Below, piece after piece: positions 1 to 64,000 of a DNA stretch of 64,000 nucleotides. The stretch spans positions 930,001-994,000 of the forward strand of contig JANEZZ010001412.1 in NCBI GenBank assembly GCA_026122225.1, in the 5' to 3' direction. This DNA is from Heloderma charlesbogerti. Lineage: Eukaryota; Chordata; Lepidosauria; Squamata; Helodermatidae. Under the pieces are notes generated by a model that ran no database searches, was not told the DNA's origin, and worked only from the letters and a program-made list of their open reading frames with translations. The number at the start of each line of letters is the position of its first letter. The first letter of the stretch is position 1. The translations under genes were made by a program, and so were the position numbers.

Positions 1-37
1 GCTGCATAGCCCTGCTGACATGTTCACTTAAACTAGG

Positions 38-904
38 TTTTTCAGCCTGAGGGCCAAATTGCATTTCAGAGAAGCTCTCGGGGGCCACGTCCCACTGGTG
101 GCCATACCAAAAAAGCTCTTCCTGCCAATAACTTGGCCTTAGGCGAGGCATTTCAACCTGTTACAATGGGGGGGGGGAAACTGCACAAAGTCAGGAAACC
201 ACCAAACAACTGGTAGTTGAGGGGAAAGGGGAGGAGCCAGAGGAGGGGTGTGGCCATCTGGAGAACCCCGGAAGGACAAATTGGGACTGGGGGGGGCAGA
301 TTTGTGTCAGGATTCCCTTTTGTCCCTGCTGAACTTCAAAAGCCAAATCAAAACACAGACAAGAGACTTCTATCCATGGCTCTTTAATCCTTTACTTCAA
401 TGGATCATACAGATGCAAATTGTCAGTAACTCACAGTCTACAGAGGAAAAGTCTTCAGGGAGTTCAAGGGGAAGCTACCAAGATTGAAAGTTGCCCACTG
501 TTTGAGAAAAGGTGTGCAGGCTATCCTAACTTAAGGGATTGGGGGGGGATCTCCCTCTATCTCGTGAGGCCTCTACGTGTAGCTGTTCCCACCAGGCCAA
601 TCGGGCAGATCGCCAAGCTTCGCCCCCGCCATCTCTCTCTTGGCTCTGCATCTGTTCCTGGCGTCTCAGAATTCAGGCTCTCCAAGCCCCACCTCTCCCT
701 GTTCGCTATGTCTCACGGGGTGTGTGAAGAGAAGCCCTCTCTGTCCAGCTGGACTATTGAAACCTGAGGAGTCTGTCTCTCCCTGTCTGGAAGAGTCTGG
801 TAAAGTTCCTCCCCCACATTTTGTGGTTCCTCTTTGGAATCTGAGCTACTCTGCCTATGCTCAGAGGCACCCCTGACAATTTGGACCTGAGGTTCTACAG
901 CCCT
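38..904. mobile_element. hAT-like MITE split by a solo LTR
   Basis: This is a non-coding interspersed repeat. Its left part (about 38-304) and right part (879-904) match a family seen again at 16781-17097 and 22580-23055: a 'gagggccaaatt' start, an 'agaagctct' segment, and a right end reading 'cctgaggttctacagccctg'. The two parts are separated by a solo LTR with an exact 5-bp duplication, so the MITE was there first. The left end is degraded, so the start is approximate. Calling it hAT-like rests on the CAGGGGTG-type ends of the better copy at 16.8 kb. Confidence 0.6.
305..878 (-). mobile_element. solo LTR (TGTCAGG...CCTGACA)
   Basis: A 574-bp segment starts TGTCAGGATTCCC and ends CACCCCTGACA, so it has the TG...CA inverted ends of a long terminal repeat. 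It is flanked by an exact 5-bp duplication, ATTTG at 300-304 and 879-883. No internal region or second LTR follows, so it is a solo LTR left by recombination of a retrotransposon or endogenous retrovirus. Minus orientation is inferred from an ATTAAA-like signal near the left side read on that strand. It shares the motif 'cacagac' preceded by a similar 'agccaa' run with the LTR at 12756-13281, suggesting a common family. Gypsy versus ERV origin cannot be decided from the LTR alone. Confidence 0.8.
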
Positions 905-909
905 GACCT

Positions 910-3900
910 CAACCTGAACTGGAGTACCTGGACAGGGATCGAGTGTCCCTCAAAATAGTGACTTCTACACAACTGAGAGATGAAATTGGGTACAAATGTA
1001 GACCAAGGTACCTTGATAGAAAAGCCTAGAATTGCCTTTCCCCCCTAGAAATGAATGGCACAAAAGTGATGAGCAGAGAATGGGGCCATGCTCCTGGCCC
1101 CACCCCCAGCATCAGGCAGGCACCCTGCCTGGCCCTACCTCCTTGTGCCCACACAGCCTGGTTGGCTTCAGTGAAGAAGCCCACGCAAGCAGCTGTGTGG
1201 CTAACAGAACTGCCAGCAATGCTGACTCAGTGGATTAATGAGTAGCACTTTGAGCGGACAAGCAGGAATCGACTGGGCTGGAAGTGTCATTAAGTGTGCA
1301 TTTATTTATTTTTTAAATGGAAACTGCTGCCAGATGAGGGGCCCAAACAGTATCAGGATTGCCGTGCAGAGGGTGGGTCAGTTTAGCCCTCCCCCTGCCA
1401 TGATCCCAGTGAAAGTCACTCCCCCATGTACTATTAGATTAAAAGGACATTTCCCTTTGGCACCAATGGGAGATTCCCTCCCAGTGCAAACAGCAGTGTT
1501 GTGGAGGGGGGCACATCTCGCTGGGATTGTGAAAGGGGAACGGGTTAAACTCACCCTCTCTACCTGGCATGATTCAAATCCATTGGCTTTTTCAATTTCA
1601 TCATCATCACCACCATCATCATCTGCACATTCCATGCAGTAATGTTTTGACTTCATCATGTCTAGTTTGGCCGTTAAGGGCACACTCATCTTTTTTTCTA
1701 GATAAATAAAATTGAGTGTGATGATATTAAAGTTGCCATTTCCTTATGAATAGTAGCAAAGACACCTATACTGAGATTTTTTGCAATATGCAAATCAGTT
1801 TAAATTATTGATGATGAAGCAACCAAAAATCTTGTAATTAGTTGACAGCCTGCCTAATATATTAGCAACAGGGCTTACATGTATGTAGCAACTCACAGGA
1901 CTGTTGAGAGAAACCACTAGCTCAGTAATGTGTTCTACAAAGGAGTATAATACCATATAATGAACTCATCAAAATTAAGAACATTTCCCAGAGAGCACAT
2001 AGCAAACAAGCGGATACCATTTCAAAGAGAAACTTGCTGCAGCTATATTTGGTGAAAAAAATCTAACATTATGCAGCTGCTGAAAATAACAGATTTACAA
2101 GCTTGCAATTAAATAAACCACATTTGTGCACAATATATCAGAGATGCCATTCTAGAATATGCAGGTTTCTTTGCAAAATTCTCACAACTTTGTTAGCCTC
2201 ACTATTTACAGAAAATCCGATTTAATGAAAACATGGCTTTAAACAGAATTGCACTGGAAAACGTCTCCGTGTAGAAGGGGACAAGGAGTCTGTAAGTGTA
2301 GTCTGGTGATTCATAGGGTCAGAAGAGTTCATCAGAGTGCTGACACCCTCAGGAAGAGCCAAAGGTTCAAATTAGAGGGGCGCTCCCAGTGAATTCGGAA
2401 CAACTTTGGAACAGTTCCCAAACTATTCATACTTACACCCTGACCGTGCTGCTGCTGTGCACAGCACATGTCAACACGTGAGTGTGTCTCAGTTCATATG
2501 TCTCAAGGGGTCTTGTTCTGCTTGAAAAGATATCTCTCCTGTCACCTAGAGGAACCAGTCTTCCAGGAGGCCTGTGTTACATAGGATTGTGTGCATGAAA
2601 CATGATTAACTGAAGATTTTGCATATTCCTGTGATACAGTATTAAGTGAAGAGTTTCATCTTTGAAAAGCAGATATTCAGAGTTCTTTTTCTCCACCAGG
2701 CTCAGTTGGCTGAAGCCCTCAGTTTTCGGTTATGCTATTCTTTTCAATTATGCCAAGTTTGGTATTTAATTAATATTGCAAGATGATATTAATCCTGCTC
2801 CATATACTCCATGGACAACCATTTAACTATTTCCCAGGTCAATTATCTGTGATTTACCATGCCAATGTAGCTCATCTGTAGTTCTCCAATCATTTTCTTC
2901 TGAGGCTAAGCTGAACATCTGTCTGTTCCAATTTTCAAACCGAAAGCTTCCCTTTAAGCAACCTTTTGCACACACACATAGGCACACAAAGTGGGCAACC
3001 AATGTGAAACAACAATGTTCTCAAATGTTTCTTAAACCTTCCCAGCCTGGGATCCATGGCACTCCCAGGCAAATTCTAAAAGCTCAGCTGAGAAGCTGTT
3101 GAGTCTCAAATAAGGCTTAAAGGAACACACTGAAAGACTCTGCCTAGCTTTTCAGGACTTGTGCAGTCCCTGCTAGATAGCCTTCCCTTGACTTAAGAAA
3201 ACTCCCCTGTGAGTGTACTTTGTGCCCTAAACTGCTCTAAAATTCCCCAGTCCCTGGCCCAGCTCAGAAGCCCTGCCAATGTAAGCCCTTCTCCTTATCC
3301 ATGTGACTATCAGAACCCACATCATTCCCATATACTGAAAGGTTACTCAAAATAGTGGCTGATAATAGTTTAAAAGATGGACTTGGGGCTACTGTGGTGT
3401 TTTATACATATTTTTATTTCCTTTTTTTGATGTTGCTTTTGTAGTATTTTTAGCTGATTTGTTTTTTTAATGACCTGAGCTTTCAAGACAGGTTTGATGA
3501 GAACCCACGGAAAATAAAATAGGTTCAGCAACATCAGCAGCTGGCCTTGTTTGGAGGGAAAGACAGTTTGTTTGGCACTTGCACGTAGCAAGCTTTCGTC
3601 AGCCTTACGAGATTCACTATTGTGCACGCCTTTGATTTGGCATATTTTGGCTGGTAGGTCTACAGCATGAATTGGATTTATATCAGTCTGTTAGAGAAGC
3701 TTGGGTCTCTAGGATCCTGCCTTCATGAAGGAGGTTCAATCGAATTATCTCTGATCTCCTTCAGACCAAGTATACTACAAATGACATGCAATGATCTTAG
3801 TTAATGACTGAAGAGACAGAGTTATTTTATACAATTTGCAGAGGATGGAGTGAAATGCCAGGTTTTAGTTCACCAAGTACCATTTAGAGTTTACGATGTA

Positions 3901-4190
3901 CTGAATCTGTCCAAAACCATCACCTCATTTTTAACTTCTCTGGATGCATTCAATCCTTTACAGTACATCATGTTAACATCCAATATGCGACATAAGTGAC
4001 AAACAATGGGAAGCAGAGCCAGGAAAAATGCAGCGCTTGTTTCTATCATGCAACTTTGACTCAAGATTAGATATTACAGCTATCAGAGAACTGCTTCACA
4101 AAATGAATGTGTAAGCCACATATGTCGCTCTCTGAATAGTAATCACTGTTGCTCCTGGATACCTCAACTTTTACTGTTAGAAGTTTCAGT
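910..4190. other. anonymous non-coding sequence
   Basis: I see no gene, full transposon or RNA gene here. A short run of ATC/CAC triplets lies at about 1599-1622. The reading frames around 1240-1690 on both strands overlap each other and that triplet run and have no family resemblance, so I treat them as chance. The rest is AT-rich unique-looking sequence. Confidence 0.5.
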
Positions 4191-4195
4191 GCAAA

Positions 4196-4955
4196 TTTAA
4201 TGTATTTATTTAAAACATTTCTTGGCCACCTTTCAGGGCAGGAGCCCTCCTAAGGCAGCATGCAACAATAAAACACATAATAAAAGCCAATGTGGTATTA
4301 AAAACAGTAAACACACAACAAAAACAGCAACAGCAGCAAACATTTTAAAACAACAACAAACACCAGCATAAAATAAAACTCAACTGAAGCCACAACCCAC
4401 TCCATAAAACATAATCAGGGGAAGGCTAAAGTAAAGTAGTATGTTTTCAAGGCCTTCTTAAAAGGCTGCAATGATGGGCCCTGGTGAACTCATGATGGCA
4501 ACTTGTTCCAAAGGTGTGGGGCCACTGCAGAGAAGGCCCTCTCATGTGTGGTCACCCACCTAACTGCTGTCACAGGTAGACAAATGAAAATGACCTCTCT
4601 CGCTGATCTTAAAGTGCAAGCAGGCTGATATGGGTGAAAGCGATCTTTCAAGTAATTTGGACCCAAACCGTTTAAGACTTTAAAGGTCAAAGCCAGAACT
4701 TTAAATTGGGCTCGGAAACACACTGTTATCCATTGCAGCTGGTGCAGTATAGGCATAATATGATCAAATTGCCTCTCCCTTACCAACACTCAGGCAGCCG
4801 TATTCTGCACCAACTGAAGTTTCTGGACTATCTTCAAAGGCAGCCCCATGCACAGTGCATTTAAGTAGCCCAGCCTGGACATCACTAGTGCATGGATAAG
4901 TGAGACAAGCTCTGTCCTCTCCAGATAGGGCCACTCATTTAAAGTGGTGACTAAA
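4196..4955 (-). mobile_element. L2/CR1-type LINE 3' end
   Basis: On the minus strand the reading frame at 4789-4490 resembles the C-terminal region of L2/CR1-superfamily ORF2. It has an LHQLQW-like start, then FKVLALTFKVLNGLGPNYL, an LRSA turn, RAFSAVAPHLWN and LP. This block follows the reverse transcriptase in such elements. The untranslated tail continues to about 4196, ending in an AT-rich TTTAAATAAATACATTA-like stretch on that strand. The copy is 5'-truncated, lacks endonuclease and RT, and is not functional. The clade (L2 against CR1) is my judgement from the motif. Confidence 0.75.
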
Positions 4956-5072
4956 TGTTAGGATTACTTCATCTATTAAACTCCTTAGATGGTCACTGGC
5001 TCCAATGGAATCTAGGAAGCTGCTGTATACCACGTCAGACCATTGGTCCATTTAGCTCAGTATTATCTACAC

Positions 5073-5220
5073 CAGGCTTCCCAAACTTGGTGCCATCCAG
5101 ATGTGCACAACAACTTGGTGCACAACAACTCCCATCATCCTTGACCACTGTCTGTGTGATCTGAGGCCAATGGGAATTGTATTCTAACACATCTGAAAGG
5201 CACCAGGCTGGGGAAGGTTG
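5073..5220. mobile_element. hAT-like palindromic MITE
   Basis: The element starts CAGGCTTCCCAAACTTGGTGCC and ends with its approximate reverse complement. Its interior has the 'caacaactcccatcatcc' / 'aatgggaattg' inverted pair typical of this family (copies at 22728 and 61672). Flanks ATCTACAC (5065-5072) and GTCTACGC (5221-5228) match at 6 of 8 positions, as expected for an old 8-bp hAT target duplication. It sits inside the SINE body, so it is younger than that SINE insertion. Confidence 0.65.
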
Positions 5221-5240
5221 GTCTACGCTGACTGGCAGTA

Positions 5241-5687
5241 GCTTTTAGACAAGTACAATCACATCTAGTATAGTCATGGTAGTCAAAATCATATCTGGCA
5301 GAGACACAGAGCTTACAAGTCAGATCAGCATCCTGGAGAGCTCTAAGTGAGTCTGGACTGGGTGGGCTTTCTTCCTTCATTCGACAACATGCGGGGATAT
5401 TGCCATGTTGAGGAGCTGGAACCATCTGGGGCCATATGAAGGCAGACAAGGCCTGTTCTGCTGTAAGCTCCACCCTCTGGAAAGAGCTGGATTTTGTCTT
5501 CTTCAGCTTCTGTGAGCTGAGGAGAAGGCTGTGTGGTTGGGGACTTGTCTTTCAAGTCTGAGAATGTGGATAAGGCTACATTTTCCAGCTGGGAGGGCAC
5601 AAAGGGGATTCCTGAAGGGTTCTTCTCAGGGACAACCCTCCAAACCTCATCCTTCTCTGAGTCTTCTTCCACAATCTGTGAGGCTTC
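5241..5687 (-). other. coding-like block inside a SINE, origin unknown
   Basis: On the minus strand two long overlapping frames cover this block. One, 5723-5343, is acidic and proline-rich (EEDSEKDEVWRVVPEKNP, PTTQPSPQLTEAEEDK). The other, 5473-5135, takes over with a different frame (MKEESPPSPDSLRALQDADL). The frame switch near 5470 would fit a single frameshift in a once continuous coding or LTR-derived segment. I do not recognise the protein. It could be an LTR or gag-like fragment, a retrocopy exon, or chance. No intron or splice structure is convincing. Confidence 0.25.
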
Positions 5688-5759
5688 AGGGTTGGAGATC
5701 ATTAGAGGTAGTTCTGCATGCAAAGTATGAGTTCTACCATTGAGCTATAATTTCCTCCA

Positions 5760-6425
5760 TTTTTTTCTTGGGATATACGTATACTATGCTAATAATTTTG
5801 TGAAACAGCTGCACTGGCAAAAAAAAAAAAAAAAGCAGTATGGGTAAAGGTGGAGCACAGATTTACCACCAGTACAACACCAGAACTTGTGGTCTTCTAT
5901 TACAGGAGATGATAGGACTGATCAGAGCTGTTATGTTAGCAATGGCTGTCATAATCAGATGTGGCACTACCTCAAATGACTGTGTAGTGAAAAATTGGCC
6001 AATGAAAAGGTTGATGGGGAAAGGATGACTGCTATACGCCCCTTGACAGCATTTCAGCTACCAAGGAGCCAGCACTATCCGCACATTCCTATCTGCTTAT
6101 TATTGGATAGAAAGCAACATATCATAATGGGATTTTCTGCTGTGTGCTTGTTTCATCACAGGAGCAGAGCAGAAGACAAAAACATTTTGTTTTACTTTGA
6201 CATATTTTTTTTAAAAAACTTGGTTGGTCTAATTTAGAAAGAGTCTGTATCAATCAAAATAATTTTGAATACAAGTATGATAAGCTAGTCCTTATGCTTG
6301 AGGGGAAATGGGTAGCTTTAAAAGGTAGTCATTCCTATTTTTAAATGTTTTGTACCATCAACTGTATGCTTGCGAAGGAGGGAGGGGCATTTTTGTTATC
6401 GTTTGAAAAATGACCTAAAAAAACA
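5760..6425. other. anonymous AT-rich sequence
   Basis: Only a poly(A) run at 5819-5834 stands out. No gene or recognisable element. Confidence 0.5.
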
Positions 6426-6429
6426 ATAA

Positions 6430-6432
<3 letters not shown>

Positions 6433-6461
<29 letters not shown>
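6433..6461. repeat. (CA)n microsatellite
   Basis: Uninterrupted CA dinucleotide tract of about 14 units. Confidence 0.95.
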
Positions 6462-6464
<3 letters not shown>

Positions 6465-6534
6465 CAGTTAATAAAAATGTGGTGATATCAGAAGGGACTC
6501 CAGTGAATAGCTCACCATGGAAATGACGTGTGCA

Positions 6535-6713
6535 ATGCAATCTTGTACATATCTCCACAGAAGTAAGCCCCACTGAGCTCAGTGGGACTTCCTCTCGGGG
6601 AAGTAGATATAGGCTTACAGCCAGAAAAAAAAGGCCTACAGCTCCCAGCATTTCCCAGCTAGCATGGCTGGCTGGGGAATGCTGGGAGCTGTAGGACTTT
6701 TTTCAGTCTAAAT
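6535..6713. mobile_element. GCAATCC-terminated palindromic MITE
   Basis: Ends resemble 'gcaatcttgtac' on the left and 'gcataggattgtgccc' on the right, the termini shared by a family at 21601, 29068, 45060, 48146, 60287 and 63785. The left half carries the 'agtaagccccactgagctcagtggg' pseudo-palindrome. The right half is a hairpin at 6634-6693 with arms CTACAGCTCCCAGCATT and its complement. Non-coding and apparently non-autonomous. Confidence 0.55.
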
Positions 6714-6744
6714 ATGCATAGGATTGTGCCCATAGGATTAAAAT

Positions 6745-8640
6745 GCAGCTTTAAATGCAGGTTTGCATTAGCTTAAAATGCAGTTTTGCTGTGTGGAAAA
6801 ACAGATTGCACACTGCAATGTAATTGCAAAATTGTGATTCTATTCTTCATATGAAAAGGAACTCAGCAGTTCACCTCATTTTAAATTATAAAACTGAAAT
6901 TCATTTTTCAGTCATTTACTGATAACCTCTTCTACCTCTGCTGACCTTGGCATTTATTTCCCCCTTTCTGCCATGACAAAAACCAAGTCACATTCAAGAA
7001 GAAAATAATTAAGCACTTTGTTTCCTGATTCAAAATAAAAGATACTTCACCTCCTCCCAAGGTATCCTTCTCGAGGGTTCCATGTGTTGTTGGATCTTCA
7101 GCTACCAAAGCTGTGCAGTCAGTTAAGAAGACAATGAATTTGCATCCGCAGCTGCTAGGTGGACATTCAATATAAATATAAAGGTATGTCATATAAATGT
7201 ATAGCAAGTTCTGCCACCTGCACCGAAACATTATCAGCAACAGAAGACCTGCTGTGTCACAAAAGGTGTCGTCACTTTTTAGAATGTTTTATATGGAATC
7301 AAATTAGCAGAGCTGTGCTCCAACGATGAGATTCTGTAAGGTTTTTAAACATCTCAGACAGAAATTCGATTAAGATTAATTCAAGCCAAGCAAGCAATTT
7401 TAGAGGGGCTGGAAGCAATTTCCTATCACATCATGACTTCGTGTTGCTGACATGAATGTGTAGTGCGGGTATGGGGAGTGGGGAACAGCAAACAGCCCCA
7501 AGTGCTAAAGTTTCCAAGGCACTACGGTGAACTGTGGCAAGAAAAGCAGCACAATGCCCTCGTAAACATATTTTAAATCATAAAACGCGTCCAGTGAAAG
7601 ACATACAAAATACTCAAAACGCAGCGCCAAGAAAATGGACTTTGCAATGGAGGACGTTTCAGCAGTCACAATTACATTCCAAGGCTGTTTAGTTGAATCA
7701 ACCCATAAAGGTGAGCCTTTTCAAAGGAATTTGCTGGAAGAGTAAGATTTAATCTAGTGCCATTTTAGAAAAATGATAGAGGTGCTCATCAAATTATTAG
7801 TGCACTGGTAGAGCATTCAGAATCTAAATCCATCACCTCCATTTATTTTATGATGTTGAAAAGGTTATCCTTCCCCCCAAAAAACCCCAACAACCTGTCA
7901 ACCAATTCATATCAAAGATTTAATGTCTTAAGGACAGATAAGAGGAAAACATGTCATTATATCTTTGAAGGGAGAAGGATTCTAACAACTGTAAAATTAT
8001 CATTTTTCAAAAGATGGAGAAATGAATACAAGGCTTTCCCCCTGAATCCTCAGCTCTGTCTGGCTACTCAAGGATGATAGGATTATGTTCTAAACACAGA
8101 TAAACAGATAGCAAAGCTCAGCCTTGCAGAACCAGGTCTTTTTGTCCAAGTTTGCCAATCTTGTGGACTTCCATGAAGAAGAGGAAGAGGAAGAGGTCAG
8201 AGAATGGGGAAAGAATTCAGTGCAAAAACAGGAAGACAAGTGTGTCCTGTCCTAACAAAATGTCCATGTTGCCTGAAATCTCAATGCACTGCCTACCCCA
8301 TGTGGCTGGCTGCCAGGGAAAAAAGAGTCCTGTAGAGCATGCATCAGCGCCACTCAGGGCCACTCAGATTTGCACTTCACTTACCACAAGGACTGGCCCA
8401 GTCATATGGAGTGTCTCTATGCCAGGCTATGTGGCTGCCAAAAAGGTGCAAAGCTAGTGTGTGGAAATTCTCCATGTCATCAGGTTAAACCACAGGATAA
8501 GCAACTTACAAGCATTACACAGCCTTCATGTGCAGCTGCTACCAGCCTCCCATGCAAGAATATGAATATCAGCCCTAACTGATGGTCTTAAGCAACATTA
8601 CTCCATTCCTGGCCATAATAGCCACAGTCACTTGAACTGT
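6745..8640. other. anonymous sequence, no gene seen
   Basis: AT-rich sequence with no recognisable element. The frames at 7850-8077 and 8152-8457 have no repeat or protein family resemblance that I can see and lack coding-style context. Confidence 0.5.
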
Positions 8641-8648
8641 GTTCTGAG

Positions 8649-9093
8649 TTGGGATAGGATGGGAGAATCTGTCAGATTTGATTTTGCTCAGGTTTCCATT
8701 TTTCCAATCCAGCAACATTCCATCCTGCTTTTATATAGGTCTGAGATTTTTTTTATTCCGCAAGAACATTTGTACATATTTTTATGCACATTTGTTTTTT
8801 TAAAAAAAATGCATTTCTGTAAACAACACTTCTCAAATGAGTGCATTTTTCTGGGCATTTTTTTTTCAAAGAGCTTCAGCTATTGGGCGGTATAGAAATG
8901 AAATAAATAAATAAATAATTCAAATATATGCATTTTTGTGTACACCGTTTCAAATGCACACTTGAAGACTACGTCACAGACTTTGGAAACATATGGATTT
9001 CCTTAGCAAATCAGTTCCTTTTAGGTTCAGGATGTGTGGATTTGGTAAGTTCACATTGAAATTTGAACGGAACAAATTTCTCCCCCATCCCTA
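8649..9093. mobile_element. TAGGGATG-type hAT-like element, AT-rich class
   Basis: The element ends ...CTCCCCCATCCCTA and starts with the degraded inverse TTGGGATAGGATGGGAG. An exact 8-bp duplication GTTCTGAG (8641-8648 and 9094-9101) flanks it, the hallmark of hAT transposition. The interior is non-coding, rich in 'aaatgcat' and 'tgtgcac'-type words. It matches 34280-34723 and 51914-52623 in style. An L2-type LINE tail ('gggcggtatagaaatg' then AAAT repeats) is embedded at about 8868-8921. Confidence 0.8.
8868..8921 (+). mobile_element. L2/CR1-type LINE 3' tail fragment
   Basis: The sequence 'ctattgggcggtatag' followed by AAATA repeats is the terminal tail seen at the end of the longer LINE end at 58253-58548. 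Only the last 50 or so bases are present, inserted in the hAT-like element. Confidence 0.6.
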
Positions 9094-9135
9094 GTTCTGA
9101 GACATGACATATTTACATATGACTAGAGCAGCAGT

Positions 9136-9332
9136 AAAGACCCTGATGCTGGGAAAGACTGAAGGCAAAAGGAGAAGGGGACGGCAGAGGATGAGATGGC
9201 TAGATAGCATCACTGATGCAATGAATATGGACTTGAGCACGCTCTGGGAGAGAGCGCAGGACAGGAAGGCCTGGCGTGCTATGGTCCATGGGGTCACGAA
9301 GAGTCGGACACGACTGAACGACTGAACAACAA
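9136..9332 (+). mobile_element. BovB/RTE LINE 3' end, severely truncated
   Basis: The plus-strand frame corresponds to the last residues of BovB ORF2: TLMLGKTEGKRRRGRQ, then WLDSITDAMNMD and HGVTKSRTRLND, ending at a stop before ACAACAA. It is almost identical to the end of the copy at 41312-44522. An exact 11-bp duplication AGAGCAGCAGT (9125-9135 and 9333-9343) shows target-primed insertion of a 5'-truncated copy. High similarity to the longer copy implies fairly recent activity. Confidence 0.92.
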
Positions 9333-9344
9333 AGAGCAGCAGTG

Positions 9345-10000
9345 GCATGAGGAAAAAATGTCGGGAAGGGCACAGAAGGGGCAAAGTACCTTTCTGAGGG
9401 GGTGAAGATGTGAAAAATGACTTTCCTTCAAGGAATCACAGGGTCCAACAGTGGGGGAAGCAGATGGGGGTATGAATTAATTGCCTGGGGGCGAGGCACA
9501 TGTTTCCTCTGTCCTCGTCTGTTGCCACCTATGGGTTGAGGAATTCAATCTTTGTGGATTACTGTTCAAAATAGCCTGATTCAAACAGACTAATATCCAG
9601 ATAGAAAGTTAGCTGTCCACTGGACTTTGTATTTCTCTGAATGTTGTGATGCCATTATTAGCATTTTATCAAAATATAATTTCAATACTATTTTGAGAGA
9701 AAATACACATATACATATTAATTACACATGTACTTTGAGAGGATTTTTTTAAAAGTGCAGTTTAATGTAGAAACAGAACATAATGATGGGTAAAAACACA
9801 CAAAAAAAAGACATGGACTAGAAATAGATAGATAGAGTCATCCATTCCTACGTCAGAGTGAAACGGAGTTGCTTGGTCCCTGTGACAGGCCAAAATCTTG
9901 GATCTTGGCACACTCCTGTTCTGGTGAGTTTCTGTGGAACTGGTGAAAACTAGGAAACAAATGGGGGCTCCTGACAAATGGCTGTACCCATGGCTGGCCC
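9345..10000. other. anonymous sequence
   Basis: No gene or recognised repeat between the BovB fragment and the GC-rich block at 10 kb. Confidence 0.5.
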
Positions 10001-10059
10001 TCCTACGAAGTGGGGTGAATCCCCTGCCTCAGGCAGCAGAGTGGGAAAAGCAACAAATT

Positions 10060-10900
10060 GCACACTGCCTGCCAGGTGAGCTCCCACCGCCGCCTGCCAG
10101 GTGAGCTCCCACCGCCGCATCACTGGAACGAGGCTGTGGCACTAGCAGGTGCTCCAGAGCACCCACTGTAGCAAATGCTGCAGCAGAAGAACAGCTTGTG
10201 TGGCTCTCCGGAGCAGCTTCCCGCCATTTGTTTTGCTCTGGAAACCCACTCAGAATACAACAGAGGGCAGACTCCCCAGAGCAACTGCTCAGCCTCTGTT
10301 TCACTCTGAGGGGATCCTCAGAGCAAGACAGAGGGTGGGAAGCTGCTTTGGAGGAGCTGCCTGCCCTCTGGCTTGCTCCACAAACCCTCTCAGAGTGAGC
10401 CAAAAGGTGGGCAGGTTCACTTCAGAGAACAACCCAGACTCACATCCCTGGCCTTGAAGAGACCCTTTGAAGGCATTGCCTGACTGGAGAGATATCCGAC
10501 TGGATAGGGGTACTACAGCTGATCTCCCAGGACACCTGTCCTCTGGAGCAGCTGCCCATCCTTTGGAGTAGCCGCCCTATTTAGCTAGAGCTAATGGAGG
10601 ATAGGCGGTCACTCTGAAGGAGAAATGTTCTGGGAGATTGCTGCAGCACAGGAGATCTCCTAGGACATCTCCCCAAGCAGTCTCATGGAAGGACCCCTCA
10701 GAGCCAGGAATTTGGGACTGGGCAGCTCTCTGAAGAGCCACATCAGCTGCTTTCTCCTGCCAAGGATGCTCTCCAGAGAACCCATCCTCTTCCTCAAACC
10801 AAGGGGCACTCAGAAAGAGTCAGAGGGTGGGCAGTGGCTGGGGGATCATAGTAGCTGGGGGCTCGCAGGGCGGGGGCGGGGGTTGTGGCAGCAGCAGCTG
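10060..10900. repeat. GC-rich region with internal direct and inverted repeats
   Basis: A 25-bp unit (GCCTGCCAGGTGAGCTCCCA...) is duplicated in tandem at 10067-10117. Around 10314 a hairpin joins 'cctctgtttcactctgagg' to 'cctcagagcaagacagagg'. Words such as 'gctctggag', 'gagcagct' and 'ctgcctgccc' recur through the block, so it is a degenerate repetitive element. No reading frame is convincing. Confidence 0.5.
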
Positions 10901-10979
10901 GGCATTGCAGTGGTGAAGCAGCACTTGTTCTCTGATCTTATCTTAATAGCCACAGTAAAATATTTGCCTGTTTGATAAG

Positions 10980-11420
10980 TTTCAACTTATTTATGCCGGC
11001 CAACAGATAGGAAACATAAAATACAGCTGTCCTTCCCAGCAGCAAAATATGTAATGGAGTTAGAAAGTGGACCTTAATATCCCTATAAAAACTACATTTC
11101 ACATTCCAAGAAAACATGTTCTACTGTTTCAACCTATCCTGACTGGCAAAGATGCAATCTCAATTGAAGTGGATGCATGTACATATGTGAGCTAGCTTCT
11201 AATGATTTAGAAATCAAAGGGAACCCACCTATGAGTCAGAGGACCAATGTGGGTGGCACACCATACCACCATTTATGGTTAGTGAGGTCATAATGGCATA
11301 ACAGTCCCAAGAGAAGGAACATCTGTGTCATGAGTCAACAGGTGTGCCTTCTACAAAAGCAGGCTTTATTTAGGCAAACCCTTCAGTCAATAGCATAGGA
11401 ACAACAGGTATAATCCCCAG
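10980..11420. other. anonymous sequence
   Basis: AT-rich, no feature I can support. Confidence 0.5.
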
Positions 11421-11429
11421 CTACATGAT

Positions 11430-12036
11430 TCTCTGGTTACTGGGTTTGCTTTGGCTGCCTTTGGAAAGTGTTCAGAAACTTCAGCTGGTCCAGAATGCTG
11501 CATTCAGACCATTGACCAGGGCTAGTTATAGGGAGCATGTGACTCCCTTTTTGCAACAACTTCACTGGCTAGTGGTCCATTTACAAGCACAATTAAAAGT
11601 CGTGGTTCTGACCTATAAAGCCCTAAGTGACTTGGGATCAAGCTATTTGAAGGACTGCATTCTCCCATATGATCTTTGGGAGAGGCCCTTCTCTCTGTCC
11701 CACCACCATGAGAAGCATGCTTGACAGGTACATGAGAGAGTGCCTTCTCAGTGGCTGCTCCCAAGCTCTTGAACTTCATACCAAGGGTGGCCAGGTAAGC
11801 TCCTTCTATGCTGTCCTTCTGCCAGCATGCATTTTATTCAGACAGGCTTTTGGTGTTTAAGCTGGCTTGCTTCCTGATATAGGTTTTATCTGAAGGGTGC
11901 TGCTTATTTCTTTCTTATTGATGTGTTCTAATTGAAGTGTTGTATGTTCTAATTGTATTTTATTTGTATTTTTATTGTTAGCCACCTTGAACACTATTTT
12001 TAGTGGAAAGGCAGGATAGAAAGACTTAAATAAATG
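11430..12036 (+). mobile_element. L2/CR1-type LINE 3' end
   Basis: The plus-strand frame 11425-11724 matches the C-terminal ORF2 motif: LQLVQNAAFRPLTRASYREH, then LQQLHWLVV, LKVVVLTYKALSDLG and SYLKD. After 11690 it is frameshifted, then continues into an AT-rich 3' untranslated tail ending 'ggcaggatagaaagacttaaataaat'. It lacks endonuclease and RT and is inactive. It is the same type as the minus-strand copy at 4196-4955. Confidence 0.8.
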
Positions 12037-12039
12037 CTA

Positions 12040-12750
12040 TGCATGAGAAAATAGTTAGTGGGTGGGTGGGATAGAGATAAAGCAAAAGAAGATTAAAGAA
12101 AAAGAGCCCGACAAGAACGTTCTTCAGAAACCAAAAAAAGGTGACTTTTTTAAAAAAATAGAGAGATATATATAAATTGGTATCAAAGGAAATCAAAAGG
12201 AAACTTTTAATAACTTACCAATAATGCAAAGTAACTATTATCAATCATTGCAAAACTGCACAGCAAAGGGAGGGAAAGTAGCAAACAAACAAGAATTAAT
12301 GAAGTACAGTGAGGTTAAATAAAATTCCATGTAGCTCATGTAAATAATTCATCTTTTTCATAGTGAGTGGTGGCAACATATATTATGCTTCTCAGTTTGG
12401 GAAGAACCAAGTCATACAACCTAGCTGCACAGCAATCTCCTGATCTTAACTAACATGTCCAGGCATGAGTAATTAAAGCAAATAAAAATATTTGTGGCTG
12501 AGATTATTCCACCTCTGAAAATCATCACATAGGGTATATCTTCTAATTCTGTGTTTTCATGTTTTCTTTTTCTGTTTTCCAGCCATAACCTCTGGAATGG
12601 GCATGCTCACCTTCAGTCTTGTGTGTCTGGTTAATTGTTGAGCAATATCAGTCTTCACTGAGTGCGAGCTTAATTCTGAGTGCCAGTGGCAGAAGTCATG
12701 CCAAGTGCAATTACCCCTTCCAAACATTACCCCGAAGATACACATTTGAT
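12040..12750. other. anonymous sequence
   Basis: AT-rich sequence with no gene. The frame 12557-12745 on the minus strand has no recognisable family. Confidence 0.5.
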
Positions 12751-12755
12751 AATAT

Positions 12756-13281
12756 TGTCAGGAGCACCCTGGCGGCCTCTTTCTGTAGACTCCAATAGCC
12801 AACTCAAGACACAGACGGATTCTTTTCAAAGCTTTAATCCTTAATGACTCTTTCAGATGCTAATCACCAGCGACTAAAGCAAGGAACAGCAGAGTGGCCT
12901 AAGCTTCGAATAGGCAGTTGATCCCTGTTTGAAAGAGAGTCTCTTGAAGACCCAAAACTTATGGGCTAGGGAGAGATCCTCCCTCTTTCCCTTGGGTCCA
13001 TGGGAGGCAGCCATTGCTTGCGCGCCAAACGGGCACTACGCCTCCTTTCCGCGCCCTCCATCGCTCATCGATCTCTGCATCTGCGTCAAGCACCTAGCAA
13101 GCCCCCCTCCCACACTTTCTCTCTGCTAGGATCACTATCTATCTCAGGAATGCTGGCAGGAGGAATCTCTGCCAGCTGCTGTGCCTGTGAGGGATGAGCT
13201 GGCTCCTTTCCCACAGATTGCTGTTCCTCCTCAGAATCAGAACTGCTCTGGGGCTCTGTGGGCTCAGTTTCCACCCTGACA
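12756..13281 (-). mobile_element. solo LTR (TGTCAGG...CCTGACA)
   Basis: A 526-bp segment starts TGTCAGGAGCACCC and ends CCACCCTGACA, with an exact 5-bp duplication AATAT at 12751-12755 and 13282-13286. There is no second LTR or internal region. It resembles the LTR at 305-878 in length, ends and an internal 'acagac' block, so the two are likely related. An acidic minus-strand frame at its right side (SSSDSEEEQQ) is inside the LTR and is not a gene. Confidence 0.85.
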
Positions 13282-13665
13282 AATATATTGAGAATATATA
13301 TAGGGAAGCTACATTGGGCCAAATTTTTAATTCAGGTGAACAGCTGAAAACCTAGATCTCAAACTCCTAACTGAAATTACATACACTTTTGCATTCATCA
13401 ATGTGCATTGCTCAAATGCTCCAGAATCATGAAGACCTCAATGCAGAAAATATAGAATGTCTTTACATTGTGAGCTTTCAAACAGGGCTGGTCTTTGTTT
13501 ATCCCACATGTGCTACCTTGTTTGAAAGCAGGGGGAGGCAGCCCATGGCCTACAGGCTGCATCTGGCCCCCAGAGGCTGCCTGTGTGGTATACTGGGTGT
13601 GCCATACCCCCCCTCCCCTGCTGCTGCTGCCACACAGAGCACACGAAGAGAACCATTTCTGCATG

Positions 13666-13799
13666 CCCTGTTTCCCAGCAGAATTGGGCACCCGCCACCT
13701 GCTGGTGGGAGCTCAATTCTGCTGGGAAACAGGGTTCATGAGAATGACTCTTCTCATGAGCCCTGTTTCCCCAAAATACTAATTTTGCGGGGAAACAGG
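13666..13799. repeat. chain of three overlapping hairpins
   Basis: CCCTGTTTCCCAGCAGAATTG (13666) pairs with its exact complement ending at 13734. The same right arm GGGAAACAGGGTTCATGAGAA (13724-13744) then pairs with 13751-13771. That second right arm then pairs again, through CCTGTTTCCCCAAAAT, with the arm ending 13799. Each arm is shared between neighbouring hairpins, so alternative folds are possible. It probably belongs to a larger non-autonomous element of about 13500-14280. Confidence 0.75.
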
Positions 13800-14036
13800 A
13801 CACGTGAGGAGAGTAATCCCTGCATGCCTTCTTCCCCATCAGGACTGCTAGGAGGAGAGTGACGCTAAAGCCTCTCTCTCTCTCTCAACCCTGTGATTAT
13901 GAGCAGGATTGCTGGGATGTGGGGGCGGGCTTTAATTTCAGCCGCATCCCAGTGATCCTGCTCAAGATCACTGGGAAGAGGACAAGGTTAAAGCCTCTCC
14001 TTCCTCCCAGAGATCTGGATCAGGATGGGAGGGGGG

Positions 14037-14040
<4 letters not shown>

Positions 14041-14095
<55 letters not shown>
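14041..14095. repeat. (TG)n(AG)n compound microsatellite
   Basis: A TG run of about 14 units is followed directly by an AG run of about 13 units. Confidence 0.95.
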
Positions 14096-14099
<4 letters not shown>

Positions 14100-14185
14100 A
14101 TGCAAACCGCGCCCTAGAAAGACCTGGGGAGGGTCATTGCCAATCGAGAAAATGGAAGGAGGTAAGCATCCAAAGTATATCACAA

Positions 14186-14273
14186 AGAGAAACAGGTTCT
14201 CATGATACAAAAATAAATTTATTGTAGGAAGCCTACAATAAATTTATTTTTGCATCTTGAGAACCTATTTCTC
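14186..14273. repeat. long hairpin, about 40-bp arms
   Basis: GAGAAACAGGTTCTCATGAT plus an AT-rich stretch and TTTATTGTAGG pair across an AAG loop near 14230 with the complementary run ending CTATTTCTC. There are a few mismatches. It marks the right side of the hairpin-rich block and may be the end of one MITE. Confidence 0.75.
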
Positions 14274-14337
14274 ACATTGCCAACTGAGCCACTGGGATGG
14301 TGGGGTGGGTACTGTGGTGTTGTTTGGGGGATGATGC

Positions 14338-15165
14338 TAGGGATGTACGAAAGTCACTGACCTTTTTGAAGGGTGACATTCGCGGTGGGGGGGAGGCGCT
14401 CTGTCCCTCCCCTTGAAATTCTCTCCGGCTGGCTCCGCTCCATGGAGATTCCGTGGAGCCGCCGGCCGGGGCCACCCACAACCAGACATCCGGCCAGTGG
14501 GCAGCCTGCAGGCCTGTAGCCGCCGCCATTTGCGTCCCTGTATTTTGCCATATTTACGTATTTATATTTACGTAGCCTATCACAGCAAAAAAGACACAAA
14601 AAACAGCGGATACAAATGACAGACACCATTTGTGTTCCGTTTTTTGCCATTTTAGCCTACGTAAATATTTACGTAGGCTATTACGGCAAAAACAAAAAAA
14701 AAGGAATGCAAATGGCATAGTGGCTGCCATTTGCGTTCCCGTTTTTGTTTTTTTTTTGCCGTAATAGCCTATGTAAATATTTACATAGGATAAAACAGCA
14801 AAAAAAAAAAAGGGAATGCAAATGGCGTCCGCCGTAGGCGCCGCCATTTGCGTTCCCTTAGTTAAGCCGTGATAGGTTACGTAAATACTTATGTAGCCTA
14901 TCACGGCTTCTGCAGGGACACAAATGGCGTCCCTGCGTTAGCCATGATAGGCTATGTAAGTATTTACGTAGCCTATCACGGCTACATGGAAGAAGCGAAT
15001 GGCGGCCGCAGATGCAGCCGCCATTCGCAAGTCAGCTCGGACGGCAGCAGGTAGGTGCTCTGTTCCAGGCCCTTTTCGCGGGGTGGGGGGGCGGGGGTGC
15101 TTTCTTCCGCCACGGATTTCAGGGGGCTGAATGCACTGCCATGGTGGAATTCTCTGACATCCCTA
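14338..15165 (+). mobile_element. palindromic hAT-like element, copy 1
   Basis: It begins TAGGGATGTACGAAAG and ends TCTGACATCCCTA. Flanks GATGATGC (14330-14337) and TGTGATGC (15166-15173) agree at 6 of 8 bases, so this is an old 8-bp target duplication. The interior is a row of palindromes: CGCAAATGGCG...CGCCATTTGCG modules alternate with GATAGGCTACGTAAAT/ATTTACGTAGCCTATC hairpins, of which about five are visible. Long frames here are by-products of CpG-rich inverted repeats. Orientation is arbitrary, with the TACGAAAG end called left. Confidence 0.85.
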
Positions 15166-15362
15166 TGTGATGCAGGGGCGTATGCTACCATCAGTGGGAT
15201 TTCATTGGCTCCTTCCGTGTATAGGTGTCATCGTCAGCACAGTCCCTGATTTGTTTCAAGGGTTGTTGGGGGCATGCCTGCCATTTTCATGCCATCTTTG
15301 TATGTTGTGGTTTTTCTAATTCCCTCCTAGGCTATGCACTTACAGAATGTGGCAGCAGTTCC

Positions 15363-16000
15363 TAGGGATGTCAGATAATTCAGCCACGGATTCCAGTGAG
15401 GCCAGATTCATTAGAATCCAGCCCCCCGGAATCCATGGTGGAACAGCCTCCCACCCCGTGAAATCCCCCTGCAACGGAACTTACCTGGGGTGGATGCGGC
15501 GGCAGCAGCAGCTCCGGCGGCGGCGGCTGGTCTCCCGGCTGGCTGCGGCCGGGCTGCTGTGGCCACCATTTGCGTCCTTGCAGCTGTGATAGGCTACATA
15601 AGTATTTACGTAGCCTATCACGGCAAAGAGCAGGGACGCAAATGGTGGCCGCTATGCCATTTGTGCCCCTGATCTTTGCCATGATAGGTTATCATATCCA
15701 TGATAGGCTGCCATTTGCGTCCCTGCTTTTTGCCATGATAGGCTACGTAAATACTTACGTATGCTATCACGGCTGCTTGCAAGGATGCAAATGGCAGCCA
15801 CTACGACAGCTGCCATTTGCGGCCGCAGCAGCCTGGCTGCGGCCGGAACTCCGGCTACGGATGGCCCCGGCCGGCGGCTCCACGGAGCTGCCGCAGAGTG
15901 TAGCCGGCTAGGGAGGATTCCGGGGGGAGGGATGGAGCGGCTCCCCCCCCCCCCGCGAATGTCCCTGCGCAGAGCCAGGTAAGGGATTCGTACATCCCTA
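15363..16000 (-). mobile_element. palindromic hAT-like element, copy 2
   Basis: It starts TAGGGATGTCAG and ends TCGTACATCCCTA, so it is inverted relative to copy 1. It is flanked by an exact 8-bp duplication GCAGTTCC (15355-15362 and 16001-16008). The interior has two or three TACGTA-core hairpins and CGCAAATGGC modules. It lies only 197 bp from copy 1, in opposite orientation. Confidence 0.92.
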
Positions 16001-16009
16001 GCAGTTCCA

Positions 16010-16775
16010 CTGGTGTTTCCCAGCTGCTCTGCCAGTGTAACTGGTGTGCAGGACTGCTCTGTTAATAAGTTACAAAACTCTAGACACCTCTGTCCAATTC
16101 CATGTCTTTAAATCTCTTTTCCTTTTAAAGCTTTTTAAGTGATGCAGAGAGAGAAAGGCAAAACAATGTTTTGATATGTTTCAACCTGTCAAAAGGGCTA
16201 CAAAACATCAAGGGTATGGAACATGAGAAAAGACTTAAGACAAATATATTTAAGACTTCAAATATGAAAGTTTTCATTCTTTGGAAGACTAATTCCTTCC
16301 CAGGGTTCATCCCATTACTATAAATGTCATCTATTGACTATGGTCCTTTGTGGCCTCCAGAACTCCAAACTTTTTCCCTTAATTTCTCGAGCTGAGTTTA
16401 GCGGATTACTGCTAAATTGGCAGTCTTTGGGGGGGTATATGTGTAGAAATCAGATCCAGAGCAAGCCATGCAGTGAATAAATTAATACTTTCTTTCCACA
16501 TCAAAGAAGGGGGGGGGGCTTCACCCTCCACTGTGTTTTTAAAAGATTGTTTACTAGCAGTAGCCCTGACTGAACAGTGGTGAACTCCCAGAGGAGTGGG
16601 TTAAAAACTTCCTTAATACAATGTGAAGCAAGAATGGTTCAACCTAGCCTTCTCCCTAAGCTGTGGGGTTGCAATTTTTTGTGCATTCAAAAATGCAATA
16701 ACCCCCCACCCTGGACCTTGGATTAGTTAGCAATGATAGGAAATGCCTCATTTCCAAAATTCTCCCACAATTAGC
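16010..16775. other. anonymous sequence
   Basis: No gene or recognisable repeat, apart from a G-run at 16509-16518. Confidence 0.5.
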
Positions 16776-16780
16776 TAACA

Positions 16781-17097
16781 CAGGAGTGTTGAACCTCTTT
16801 CAGCTTGAGGGCCAAATTCCATTTTGGAGAAGCTCTCAGGAGCCAGATTCCAGTGGTGGGCAAAGCTGAAGGCAAAAGGAGCCAAAAATACCATCATATT
16901 TTAGCTTAAAGCACTTACTGTCAGTAACTCAGCCTTAGGAGAGCCATTTCAACCTTTTAGAAACCTTTTCCCTTTAGAAAGGGGGGGGGGAACTGCATAT
17001 AAGCTTGGAAACCACCAATGATCTGTGATTGGGAGAAAGGCTGTAGGAACTCCAGGGAGCCAGATTGGGACCAAAGGCCTGAAGTTCTGCACCCCTG
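16781..17097. mobile_element. hAT-like MITE (CAGGAGTG...CACCCCTG)
   Basis: The ends CAGGAGTGTTGAACCTC and GAAGTTCTGCACCCCTG form an imperfect inverted pair. Flanks AGCTAACA and ATCTACCA agree at 6 of 8. The interior contains the family words 'gagggccaaattcc', 'ggagaagctctcagg' and 'cagccttaggagagcc'. This is the best-bounded copy of the repeat also present at 38-904, 22580-23055 and about 35186-35330. Confidence 0.7.
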
Positions 17098-17394
17098 ATC
17101 TACCAGATTATCTGTCTTAGCCTGCCTGTTCTTGATCTTCCAAAATGGACTTGTCTTTCCAGCCACAACACTGACACATGCATGTGGCAGCCTGTCTTTT
17201 CGACCTCACAAGTATGTGTTCAAGTAAACTGACAGAGACCACCCTTTTCTGAGGAGAATAATACAAATCAGCACCTTGAACATTCAGGCCTCCGTGTGGA
17301 ACATCCGCATCATGAATTATGAGTTGCACTAGATATCTGGTGGAGAGAATGGGGGGGAGGAGAGGATCTTCAGCTGGGTATGTGAATAGTCTCA

Positions 17395-17700
17395 GATTTT
17401 AATACTCCGCACTGTATTATTACAACTGGGACCTGCAACAAAATGTTGCAGTATGGAGTGCTTCTGTTTAGGATTCTGAACACTCCGTTCCATTTTCTCA
17501 CTTACCCCCACCCCATTTTCAGTTTCCCTTCTGCCCCAATGGTCAGTCAGCATTCCATGTCTACTGAGCATGCTCAACCCTCATTGGGTGGTTTTTGTTG
17601 TGTGTTTCTCCACCCCCTTAGGTTTTGTTGTTGTTGTTTTAAAATTGTGCACTTCCACGAACCTTGGAGTTCCCACAAGTCTTCTGATACCTCCCTCTTG
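17395..17700. repeat. unclassified interspersed repeat, family C
   Basis: Starting 'actgggacctgcaac' with the small palindrome CAACAAAATGTTG, this segment matches 37256-37520 along most of its length ('cagcattccat', 'actgagcatgctca', 'gatacctccctct') and 35690-35810 in part. I cannot assign it to a class. No target duplication was found. Confidence 0.55.
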
Positions 17701-17839
17701 TGTACAAGCTACAAAAACAACAGCGCTCATATCCTGAACATCAGAAATAGACCAAAAGTCTTAATACATTTTGAGTCGACTCAGCCTTTTTTCCATCATG
17801 GAACTCAAGATAGCATACTGGGGGTTCCCAGATAGGCCC

Positions 17840-20180
17840 CCATCCACACACTGACCCAACCCAGCCCTGCTTAGCTTCAGTGAAGTAACTGCATTGTGGA
17901 CCCTCAAACCATGCCTAGAGATTATTGGAAAGTATCTACTCCACAGCAGGTTGCCAAAGTGCAGCGATCAACAACAAATGTAACAAATAGATCCTAGTGT
18001 GTGTGCAACTACAATACGTGGCTCATAGTTATATGCAATTGGAGGTTTGGAATGAAATGGCTCATTCACGGGTGTAAAAAGTATCCTTTGTCAGTAACAA
18101 GGTGTTTGCTCTTTTGTTCAAATATGAAACGAGATTTTTTTTAAAAAAAATCTCTTTTTTTGTGTTGGGCTGATAAACCCTTCTTCCTCTTTCTACAGGG
18201 GTCTTTATAGAGGTTCGCTAGTGTGGAAAAAATAGCTAATGCCTGATTCTGATATGTGTCAGCTTGTCATAACGATCGCTCAGCATACAGAGTCTGCAGA
18301 TGAATGGAGAATGAAAGGTAAGATGCACTGAGTAGTTTTATGAGATAAACGGCATGCATGGTGTGACAGGAATCCCACCGATGCTGGAAATGTGAAACAA
18401 GATCAACATGAACATCATTTTTCTAATCATGCAAAATTACCAGGTTAGTCTTTCAAGCATTAGCCTTGTAACCAGATAGAAAGTTTTACGGTACATTGTT
18501 GTTCCGTTTTCTTGATCTCTTTGGGCCGGGTCATGCATTGTGCAAAAACTGCAAGAGCGGAGCAGGAGTGATTCATCCTTCATTTCCATGCAAAGGGTTA
18601 GGGGAATTAATGATATACCAGTATAGGAAGAAAATTCACATTTCCCCAAACCTGAGCAAAGCAGATTAAGCAAATCAAGTCTCTGCCCCCTCTGCTTTCC
18701 TCACAAGATGTAGTTTGGTTCAGTGATGCAGGTAGGGCTGAACCGTGGGGCCAAAGTCCAGGGGATCCTGCAACCCAGGAGGCCCCAAAAATGACCACCC
18801 AGAGAGTGGCAGTTGATGAGGGCGGCAGGAGCAAACTCCATTTTATTCCTGTATCCATGATGGTGCCATGATTTAAGCAAGTTTAAAATGCAAAACTGCA
18901 CATACATGTTCAGAGTATTTAATAAAAAAAGTAAAGACCCAGAAAACTATTTATTTATTACATTTCTCTACCATCCCATAGCCAAAAGCTTGTTGTTGTT
19001 GTTGTTGTTGTTGGAACATCTCAGGAATGTAGAAGCAGTTGTAACGTGAGGAATGGAGGATGGGGGGGGCGGCAGTGAGGGGAAAGAGAAATGTTGGTTG
19101 TGTGCTTCACAACTGAAGTAATACACATGGCTATCTAAAGGGGGCTTCCTTAGGGCCATGAAGTCTGGGGTCTAAAATTGTCCAGCAGCACTGCTGGTTT
19201 GGTTGGAGCAGCTAAAGCTGGAGCTGCCCAGACCTTTGGCTCCGGTCCAGAGACAAATGAGAGCAGTGCGAGCAAGCACAAACACACCCACACAAATATG
19301 AGTAACGTATCGAATGAACAGCAAGAAATATAACTATTCAAAGGAAACACAATAGGAACAATCGCAAATGGCCTTAAGGTCAATAAGTAGATACATAACT
19401 AACGTTGGATAAAACCGTACAAATAAATAGCCGTAATCCAACAGCTTAGAACTAATCAGGAGAGGATTAAAATGAACCCAGAAATGAAAATATGCTACCT
19501 ACAAGGCCAAGCAGATCTTCCTTCTACAACGACAACATAGGGCTCTCCACAATGAATCTGCAAGCACTGGCTGGCAACCACACACACCTCACTCATGGCA
19601 ATCTTCCTCCCAGCTCCCTCCTGGGTCTGCTCTCTCAGTCCCTTCCTGATCTCTCGCCGGCAGAGGAAAACATCGCCAGTCCTCCTTCAAGCACTGCATG
19701 TGCCCACAGTCTGGATATTGCTCAGTCTCTCTCCACCCAGCACCCATCCCCACACTTGGGCCAAGGCAGCCGGCTCTGTCAGGCTCCAAGTGGGGTGAGG
19801 TGAGACAGGTGGACGTGCTCAGCCCCTCAATGTTCGTCTCTCTCAGTCAAGTGTTCCTTTTGTGCAAGTGCTTCTAAGTCCAGCAGGCGGAAGCCAGTGT
19901 ATGTACACCCCATTACCCTTTTTGGACAGGGGCAAGTAGGTTTAAAAGCCAGCGTTGTGCTCTTTGAGTAGATGGAGCTCACTGCCCCTTCAGGATGACC
20001 TCCTCCAAGATGAAGCTCCTTTACTTGTAACATCTGATGTGAATGCCTTGCCACGGGCGCAACGGGTCCCACCTTATTGAGGTGCCTCAACTGCTAGGGC
20101 CTGTACTACGAGAGATGAGAGGAGAAGACCACCCCCATGAAGGCTCCTCCTCACTCAGCTATCACCAGCAGCAGCCATTC
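17840..20180. other. mostly anonymous sequence with minor repeats
   Basis: No gene seen. A minus-strand L2-type LINE tail lies at about 18948-18990, followed by (GTT)n at 18990-19013. Frames around 19150-19800 overlap on both strands without recognisable content. Confidence 0.45.
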
Positions 20181-20202
20181 CAGCAGGCTGAACTGAGGGA
20201 GA

Positions 20203-20249
20203 TGAGAATGAATGAATGAATAAATGAATGAATGAATGAATGAATGAAT
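20203..20249. repeat. (GAAT)n microsatellite
   Basis: About eleven GAAT units with one variant. The repetitive 'IHSF' frame read across it is an artefact. Confidence 0.95.
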
Positions 20250-20329
20250 GTGGGGTGGGGGGAGTGGGAAGCAGGGCCATTCCAGCAGCCTTGCTGAAAG
20301 ACTAATTTTTGTTCCCTCTTCCCTCCCCA

Positions 20330-20480
20330 TTCCTTTTTCCTTGTGTGTCGTGTCTTTTTAGATTGTAAATCTGCAGGCAGGGACTGCCTTGTTTTACTGA
20401 TTATATGTGAGCCACTCCAAGCGCCTTTTTTGGCTGAGGAGCAGGATGGAAATATTTTAAATAGATGGACAGATAAATAA
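20330..20480 (+). mobile_element. LINE/SINE 3' tail
   Basis: The run 'agattgtaaatctgcaggca' ... 'gactgcct' ... 'ggctgaggagcaggatgg' ... 'gataaataa' has the style of reptile L2/CR1 or SINE 3' ends. A minus-strand relative lies at 62917-63036. Coding region absent. Confidence 0.45.
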
Positions 20481-20633
20481 TTGGTCATTGCACTTCCATT
20501 ATTGGAGATCACATCACTCCCTCCTGGGAGAGGCCTTTCAGATTTCATCCTTGGCATTTGTCCAAAGGTGAAGGAAAGCTATCTTATCTAACCAAGCTTT
20601 GGGGTAGGGGTACTTTTGAATATGCCAGAGTAA

Positions 20634-20826
20634 CACAGGAAACTGCCTTACACTGAGTCAGACCACAGGCCCCTCTCTAGCCCAGTATTGTCAGCATTGA
20701 CCGGCAGTGGCCTTCCAGGTTTTCAGGCAGGATTCTTTCTTAGTGCTACCTGGAGATGCCAGGGACTGAAATTGGGGCCTTCTGCATGCAAAGCATCTGT
20801 TCCACCCACTGAACGATGGCTTCTCC
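20634..20826 (-). repeat. tRNA-headed reptile SINE
   Basis: On the minus strand the head reads like a tRNA 5' half with 'tttgcatgcagaaggcccc' near a degraded B-box region. The body ends 'tcagtgtaaggcagtttcc'. Plus-strand order is 'aaactgccttacactgagtc', 'agtattgtcagcattgac', 'acctggagatgccaggg', 'ctgcatgcaaagcatc'. It is an old, degraded copy of the SINE found broken at 5010-5757 and 50995-51575. Confidence 0.65.
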
Positions 20827-20983
20827 TAATTGCTGCTTGGTTCCTTTAAAAAAATTGGATTGTTTTTCCTTAGAAGTAAGTTCCATTGAACTCAAAGGGC
20901 CTTAGTTTTGAGTAAACATGCATAGGGTTGTGATGTGCAAGCCTCAGTTTACATTATATGAACTGATACACATCAGTAAAAAG

Positions 20984-21410
20984 TAGGGATGTACGGACTG
21001 TGTAAAATCCGCTCCGTCTGTGTTTTGTGGATTGTCAGGTGCCTTTCATTCCGTCATCCGCCCACAGACAGTTGCGAATATTTTTTTTTCATCATGTGGA
21101 AAAATATGGAAATAATTACGTAAATATTTATGTAAGTGTTTATGTAAGCGTTTAGGTAAATGTTTACATAATTTACCCCAGTACGTAACATTTAGTGTAT
21201 TGTCCCCTATTCCATTCTTCGTTTCCTCAGCAGAAACTTACATATTTTCTACAGATTTATATGCATACATTTCGGGAAAGTAAAAAAATCATCCAAAAGT
21301 CCATGGACTCCTCAGGGCCTGAGGAGGTTGCTCCGCAGAGGATTCCGCAGGTTGGATTCTTAGAAATCCCAGCTCATTTTAATCCATCTCAAATTTCTCC
21401 AGCATCCCTA
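20984..21410. mobile_element. TAGGGATGT-type hAT-like element, third interior class
   Basis: It begins TAGGGATGTACGG and ends CCAGCATCCCTA, between exact 8-bp duplications GTAAAAAG (20976-20983 and 21411-21418). The terminal word matches the palindromic family, but the interior differs. It is AT-rich with several tandem 'taaatatttatgtaagtg'-like units at 21118-21172 and no GC-rich hairpins. It has no credible gene. Confidence 0.88.
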
Positions 21411-21600
21411 GTAAAAAGATTTTGTATAAAAGGTTGTCTTGGTGGTCGGAAAGTTAAAGAAGTAATAAGACGGATGATCAAAATCCTTAGTTCCTTTTAA
21501 AACCTCTGATTGTTTGTGTTCATAGTTTCTTAGTGCTGTTGTATATTGTTTCATTTGTAAGCCACATTTTAACAGAATAAAGTAGAATAAAATTGCATTT

Positions 21601-21688
21601 GGTGCAATCCTATGTGTGTTTACTCAAAAGTAAGTCCCACTGAATTCAGTGAAACTTACTCCCAAGTAATTGTGGCTAAGACTGCAGC
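21601..21688. mobile_element. GCAATCC-terminated short MITE
   Basis: It starts 'ggtgcaatcctatgtg' and ends 'gactgcagc' next to TTAA. The centre is the pseudo-palindrome 'agtaagtcccactgaattcagtg'. A related fragment at 20870-20935 and copies near 21893-21990 and 58155-58226 share this centre. Confidence 0.6.
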
Positions 21689-22579
21689 TTAAATCTGTAG
21701 ATATGTGTGTGCACTGAGAGTTGAAAGATAGGGAACAGGGAGGCAGAGCAAACGAGGGTCTCTTCTAAGGGTAGAGACTAGGGTGGTGCCAAATTTTCAT
21801 TGGGTTCATCTGAAGGGTGACACTGGGTAAGGCATGACATTTTTCCCAAAAATTGCCAAATTGCCTAGTTTAAAGTGGTTTCAGCAGCTGTTCTAACCGT
21901 GCAATTTTATGCATGTTTACTGAGAAGCAAGTATCACTGTGTTATTATAACTTACCCCCCAGGTAAATGTACATGGGATGGGACTGAAGCCTAATGGTGG
22001 CAATCGACAGCATTATTTGTTTTTAGCCCTTCAGTAAAACTATCAGGGTGTCAGTCACACAAGGAAATAACTTTAAAAATCAATATAAAATCACAATAAT
22101 ATCAACACAAAGCAGCATGGGGAGAGGGGGGACCAGTATAAAAAATTAGCAGTGCAGCAAGCCACGGTGTTTTTTTGCTTATCAAGGGGGAGGGGGGATT
22201 GCAGTGCAAATAGCGTTGGGGTTGCTGCAGCCACTTTAACAGAAGGTGGGCATTTCTGACCCTGTTAGCATGCCTGCCCAAATGGAGAAAGGGTGACTTT
22301 TATAGGGGAAAATGTGTTCCAGAAAAAAACATGGCCGCTGTTTCGGCCCAGCCTTAGCCCAGACGCCTACTTTTGTAGAAGAATATGCCATTTTTGATAT
22401 GGTGGTATCACAATGACCCTCCACACCTTCCCTAAAATCTGCAAAACCACAGCAAACTGAGGTTGTGGATGTAGATGGTTTTCATGTCACGAGGGAACTT
22501 CCCTAGCAGCAGAAAGCAGCATATGGGTACTAGTCTTCTTCTGCCAGGAAAGAGAAGCGGGTTTGCCATTTGCTTCCCT

Positions 22580-23055
22580 GGAGAGAACCTCTTTCAGCCC
22601 AAGGGCTGAATTCCATTTTGGAGAAGCTCTCAGGGGCCACTTTCCAGTGGTGAGGAGGGCCAAAGGCAAAAGGGAGGGCTAAAAATAGCAAAAATACCAG
22701 CCCATTTTACCTTAACATTCTTACTGTAGTGGTGGGCAACTTATGGCTGCCTGGATGTTTTGGCCTACAGCTCCCATCATCCCTCACCATTGCCTATGCT
22801 GGGTAGGGCTGATGGGAGTTACAGGCCAAAACATCTGGAGGGCCACCAGTTGCCCACCCCTGTCTCACTGCCCATAATTAAGCCTTAGGAGAAGCATTTC
22901 AGCCCTTTAGAATGGAGAAAACACTGCACAAAAGCCAGGAAATGAGCAAATGACCAGTGGTTAGGGAAGGGGCGGAGCTAGGGGAAAGGCCTTCTAGGGA
23001 ACCCCAGAGGTGCCACATTTGGACCCCAGGCCTGAGGTTATGAAGCTCTGTCCTA
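22580..23055. mobile_element. hAT-like MITE split by a second MITE
   Basis: This copy of the 16781-17097 family ('aacctctttcagcccaaggg' ... 'ggcctgaggttatg') is interrupted at 22728-22862. Ends are degraded and positions approximate. Confidence 0.55.
22728..22862. mobile_element. palindromic hAT-like MITE (GGTGGGCAAC type)
   Basis: A 135-bp element from TAGTGGTGGGCAACTTATGG to GTTGCCCACCCCTG, almost wholly self-complementary around the centre ('ggcctacagctcccatc' against 'gatgggagttacaggcc'). Flanks TCTTACTG and TCTCACTG agree at 7 of 8. It lies inside an older MITE. Related copies are at 5073 and 61672. Confidence 0.8.
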
Positions 23056-23059
23056 TACC

Positions 23060-26000
23060 TACCCCAAGCTCTTGGATGACCCATTCAAAAGCCTAGGACA
23101 GCTGAGCACATTCAGGAGGTCTCAGTCCCTGGACCAGCTGTCAGGATTGGGCCTCATAAGAGGTGTGCCCTTTGGTGGTTTTGTTCTAGCTTCTTTGGGG
23201 TGGGGGTGAGCTTAAAGAGATGGCACCTTTCTCTGAGCCTGTCCTCCTTCCCCATCAATCCGTTGCTATGGGACACAAGGAGAAAAGAATTACAAAAACG
23301 TCTTTCTCCGTCCTCCCACGTGCAGTTCTTTGCCAAATCCTACTTGTAAATGCATCAGTGACTCCCACTTCAGTTACTGAAATTGAAATTTACACCAGAA
23401 TTTTAACATGTAGATACCTCAAAGAAAGGATGCATGGTCTGTCAACTTGCTTCCAGATTATATTGCATGTTTTTCCTTCCAGAGATACATGCAGGCACTA
23501 TAGCCGTGGTGTTACATTTTTGCTTGTCTTCAGATGTGAAGCCTGAGATATATTTCATCTTTAGAAATGACCCAAGTACTCTATTTGATTATTCTCCCAC
23601 TCCTTTCTGCATAATAGTGACAACAGCTAAGTATTCCATTATACCATTACCTTCCTTCTTAAAGTCTAAATTACTCCCACAAATAAGCTGGCACTTTTCT
23701 AATTGAAGCTTTGGGAAGAAATGCAACTTTTGATTGACCACTGGAATTGCTAAATTACCAAACTGGCAGGAAACCAAGAGGAATTACATTGTCATAATTG
23801 CTCCAGTAGAACATTGACTAGTTTGAGGTGATAGCAGATGAATCAACAAAGCAATTATAAGTAAACACCCAGCCGTGTGTGTGTGTGTGTGTGTGTGTGT
23901 GTATCTCAAACCTATGAGTACAGAAAACATTTTCTCTTTGCAGTTATTCACAAAGTGATCATTCAAAAATTGATCTCTATTTTAAAAAGTACATTCACAT
24001 TCATAAGTACATTACCTAAAATGTCCCCTGGGTTGCCATTAAAACATCTCTTACACATGAATTGAGATTTGTTTTAGTTCTTAGAACTAAATGATATAGG
24101 TGACCCAAAAAGTAGCGTGTGTGTGTGTGTGTATTTATTAGTATTTAGTAGTAATAACTTGAGGGGATGTGGTGGATACCAGCCTAGGATTCAGGAATAT
24201 GCAGCACCTCATCCACCATGCCTTTAGATCCAAGTGGGTTTCACAGAAGATGACGTTGATTTATATGACAACCTGCACTTAAAAGGTGCAGTTTCCGCAT
24301 TATGTGGTGAAACGTATGGTCAGATGTGTGCATGCAGTCCATTTTTAAAAGATTATATTAGGATTCAAATGTGGTGCTCCATCTCTAGGAAACAATTGCT
24401 GAGCTGGTTCAAACGTTATAATTTGCTCTTTGATTTTTAAATTTGATCTCAAAATGTAACATTCACGTTATGGAATCAGAATCGGGAATTCAGTAGTGTC
24501 CGGGTTTATTTTTCACCCATTCAGTTTATTGATTTATTGCACACCTGGGCAAGCTACAGCTCTCTGAGGCCATGAGTGTGGCCTTCCACATGTGCCCAAG
24601 CTTCCAGATGCCCCCCTGCAAATTCCCCCCCTATGCCACCAGTGGGGGTAGGGGTTGGATTTGCAGCCCAGGAAGGAAATGTACAAGTACCAGCCCTTAA
24701 TTATTCTCTTGCCATCATCAGATCAGTTTCTGTTGAGATTGAAGTTTTCACCCTCTACAGCAAGGACTCAATGGCCATGGAATGCTAACTGACTGAGAAG
24801 TGGGGTAGGAATGGGATGGAGTGGCTGGAAACACAGAACAGAGGAAGAGACACACAGATATCAAAAGGGTAGAGAGAATGATATTATTGTTTGGATATGA
24901 CGTTTCCTGGTTTTCACTGAGAAGCTATTTTTAAAAGTCACCAGAGATGGAAGTGAGAGCTGCCCGTAAAAATCAACGGAGAAATCTAAGATTGTAACGT
25001 AGCTGGGACTGAACACAAGTATGTCCACACACATACACACACCCCAAAACCAAAACAGCCCAATAAGGACTAAGCATACTCAGCAGGCACAGAATGCTGA
25101 TGGACTGAGGGAGGGATGTGAAGGAAATCCAGCAGGAGGGGGAATGGAATGGAGTGGCTGAGACCTTGAACTCTACACTGAGTTGAGACTCTACACTGCA
25201 AGGTTTTGTTGCAGGGCCCGTGCCATTCCTTGTATTTCAGAGTGTTCCTGTGCTTGGACTAATATAGCCAAAGGCCATATTGGCTGAGGATAATGGAAAG
25301 ACTGGTATAGATGATCTAGTAAGTTTAGGAGGGGTGTAACTGAATGATCCACTCATTGATTTCTGTGGGTTCCTATACAGAAGGCCTAAGTTGCTTTTGT
25401 TCTTCCTTTATGTAAGGGCTGTCTTCCTGTCAGGCTGCTGTAAACAGCTGAAGGGCATTGCTGGCAGGTAATAAAAGCATCAAGGGAGCCACAGAAGCCA
25501 CAAACGTCGTCGCTGAAAGTTATTGTAGCAAACAGTTTGCTCTCACATCGTCCATTTCCAAAGCCATAATTTTCCCAGTGAGTCCAGGAAAAATTGGTCT
25601 GTTTTCACAATTAATAAGTAGGTAACACTTAACTCAGAAGTCTCTTCCACTTCATGTTCTGTAGCTAGAATAAAGATTTGGTCTGAAAGGAGATTAATAA
25701 TATCACCTGTATTGATGGAGAATAAAACATACCCTAGGATATTGTGCTCATAATGAAATGACTGACAGAAAATCTTCATATTAAAGCCCCCCTTCCAAGT
25801 AAAGCCATTTCCCCCTCCCCCCAAGGTTTATAGCTCTATAACCATGAGCAGGCCCATCAGCATTACCATTACATCTGTTTAATCAACATGATCAAACAGA
25901 CTTAATCAACCCTGTGAAATAGGAATAAGGAACCATTTTTGACGCTTTCCTATATTAAAGAATTCAAGGTCACCCACCAGAATTAAGGAATGGCACACTT

Positions 26001-26820
26001 CATCAAAAGGAAGGGCTTATTTCTCACATGCAATTGACCTAATAGCATACAATTGACCTAACAAATTCACTGCCATAAGACTCATTGCTGATAGCATAGC
26101 TGTATTTGGAGAACAGGGTCAGAAAAGAGAAGGAAGAAAGTAAGAGCAATATTCAAAATGGTCTAAGGAGGCGTCTTTGGAATTTGAGTATGATTGATGA
26201 AACCAAATGCAGTATTCAGCCAGGCAGCCCAGTCTGGGCTAAATTTGAGGAGCCAGGTCACAGCCGGCAGCTTTATAGGACTAGCTGCCTCCCTGGGTCA
26301 CCTGATCTCTACTGGTTTGATAGCTGCAATACCCCCCACTAGTCACATGCAGTCATGGTGTGTTGACATACAGTCTCCCTAGCAAGTTACTATGGTGGTA
26401 CAGAGAGAAAGGGCAGCATCCAACACTGCCCCTGTGCCTCCACTGGTTATGTTGCACCAGTGGGACCCACCGCTGGTGCAATAGGAAGTTAGCACTTCGC
26501 AACACAACCCTGGAAATGATCCAAAAAGCTCATTTCCAGAATGGGACAAGTCAGCAGAACTCCCTTTTCAGCTTATTTCCAGTTGTTTTAGGAAGCTGTG
26601 GCTTCCTGTTGTGCCAGTTGTGGGTCCTGCTGGCACACAGGCACCATTGGATACTGCTTGAAGATCCAAACTACCCATTACCCTTTCTGTGTAGTTCCAG
26701 CCTTGAGTGCAGGGCAGGGTGGGATTATTCAGGGCAAGGTTGCATAGGGTCTATGAAACTCTCAAAGGGTTCTAAAAAACATTGAGGCCTACAAAAAGAT
26801 TCAATTCAATTAAAGCAAAT
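23060..26820. other. anonymous sequence
   Basis: No gene or complete element recognised. It contains (GT)n tracts at 23875-23902 and 24117-24132, and a short reversed piece of repeat family C near 25060-25110. Plus-strand frames at 26106-26785 overlap each other and have no recognisable domain. Confidence 0.45.
23875..23902. repeat. (GT)n microsatellite
   Basis: About 14 GT units. Confidence 0.95.
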
Positions 26821-26848
26821 TATTGTTTGGTTTAGCAGTATATGTCTT

Positions 26849-27326
26849 TTGTTGTTGTTGTTCAGTCGTTCAGTCGTGTCCGACTCTTCATGACTCCATG
26901 GACCATAGCACGCCAGGCCTTCCTGTCCTGCGCTCTGACAATATTGTTCTTTACAGCATCAGATTTTCTTTTCACCACCAGACACATCCACAGCTGAGTG
27001 TCCTTTCAGCTTTGGCCCAGCCGCTTCACTCTTTCTGGCACTACTTGGAAATACCCTCTGCTCTTCCCCAGTGGTATATTGGACACCTTCCGACCTGAGG
27101 GGCTCATCTTCCAGCGTCATATCTTTTAGCCTTGTGATACGTTCCATGGGGTTTTCTTGGCAAGAATACTGGAGTGGGTTGCCATTTCCTTCTCCAGTGG
27201 ACCACATTTTGTCAGAACTCTCTGACATGACCTGTCCGTCTTGGGTGGCCCTGCACGGCATAGCTTATGGCTTCACTGAGTTACGCAAGACCCTTCGCCA
27301 CAACAAGGCAGTGATCCATGAAGGGG
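26849..27326 (-). mobile_element. internally deleted BovB/RTE LINE
   Basis: On the minus strand, 27326-26939 corresponds to the BovB 5' region and ORF start (MPCRATQDGQVM, then GEGNGNPLQYSCQEN and GHSAVDVSGGEKK). 26938-26849 is the BovB 3' end ('gcgtgctatggtccatgg', 'gtcggacacgactg'). About 2.7 kb, including the endonuclease and RT, is missing at a clean junction near 26938. Exact 11-bp flanks GTATATGTCTT (26838-26848 and 27327-27337) show that the shortened molecule itself was inserted by target-primed reverse transcription. At this copy the 5' coding part lacks the TAG seen in the 44-kb copy. Confidence 0.9.
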
Positions 27327-27339
27327 GTATATGTCTTAA

Positions 27340-29060
27340 GTAAATGTAAATTAAGCATTCACTTTGAAACTCTTTTTGTTACCAGAATCACAGGTTACAT
27401 TTTCAGTTTTCTGCTTTCTTTTTTTTGCAAAAGCTCATTCTCAGTTGAGAGTAGTGCAAGTGAAGATAGTAATTTTCGTCCCAACTGACCTAAGAGAGTT
27501 CTTTATATGTTAATGTTTCTACTTTGAAAAAAGGGGCTCCCCTTCACAACTTGTTCCAAAAATGGCAAGCTATATTATAAAAGTAAGGTTGACATTTAGA
27601 AAACTTGTCACTAACTCGTGCATTATTTGGGCAATGATCATTTCTGCCACAGATTTCCTGTCCACATACATACATGAGAACAATAGAAATTCGCCTGTGA
27701 ATGCATGTTCAAGATCTGATGGATAGGTGCCTATTAATGCCTTTGCTCTAGAGGCTTCTTCACCTGTCATAGACCTACCCACAAGAAAACTAAACCTTTC
27801 ACTGAGTGTGGCATGTGCCACTTGCTGTCTATCCATCCCAATGATAAGTTACAGGCGGATTGTGTGCAGAAATTGTCACTGGCACTCAAACCCAAGTCAA
27901 TATTATCTAGGGATGTCGCAAGAGTCCATGGGGGCAGGGGGAATCTGATGACAAATGCATAGAGGAATGAATGGGATGGACAACAAAGCTTGGATTGAAA
28001 TTGAGCCACTTTTATTGAAATATCTGCAAAGAGGAAACCTAGGATGGGCCCTGACTGTACCAGCACTTAGCTGGCACATTTGTGGGCGAAAACAAACCCA
28101 GCCTGAGGGGTGGTGTGTCAGCATCGCCGCCCCTCCGGACTGCCCCTTATGGGGGAGGTAGACCTTCCCGTGTCACCCCCTCCCGGGGCCGCACAGCTCC
28201 TGGGTGAATGGGGTGAGTCAGTCTCCCAGGCAACCCTTATCCCTCCGCCGAGCCGCAAAACCTGTGTGGGAGGCCTCAGGCGTCACCTGTCACCATAAGG
28301 TGCCTCTGAATGCTCACCATCCCTAAGCTCGTTCTCCTTTGCCCACCCTAGCTGCCAACTGAAATGCAACCAGAACTGAGGAATAATTAGACCAAAATTA
28401 CCTGCTTGACACACCCAACCCCATTAGCAATGTGAAGTAGGTGAAAAGGCACGCAGTCCCAGCCAATCGGACTATGAGCCAAAAATTCCTACTTGGTCCT
28501 CAAAAGGGCAACTGGTTGGGACCCACACTGCTTACGGGAGGGCAGGAGGGAGCTGCGCCAGCGAGGAACTGCCTGGGAGGGGCACGGATCATGGACAAGA
28601 CTCCTCTGGCCCCTCCCCTTTCTTTGGCCCAATGGCAGCCCGCATCATCCTCTCCCCTGCCTGCCTGCAACACCACCACCCCCATGGCCAGGCAAGCCAG
28701 ATGTGGGGGTAGGGCATTTCCCTGCTTTTTATTCCACATTATCCAATATACCACAACAAATGTAATTGTGTGCCCTACGAGGTATAAATGCACAAGAGGG
28801 ATACAGCATTACCATGATGGGATCGTAATGATACGATACAATGTATAGAACTCACCCAAATGTACAGTTTCAAATATGTCTCTATATTTAGGTAGCAAAA
28901 AGGCACAGTACTCAGCATGTCCACTTGGAAGTTACCTCAAAGCCAATGGACTTATTTCCAGCTGAAAGCTTTTAGGATCCAAATGTTAGTTTATGATGCA
29001 CCATCACAAATATAGCCTTAGTATTAAAACAAGTCATACACTGAGAATGCTAAAAGACTA
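27340..29060. other. no gene seen; GC-rich part at 28.1-28.7 kb
   Basis: Most is anonymous. The GC-rich interval contains CCAATC (about 28464), CCAATGG (about 28630) and GGTATAAATG (about 28781) in promoter-like order on the plus strand, but I see no exon downstream. An old LTR is an alternative. Frames on both strands overlap and look like chance. Confidence 0.35.
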
Positions 29061-29067
29061 TGCTACT

Positions 29068-29440
29068 TAAAGGTACAGTTCTATGGGTTGCGTCCTCCAT
29101 TATCGTAAGCCCACAAACTCGAAGGCTTCCAAGCATCCAATGCAGGGCGGGAGGAGTGGCGGAGGCAATCTTCCTCCAGCCCTGCATTTTTTGCTAGATG
29201 GGCTCGTATCCTGAACTCTCCAGCCTCCTCCCTCCCCACCCACTGAAACATCCCCTTTCCCCCTTCTCTGAGGTCGGGAACCCAACATCAGAGAGCAGCT
29301 GGTGTGGCTCTTTCCACACCAGCTGCAAGGGGGGAGGGGGGCAGATCTCCAATTCCCCCTCTGAGGTTGGAGGGCTGTCTCGGACCTCAGAGGGGGAATC
29401 CAAATAGCCTATGGCCCCTGCCCCTCAGACATAGGGGCCA
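29068..29440. mobile_element. TTAA-flanked GC-rich MITE
   Basis: It follows TTAA at about 29067-29070 with 'aggtacagttctatgggttg' and ends 'ggggccataggattgctcac' next to TAAA. Inside are hairpins, notably AGCAGCTGGTGTGG...CCACACCAGCTGC at about 29294-29328 and a 'ccctctgaggt' pair. It shares layout with 45060-45480, 48146-48597 and 60287-60756. The piggyBac-like label rests on the TTAA flank and is tentative. Confidence 0.5.
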
Positions 29441-29699
29441 TAGGATTGCTCACTAAAGGACGTTTTCAAATGGTTTTGAAAAATAGAAAATGGATATTTC
29501 TCTCATGGAACAGGTTAGAACAGTTTGATAAATCTCTTCTAGCTAAAAAGTCATCTTCCTCTCCCCACCCCAAAGTTACAGGATATTCGGGGGGGGGGAG
29601 TGGGATTTGTTATACTCGCAGGTGTGCTGTGGAGATTTTGTCATGCCTGTTATTTCAGTACTTCAATGTCTATGTCTATTAATAGCTCAAAGGTCTACT

Positions 29700-29762
29700 A
29701 CATAAAAGTTCAGACACCTATATCTCTATATCTATATTTATATCTACATCTCTATCTCTAAC
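29700..29762. repeat. TATATC/TATCTC simple repeat
   Basis: Imperfect hexamer tract 'ctatatctctatatctat' and variants. Confidence 0.85.
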
Positions 29763-30415
29763 TGGCATATGAAACACACCTCTAATTTGATATACAGCTC
29801 TTTTATAATTATGTGATTACAATTTACATGGTGTCATGGACCAGCAAGGGACTAGTTCTGTGAGTGGAAAGGGAAAGAGGCAAAACAGCGTCCCACACTC
29901 CTTTTTTTTTTCTTCCTTTCTTGTGGCCTTTTCCATTGCACGCAGATGGGGAAAAAATTCCCTCTGGCTACCTTCACCAAACCAGCCCTATAGCTCTCTG
30001 GGTCCCAGGTATCTACTGTAGGTAGCGTGGGGGTTGGCTGTTAGACATGGGTAAGTAAAAACCCATGAAGTGAGACCACATGGTTTCAAATAACAAAGCT
30101 TAAATTTTAGTGAAAAAAAATGTCAGTGGAAATTTTTAAAAATCTGAATGGATACATACATATACAACAAATAGGAGCAATAGACTAATAAAGCAACAGG
30201 GATAAACACACCCAACTAACCTAACTAGACTGTATGCCTGCTTTATCCAAGTCTTTTCCAAGTAATATTTACCATCATTTGATCCAACTCTCTCGATCAA
30301 TGCTCAAACACTTTCCTTCCTCTAGGACTCTGGTCTTTCTTTCTTTCCTTCTTACCTCTCTCTCTCTCTCTCTCTCCTTTCTGCTTTTCTGCCCCTCTGC
30401 CTTTTTGTATTAGAC

Positions 30416-30474
30416 CAGGGGTGGGCTATGTGTGGCCTGTAGGCTGCATGGAGCCCCCACCCCTGCCCAAACAA

Positions 30475-30506
<32 letters not shown>

Positions 30507-30655
30507 TTGTCCAGCGTGGACATTTTGAAGCTGTTTTTCATTTTTAGTATGCCATAGCTACTCCGAAACCATTTAAAAAAAAATAAGTGCTGCGGGCAGG
30601 GGGAAATCCTGGGAGCGAAAATGGCCCCCAGAACTCTCAAAGTTGCCCACCCCTA
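30416..30655. mobile_element. hAT-like MITE (CAGGGGTGGGC)
   Basis: Termini CAGGGGTGGGCTATG and AAGTTGCCCACCCCTA are inverted repeats of the 22728 type. The interior contains a (CA)n tract at 30480-30506. Flanks share ATTAGA, but the 8-bp duplication is not clean. Non-coding. Confidence 0.65.
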
Positions 30656-31241
30656 GATTAGATTTTTATATCTTAAAATTAGTTGTTGTTTTTCTCTCTC
30701 CCCAATGCCAAACAATCAGGAGAGTAGTTTCTTGTTCATTTCTCCCAGCTAAGTTTCTATTTCTCTCTCTCTTCCTCTGACCTTCTGCTGAAACTTTTAA
30801 TCTCTTGGTTTCCTGAGCAAACCTCCTGACCTCTACATTCTAACTAAACGTTTGACCTCTAAACTATTAAGATTTTGGCTAAAATGACTAGTACACACAC
30901 ACACAAGATTTGACCCCATCATATCCTCAAACCAGCCAAACACAAAAATGAGAGCCCTGTTCCTTCACAAGTAGAAACACTTTGGTTGATTAGAAATGTG
31001 AACCATGAACTATCTTCTCTTGCATGTACAGTGACACATAAATCCCCATAGAGATTCTACTGCACTATTCCGCCTCAGCTCACAGTACTCAATGACAGCT
31101 GTGAAGAAGCAGTCTGGCAATCAATCTTGAGTCTGATGAGTGCTTGAAAACGTTTCTTTAACACAAACAGTTAATAAACATAAAAATAATGAGGAAACAT
31201 AAATACGACTGAGCCCAAACCACTTTTGCTTATGTTACAAC

Positions 31242-31793
31242 TAGGGATGTACGAGAGTCAACTACCTTTTCGAAGGGTGACATTCGCAGTGGGGGGGAGG
31301 TGCTCCATCCCTCCCCCCAAAATTCATTCGGCCATCCAGCCACTGGGCAGCCTGCACAGGGACACAAATGGCGGCCGCCGTAGCCGCCGCCATTTGCGTC
31401 CCTGTATTTTGCAGTGATAGGCTACATAAATATTTATGTAGCCTATCACGGCAAAAAAAACAAAAAAAGGGAACGCAAATGGCGGCGGCTACGGCGGCCG
31501 CCATTTGCGTTCCCTTTTTCTTTTGCCATGATAGGCTACGTAAATACTTAAGTAGCCTATCACGGCCTCCGCAAATGGCGTCCCTGCGTTATCCATGATA
31601 GGCTACGTAAGTATTTGCGTAGCCTATCACGGCTATAATGAAGAAGCGAATGGCAGCAGGTAAGTGCTCTGTTTCGCGCGCCTTTCGCGGGGTGGGGGGG
31701 CGAGGGGCTTCATTCCACCACGGATTTGGGGGGGCCGAATGCACTGGCATTCAGCCTCACCGAGATCCGTGGTGGAATTCTCTGACAACCCTA
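31242..31793 (+). mobile_element. palindromic hAT-like element, copy 3
   Basis: It starts TAGGGATGTACGAGAG and ends TCTGACAACCCTA. Flanks GTTACAAC (31234-31241) and GTGACAAC (31794-31801) agree at 7 of 8. The core is a palindrome centred near 31490 (ACGCAAATGGCGGC against GCCGCCATTTGCGT), flanked on each side by a GATAGGCTACRTAAAT hairpin. It ends with the family right end, where CCGAATGCACTGGCATTC forms a small hairpin between two CCACGGAT-like arms. Confidence 0.92.
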
Positions 31794-31799
31794 GTGACA

Positions 31800-34275
31800 A
31801 CAATGTCAGTTATCCATCGCTAGCTGGGTAGCAATAAGTCTTTGTCAGAAGCAGTTCCTTTCAATCTATTAATTCCTGTTACCTCTTGCTCTTCTAATTC
31901 TTTTTGATATCCTGAGCTTTTTTACAAGAAACTGTTAATCCGCTGTATGCACTTTCGGTTTTGTTGCAGAATTGAGATCCATGCTCTACACAAATAGCTT
32001 TTCGTTTCCTCCTTTTTACACTACATATATGCTGTGCTATAGTGAAATAATGCAATGACAAAAACAAGAAAATATGTTTCCTTTTGCTTTCTCAAATGAT
32101 ACTCCATTTCCCCTGCTCTAAACCCTCCCTGCAAAACTGCTCTTACAAAACAGAAGCGAAACTGGAGCGTCACAACATCATATGAATAAGGAATGATGGG
32201 TGCACAATAAATGCATGTAGAAAAGCTCCCTTTCTGCTTTCTTCTCTCCTCCTTCTCTTCTCTCAGTCTACTTTCTCATCAGCTCCTCCTTCTCCAATCA
32301 TCCCCAACTGACTTTTTAGCTCTGGTGGCCCTGCATACTATGAAAGGAGGAGACATTTACAGACACTGAAACATTCTCAGCTGTTACAAGGTGAGAATAT
32401 TTTTGTTCTTGTTCTACGCTGTTCTTACATATTACTGGCTACTTCTCAGCTGCTTTGACACTGGGCATTGACAGTGGAATAGCCACACTTCGTTCACTCC
32501 CCTTTTATGGGGCATCTACATGATATCATTCCCAAAACATCCTCTCCCCGTGTTTTCTCCATCCAGCTTCCTTTTTTTTTGCACAGCTCAGAACATCTGA
32601 ATTAAAAAAACCCATGAAACAGCTGCACAATCTCCCCAGCTGTAGATGATCCATTGAACAGTGGTTGGATAGTTGTTTTGATCTGCTATGGCCTGTATAG
32701 ATTGCCCTGGCTATTTCCGCTATCACTTTATCCTGGATCTTCCAAAGGGCATTGCCTTTACATCCGTTTCCTTACTCACCTCAAATTGCAGTTGCATGGA
32801 GGGAGTTGTATTCATGATCTGGACTCCAGCAAGTGGGGAGGGAGCATTTAACCCTTGCCCCCCCCACACACACACACACCATGGTCTGAAAGGAACCTGT
32901 CCTCCAACTTTTGGGGCTGGGAGAGTCTGAGTGCAGTCTTGGCTACAAAGTGGAAGCAAAGCAAAGCTGCTATTCTGCTTGCAGTGAGAAGCAGAACAGC
33001 AATGATGGGGTGTTGTTAAATCACCCAGTTCTGGAAGTGTCCCTGCTTTTCAAATATGGCAGGAAGCAAATGACAGATCCCGAGGCATTTCTTGTATCTC
33101 TTGGCAGAGGAGGATACTGATGTGTGGATAGGATCACATGTTCTCTTGGTTCAATGAAAATGTTAGCACTGCCATTGCCTTGATTTGCTGTTCAGATTCC
33201 ATGCCTTGCTTTTGCGCACTGATGTACAAATGATGCACAACTGACCCTTGGAAGACAGCAGTTCAAATGGAGAAGTTTCAAAAAGTAAGGAAACTAAAGC
33301 GCAATTGACTTGAAGGTTTGCATCGGTTCAGAGCAGACACATTCCCATTAACTCCTCGGGGGGCCAAAACACAGCCAAGATAAGAAATATGTTTTCCCAT
33401 CATCAAAGGAATGCACAAACCTAATTTTTATGCAGTGATTGTAGTTATGACCAAGATTGTGTGCAGTTTTCACTGCAATGGTTTCTTTGATTAAAAATTA
33501 GGAAACATGGAAGGGGAAGCGTTCCCTGACTGCTCCCCAGCAGTTCTAGGTGCATTGTCTCAACAGAGTACAAAGCTAGCAGGTTCACAAGGTCCTGCCA
33601 GGCCAAACATCTAGAAATAGATAATCTCAGCTCTGTTTAGGTAGGTCAGAGTACATGTGGACCACCTTGATAGACCTCACCAGTTCTGAGACAAAAATAC
33701 CCTTTACAAGGAGGACAACAATACAAATACAAATCGAGATATATTTGTATCCCAGGTTTCCAAAATTCCTAGTACTACTAAAACTGTATATATTTTTGTG
33801 CTGCAAACATTTATGTAGTAATTCTTGTTCCTTCTCCTGATTTCTCGAGGTATGACTCCTACCCCTTCCTATATAAAGTCCAACTCATTTTAATCTCTAT
33901 AGTCCTCATGGGCTTTTTTTTATAAAGCTCGTTTCTGGCCTGTATTTACTTAGGGTGCCAGCAATCAAACCAGTGCATTATCCACTGGAGTTATATGTCC
34001 TCAGTACTTACATTTACTGCCTTTCACACAAATAGTTCCAGCAGTCGGTGAACCATGTGCATCTGGCTGGATAATGCTTTCCTAGTCAGACCTGTTTGCA
34101 GAGAGAAAGAAAATGAGTGTGCGGCTGGTGTTTGCTTGCCAAGCACTGAAGTCCTGTCAAGGGGCCCATTCATTCTTCCTAACTTTGCCAACCTCACCAG
34201 CAAAAGCAAAAGATGCAATAAGAAGACTATTCGTATTTAAAATGAAGGAAATAGTACTTTAAAGTCGAGAGCTTT
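31800..34275. other. anonymous sequence
   Basis: No gene or element I can support. A short CA tract is present at 32863-32878. Confidence 0.5.
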
Positions 34276-34279
34276 AATC

Positions 34280-34723
34280 TAGGCATGTACGAGAAATTTG
34301 TTTCGATTCATTTTTTTATCATCAGAAATTAACCTGTTTGCACCTTCTGGATCAAACACGGACTCAGACACAATCTGTGGTTGAAGTCCATACATTTCCA
34401 AACTTGCAGTGTGATTCGCAGACCAAAAACATACATTTGGCAGCATGTGTACATTTGAAAAATGTGTCTGAAAAATGCGTACTTTCCAAAAATGTGCACA
34501 AATACACTTTAATCAATAGGAAAAGAATATATACATTTCAAAGATGTGCACAACTGATACGTACATTTGGAAAAATACCCATAGAAATACAGACGGATTT
34601 TCATGTGAAAAGAAATAAAAACCTGAAGCTCCCAATCTGATGAAGAGTTGAGTCGAAATGAGCTTCGAGATGAAATTTGGAGAACTTCAGCAAGCTCAAG
34701 GTTTGCTGATTTGCTCATCCCCA
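34280..34723. mobile_element. TAGGGATG-type hAT-like element, AT-rich class
   Basis: It starts TAGGCATGTACGAG and ends GCTCATCCCCA. Flanks CTTTAATC (34272-34279) and GTTTAATC (34724-34731) agree at 7 of 8. The interior has imperfect repeats of 'atacatttggaaaaat' and 'atgtgcaca', like 8649-9093 and 51914-52623. The plus-strand frame through it is a product of these repeats. Confidence 0.78.
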
Positions 34724-35185
34724 GTTTAATCCTTCCTTTCCTACAAGGGGGTTACTTAAAAGAAGGGTCAATGTAACACATTGAGTGCAGGGCCATTTAT
34801 TTAAATATGGCCAGGTATTATGACCTCATTAGCCGCAATGGTGACTTCATTTAACTGCCTTCACTACCATTTCAGATCTGGCCTATAATGCACTATGTGT
34901 TATATATAAAGCACAGTTAGAAGCAGACGCTTCAGTAGAGTTTGGGCTGAAGAAAACCGAGCAAGTTTATCACGTTCACAAAAGGGAGATTTTGAGAACA
35001 CAGAATTACACTTCATGATGTCTGTCTGCAAAAACCTGTTTAATACACTTAATTAAATCAGTGGGGTTATAAGGTGCAGAGAAAGGCCTAGAAGAAAATG
35101 TGTGTCTCTTTAAAACGCCAGTGAAAAATGTTGGGTGGGGTGGGGAGTGGAGCGATGGATTGGAACTTCCAGGGGACTAAATTTG

Positions 35186-35335
35186 GGATGGATTGGAACT
35201 TCCAGGGGGCTGGATTTGGCTCCTGGTTTCCCCTTTCAGAAAGACTGAAATGCCTCTTCTAAAGCTGAGTTATTGGCAATAAGAGCTTTAAGCTAAAATA
35301 TGCTCACATTTTGAGGTTCTGCACCCCCTTTTTTA
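35186..35335 (-). mobile_element. MITE fragment, 16781-family
   Basis: 'ggctggatttggctcc', 'agactgaaatgcctcttct', 'aagctgagttattggc' and 'gaggttctgcacccc' match the 16.8-kb family. A 33-bp local tandem duplication ('gatggattggaacttccagg') lies at its left side, 35155-35215. Both ends are unclear. Confidence 0.5.
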
Positions 35336-35394
35336 AGGATTTCGTCTGATCTTAGGACATGAGCACCAAGGGGGTGGTAGTAAGATCAGTCTGT

Positions 35395-35571
35395 ACCCAC
35401 TGTATTGATTTATCTCTGCTGTGATGCATTTTATATGGTAATTGTACTTTTATTGTTTGCATTGAATTTTTAACCATTTAAAAAATGGTTACTGGACCCA
35501 AAGAACCCCAGTGATGAGATGGCATAGAAATACCAATGATATTAAACAAACAAACAAACAAACAATATACT
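35395..35571 (+). mobile_element. L2/CR1-type LINE 3' tail with (AAAC)n
   Basis: A TTTTA-rich 3' untranslated stretch, then 'gagatggcatagaaatacc' and an AAAC tract at about 35548-35571. It matches the style of the tails at 12000 and 58540. No coding portion. Confidence 0.5.
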
Positions 35572-35689
35572 GGAGTCTAAAGCTTTAATAGAGTTAAATG
35601 CCATCTATGGTCCAGCAACAGTCTAGCATCTCCACACAAGATTTTTTTATTTTGGCTGGATCATACCAAAGTTTTCCAGTACTTATATA

Positions 35690-35810
35690 CCAGTGGGACC
35701 TGCAACAAAATGTGTGTCCCCACAACAGTCTGCTCACTAAGCATGCTCAGTCCTGTGGAGTTGGGGGTGGGGGGTCCCCTCCTTAAGGGTTTTTTCCCCT
35801 AAAGACAGTA
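35690..35810. repeat. unclassified repeat, family C, partial
   Basis: 'gtgggacctgcaacaaaatg', 'actaagcatgctcag' and 'ccttaagggtttttt' match 17395-17700 and 37256-37520. The central part is deleted. Confidence 0.5.
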
Positions 35811-36728
35811 ATTGATTACTTTCTTTGCTTCTTGTAATCAAGACCCCAAGTAATCAATTAAAAAAAGCATATGAGGAACATAATCCTTCACAACATAACC
35901 TGCAGGGGAAACTAATCAATCATTGAACACCTCAGAAAAGGAAAATATTGTGTGGACTTTCTGAGAGAGGGAATTCCGGAGCCTAGGGCTCACCACTGAG
36001 AAGGTCCTGTCCTGCGAACCTGCCAAGCTCACCTCAGACAGTGGTGGAACATGGAGTACAACGTCCTTGGAAGTGTTGACCAGTGGTCAGAATCATACTG
36101 CAGTCAACCTTCATTTCTGAAAGAGTCTTCAGCTCTAAGAAATAGCCCTTCTTTCCTCCCTTTTCACAAAAATAGCATCATCAACATTCCATCAAAGCTA
36201 AAATGTATCTAAATTAACATAATGAGATATAAATACTGAAGTCTATTGAACATGTCTCCACAGAGTTCTTATTTTAATGCACTTTCTTTCCTCCTCCCCC
36301 CCAGCAGATTTTAATTTCCCTCCAGCCTAAGTGAAGAAAATAGTTTTGACAGATACTAGCAGTTAGGCAAATACAGAACGGTGTGTTACAGTCATATGCA
36401 TTTTGTCAGTTTCTTTGGACGTAATTGTGTTAATCTGCCAAGGGTATTTTTCCCACACTGATTTGTCACTGGTGGAATCAGCCGACCCTGGCTATCTATG
36501 AGCAATCAGAAACCCTGCTGATGTCTGTGGAGTTTTTCCACTTTTACAAAGATCAAGCTTTTTTTCCTTCACTAGCAACATCTATATCAACCTTTCAATT
36601 CTGATAATATTTTATTTTGTCCATATGCCAAGATAAAGATTTCAGAGCAGCTCAAATACATTAACCTTCATTTAGCAAAAGGAAAAGACAGGCAGTAGAA
36701 TGGAGCTATGAAATGCCTTTGAAATTAA

Positions 36729-36996
36729 TAGGGATGTTGGAGAAATCCTCCATGGACCCCAATGAGGCAGGACTCTATTGAATCTGGTCCCCCGAAGTCC
36801 GTGGAGGATCAGCTCTCCTACCTTGTCTTCCAGCGCGAAGTCCTCACCAGCGGATCCTCCCTGCTGCCAGCTCCAAAGACCCAGCGATACGGCCACCATG
36901 GCCGTATAGTCAGACTGCGTCTGTTACATCATTTGCATCCCTGCTCTTTAACATGATAGGCTACATAAATCTTTAACGTGATAGGCTATGCCTATC
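36729..36996 (-). mobile_element. palindromic hAT-like element, truncated copy
   Basis: It begins TAGGGATGTTGGAGAA and follows the inverted right end of the family ('ccatgga', 'ggtcccccgaagtccgtgg', then TCCTACCTT). It continues through one ATAGGCTACATAAAT arm and stops without a second terminus. It is a half element in the same orientation as copy 2, either deleted or decayed. Confidence 0.65.
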
Positions 36997-37255
36997 AACC
37001 TTTTGCGGATGAAGACCGGCCGTTTTCTCCTTAAAATACCTTAACAAGTATGGTCCGAGTCCACTTGGACGTTCTCCTGCACAACCCTGTTGAAAGGAAG
37101 GGGAGCTCAGTTCTTGTCCAAGACACTGAAATTTGTACTGAGAACCTCAGAATATGAGGCTTGAGCTCACATAGGTTGGCTGTGTTTAGATCCCAAAGCC
37201 CTCAGGCGTGTATAGTAGAAGTGTGCATTCATTTTGGAATTAATTAAAAAAACAA

Positions 37256-37520
37256 CTGGGACTGCAACAAAAAGTTGCAGTGCGGAGCACTCTCCATTCA
37301 GGAATACAGCCACTCCATCCATTCCCCCTCCCAGTTTTCTCCACCTCCAGATGTCCATCAGCATTCCATAGCTACTGAGCATTCTCAGTCCACACTGGAC
37401 TGTGGGGGGGGGGCGGTGTCCCACTCCTTAAGTTTTTCCCCCTATGGATTTTTTTGTACTTCTGCAAACTTTAGGGTTCCCTTAAGCCACTTGATACCTC
37501 CCTCTCTGCATGGGTGGTGC
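37256..37520. repeat. unclassified repeat, family C
   Basis: Closest match to 17395-17700 in the same orientation, starting 'aactgggactgcaac' with CAACAAAAAGTTG and ending 'gatacctccctctctgcatg'. No class assigned. Confidence 0.55.
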
Positions 37521-37848
37521 CATACTGGCTACGTAACAGCACAGCTGGAATGTTAGAAAGAGAAGCAATTACTGGACCAAATTGGCTTATTTACAGTCAG
37601 GGCCAGAAATATTGGAACAAGGATAAATGTTTTGGCATTTGGCCTCTGTACACCACCACATTGAAGTTGAAAGGAAACACACCCAGATGAGAGCGAAGTC
37701 AGGACTTTCAGCTGTAATTCAAGGGGTTGGACAAAAGTGGGACACTAACTATTCAGGAAGGACAGCCAGTGGCATACACACACCCCCATCGTTGGTGGCT
37801 CATAAGTAATGGAACGAACCAACATCGTTTCAAACTTAAGGATCGCCT

Positions 37849-39868
37849 TTAAAACCTGGATGAAGATCCTTTGCAGTCAATAACTGCCTGAAGTCTGGAA
37901 CCCATGGACATGACCAAATGCTGAGTCCCCTCCCTTGAGATGCTTTGCCAGGCCTTTACTGCAGCTGCCTTCAGCTGCTGCTTGTTTGTGGGTCTTTCTG
38001 CCTTCAGTCTTAGGAATGTACGAAAGTGACTTACCTTTCGCGGATTATGTTGATGGTGGGGGGGGAGGTGTTCCGTCCCTCCCCCTGGAATACTGGCCGA
38101 GGGGGGAGGCGCTCCGTTCCTCCCCCCGGAATCCTCGAACGGCCGGCTGTGCTCCACGGCAGCTCCGCGGAGCAGCCGGCCAGGCCAGAGCTGCCCGCAG
38201 CCGGATTTCTGACCGCGGAGGGCTCTGGGTAAAACAAAAAAACCAACCGCATATGCAAATGGCGGCGGCTATGGCTGCCGCCATTTGCGTTCCTTCTTTT
38301 TGGCCATCTTAATCTACATAAATATTTACGTAGACTATGATGGCGAAAATCAAGGGGAACGCAAATAGCATAGCGGGCGCTATTTGCATCCCTTTTTCAT
38401 TCACCGTTTTAGCTTACGTAAATCTTTACGTAGGCTAAAATGGCGAATCAAAAGGGGATGCAAATAGCGCCCACTACGCTATTTGCGTTCCCCTTGATTT
38501 TCGCCATCATAGTCTACGTAAATATTTACGTAGATTAAGATGGTAAAAAGAAGGAACGCAAATGGCGGCGCCTGTAGCCGCCACCATTTGCGTATGCTTT
38601 TTTTTTTTTAAACCCACCCCCAACCATGATAGGCTACGTAAATATTTATGTAGCCTATCACGTCTTTTTTGTCTTTTTTTTTAAAACCTAGCCATGATAG
38701 GCTACGTAAATCATGTCTTCCCCCCGCCCCAAGCCTGGAAATGGCAGCGGCGGCAGCCGGTCGGAAGACTGCCCGCTGCCGCCGCCGCAGCCACCACCGC
38801 AGCCGCCGCCGGAGCCACCGCCGGAGCTGCCGCCACCTGGAAGATCCGCCCCAGGTAAGTCTCATCCCGGGGGGGATCCGTGGGGGGGCGGGGGGGCAGG
38901 CCGTTCCACCACAGATTTCAGGGGGCCGAATGCACTGGCATTCAGCCTCACCGAGATCCGTGGCGGAATTCTCTGACATCCCTATTCAGTCTTGTCTTCA
39001 GTAAGTGAAAAGCATGCTCTATTGGGTTGAGATCAGGTGACTGACTTGGCCATTGAAGAACATCTGACTTCTTTGCCTTCAGAAACTCTTGGGTAGCTTT
39101 TGCTATATGTTTTGGGTCATTATCCATCTGCAATATAAAGTGGCGTCCTATCAGTTTGGCAGCATTCGGTTGAATCTGAGCAGAACGTATAGCCCTATAC
39201 ACTTCAGAATTCATCCTGCTGCTTTTGTCTGCAGTCAGGTCATCAATAAACACCAGTGACCCGGTTCCATTGGCAGCCATACATGCCCATGCCACAACAC
39301 TGCCTCCACCATGTTTGACAGATGATGTGGTATGCTTTGCATCATGAGCTGTTCCTTTCCTTCTCCGTACTTTTCTCTTCCCATCATTCTGGTACAAGTT
39401 AATCTTGGTTTCAGCAGTCCAAAGAATCTTATTCTAGAACTGGGCAGGCTTTTTTAGGTGTTTGCTGGCAAAGGCTAATCTGGCCTTTCTGTTCTTGAGC
39501 ATTACCAGTGGTTTGCACCTTGTTGTGAAGCCTCTGTATTTACATTCATAAAGCCGTCTCTTGACTGTAGATGTTGACAATGACATGCCTACTTCCGCAA
39601 GAGCGTTCTTGACCTGGCTAGATGTTGTGAAAGGGTTCCTCTTCACCCTGAGCAGAATTCTGCAGTCATCCACTGTAGTTGTCTTCTGTGGTCGTCCAGG
39701 CCTTTTGCTGTTGCTGAGCTTGCCAGTTAATTCCTTCTTTTCCAGGATGTTCCAAACTGTTGTATTGGCCACTCCCACTATTTTTGCTATCTCTCTGATG
39801 GGCTTATTTTGTTTCCTCAGCCTAATGATGGCCTCCTTCACTCACATGGACACCTCTTTGGGCCTCAT
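37849..39868 (-). pseudogene. Tc1-like transposase, broken
   Basis: The minus-strand frame starts ATG at 39868-39866. It has an N-terminal helix-turn-helix region (IREIAKIVGVANTTVWNIL, then GRPQKTT) and a DDE-type catalytic half with MDNDPKHIAKATQEFL and WPSQSPDLNPIEHAF. Damage seen: an in-frame TGA nine codons after the ATG, and a TAG at 39431-39433 where Tc1 proteins have the tryptophan of an FWNKILW-type motif. A 974-bp insertion at 38011-38984 separates the last 50 or so residues (AERPTNKQQLKAAAVKAW onward, 38002-37849). The frame is otherwise maintained at 39868, 39841 and 39397, so decay is moderate. Confidence 0.93.
38011..38984 (+). mobile_element. palindromic hAT-like element, copy 4, inside the Tc1 transposase
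   Basis: It starts TAGGAATGTACGAAAG and ends TCTGACATCCCTA between exact 8-bp duplications TTCAGTCT (38003-38010, 38985-38992). The section 38249-38596 is one large inverted repeat centred near 38423. Its arms themselves contain hairpins with cores such as TAAATATTTACGTAGA and GCAAATAGCGCCCACTACGC. CAGGTAAGT at 38852-38860 and, on the other strand, AAGGTAAGT at 38037-38029 point outward. The host transposase frame resumes on both sides. Confidence 0.96.
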
Positions 39869-40000
39869 GTTGGGAGCTCCAGTGAACAGCTACCAAATGC
39901 AAATGTCACACTCAGAACCACCTCCAGTTTTTTTATCTGCTTGATTGGTCATGGGGCACCCAGGAAACAGGCCACACCTGCCCATGCAGCTGCTTGTCAG

Positions 40001-41079
40001 TAGGGATGTACGAAAATCATTTACCTTTCGCAAATTATGCTGATGGGGGGGGAGGCGCTCTGTCCCTCTCCCCGGGGGGAGGCGCTCCGTTCCTCCCCCC
40101 CCCCGGAATCCTGGCCAGCCGGCTGTGCTCCGCAGCGATTCTGCGGAGCCGCTGGCCGGCTCCGCCAGCAGCCGGACATCCGGCCGCTGGCTAGCAGGGA
40201 CACAAATGGCGGCAGCCATAGCCACCGCCGTTTGCATCCCTGCAGTCAGCCGTGATAGGCTACATAAATGTTTAAGTAGCCTATCACGGCTGACTTAAAC
40301 AAAAAACAAAAAAACGCGTGTACGCAAGTGGCGGCAGCCATGGCCACCGCCATTTGAGTTCCTTATTTAGGCACGTCTTAGTCTACGTATACATTTACGT
40401 AGACTAAGGCAGCGAAAATAAGGGGAACGCAAATAACGTAGCGTCTACACTATTTGCGTTCCCCTTATTTTCGCCGTCTTAGTCTATGTAAATGTTTACA
40501 TAGACTAAGACGTGCCAAAATAAGGAACGCAAATGGCGGCGGACATGGCCACCACCATTTGCGTACGCGCGTTTTTTGTTTTTTGTTTAAGTCAGCCGTG
40601 ATATGCTACTTAAACATTTATGTAGCCTATCACGGCTGACTGCAGGGATGCAAACGGCGGTGGCTATGGCTGCCGCCATTTGCGTCCCTGCTAGCCAGCG
40701 GCCGGATGTACGTAAGATTTACGTAGCCTATCACGTTTTTTTTTTTTAAACCTAGCCCTGATAGGCTACGTAAATCTTTACGTAGCCTATCATGTTTTTG
40801 TTTTTGTTTTTTTAAACTGGAAATGGTGGCGGCCGGTCGGAAGACCGGCTGCCGCCGCTGCCGAACCGCCGCCGCTGCCGAACCGCCGCCGCTGCCAAAC
40901 TGCCGCCGCTGCCAAACCGCCGCCGCTGCCGAACCGCCGCCAGAGCTGCCGCCGCCAGGAAGATCTGTCCAAGGTAAGTCTTGTCCCGGGGGGGGGCGTT
41001 CTGCCACCGATTTTGGGGGGCCGAATGCGCTGGCATTCGGCCTCTCCGAGATCCGTGGCGGAAATTTCGTACATCCCTA
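40001..41079 (+). mobile_element. palindromic hAT-like element, copy 5, inside the Tc1 element
   Basis: It starts TAGGGATGTACGAAAA and ends TTCGTACATCCCTA with exact duplications CTTGTCAG (39993-40000, 41080-41087). The interval 40178-40707 is an inverted repeat of about 530 bp centred near 40442, with arms that each hold several smaller hairpins (for example 40247-40290 and 40592-40641). A GC-rich minisatellite lies at 40852-40945. It is the longest copy, in the same orientation as copy 4. Confidence 0.96.
40852..40945. repeat. GC-rich minisatellite, unit about 18 bp
   Basis: About five tandem copies of a unit like CCGCCGCTGCCGAACCG, with A/G variation, inside element copy 5. The Pro/Ala/Gly-rich frames read through it are artefacts of the repeat. 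Confidence 0.85.
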
Positions 41080-41244
41080 CTTGTCAGCCATTCATTCCAT
41101 CACTTATGAGCCACCAACGATGGGTGTGTGTGTATGCCACTGGCTATACTTCCTGAATGGTTAGTGCCCCACTTTTGTCAAGCCCCTTGAATTACAGCTG
41201 CAAGTCCTGACTTCGCTCTTATCTGGGTGTGCTTCCTTTCAACT

Positions 41245-44200
41245 TCAATGTGGTGGTGTACAGAGGCCAACTGCCAAAACAGTTATCCTTGTTCCAATAT
41301 TTCTGGCCCTGTTGTAGTCGTTCAGTCGTGTCCGACTCTTCGTGACCCCATGGACCATAGCACGCCAGGCCTTCCTGTCCTGCGCTCTCTCCCGGAGCGT
41401 GCTCAAGTTCATATTCATTGCATCCGTGATGCTATCTAGCCATCTCATCCACTGCCGTCCCCTTCTCCTTTTGCCTTCAGTCTTTCCCAGCATCAGGGTC
41501 TTTTCCAGGGAGTTTTCTCTTCGCATTAGGTGGCCAAAATATTGGAGCTTCAGCTTCATTATCTGTCCTTCCAATGAGCACACAGGGTTGATTTCCTTTA
41601 GGATGGACTGATTTGACCTCCTTGCAGTCCAGGGGACTCGTAAGAGTCTTCTCCAGCACCACAGTTCGAAAGCATCAATTCTTCGGCGCTCAGCCTTCCT
41701 TATAGTCCAGCTCTCACAGCCATACATTACTACTGGGAAAACCATAGCTTTGATTAGACGGACCTTTGTCGGCAAGGTGATGTCTCTGCTTTTTACTATG
41801 CTGTCTAGGTTGGCCATAGCTTTCCTCCCAAGGAGCAAGCGTCTTTTAATTTCATGGCTACAGTCACCGTCTGCGGTGATCTTGGAGCCCAAGAAAGTAA
41901 AATCTGTCACTGCTTCCATTTCTTCCCCTTCTATATGCCAGGAAGTGATGGGGCCAGATGCCATGATCTTCGTTTTTTTAATGTTGAGTTTCAAACCAGC
42001 TTTTGCACTCTCCTCTTTCACCCTCAACAAGAGGCTCTTGAGATCCTCTTCGCTTTCTGCCATTAGGGTGGTATCGTCTGCATATCGGAGGTTGTTGATA
42101 ATTCTCCCAGCAATCTTAATTCCGACCTCTGATTCATCCAACCCGGCATTTCTCATGATGTACTCTGCATATAAGTTAAATAAGCAGGGTGACAATATGC
42201 AGCCTTGTCGTACTCCTTTCCCAATTTTGAACCAATCGGTTGTTCCATGTCTGGTTCTTACTGTTGCTTCTTGACCCTCGTACAGGTTTCTCAGGAGACA
42301 GGTAAGGTGGTCTGGTACTCCCATCACTTTAAGAATTTGCCACAGTTTGTTGTGATCCACACCATCAAAGGCTTTAGCGTAGTCAATGAAGCAGAAATAT
42401 ACATTTTTCTGGAATACTCTTGCTTTCTCCATGATGCAGCGAATGTTGGCGATTTGATCTCTAGTTCCTCTGCCTCTTCTAAACCCAGCTTGTACTTCCG
42501 GTAGTTCTCGGTTCGTATACTGCTGAAGCCTAGCTTGTAGGATTTTGAGCATCACCTTGCTGGCATGTGAAATGAGCGCAATTGTGCGGTAGTTTGAACA
42601 CTCTTTGGCGTTGCCCTTCTTTGGAATTGGAATGTAAACTGACCTTTTCCAGTCTTGTGGCCACTGTTGAGTGTTCCAGATTTGTTGGCATATTGAATGC
42701 AGCACTTTAACAGCATCATCTTTTAGGATTTTAAATAGCTCGGCTGGAATACTGTCATCTCCGCTAGCTTTGTTGTTACTAATGCTTCCTAAGGCCCACT
42801 TGACTTCACTCTCGAGGATGTCCGGCTCAAGTTCAGTGACCGCACTATCATGGCTATCAGGGACAGTCAGATCTTTCCTGTATAGTTCTTCTGTGTATTC
42901 TTGCCACCTCTTCTTAATCTCATCTGCTTCTGTTAGGTCCCTGCCTTCTTTGTCCTTTATCATGCCCGTCTTGGCACAAAACGTTCCCTTGAGATCTCCA
43001 ATTTTCTTGAAGAGATCTCTAGTCTTTCCCATTCTGTTGTTTTCCTCGATTTCTTTGCATTGTTCATTTAAGAAGGCCTTCTTGTCTCTCCTTGCTATTC
43101 TCTGGAACTCTGCATTCAGTTGGGTATATCTTCCCCTTTCTCCCTTGCTTTTCGCTTCCCTTCTTTTGTGAGCTACTTGTAAAGCCTCATCAGACAGCCA
43201 CTTTGCTTTCTTGCATTTCTTTTTCTTTGGGATGGATTTCGTTGCTGCCTCCTGAACAATGTTACGGACCTCCGTCCATAGTTCCTCAGGCACTCTGTCT
43301 GTCAGATCTAATCCCTGAAATCTATTCCTCACCTCCACTGTATATTCATCAGGGATATGATTTAGGTCATACCTGAACGGTTTAGTGGTTTTCCCGACGT
43401 TCTTCAATTTAAGCCGAAATTTTGCGAGAAGCAGCTCATGATCTGAGCCACAGTCAGCTCCAGGTCTTGTTTTTACTGACTGTATGGAGCTACTCCATCT
43501 TTGGCTGCAAAGGACATAATCCATCTGATTTCGATATTGACCATCTGGTGACGTCCATGTGTAGAGTCGCCTCTTGTGCTGTTGGAAAAGAGTGTTTGCT
43601 GTGATCAGCATGTTCTCTTGGCAAAACTCTATTAGCTTTTGTCCTGCTTCATTTTGTACACCAAGGCCATGCCTGCCTGTTATCCCGGTGATTTCTTGAC
43701 TTCCTACTTTAGCATTCCAATCCCCTATGATGAAGAGGACATCTTTTTTTGGTGTTAGTTCTAGAAGGTGTTGTAGGTCTTCATAGAACCGATCAACCTC
43801 AGCTTCTTCGGCCTCAGTGGTTGGGGCATAGACTTGAATTACGGTGATGTTGAATGGTTTGCCTTGGATTCGTACTGAGATCATTCTATCATTTTAAAGA
43901 TTGTACCCCAGTACTGCTTTTCCCACCCTTTTGTTGACTATGAGTGCTACTCCATTTCTTCTAAGGGATTCTTGTCCACAATAGTAGATATGATGGTCAC
44001 CTGAATTAAATTCGCCCATGCTTGTCCATTTTAGTTCGCTGATTCCCAAGATGTCGATGTTCAATCTTGCCATCTCATGTTTGACCACCTCCAGCTTACC
44101 TTGATTCATTGATCTGACATTCCAGGTTCCTAAACAATATTGTTCTTTACAGCATCGGATTTTCTTTTCACCACCAGACACATCCACAGCTGAGTGTCCT

Positions 44201-44457
44201 TTCGGCTTTGGCCCAGCCGCTTCACTCTTTCTGGCGCTACTTGGAAATACCCTCTGCTCTTCCCCAGTAGCATATTGGACACCTTCCGACCTGAGGGGCT
44301 CATCTTCCGGCGTCATATCTTTTAGCCTTGTGATACGTTCCATGGGGTTTTCTTGGCAAGAATACTAGAGTGGGTTGCCATTTCCTTCTCCAGTGGACCA
44401 CATTTTGTCAGAACTCTCTGCCATGACCTGTCCGTCTTGGGTGGCCCTGCACGGCAT
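41245..44457 (-). pseudogene. BovB endonuclease/reverse transcriptase ORF with two stops
   Basis: The ATG is at 44457-44455 (MPCRATQDGQVM). An apurinic-type endonuclease follows with GTWNVRSM, ISELKW, VYAPT, GDWNAKVG and the catalytic SDH in SDHELL. The reverse transcriptase has FIDYAKAFDGVDH, GVRQGCILSPCLFN and the catalytic RYADDTTL, then GLKLNIKKTKIM. A C-terminal region with CESWTIRKAERRRIDAF and a basic EGKRRRGRQ completes it. In-frame stops are TAG at 44367-44365, where the 27-kb copy has CAG, and TAA at 43896-43894 ahead of NDRMISVRIQG. No frameshift is seen over about 1050 codons. After the usual SRTRLND end there is no stop, so the frame runs into the Tc1 flank and ends at 41245. Confidence 0.95.
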
Positions 44458-44522
44458 AGCTTATGGCTTCACTGAGTTACGCAAGCCCCTTCACCACAAC
44501 AAGGCAGTGATCCATGAAGGGG
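41312..44522 (-). mobile_element. BovB/RTE LINE, near full length
   Basis: A 3.2-kb RTE-clade non-LTR retrotransposon inserted in the right inverted repeat of the Tc1 element. It is flanked by an exact 13-bp duplication ATTTCTGGCCCTG (41299-41311 and 44523-44535). On the minus strand the 5' region with the ORF start is at the high-coordinate end and the 3' end is the conserved 'agtcggacacgactg' tail. There is almost no poly(A), as usual for RTE elements, which end in short simple repeats. RTE LINEs supply the reverse transcriptase used by SINEs sharing their tail, such as the one at 61236-61571. Confidence 0.97.
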
Positions 44523-44544
44523 ATTTCTGGCCCTGACTGTAGTT

Positions 44545-45050
44545 CAATTTTCATTCGTTCTGAAATGAATGCCCAGAATAACTCCTATTCATGCCATTTA
44601 GGGCAGGGGTAGAAGCTTACCCCTCTGCAGCATAAATAATGGGGCTTATTTCTGTGTCATTTCCAGGTGGCTGCAATTCTTTTGTTTTCAGAAGGCCCCA
44701 TTATGTGGCATTCGCCAGGGCAGGGAGAGTGAAGGGCACCAGTGAGGGCTGCCATTTTCTTGTGGTAGCTATCATTCTCCACCTCCACCATTCCCCAGAG
44801 CGATACAACATTTGCGGCATCTGGAAAAATAAAAGGGAAACCTGTTTGCCTGACTAACAACAGGTTAGAACACTACTGTAAATAGAAATGAATGACTTTT
44901 AAACAAATGGATAACAAAAGGAATGCACTTCATAGAAATAAATAAAACAAATGGGGGTCTTTATAACAAAAACAAATGGAGCAATGAGATGGTGGCAGGA
45001 TGAGTTGCACTCCCTAAAAATTGGCCCCTGTGACTGGCAGGTGGTATAAA
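44545..45050. other. anonymous sequence
   Basis: No gene or repeat recognised. Confidence 0.5.
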
Positions 45051-45059
45051 GTCTCCGAG

Positions 45060-45480
45060 GGGACAATCCTACTGGGATTCCCATCAGCATCCAAACTCAG
45101 AGGGTGATGGGGATCCTATGCAGAGTGGGAGGAGCACAGAGGTGATCTTCACCTCTGCGCTCCCTGCATTCTGCATTTTAGCTAGATGGGCTTTTTCACC
45201 CATCTAGCTGAGGTGTCTGGGAGGGGGAGGGAAGGAGGCTGGGGACAGCTCATATCCGCACTTCCCCAGTCCCCTCCGGCACACTCTCCTTTCTGTCTTC
45301 TCCGAGGTCACCTTTGCAACCTTGGGGAAGCAGCTGGTGCAGTTCTCTCCATGCCTGCTGTGAGGAGGGGGGGGGACTCGGATTCCTGGGTCCGAGGTCG
45401 GAGCTGTCTCTGACCTTGGATCCAGGAATCTGAAGTATCTTATGACCCCCAGACCCTGTCTCGGGGCCATAAGATTGTTC
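45060..45480. mobile_element. GC-rich MITE, GACAATCC type
   Basis: It runs from 'gaggggacaatcctactggg' to 'ggggccataagattgttctc', inverted ends of the family at 29068 and 48146. The interior has hairpins 'agctagatgggc'/'cccatctagct' and the 'ttcctgggtccgaggt' / 'accttggatccaggaa' pair. Flanking TTAA is not preserved. Confidence 0.5.
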
Positions 45481-45707
45481 TCTGATTTGCTCAAACTTGG
45501 TTACTAGGAGCCAAACGAGATATTACTTTGAATCTATATCTAGTGGCTATGTCTTTTTTTTTTTTTACTTTAGAGTAGGTGCAGGGGGGTCCTAGTGTGG
45601 TGGATAGGGGGCTTTTAAGATCTGGATTGGGCCCCTGCACCCACTCTAGAGGTAACATGGAAAAAGACATAGAAGCTGGACACAGATTTAAAGTAGTCTC
45701 TCTTTTA

Positions 45708-46432
45708 TAGGGATGTATGAAAGTGACTTACCTTTCATGGATTATGTTGATGGGGGGGAGGCATTCCATCCCTCCCCCCGGAATCCTGGCTGGGGGGGAG
45801 GTGCACCGTTCCTCCCCCTGGAATCCTTGAACAGCCGGCTGTGCTCCACAGCAGCTCCATGGAGCAGCTGACCAGGCCTGGCCAGGTCAGAGCCATACGC
45901 AGCTGGATTTCCAGCCGCGGAGGGCTCTGGATAAAAACAAAAACAAAAAAAAGATTTATGTAGGCTAAAACGGTGAATGAAAAAGAGACGCAAATAGCGC
46001 CTGCTACGCTATTTGCGTTCCCCTTGATTTTCGCCGTCATAGTCTACGTAAATATTTACATAGATTAAGACAGTAAAAAGAAGGAACGCAAATGGCGGCA
46101 GCCGTAGCCGCCGCCATTTGCATACGCGGGGGGTTTTTTTAAACCCACGCAACCATGATAGGCTACGTAAATCTTTACGTAGCCTATCACGTCTTTTTTT
46201 TTTTTACACAAGCCTGGAATTGGTGGCGGCGGCAGCCAGTCAGAAGACCAGCCGCCGCCGGAGCTGCCGCCAGAGCCGCCGCCGCCCAGAAGATCTGCCC
46301 CAGGTGAGTCTCGTCCTGGGGGGGATCCGCGGGGGGGTGGGGGGCAGGCCGTTCCGCCACGGAGTTCGGGGGGCTGAATGCACTGGCATTCGACCTCACC
46401 GAGATCCGTGGCGGAATTCTCTGACATCCCTA
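45708..46432 (+). mobile_element. palindromic hAT-like element, copy 6
   Basis: It starts TAGGGATGTATGAAAG and ends TCTGACATCCCTA. Flanks CTCTTTTA and CTCTTTTG agree at 7 of 8. It resembles copy 4 but the left half of the big palindrome is missing: 'aacaaaaaaaagatttatg' at 45945-45960 passes straight into the centre. Right-side hairpins are intact, including 46155-46191 with TACGTAAATCTTTACGTA. It is therefore an internal deletion derivative. Confidence 0.92.
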
Positions 46433-46439
46433 CTCTTTT

Positions 46440-47637
46440 GGCCCGCGAAGCCTGGCTTTTTCCTGTTTATTAGAACTGTTCCAGAAATTCTAGAACTGGG
46501 TGCAATGCAGTCAGCCACGGCCTCAGGCCTGATCCTGACAGTGGTGTCTCCGAAAGCTTCAGTTCCTTTCCAGAATTTTTCGACAAAACAAATACCTCTG
46601 TGAACATGAGCTATGTTCAGTTTGAACCATTTTCAATCTTTTGAGAAGGTCACTATAAACATTTCCATTAAGAGACTTTGGGGCAGGTTATTTCTGCTTG
46701 TGTTATTACACTACTGCTAACTGCTAGTCATAATAACAGTATTATTTTTCAGTGGGCAATAGTAGGTGAAAATAATATTTGTGTATGCTTCAGAGCCACT
46801 GTGTGGATTTGAATCAGCCGATGTGTTTAGAGTCAAGGCATGAGGAGGCCACAGTCACCCAATGGACTTTATTTTTATGGATGGAATAGAATAGAAAGTC
46901 TGCGAATGGCCTATTTGTCTGTCTAGTTTTCAGTCAGCTTCTCTTTCAGAGGCTCCCATTTGTGTTCTTTGTATTTATTATAAGTACTTTATCTCACTCA
47001 CTGGTTATATTCCCATGGAAGTTTACAAAAAGAACAACAATTAAAGTGTGTGTGTGTGTGTGTGTGTGTGTATCCAAAAGCCACAATGTTGTAAAAGCTG
47101 CATAAAACAATCAGCATGATTACAACTGTATCTAGAAAGCTCAGGAAAATGAAAAGGTGTTTGGTAATGAAAGGGCAATAAGGTAGGTGCCAAGTGAACC
47201 TCATTGAGGAGTGCTTTACACAACTAGGGTGCCACCACTAAGAAGGCCCTTTAATAGAAGGTAAGACACCAGCAGGAGGCCCTCCACCACCACACTCCCA
47301 AAAATGTTTTAAGAAACAATGTGGGTACTCGGTGTGTGAATATTTGAAAGGAAAAGTCCCATAAATATGTACTTCCCTTTATATGTGAACATATTACTTC
47401 ACTAAGGTGTGTAAGGATACCTACACAAAGCAGAATATATGCATATTATATGGCAACCTGTCCAGTGTCAATTCTGTCAAAATTTACTCAATAGCAAATA
47501 TGGCAACTATTGCAGAAAATGTAATTATTCTGATTAAATCAAAACATCTATGCCATTTTTCATGCATACAACTATAGCTCATCTCTCTCTCTCTCTCTCT
47601 CTCTCTCTTTGTGGGGGTGTATGTGTGTATGTATATG

Positions 47638-47670
<33 letters not shown>

Positions 47671-48140
47671 GTGAATTTCCATAGAAGGTTTTAATTGCTT
47701 TCTTCATTTTTCTATATCGAGTCATCAGGGTACCCTTTCTCATGCCTTTCACAAAACAATTAACCTTTTGTCATGTGTACAAATGTTTGAAGGAAACCCC
47801 ATGAGGTTCTGTATATGATTTACAAGGGGAAATTTACAAGGATAATTGGTTTAAAATGATAATTCCTATATTATCATACTCACCAGCTAGTTGCATGGCT
47901 ATCTGAGAACTTGAATCACGTACCATATTATGATCCCAGTTATACCATACACATATGCCTTGTGCCTCAGATATTTCCCACCTCACCTCCAGGGAGTCTG
48001 TGAGGTAAGTCCTACAGCAAAAGATGACTGGCAAAACAGCTGGGTTGGTGATGTTGACCATGATATACAGGAACCACATGACAATGAATGTAAGACATTG
48101 CCTTTGGATGCTGGGTTCAGAAAAGGTGGAACAATAAATG
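46440..48140. other. anonymous sequence with microsatellites
   Basis: (GT)n at 47046-47071, (CT)n at 47583-47608, and a TA/AG run at 47637-47670. No gene seen. Confidence 0.5.
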
Positions 48141-48145
48141 TTTAA

Positions 48146-48597
48146 GGGCGTAGTCCCATGAACACTAGACAGTGGCTAGATGGCCATAGGATTTTTCATT
48201 TTCTGGGAACCGAGCTTGGAGCCAGTGCTCTGAGGCTGGTTCCCAGAAAACTGCTCCCCGCTCCCTCCCCTGCCGCCTCGGAGGCAGTGCAGTTCATCCC
48301 CAGGTCTGTGCTCATAAGAGCAGCATGGAGCAAGGGAAAAGGGGGTGTTTTTCTGGGGGCAAGAAGGGGAGGGGATGGAGGAAATGCCATTACAATGCTT
48401 CCTATGTGCTGTCTGGCCACTCCCCCCCCCCACGCCGAGGTGCCCCGGTTAGGCAGCCAAAATTGGCCATCTAACTGCAAATGCAGGGAGGCCAGAGTAC
48501 AGAGGAGAAGATCCCCTCTGCGCTCCGCCCACCCTGCATTGGACAGTCAGTGGCCTCGGAATTTGGAGGCGGCTGACTATCCTCATAGGATTGTGCC
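48146..48597. mobile_element. TTAA-flanked GC-rich MITE
   Basis: TTAA (48142-48145) precedes 'gggcgtagtcccatg', and 'cataggattgtgccc' precedes CTAA (48598-48601, one change from TTAA). Internal pairs include 'tctgggaaccgagc' with 'gctggttcccaga' and 'gcagggaggccagag' with its diverged inverse. It looks like a piggyBac-type non-autonomous element. Confidence 0.6.
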
Positions 48598-48654
48598 CTA
48601 AGCTCATGTAACATTTAAGCTCATGTAACCAGTTAGCTACTATTTGGATCATAC

Positions 48655-48845
48655 TTTTTTTTTAGTTGCTCTTGCCACTCTGCCATCAGTTAATTGTATT
48701 TTTTGTTCCAATTTTGCTGTTTTCATTGCGTTGAAGTCTTTTTTTATGTATTGTTTTACTTACTGTCAATTTTATTGTTAAGCACTTCAGGAATGTTTGT
48801 TGAAAGGCGGTCTACAGATCAGTAAAATACTACATCAATAAATAA
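48655..48845 (+). mobile_element. L2/CR1-type LINE 3' tail
   Basis: TTTTA-rich untranslated sequence, then 'gaaaggcggtctacagatc' and 'atcaataaataa'. The tail is typical of these LINEs and the coding part is gone. Confidence 0.55.
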
Positions 48846-49254
48846 TTTAGCCTCACTGCAGCTAATATATGGAAGACAGTAAAGAGCCAGGTTGATATTT
48901 AGTATATAATTGAAAAGGGGAAGAAATTCCCAAACTGATCCTTCCCCAAATTCCCAACCTACTCTTTCCATACCAGGAAAGGATAAAGAAAGTGGCTGAG
49001 TGCCAATAAGAGCTTCCCTGCTGTGCCCAATAGCAACTGTGTGTGTGCAGGGGGGGGGGATTTTATTGTGTATTGCAGAGTGGGATAAACGTGGCCATGT
49101 GACCCCTTCTACAGAGGACAATCCTCTATTTGAAGAGCTGTTGTGTCTAATTCCAGTTTAAAGATAAAGAACCATCAGAGCTGTTGCTCATCAACAGTGA
49201 GCATAGGCAGGCACACCTGTCACCTGGTCAGTCTTCCACAGTACAATGAGATGT

Positions 49255-49610
49255 TGTGAACAAGCTGAAACTTAATCCGGGCAAGACAGAGGTACTGTGG
49301 GTTGGGAAACCAACTACTTCAGAATGATGGAGGTTTACAGCTGGTCTTAGATGGGGTTGCACTGCCAAATCCCAAGCCCTGGTGGCTCGCACCTGCAAGG
49401 GCAGATTGTGTGGGCACCGTGCTACCAATACGCCCCATTTCAGGCCCATCCTCCACCTACTGATGGCAGGAGCACCCACAGCAATAGTTTTCTGCCTGTG
49501 GAACTTTTCTCAGGCAGACAGACTGGGATTGTGTCAAAGAGCTTTTCTCTGCTGGCAGAGGCCAGCTGAGAGACATCCTATCCAATTTTAACCCTGTCTA
49601 GCAGGCTAGG
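49255..49610 (+). mobile_element. L2/CR1-type LINE, fragment of the RT domain
   Basis: At 49265-49306 the plus strand reads LKLNPGKTEVLWVG, the conserved block just after the YADD motif in L2/CR1 reverse transcriptases. Downstream similarity is patchy and broken by stops and frameshifts. Short and inactive. Confidence 0.65.
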
Positions 49611-49660
49611 AGCAGAAGTTAGGTTTGTACACTTTAATATATGAGTGGAAGCTTTGATAC

Positions 49661-49800
49661 TCATTGAATCATAGGGTTGGAAGGGGCCTACAAGGCCATC
49701 GAGTTCAACCCCCTGCTCAGTGCAGGAAGCCTGATTCCCTGGCAGTCTCCCACCCAAGTACTAACCAGGGCTGACCCTGCTTAGCTTCCGAGATCAGGCA
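49661..49800 (-). repeat. SINE with 5S rRNA-derived head and CR1 tail
   Basis: On the minus strand 49800-49742 matches the 3' half of 5S rRNA (GATCTCGGAAGCTAAGCAGG, GGTTAGTACTTGG, GGGAGAC). It runs directly into a CR1 3' end at 49733-49661 (GAGCAGGGGGTTGAACTCG, CCCTTCCAACCCTATGATTC). The 5' half of 5S is missing, so it cannot be a working 5S gene. It fits a 5S-headed SINE (SINE3 type) that borrowed a CR1 tail, 5'-truncated on insertion. Confidence 0.75.
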
Positions 49801-49819
49801 CATCCAGCCCCATGAAGAG

Positions 49820-50990
49820 GTGTGTGTAAGCAAAGGCCATCTCATTCATTTCAAGAAAAGCTGCACACATACAACAAGGATACACCCAGAGCTTTTCTCA
49901 TTGTTGAAGTTAACAGAGCAGCTCCCACTCATGTAAAGTTCTGCGCATACGTCCGACCTAAAGCCTTCAACCGTGACAGCCTTGGTTTTAAAAATACAGT
50001 GGCAGTTACTACCAAATTACAATAATATCTTTAATGAGCTCCAAATATTCAGGAAAAGTTGAAAATAAAAAAATTACAATTTTCATTTCCGTTAAGCAGA
50101 TTGTGTTTCCCTCTCTCTATTGCACATGAATTCCTTATGAAAACTGAGTGTTTATTTAATAGTTCACAGACAGTGGGAAAACTAAACATTGTTTTGTTCC
50201 AACTGCATTATCTCACACATTCCCTTCACACCTCACAGAGTCAGTTTCAACTTTCAAGACAGTTGTATGTGGCAAGCTTTCTAAATTACCTGTCAAAAGG
50301 GAGGAAGGAAGATGTTACAGCAAAAGCCCAAAGACATGATGTGACAGGACACAATGGGAGCGTAGTGCAGCACTTGGTAGAAGACTGAGGCCAAACAGCA
50401 AACATATCTATTATCTGGATGAAATAAATATTGGTGATACAATCTATATATCTCCCATCTTTGTAAACTGGATAATGAGTATGAATATTGGTGTCACCGT
50501 ATATACTCCTTACATTCTTGTGACTAGAAAAACAGTGGGTATTAGAGATTATCCACACTTGAGAATCAGCAAGCCAGAAATGCTTAAAAAATTGCAAGGT
50601 GCTATACTGCAAGTGTATTTTATGGATGGTGGCAAATCAGACTTTTATTTAAGCACTAGCCTGGTAGCCTTAGGTGACCAGGAACTGCACACAGGCAAGT
50701 TCATGGAATTGCATGCAGGGAAGTGAGCAGGGTAATGGAGGGCTGTTGGAGCCTCATCAGTGCTTAGCAAATGCAACTCTCCATCCCTCCTCTGCCAGCC
50801 CCCTCTGGCTAGTAAAAAAAACACACACAATTGAAGGCTACTAACATTTGGGGGGATATTTACAAGATTGTGGTAATGGCTAGAAAAGTTGAAATCTGCT
50901 TCTTCAAAATAATTTGGGATAGCTAGTAAACTAATTTCAATTATGTAAATTCCTAATCCATATACTAGGTCAGACCATTTCTCCTTCTTG
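49820..50990. other. anonymous sequence
   Basis: No gene or element I can support. Confidence 0.5.
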
Positions 50991-50994
50991 TCCA

Positions 50995-51575
50995 GGATTG
51001 CCTGTTTTAACTGGGAGCGGCTCTCTAGGGTCTCAGGCAGAGTCTTTCCTATCACTTGCTACCCCATCCTCCTACCTGGAGTTGCCAGGGATTGAATTTA
51101 GGACCTTCTGCCTGCAGAGCGCATGAACATAAGAAGACCCCTGCTGGACCAGACCAAGGGTCCATCCAGTCCAGCATTCTGTTCACACAATGGTCAACCA
51201 TCTGCCCACGAGAAACCCACAAGAGGACATGAGCGCAACAGCACCCTCCTGCCCAAGTCCCCAGCAACCGGTGTACACAGGCATAGTGCCTTGCGTACTG
51301 GAGGTAGCATATCGCCATCAGGACTAGTAGCCATTGATGGCCTTCTCTTCCAGGAATTTGTTGAGCCCCCTTTTAAAGCTATCCAAGTTGGTGGCCATCA
51401 CTACATCCTGGTAGTGAATCCCATAGTTTAACTATGCACTATGTGAAGAAGTCCTTCCTTTATTTGTCCTGAATCTCCCACTAATCAGCTTCATGGGATG
51501 ACCCTGGGTTCTAGTATTATGACAGAGGGAGAAAAATGTTGCATGCTCTACAACTGACCTATGGTCCCTTCCCAA
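50995..51575 (-). repeat. tRNA-headed SINE split by a CR1-like insertion
   Basis: The body at 50995-51120 ('gagcggctctctagggtctc', 'acctggagttgccaggg', 'gaccttctgcctgcagagc') stops at a CR1/L3-like LINE end. The tRNA-like head resumes at about 51542-51575 ('gcatgctctacaactgacct'). It is the same SINE as at 20634 and 5010. Confidence 0.65.
51122..51540 (-). mobile_element. CR1/L3-type LINE 3' end
   Basis: On the minus strand the inferred peptide includes a 'MATNLDSFK' type motif after an LP pair. This is the last ORF2 block of CR1-clade LINEs, seen more clearly at 55195-55515. The tail is 'cttcttatgttc'. Plus-strand landmarks are 'gaacataagaagacc', 'ccagcattctgttcacaca' and 'gttggtggccatcactac'. 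It is 5'-truncated and inserted in a SINE. Confidence 0.75.
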
Positions 51576-52029
51576 AACACTAAAAGTATGCACTGCTGTG
51601 AACTACTCGTCCACAAGAATCTAGTCTGTCCCTCTTCATCTCCTCCCAGGGTGCCTCTGTCTATTTCAGAAAGAATTACTACTTCCTCTCTTGAAAGCAG
51701 AACGAAACAGAACTCTGGCCTATCTTCACATGTACCTTGTCAGGAAAATGTGGGTGAGCATAGTTCTGAACGCGAGTGTTGTGAATGGCACACATGTGCA
51801 GAATACAATTGCTCCTTTAAAAAAACAAAAATGCAGAAGTCTTTATATATTGCTTTGCATATGTAACCCTGTTATCTCTCCTAAGACTAAGAGCAGATAA
51901 CATCAATAATAATTAGGGATGGCTGGGAAATTTGTTTGGTTCACATTTTAATGCGAGATTACCAAATTTGTACTTCCCGAACCTAAATGTGAACTGGAAT
52001 GCAGTTTGCCACCCAAATCCGTACATGGA

Positions 52030-52197
52030 ACCAATTACCTAGGGAGGGAGGTAGCAGGCTCTCCCACACTGGAGGCATTCAAGACGAGGCTGGACAGCCA
52101 TCTGTCAGGGGTGCTCTGACTTCCTGCATTGAGCAGGGGGTTGGACTCAATGGTTTTAAAGGCCCCTTCCAACCCTACTATTCTATGATTCTATGAT
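52030..52197 (+). mobile_element. CR1 LINE 3' end
   Basis: It carries 'ctggaggcattcaagacgag', 'gctggacagccatctgtca' and 'gagcagggggttggactc', then the (ATTCTATG)n terminal repeat that defines CR1 3' ends. Only the last 170 bp are present. Confidence 0.85.
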
Positions 52198-52442
52198 TTC
52201 CAAAATGTGTGATACATTTTGCAAAAAAAAAAAAAAACCCATACAAAAACAATGTATATTTCAAAAAATGCACACAAAAATGCATATATCTGAAAAAAAA
52301 ATGTGTTAGTCAATGGAGAAAAAAATGCATACATTTGCAAAAGTGAATACAAATATGTGCACATTTGGAAGAAATGCATACAAGAATGCACAGGCAAATG
52401 TGTACACATTTTTGCACAGACTAAAAATAAAATAAAAATAAA

Positions 52443-52524
52443 ACCTTCCTGCACTGAGCAGGGGGTTGGACTCGATGGTCTTGTGGGTCCCTTCCAACCC
52501 TACTATTCTATGATTCTATGATTC
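52443..52524 (+). mobile_element. CR1 LINE 3' end
   Basis: An 80-bp CR1 terminus, 'gcactgagcagggggttgg' to TTCTATGATTCTATGATT, inserted separately in the same hAT-like element. Confidence 0.85.
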
Positions 52525-52629
52525 CAAAATTGCAGTCTGATGCAGAATCAGGAGAGAACAAATTTAGCATTGGAAAAATGAGAACCTGAGTGAAATCAGC
52601 TTTGACAGATTTGCCCATTCCTAATAACA

Positions 52630-55080
52630 ATAGGTACAAGTCAACTGAAGTTAAGCACTTTTCAGTCCCACTCAATTGGGCAATTAAGCATATGCTTAAT
52701 TCTCTTGTTTAAATCAATGAGACTTGAAAGTATTTTTATGTGGTTGATTATGCCCAATATACTATTAAAAAGAAACAACAACCAAAGAACAGCCACATGA
52801 CAAGTGGCAAAAGTCAAATTAAAACAATGGAGAAATGCAGGGATTGTTTTGGACCTTCTCTGAACTGATAGCAGATGATTGGATGTTACAGCATAACTAA
52901 ATGGGGTTGGGTCCTTCCTTGGATGCTGTCCCATAATGTCTTCCTAACAGCAAGATTCACATAAGCACGGCCATCCAGGTATGGTTATTGATACAGGTCC
53001 TTTCTGCAAAACGGTTCGCATTACATTTGTGATTAAAAGGAGTCTATCCCAGCATCAGCATCCAGAAATACAGCTGTGCATACTTTGTTATGAAAAACAT
53101 TACCATACAGTACCCAGATTTATGTGTCAAATTAAAAAGAAAGAAAGAAAAGAGAAAGAAAATAGCTACATCAAATAACCAAAGCACACATACACAGGGA
53201 GATCATTTAATCAATTATATTTCCCTCTTTTATGGTACACTGGTGAATTATGTTCCTTTTGCATTTATAGTTAGGAGCCACAGAACAGATGGTGAAAGCT
53301 TAGCTGAAAGTGATGCATCTATTAAAATAACCTCTGCTGCCAAGTGATCATTCAACTGAGCTAGAGGTTCTCTCCGCACAAATCCCACCCCCCTTCAAAC
53401 TCTCTCTCTCTCTCTCATTAAGCTGTGTTGTGTCTTCACTCTAATACACTGGGCAGTAATGAGGCTTTAAAAATATTACTCTCAGATGATGCATTTTAAT
53501 AGGGCAGACTGCATAGGAATATGGAATAGGAATGGAAGACAGAGGGCATTTCATTTTGAACACACTTTCCTCTGGTTCATCCCTCTTGACACCCTTCTGC
53601 TCACCATCACCAATGGCTGGTAACTATGCAGCTGACCAAGTGGGCTTTAGCCCATAAAAGCTTATGACACAATGAACTTCGTAGTCTTTAAGGTGCTGTA
53701 AGGCTCTCTGTTGTTTTAACACACTGGTGGCACTACAGAAATATTTTAAAATATTCTTTCTACTACAACTACCCCTTAGTAGTAAACCACACCTAAATAA
53801 CTCACCCACGGGCCTGGAGACATGCAAAGAGCATGGAACTGTACTGTCTCAGAATACTTCCGTTTACTTCTAGAAGTCAGCCTGTCTCTATGAGATCATT
53901 AACATCCACAGGAAGGGATTCAATGGATCCTGAGTAGACGGGGTTCAGAAATACACCCTGAGAGGAGATGTTAGTGGACCTTAACAAGAACCTGCATTGT
54001 GCAGTTACTCTGAGCTGAGGAGGAACTGAGATATGGTCTATGGCAGAGGTGGTGGGGGTGGGAGAGATGCAGAAGTGAATCAGGGGTCTCAAAATCAAAA
54101 GAGCTACTATTTTACCATCATCCAGTCCTGGAGTATCTGCAGCTTTTGCTTCTAGAGATAAGAGTCTGGAACTTGGACTATATCACCAAGGGATCAGCAG
54201 AGACTGACCCCCACACAACATATCCCTAATTACATTGTGCCTTTCTGTTGAATTTAATTAGAAGCTGCTTTGGGAGCTAATCTTGGCAGGGGGGGGAGGT
54301 GGAACTGTTACAAATTTAATAAGCAAACAGATAAACAAACAAATTAATAAATGCAGATTGCTTGTTTTTGCAGAAATGCATATTGAATTTGAATCCTTGG
54401 AACTTGAGGTTATTGGGGGTGAAGAGGTATGTAGAGACACACCTACACAATCCACTGTTCTGAAGCAGGATCCCTTCCATTTAAAGCATCTCTGTCTAGC
54501 TACGGCTTAGAAACCTCTCAGGAAGGAAATCCTATGCGCTCTGTGAATATTTTGTTCCAACAATGCTACACTGTACTTATTGTTAGGGAGTTCTTTCTAA
54601 TGTTTAAACTTTAGTTTATAACTTCATCCAGGAAGTTCTGACTGTGACCTCAACTGCAGTTCATGATCACTGTGTATCGTCCAGTCTTTGGAGGACAGAA
54701 TGAACAATCCCCTATTTGACACTATTTTCAAGAATTTAAAAGTGTGCCTTTTCAGTATGCCTGTCTATTTGCAGTTCCTTCAGCCCAGCCTCCTTGGATT
54801 TGTGTCCTGAGACCTTCCTCTTGATAGCTTTCTTCTGAATATTTTGCAGTATGTGTTTCCAGCAACGAAGAACTAAGGAGCACAAAGACATAAAAGGAGC
54901 AGTTGGGAGGAAATTGTTCTGTGTGAACCACCCAAGTCGAGAGATGCAGGCAATGAGGCCTCCACCATCACTGAACAGACTTTCATCGCATAGAGATCCA
55001 AAAATAGATTCTGACAGCTAGGATTTTCATATGCTATCAGTCCAGTCTTCAGAACTGGGCCATTCCAGTCAGGAGTGCTC
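52630..55080. other. anonymous sequence with one old repeat
   Basis: The stretch 53632-53722 ('agtgggctttagcccataaa', 'ttagtctttaaggtgc'-like) resembles a widespread amniote repeat that I cannot name with certainty. (CT)n at 53401-53416. No gene seen. Confidence 0.4.
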
Positions 55081-55082
55081 AT

Positions 55083-55160
55083 GCACTGCCCAAAAAGGGG
55101 ACAAGAGAGGGCACAGATCTGCATTGCCGAAAAAGGGGACAAAAGAGTGCACAGATCTGC
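55083..55160. repeat. tandem duplication, about 45-bp unit
   Basis: 'ggggacaagagagggcacagatctgcat' recurs with few changes as 'ggggacaaaagagtgcacagatctgcat' after an intervening 'tgccgaaaaa' / 'tgcccaaaaa' word. Confidence 0.7.
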
Positions 55161-55194
55161 ATAAAATTTGCATTTACTGATTGATATGTATAAG

Positions 55195-55515
55195 AACATA
55201 AGAAAAGCCATGCTGGACCAGACTAGGGGTCCATCTAGTCCAGCATTCTGTTCACACAGTGGCCAACCAGCTGTCGACCAGGAACCCACAAGCAGGGCAT
55301 GACAGCAACAGCACCCTCCCCCCACCCCATGTTCCCCACCAACTGGTATACATAAGCATACTGCCTCTGATACTGGAGGTAGCATAGAGCCATCAGGACT
55401 AGTAGCATTGATAGCCTTCTCCTCCAGGAATATGTCTAACCCGCCTTTAAAGCCATCCAAATTGGTGGCCATCACAACATCTTGTGGTAGCAAATTCCAT
55501 AGCTTAACTATGCAC
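55195..55515 (-). mobile_element. CR1/L3-type LINE 3' end with TSD
   Basis: The minus-strand frame reads KLWNLLPQDVVMATNLDGFK, then GLDIFLEEKAIN, the final ORF2 motif of CR1-clade elements. The 3' end reads '...cttatgttct'. An 8-bp duplication TGTATAAG (55187-55194, 55516-55523) flanks it. The copy is 5'-truncated to about 320 bp. Confidence 0.8.
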
Positions 55516-55524
55516 TGTATAAGC

Positions 55525-56900
55525 ATGTGTAGATGCAAATGTAGAAATAATGTCTTACTATTGAGCTAGAAATACAATACATCCCTCTGCAGTGGGGAAA
55601 ACTGTGACCAGGTGACCTGTGGGCCTGCTCAGCCTGCTGTCCAGGTGCTCCCTGTTGGTGGGCCACTTCAAGGCCCCTCCTCTCCCTCCTTATGGTCTGT
55701 CCTCTTTAAACTGGACCTGGACCAGATAGTCCTTCAAACAGAAGATGCCTCCAAATAGAGGATGTCCTCTATTAGCCCATCAATTAGAGGGCTGCCATCT
55801 GTAAAGTAGGACACAGTGCAATAGCTCAGTGTTTATGTGTTACATCTATGCGTCCTTTACATACACAGTCATGGCATCAAAGCAGCAGCACAGCGGTTTT
55901 CTGCTCAGGGACTGCATCACACGGTTGTAAGAAAGATTCCCTGCATCACACGGCTGTAAGAAAGATTCCCTGAACCCACTGTTCCCTTCAAAATGTGTGA
56001 TGACGTACCCCTATGTACCTGAGCTAATTACATGTCAGTCCCCGGCAGAGTTTTCTGTTGCTTTTCCCAAGAAGGAATGAAACTCCCCTAGCTCTCGCCT
56101 TCCCTTGGCCGGCTGCATTGAAATAAATGAGGTTTTCCAGGACCAAAACTGAGCTTGCTGACCCCATTGTTGGTGATGGATCTAAACTAGTTCTGATTCC
56201 TCCCGCAAAGTGAATCCATATTAAGTAGATCAGTGCTAAGTAGGCCTCCCTTTCCACTAAATTGTCACCCCTGTGAAGAGTGGCACCCCCATTTTGGTGC
56301 TCTTTTGGGGGCAATCAAACAGGGGAGAGAACCCCTTTGCTCCTTCAGCGTGGCCGTTGCCACTTTAAAGGAGGCCACCTACAGGTTTCTAGGTGCCGCA
56401 CAATCTCTGCCTTTCTGTTGAAAAGTGAGAATGGATGAGTTGGGCTCTGTAGGTAATGTTGGATTGCCCCCCTTCAAGCAGCTGTAGCAACCCATCCCCA
56501 ATTTCATCATTAGATGTGAAAAACAAACCCTGTGAAATGTGGCTTGTTCTTCAAATTGAGCAATCTCTGCAAGTACAAAACGTCCAACAAAATAGCTTGC
56601 ATTTTAACTGCAATTTGGAGTCTTTTCTGAGTGTTGCTCACAAACAGCACAAAAGGGGTGTGAAAGAACATGAGTGCAAAGAACAATGAATCCATCAAGG
56701 ACATCACTTCCCATAGAATAAAGGATAATTACTCTCCATTATGTGTGCTGTGGAATCATTCAGTTAGGAGGCTATGATAAAGAATGTTTCACATACCTGT
56801 GAGCCTGTTTGATTATTTCCTCCTTAGTCTGTTGTTGCCAATGATGAATTATCCTTGCAGAGAAAAATCAGCTATCAATTTTCTTCCACACATCTTTTAG
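55525..56900. other. anonymous sequence
   Basis: No gene. A 31-bp tandem duplication ('gcatcacacggttgtaagaa' and a copy with one change) lies at 55910-55971. Confidence 0.5.
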
Positions 56901-56909
56901 AGTAAGCAG

Positions 56910-57712
56910 TAGGGATGTACAAATCCCTTACCTGGCTCCGCACAGGGGCATCTGCGGTGGGGGGGAGGTGCTCCATCCCTCCCCCCGGAATCCTCGATGG
57001 GGGGGAGGTGCTCCGTCCCTCCCTCCGGAATCCTGCCCGGACGGCTCTGCTCCGCTCCACGGCCAAGCCGTGGAGCTGCCGGACGGCTCCGGCCGCCCGC
57101 AGCCGGACATCCAGCCGCTGGGCAGCCCTGCAGGGATGCAAATGGCGGCTGTCGTAGCTGCTGCCATTTGCATCCCTGTATTGAGCCATGATAGGCTACG
57201 TAAATATTTACGTAGCCTATCATGGCAGGGGGAAAAAACCCAGCGTACACAAATGACGGTAGCCGCCGCCATTTGCGTATGCTGGGTTTTTCTTCCCCCT
57301 GCCGTGATAGGCTACATAAATACTTACGTAGCCTATCACGGCATGGGGGGGAAACCCAGCGTACGCAAATGGCGGTAGCCACCGCCATTTGCGTACGCTG
57401 GGGTTTCTCCCCCCCCCCGCCATGATAGGCTACATAAATGCTTACGTAGCATATCATGGCCTCCGCAGGGACGCAAATGTAAAAAGTATTTACGTAGCCT
57501 ATCACAGCTGAGAAGAAGAGGAAGTGAATGGTGGCTGCAGGACAGCCGCCATTCGCAAAGCAGCACAGACGGGAGCAGGTACGTGCTCCGTTTCGCGCGC
57601 CTTTCGTGGGGTGGGGGCGGCGGGGACTTCATCCCGCAATGGATTTTGGGGGGCCAAATGCACTGGCATTCAGCCTCACTGAGATCCATCGTGGAATTCT
57701 CTGACATCCCTA
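56910..57712 (+). mobile_element. palindromic hAT-like element, copy 7
   Basis: It starts TAGGGATGTACAAATC and ends TCTGACATCCCTA. Flanks GTAAGCAG and GTAAGAAA agree at 6 of 8. The interior is a tandem series of three very similar hairpins (57185-57227, 57300-57343, 57419-57461), each with GATAGGCTAC...GTAGCCTATC arms. Palindromes of CCCAGCGTACGCAAATGGCG type separate them. It lacks the single large centre of copies 4 and 5. Confidence 0.88.
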
Positions 57713-57719
57713 GTAAGAA

Positions 57720-58150
57720 ACAAAAAAATACTAAAAAAAAAATTGTAGCATCTACTTTTGAAAATGTCTATTTTGCAAGAACTCTTCAGGGGGAAAAATT
57801 ACTCCAGTCAGAAAAAGCTCGACATCACACGCACACACACATGCTCACAGGACACCAAAAGGTAATGCATATCATTTAATTGCTTGGCAACCTGCAACCT
57901 GGAGTGCTAAATACTTTCTTCTCTTAGCCACTCTATGAAAAGAATGTTATATTATATTTTTTTAAAATTCCTCAGATCCTTATGACTTCCTGTTGCTTCT
58001 TTCTTTCTTTCTTTCTTTCTTTCACTCAAATCAAAATCCATATCCTGAAAAATCTCAGGTCAAATCCCTACAAAATGGGTGGGCCAGAACAACAGGGGGA
58101 TTTCTTTGGGGCTTACACCCTTCTGTCAGTGGCAGTCCATCACTGACTGT
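57720..58150. other. anonymous sequence with (TTTC)n
   Basis: (TTTC)n tract at 58000-58023. No gene seen. Confidence 0.5.
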
Positions 58151-58252
58151 CTGCATATGCCTACTCAGATGTAAGTCCCATTGAGTTCAGTGGAACTTAC
58201 TCCCAGGTATGTGTGTATAGGGTTGCCGCTTATTATACTTGGGAGTGGGAGA

Positions 58253-58548
58253 CTAGGCTACTAGGTTGTGGAATGAGCTTCTCAGAGAGGCTCACCTGCG
58301 CCTACATGGTGCTCTTTCCGGTGCCAGGTGAAGACCTTTTTATTTTCCCAGGCATTTTAGTCTTTCAGTGTCTCTTGATTTAAATTTGTTGTTGTATTTT
58401 AAATCTTTGCACTGCTGCTAGGATTTATTTTGTTTTTATTTTTATTCAAACTCAGTGTTGTATTTTATGGCTTTCATTGTGGTGAACCACCCAGAGAGTT
58501 TTGGCTATTGGGCAGTATAGCAATGTAATTAATAAATAAATAAAATAG
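58253..58548 (+). mobile_element. L2/CR1-type LINE 3' end
   Basis: The first part corresponds to the end of ORF2 (WNELL-like 'gtggaatgagcttct', then a 'GEDLFIF' type end). A T-rich 3' untranslated region follows, and the terminal 'ttttggctattgggcagtat' plus AAAT repeats. The same tail occurs at 8868, 18948 and 48800. Confidence 0.75.
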
Positions 58549-58549
58549 G

Positions 58550-60280
58550 CTTATGTTGTCATGGAAGCTTGTTCTGGCAATGCCTCTTTGCTTTCACAAT
58601 TCCCTACAGATTAGAAAATGGCTGCTATGGTGGTTGTTAAAATTGATGTGCCTTTCATTTATGTCCACAGCTCCTGTTTTATATATAGTTTGTTTAACTT
58701 TGTACCAACTTCTCTCTTTCCCAAAATGCTATTTTGCAGACCCATGTTCCTCTAGCCTTTTTAAGTTCTTTGGTTCTACTGCCCTCAGGCATGTAAGTCA
58801 TGCTGTTCTCTCTCGGTCTGTCAACCGCCATCCCCTCTGCAGTCTCCCAGGAGAAGCGAGCTCTTCTCTTCATACATTCGATTATTCTCTCTCTCTCTCT
58901 CTCCAACTCTGTCTAACTTCTCAAATTCTGTTTCCTTGCCTGGCTTCTCAAGTATCCTTGCCTTATATCCTAAGGGCCGTCAGACAAGATTTGTAACAGA
59001 TTTTTCAAAATTTAGAGTGAAACTGCTCTGTTTTACAGCTCCGTTGCAGTGACCTATTCCCTCCACCAGCTAGAAATCCTTCCAGGGCTACTGACACAGG
59101 CAAACTTTTAAACTGTTTCTGAAATTACATCATGCACTATTTTAGTACGTGGCTTGGCACCAAAAATGTAAGACTAACGTTATTTTTTTACACTTTATTT
59201 AAACACTTTGGGGGGGGGGATTAGTATAAAATAGTGCAAAGTAACCATGAATGCCTCATGAGAAATAGACAGAGAAAGGAGAAAGTGACAAAGACAAGAA
59301 ACGTCTTGAAATGGTATAAGCAAATATGGAGAATTTTAAAATGATACAGAGAAAGCATTTGAATGGGATAAAACCTGAACATTCCAAAACAATGCACTTG
59401 CAGGAAAGTGCATTGTTTAATCTAGAAAAGATTAAAGTAGTTGATTCTATAAGTATTTGACTGGCTTATTCGCAAGACCAGTGTCTGATTCTGAAAATCT
59501 TGTAAAAGGAACCTGATTTTCGAAGTTGGTTCAGAGGAGAGATTGCTGACAGCTTTGCACTTGTGCAGAGGAGTAACTTTATTCGATGACAAGAGCTTAA
59601 TTTCATTGGCCAGGATCCCAAGAGTTATGTCAGATTTGTTCAAAGGCATGGGATTGCTGAGTGGGATGTTTTTCTTTTTTACTCTTTTCTATTAAACACA
59701 CACACACACAAAAATACACACAAGCTGCTTTTGAAAGTCTTCTCAGTTTCAAAAAGGGGGTAGCATGTGGGGCTGCTAATCATGAAACACAAGTTTACTT
59801 GGGCCATGGAATGAGTTGCAAGTTTACACAGTCAGTACATTCTTTAAAAATAAAAAGAAGCGTAACAACACAACCAAACAGAAACAGCCTGCAACACAAC
59901 AGACGAAACAGCAGAGTTAAAAGCATATCATATTTGACACAGCTAGAAATCACCCCCAAATCAGTCCAGCAATGAAGTTACTGTAAGAGCCTATTGTCAC
60001 AACCATCTCAGCCCATAGTAGCCACTAATGCCTTGCCTTGGGCAATTGTGCACAACTGCCTTGTCCTGGGCTATTGTGGGCAGAAGTAATCTTTTCAAAG
60101 AGTTGCCATGGCTCAAATGATCATGACTAGATTCACTAACCATCCATGTGGCAAACGCTTGTCATAATAAATAGATGACGTATTTGAATGTATAGCTTTT
60201 TTAAAAGGGATGATAGCAAGCCATGCATTTAAAATGCATGTAAAATGTCCCATCACATCCAAATAAAAATATATGTATAC
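58550..60280. other. anonymous sequence
   Basis: No gene. A (CT)n tract at 58888-58902 and a CA-rich tract near 59697-59722. The frame at 58553-58996 has no recognisable domain. Confidence 0.5.
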
Positions 60281-60286
60281 AAATAA

Positions 60287-60756
60287 GAGAGCAATCCTAT
60301 GTCCCCTAGACAGTGTCTGAGGGAGATAGGATTTTCCGGTTTCCCAGCTCCAGGCTCGTTGACAGTGCCAGGAGCTTGTGGCCAGGAAACCGTTCACCCT
60401 TCCCCCTCGCCCTTGTGGCCGGGGCGGAGAGAACCATGGCAGCTGCCCCCCTGCGTCTGTCTGTCCTCGTAACACAGACAGGGTGAAAAGGGGGCCTTCC
60501 TGGGGAGGGGGGGAAGGGGAGGAGACCGCAGAAGCTGTTTAAGACAGTTACCTATGCAGTCTCCAGCCCCGTTCCTGCCCCCTCCCTGAACCCACGCTTA
60601 GACGCCCGAAATCAGGCATCTAAGGAAAACTGCAGGGCAGCCAGAGCATGGAAGGAATCCTCTCCTCCGTGCTTCAGCTGCCCTGCATTGGATAGGCAGT
60701 CGCCTCTGACTTCAGAGGAAGTCGGAGGCAACTGTCTTTCTCAATAGGACTGCACC
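60287..60756. mobile_element. TTAA-flanked GC-rich MITE
   Basis: ATAA then 'gagagcaatcctatgtccc' on the left. 'caataggactgcacc' then TTAA (60757-60760) on the right. It contains 'tttccggtttcccagctcca' and its diverged inverse 'ggagcttgtggccaggaaac', and the same 'cagccgc/gcgactg' right side as 48146-48597. Confidence 0.6.
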
Positions 60757-60892
60757 TTAAGTTTCTAAAAGAGAATACCTTTGTCACACACAACAACACC
60801 AGCAGTCCTTTACTAGTATAACCCTGAGCGGAGAAGAAATAGACATTATAAGAGACTCAGGATTGCCACTGAAAATAGCATCCCCACAGCAA

Positions 60893-60970
60893 GTTGTCCT
60901 CCTCTATTAACTATACTACCATTTTCTCCATGTTGTCCTCCTCTATTAACTATACTACCATTTTCTCCAT
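60893..60970. repeat. exact 39-bp tandem duplication
   Basis: The unit beginning GTTGTCCTCCTCTATTAAC occurs twice without any difference, so the duplication is recent or a sequencing/assembly artefact. Confidence 0.9.
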
Positions 60971-61235
60971 GTTGTGAGATCATGCCATTGCACGTTTCCC
61001 CACTTCTGCCAATAGTCATTAATGATGTGGATTGGGAGGAAGGACATACAGGACATCACGGCATTACACAATGGGAAAAGCAATTCTACAAGTCCCAGGG
61101 AAAGAGAGGATTTTTTTACTGGAAGTTCTAAGTCGCCCATAACATCTAGCTTTGCTTCCAAAATACGCTTAGGTTGTGGTGAGTCTCCAAAGCAAAGAGT
61201 TCCACCACAGTTGCGGACAGCTATTCAGAACACTA

Positions 61236-61571
61236 GGCCGCGGTGGCTTAGTGGTTAAGACGCTGAACTGCAGACTGGAAGGTCGGCAGGACAGCAGTTC
61301 GAGACCCGAGTGCTGCGTGACGGAGTGAGCTCCCGTCTTCAGTCCCAGCTTCTGCCAACCTAGCAGTTCGAAAGCAAGAAATTGCAAGTAGATAAATAGG
61401 TACTACCTCGGCGGGAAAGGTAACAGCGTTCCGTGCACCTCGGTGTTCAGTCATGCCGGCCACATGACCACGGAAGCGTCTTCGGACAGCGCTGGCTCTT
61501 CGGCTTAGAAATGGAGATGAGCACCACACCCTAGAGTCAGACATGACTGGTTGGGGACACCTTTACCTTTT
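61236..61571 (+). repeat. tRNA-derived SINE with BovB-like tail (Sauria-SINE type)
   Basis: The head has an A box-like TGGCTTAGTGGTTAAG and a B box-like AGTTCGAGACC, the internal RNA polymerase III promoter of a tRNA. The 3' part includes 'agagtcagacatgactgg', close to the BovB terminus, so mobilisation by BovB reverse transcriptase is expected. An exact 14-bp duplication TATTCAGAACACTA (61222-61235, 61572-61585) and full length show a young insertion. The tail is a short CTTTACC-type repeat and there is no poly(A). Confidence 0.92.
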
Positions 61572-61671
61572 TATTCAGAACACTACACTATATGCCCTTA
61601 ATGTCTGAATGTGGTGCATGGATGCTGTTGCTAAGATGATGGTTGCACAGAGCTTATTGAATGCAATAGAA

Positions 61672-61807
61672 CAGACATGGGCAGAGGGTATATTTCCAGA
61701 TGTTTTGGACTTCAACTCCCAGAAACTTCTGCCAGCATGTCCAATAGTCAGGAATGCTGGGAGGTGAAGCCCAGAAGATCTGGAGATCTACTTTCTGCCC
61801 AGCCCAG
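61672..61807. mobile_element. palindromic hAT-like MITE
   Basis: It runs from CAGACATGGGCAGAGG to CTTTCTGCCCAGCCCAG, with 'ggacttcaactcccag' against 'ctgggaggtgaagccc' at the centre. Flanks CAATAGAA and CAACAGGA agree at 6 of 8. Same family as 22728-22862. Confidence 0.7.
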
Positions 61808-61985
61808 CAACAGGACACAAGGAAGGGAGGGAAGTATAGTGAAGTTTATGGCACAGCGGGAACTGGGCCATATTGTGCCACACGCGCTAGTCTTATTGCA
61901 AATGCAGCATAATGGGGAGGGGGAGAAAATCTCTTAGATAAATTGGACCTAAGGTGAATGGATCTTAGTGTAGAATAGGTGGATT

Positions 61986-62033
61986 ATGGATGAGCAGAGC
62001 CTTTTGCTCATCTATGGATGAGCAGAGCCTTTT
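61986..62033. repeat. short tandem duplication
   Basis: 'atggatgagcagagcctttt' is repeated after 28 bp. Confidence 0.75.
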
Positions 62034-62039
62034 GCACAG

Positions 62040-62800
62040 CCACCTCCCTTTGCTTGGTGTATGCTTGCTCCAGGATTAGCAGATACACAATGCCGGAAAT
62101 CAGTCTTCAAGCAATCCCCAGAGTAATACTGAGGCCAATATGTGAAAACATCTTTGGAGTCTCTGTGTCTTCCGGCTCTACTGCAGAGCACTGATGCTTT
62201 TGAGCAGTGAGCTCCACTCTGAGCAGGTTAGTAGAGCTATTGCCTGGCAGTGATGTTACACTAGCCTTGTTTCATTTTAATTTGAGGCAAAAGTTTTGCG
62301 ACCTTGGGCTATTTTTCCTTCTGTTCACTAAGCATTAAGCTTAGTGCTTAAGCTTAGGTCTGATGGTCCCCAGAGGGTTCCTTTCTGGGCCCAGCATTTT
62401 TTTCTAATTTTTGTGCTGGCACTCCGAGGCCTAATTTGCTGGAATTGTACAGCAATTGTACATCCCACATGGATGCTGATACTCTGCTATATCTTTCTTG
62501 AACAGCTTCCATCCCTCAGGCATTGACCTGGTGATACCACATGGTTCATCTGATCACTTCTACTAGATGGGTTGCGATATTTTGCATCTAATTTTGAGAA
62601 AGGGGGAAGCCGGGAAAACAAACCTCTGTCACCCCAACTGTTTTTATTAATGCCACACTGCATGAACATTGCTAGCCTTCATTCAGTTAAAATGTGGGGA
62701 ATTTGAGAGTTTTTGAAATGAGGAAAATAGAGAATGATAGCTGCAGGCTCATATCCCTTTGGTGACCAAACTAACTTAAAAAAATCAGAAAAACTGGACT
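62040..62800. other. anonymous sequence
   Basis: No gene or repeat recognised. Confidence 0.5.
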
Positions 62801-62811
62801 GATATATCTGA

Positions 62812-63036
62812 ATACCACATAGGAAGCTGCCTTATACTAACACAAACCACTGGTTCATTTATCCCAGTATTGTCTATTCTACCTGGAAGCAACTCCCCAG
62901 GGTCTCAAGAAGAGAATTTATTTAGTTTAAGCATTTTTATCTGGGTCCTCAGCCAAAAAGACTCCAGGGGTGGCTTACATACAATCAATAAAAACAAGAT
63001 CATCCCTGCCCACAGACTTACAATCTAAAGCGATAT
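62812..63036 (-). repeat. partial tRNA-headed SINE followed by a LINE-type tail
   Basis: 62812-62912 keeps the body words 'aggaagctgccttatacta' and 'cagtattgtct' but not the tRNA-like head. 62917-63036 ('gcatttttatctgggtcct', 'gacttacaatctaaa') is the inverse of the tail style at 20330-20480. Both are old. Confidence 0.45.
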
Positions 63037-63039
63037 GAC

Positions 63040-63775
63040 ACAAAAGGAAAAGGGGATGGGAAGGGATGAGGGGAAAAAAGCAAATGGAATTCAGTGGGGC
63101 TGGTGCAATGGCCCTGCTGTCCATCTCATCTCCCTTTGCTTCAGCAGTGGGAAATGCTGTCTTTCCTACTACATCTGTTTCCTTGGATTCTTTTTTGTAG
63201 TGCAAAAGATATATCTGTTTCCTGTACACATGTCTTTCTGCACAGAAACTGTAATGCAGAAACTCCTTATTTGCTTATCGAGCCACATTTTTTGTATGCA
63301 GGATCTTAGCTCCTTGATCCACCTTGGCCAAGAGGGCTGCTGGATAGCAACATCCAACCTTAGAGGGAGAAACCTCCTGAGAGTGCTAGGCCCAGACCAC
63401 TGAAACACAGTACCTGGGGGAAATGTACGAGCACCTGTTAGCTCAGGTTAACCCAATTGATGGCATTATTACTAACTCATCGCAAAGCTGTTTGGATATA
63501 TCAAAAATGCTGCACCTTAAAATGTTCCTTACTTGGAATATTTCTGAGTATCCCAGCCATCATACACTCCAGCTGTCCCTGTTTCCCGGAGACAGTCTTT
63601 ATTTGGGAGCACCCATCCCTTGTAAATAACTGGGCCAATTCCGTCCCCTTTTTTGCTACTTGGAAATATTTTGGAGATGCCTTTTGAATAATGTACTTGT
63701 CTACATGCGATTACACAAACAATGTTCTCATTTCCCTTCCACTACCACCCCATAACCATTTACCCAGGTAGTAAA
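63040..63775. other. anonymous sequence
   Basis: No gene seen. Frames on both strands overlap and have no known motif. Confidence 0.5.
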
Positions 63776-63784
63776 TATTGTTAA

Positions 63785-63905
63785 GGGCGCAATCCTATGC
63801 ATGTTTAGACAGACAAAAGTCCCACAGCTTTTGGGGCATAGCTGGCTGGGAGATGCTGAGGGTTGTAGGACTTTTTTTCTTTCTAAGCATGCATAGGATT
63901 GCATC
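63785..63905. mobile_element. TTAA-flanked palindromic MITE, short form
   Basis: TTAA (63781-63784), then GGGCGCAATCCTATGCATG. On the right TAAGCATGCATAGGATTGC and ATC end at CTAA (63906-63909), one change from TTAA. The terminal inverted repeats are about 25 bp. The interior has a short 'agctggctgggagatgctg' stretch as in 6535-6713. This is the clearest minimal copy of the family. Confidence 0.72.
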
Positions 63906-64000
63906 CTAAGCTTTACTATAGTAAGCACAGCCAGATCCATTGTCAGATTAATCATTCTTAAGAGAACAAAACTAACATGCTTATGGTCAGTTTACTGACA

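Follow-up and report, generated by a model that had tools for sequence, protein, structure and literature searches.

Probable inverted copying and nested palindromes in a hAT-like transposon family of Heloderma charlesbogerti

The element at positions 40001–41079 of a 64,000-nucleotide stretch of the Heloderma charlesbogerti genome (the window, to which all coordinates below refer) contains palindromes nested within a larger palindrome, and it raises the question of whether this architecture records growth by repeated inverted duplication, as the first-pass annotation proposed, or merely the repetition of units that are themselves palindromic. Caution is needed here, as a row of palindromic modules has a hierarchical appearance even where no inverted duplication has taken place. 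A chain of perfect palindromes is symmetric about every one of its modules, and ancestry was therefore tested at asymmetric sites, by comparing modules in direct and in inverted alignment, which separates the two histories.

We identified seven members of a short mobile-element family in the window: copies 1 (14338–15165), 3 (31242–31793), 4 (38011–38984, 974 bp), 5 (40001–41079, 1079 bp), 6 (45708–46432, 725 bp) and 7 (56910–57712), all on the plus strand, and copy 2 (15363–16000), in the opposite orientation. The seven copies share a TAGGGATGTACGAAA-like 5' terminus and a ACATCCCTA-like 3' terminus; in copy 5, which is a complete element, the ends read TAGGGATGTACGAAA and TTTCGTACATCCCTA and are complementary at 15 of 15 positions. 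Exact 8-bp target site duplications flank copies 2 (GCAGTTCC), 4 (TTCAGTCT, at 38003–38010 and 38985–38992) and 5 (CTTGTCAG, at 39993–40000 and 41080–41087), as well as a relative, element X, described below; the flanking octamers agree at seven of eight positions in copies 3 and 6 and at six of eight in copies 1 and 7. Compared with MITEs, the seven copies have common ends and no evident transposase, and at 552–1079 bp they exceed the usual length of such elements. The 8-bp duplications and short inverted ends, by which hAT elements are defined in a recent paper (PMC11008031, with ends of 15 bp), support the classification of the family as a non-autonomous hAT-like transposon, in agreement with the first-pass annotation. 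This assignment rests on the ends, because no transposase was noticed when the list of the copies' open frames of at least 120 aa was read by eye. The target preference given for Hermes, nTnnnnAn (PMC10368747), fits three of the seven copies (3, 5 and 7) and element X.

The ratio of observed to expected CpG is 0.71–1.13 in the seven copies and element X, versus 0.23 in the remainder of the window; one reading is that these elements are young, GC-rich or protected from methylation. Near both ends of all seven copies there is an outward-pointing AGGT word resembling a splice donor (in copy 4, at 38028–38045 and 38844–38861), the right-hand word being exactly CAGGTAAGT in three copies and one base off in the other four. 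Together with the GC-rich interior, these words look like candidate leftovers of a first exon, or an outward promoter with its donor. On the right side of three copies are GCC-rich short tandem repeats, with 17-bp units in copy 5 (40851–40941), 12- or 24-bp units in copy 4 (38773–38834) and 12-bp units in copy 6 (46250–46284). The surroundings include pieces of Tc1-type transposases, and copy 4 appears to lie, in the region 37960–39900, in or beside a Tc1-type transposon with transposase frames at 38948–39841 on the minus strand. Downstream of copy 5, also on the minus strand, is a LINE (41245–44364) whose long open frame encodes reverse transcriptase and endonuclease domains; it is presumably BovB-like, which would fit a squamate host.

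A scan with two probes derived from the window showed that the interior of the elements is mostly an alternating chain of two palindromic modules. Module A is about 44 bp long (GCAAATGGCGGC...GCCGCCATTTGC, also given as GGGACGCAAATGGCGGC...GCCGCCATTTGCGTCCC), and module B is 42 bp long (GCCGTGATAGGCTACGTAAATATTTACGTAGCCTATCACGGC, with GATAGGCTACGTAAATATTTACGTAGCCTATC given as its short form); the arm words and the core word that the first-pass annotation had assigned to the small palindromes are present. The alternation is plain in copies 1, 3 and 7, where tandem series of such units had been reported and were found, with periods of 114 bp in copy 3 and 116 bp in copy 7. It is broken on the 3' side of copies 4 and 5, where two B modules, one of them shortened, are consecutive, and in copy 2, where the scan placed no B between two A modules and a broken B can be read. 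Weak matches to A (scores of 12–14) are located in the GC-rich flanks of copies 4, 5 and 7. An ungapped palindrome scan yielded 27 palindromes within the eight elements (6026 bases, with X counted among them) and 11 in the remainder of the 64,000 bases.

Two further elements in the window are related to the seven copies. Element X (20984–21410, plus strand) has ends of the family type and an exact 8-bp duplication (GTAAAAAG); instead of an A/B hairpin chain it contains tandem 12-bp units (consensus TATGTAAATGTT) similar to the core of B. With the B probe, its stretch TACGTAAATATTTATGTA reaches a score of 16; the five best of 51 background chunks of 1 kb score 10, 10, 11, 12 and 20, the last of which we take to be a decayed copy near 36932–36976. 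Because every unit in a tandem array of TACGTAAATATT contains two points of palindromic symmetry, B may have begun as such an array, a suggestion that we offer as speculation. The decayed eighth copy, extending in the opposite orientation from 36729 to about 37000, has an end (TAGGGATGTTGGAGA) and remnants of one A and one B module; inspection by eye did not reveal the opposite end.

Beyond the single modules, copies 4 and 5 each contain one large mirror. In copy 5 it extends from about 40173 to 40712 around a centre near 40443, slightly beyond the 40178–40707 (centre 40442) of the first-pass annotation, and its arms are complementary at 249 of 269 aligned positions with a single gap column, versus the 153 gap columns needed to align the two halves directly. 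In copy 4 the mirror spans about 38237–38609, rather than 38249–38596 as first proposed around a centre at 38423; the centre, at 38423.5, is the middle of the module 38403–38444, and the arms are complementary at 168 of 185 aligned positions with three gap columns, compared with 59 in direct alignment. A dot plot with direct repeats only, which would have argued against the proposal, is thereby excluded for these two copies. The ungapped palindrome scan gives a score of 95 to the large mirror of copy 4 and of 86 to that of copy 5, compared with 33 for the best of the 11 palindromes outside the elements. Furthermore, the predicted folding of single strands, which the first-pass annotation had suggested as a check, is far beyond that of shuffled sequence in both copies: positions 40173–40712 of copy 5 fold into a single long hairpin, as DNA with -306.3 kcal/mol, versus -79.7 ± 5.2 for 100 dinucleotide shuffles (z = -44), and as RNA with a z of -48, and the RNA fold of 38237–38609 in copy 4 has a z of -35.5. 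Such a long hairpin is the behaviour that these computations would lead one to expect of the mirrors when single-stranded.

The left arm of copy 5 (40173–40442, plus strand) consists of the left flank, the modules A1 (40197–40240), B1 (40249–40290), A2 (40319–40362) and B' (40372–40413), and half of a central, short A-type hairpin, D (40420–40466, with arms at 40420–40435 and 40451–40466), the mirror centre falling at its loop. The right arm (40444–40712) returns this series on the minus strand and is followed by a truncated B module (40710–40735, plus strand) at the right junction and by the last B module of the copy (40755–40796). The smaller palindromes that had been described within the arms were recovered: that placed at 40247–40290 as 40244–40295, with 25-nt arms matching at 96%, and its partner, placed at 40592–40641, as 40590–40641, with 25-nt arms matching at 92%. 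The one at 40375–40410 is present and weaker (module 40372–40413, 6 of 21 pairs unmatched), and the span 40484–40511 turned out to be only part of a module whose palindrome, at 40475–40512, has perfectly matching 18-nt arms. Of the "two or three" levels of symmetry that had been claimed, two are borne out. A third level within copy 5 was sought and rejected: A1 and A2, on either side of B1, differ by 12 mismatches inverted and nine direct, and A3 and A4, on either side of the partner of B1, lean only slightly toward inversion (nine versus 11).

Seven module pairs are related by the mirrors of copies 4 and 5, and every one of them is closer in inverted than in direct alignment, with 25 versus 66 mismatches over 295 bases. 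In copy 5, A1 and A4 (40645–40688) differ at one position when inverted and at 11 when direct, B1 and its partner (40595–40636) at one and five, and B' and its partner (40473–40514) at five and 11; the weakest mirrored pair, A2 and A3 (40524–40567), barely favours inversion, with eight versus nine, and is to that extent a point against inverted copying. As a control, all 33 other pairs of framed modules of the same type within an element gave 299 inverted and 314 direct mismatches, 14 pairs favouring inversion, nine the direct relation and 10 neither. These counts cover modules that fit a 42- or 44-base frame, leaving aside those too broken for it (e.g., 14555–14586, 40701–40735 and 57484–57508) and, for copies 1, 2 and 6, their A modules. 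Since every mirrored pair favours inversion and the controls show little preference, the comparison supports an origin of both large mirrors by inverted copying and not by mere repetition. The stretches between the modules are also inverted across both mirrors. Both mirror centres fall inside a module, that of copy 4 in a B module and that of copy 5 in a short A-type module, and the two mirrors are therefore probably separate events.

For copy 5, the flanks also indicate the direction of copying. At its outer end (up to about 40709) the right arm repeats the left flank of the family (ACATCCGGCCGCTGGCTAGC) in inverted form: read inverted, it is ACATCCGGCCGCTGGCTAGCAGGGAC, a sequence whose counterpart precedes the chain on its left side in copies 1, 3 and 7, copy 2 being more diverged at that place (the alignment of left flanks comprised these copies and not copies 4 and 6). 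The aligned right flanks of copies 4 and 6 are devoid of this sequence. Because left-flank sequence stands inverted in the right arm, the left arm served as template for the right one, and copying ran from left to right, at least in the outer part. The copied arm stops at about 40709, where it is joined to a B module that lacks most of its left arm; we could read no clear signature of rejoining at the junctions.

Copies 4 and 6 provide a two-arm and a one-arm form of otherwise similar elements. They are identical at 627 of 709 aligned positions, and copy 6, which lacks about 180 bp, has one arm, the right arm of the copy 4 palindrome, where copy 4 has two. The gap ends a few bases from the mirror centre of copy 4, and the junction of copy 6 to the common left flank is near 45950. 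Informative sites for the three possible groupings (4, 3 and 2, or 3, 2 and 2 with another outgroup) favour neither duplication nor loss. We give slightly less than even weight to the reading that copy 6 is the deletion product of a copy-4-like palindrome and not a one-arm ancestor. Long palindromes are prone to deletion, and the left arm of copy 4 is closer to the arm of copy 6 than is the right arm (116 of 125 versus 114 of 127 positions; sites 15 versus 5), which speaks for loss; however, a random deletion would seldom end so close to the mirror centre.

We consider it rather probable that copies 4 and 5 are explained by fold-back or template-switch copying primed on pre-existing hairpins. 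The inverted relation of the mirrored modules and of the whole halves, the left-flank sequence in the right arm of copy 5, the location of both centres in modules and the gap between copies 4 and 6 beside the centre of copy 4 speak for it; the undecided informative sites of copies 4 and 6, the closeness of the left arm of copy 4 to copy 6 and the behaviour of copy 7 speak against it. A broken or stalled strand would fold back on the hairpin of a module and prime synthesis along the strand behind it, using its own element as the template, and the new inverted arm would be rejoined to the remainder of the element by end joining or by a second template switch. Such copying may take place while the chromosome is replicated or during the repair of a gap left by excision. 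Copying templated by hairpins would later also restore the matching between arms, and a hAT transposase supplied from elsewhere would spread the products by transposition; some chains would additionally have grown by direct tandem duplication.

A more far-reaching version, which we hold tentatively, is that the modules act as built-in primers, so that the element extends itself by reflecting at them again and again. Every such event would contribute one more inverted arm, a succession of them at A and at B would produce the alternating chain, and new mirrors would open outward from older ones. Among the control pairs, neighbouring modules lean toward inversion: of the 19 neighbouring pairs, 11 favour inversion, three the direct relation and five neither (11, one and four of 16 when copy 7 is excluded, an exclusion made post hoc), compared with three, six and five of the 14 non-neighbouring pairs. 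The strongest leans are those of A1 and A2 in copy 3 (three inverted versus nine direct mismatches) and of B1 and B2 in copy 1 (five versus nine). This lean may hint at reflection between neighbouring modules, as fold-back growth would leave, with the qualifications that the differences between neighbours are small and that module pairs within an element are not independent.

The best surviving rival, which we nevertheless regard as unlikely, holds that a single old inverted duplication took place and that its arms were kept alike by gene conversion or by selection for the hairpin (as DNA, as double-stranded RNA or as sites for the transposase). Three observations could be accommodated in this way, although the first and the third also speak for the fold-back reading. 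The arms of copy 5 have diverged unevenly, with mismatches at three of 141 outer and 16 of 128 inner positions (p = 0.0013; two versus nine, p = 0.028, without CpG-type changes), the cut between outer and inner part following arms delimited beforehand and not being chosen blind; this unevenness suggests either two rounds of copying or a later correction of the outer part, and could be a conversion tract. Secondly, the 15 terminal bases of copy 5 show no mismatch between the two ends, compared with three in copies 1, 3 and 6, four in copies 2 and 4, and five in copy 7. Its 3' end (41065–41079) is the exact inverse of its own 5' end, where the other six copies have a TCTCTGAC-type word, and thus gives the impression that one end was the pattern for rewriting the other, a putative correction by an inverted template. 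Thirdly, the arms of B modules show coordinated changes: among 23 B modules, 24 of 460 cells were altered on both sides, versus 11.5 ± 2.6 after shuffling (none of 500 shuffles being as high), although these modules are related, so that the events are not independent, and two-sided changes occurred in six of 20 pairs, with neither the number nor the types of pairs above those of the shuffles. Against this rival, a single old duplication leaves the different centre modules of copies 4 and 5 unexplained, and the arms also resemble each other in their spacers and in the left flank, stretches with no apparent function. In favour of fold-back copying, the two inner arms of copy 5 group as sisters to the exclusion of copies 4 and 6, with nine informative sites for this grouping versus one and one for the others (9/0/1 and 10/1/0 with other outgroups).

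It is less probable still that direct tandem duplication was the only process, a palindromic A–B unit having been multiplied by slippage or unequal exchange and the large mirrors following automatically. The mostly regular alternation of A and B and the tandem periods of copies 3 and 7 would be expected of it, and copy 7 itself points this way: its four pairs (the first A module, of another frame length, being omitted) show 16 direct versus 22 inverted mismatches, two favouring the direct relation and two being ties, which agrees with its 116-bp tandem period. Direct tandem duplication is thus the likelier mode of growth for the chain of copy 7. For copies 4 and 5 it is refuted as the sole mode by the uniform preference of the mirrored pairs for inversion and by the 59 to 153 gap columns that direct alignment of their halves requires, and the inverted stretches between modules likewise speak against it. 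Growth by inverted duplication is thus supported for copies 4 and 5 and is not the only mode within the family. Fold-back chimeras give inverted duplicates, and an artefact of assembly or library preparation, a chimeric fold-back read, could in principle mimic the mirrors, but we rule this out as having next to no probability, since the arms are too diverged (7–9% of aligned positions), exact 8-bp duplications flank copies 4 and 5, and the modules recur across seven copies.

The family, and the fold-back or template-switch copying that we prefer as its explanation, can be compared with other systems. Other non-autonomous hAT members (PMC11008031, PMC10368747) are alike in their 8-bp duplications and inverted ends of about 15 bp, and differ from the present family in its palindrome-chain interior, the large mirror in two copies and the lack of a transposase seen. 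The foldback-like elements Galileo (PMC3688188) and Tm1 (PMC3169594) share long inverted arms and variable length, and some Galileo subfamilies have internal tandem repeats in these arms, as here (PMC3688188). In Galileo and Tm1, however, the long repeats are the termini, whereas the present family has 15-bp inverted ends, an internal mirror and palindromic subunits; the copy 5 mirror lies wholly inside the element, with only the 15-nt inverted repeats at its ends.

As to mechanism, fold-back inversions in yeast go through single-stranded hairpins (PMC7467729), and human inverted duplications have short inverted sequences at the spacer (PMC3907307). Both resemble copies 4 and 5 in the inverted copy beside a hairpin loop and in being explained by self-folding of a strand; they are gross chromosome rearrangements, whereas the events considered here involve a few hundred bases within a transposon, perhaps repeatedly. 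Small inverted triplications of about 150 bp, for which an origin in an invading or back-folding palindromic 3' flap has been proposed, are alike in size (148/160/148 bp) and in the proposed flap, but retain a third, direct copy (PMC13334657); copies 4 and 5 have two arms only and hold no third full copy, so that the direct–inverted–direct order is lacking. Template switching has been proposed to make and mend hairpins with coordinated changes of their arms (PMC8794818), which is similar to the new perfect stems and the coordinated arm changes by copying considered here, although those hairpins are the stems of RNA genes and not a nested chain in a mobile element; it has also been proposed to act within transposons with terminal inverted repeats, including FB4 with its repetitive ends (PMC8277862). 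A nested chain of palindromic modules is absent from the excerpts of the fold-back, inverted-triplication and template-switch literature cited.

Among the excerpts available from open-licence PMC literature, we found no report of the family or of its nested organisation, and the internal inverted repeats of Tol2, considered as a precedent, were not confirmed in the same material. Rfam gave no match at the gathering score, and exact scans with the B pattern and the 3'-end pattern gave none in viral and prokaryote sequence collections, as expected because the family is a vertebrate repeat; seven viral-contig loci that matched the 15-base end were set aside as chance 15-mer matches. The family may well be catalogued already in a repeat library, and a non-autonomous hAT-like element is of a known kind; what is new is the inverted ancestry of the arms and the presence of two mirror centres within one family.

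Work on fold-back and template switching has so far, in the excerpts cited, concerned yeast, patients, cancer genomes or RNA genes. A transposon family that keeps the products of fold-back synthesis would show many events, with their centres, directions and relative ages, in one genome, the flanks giving the direction of copying and the asymmetries of the modules the ancestry. Should the element indeed grow by such reflection, a single genome would preserve one-arm forms next to two-arm forms, and the family would amount to a natural archive of fold-back synthesis.
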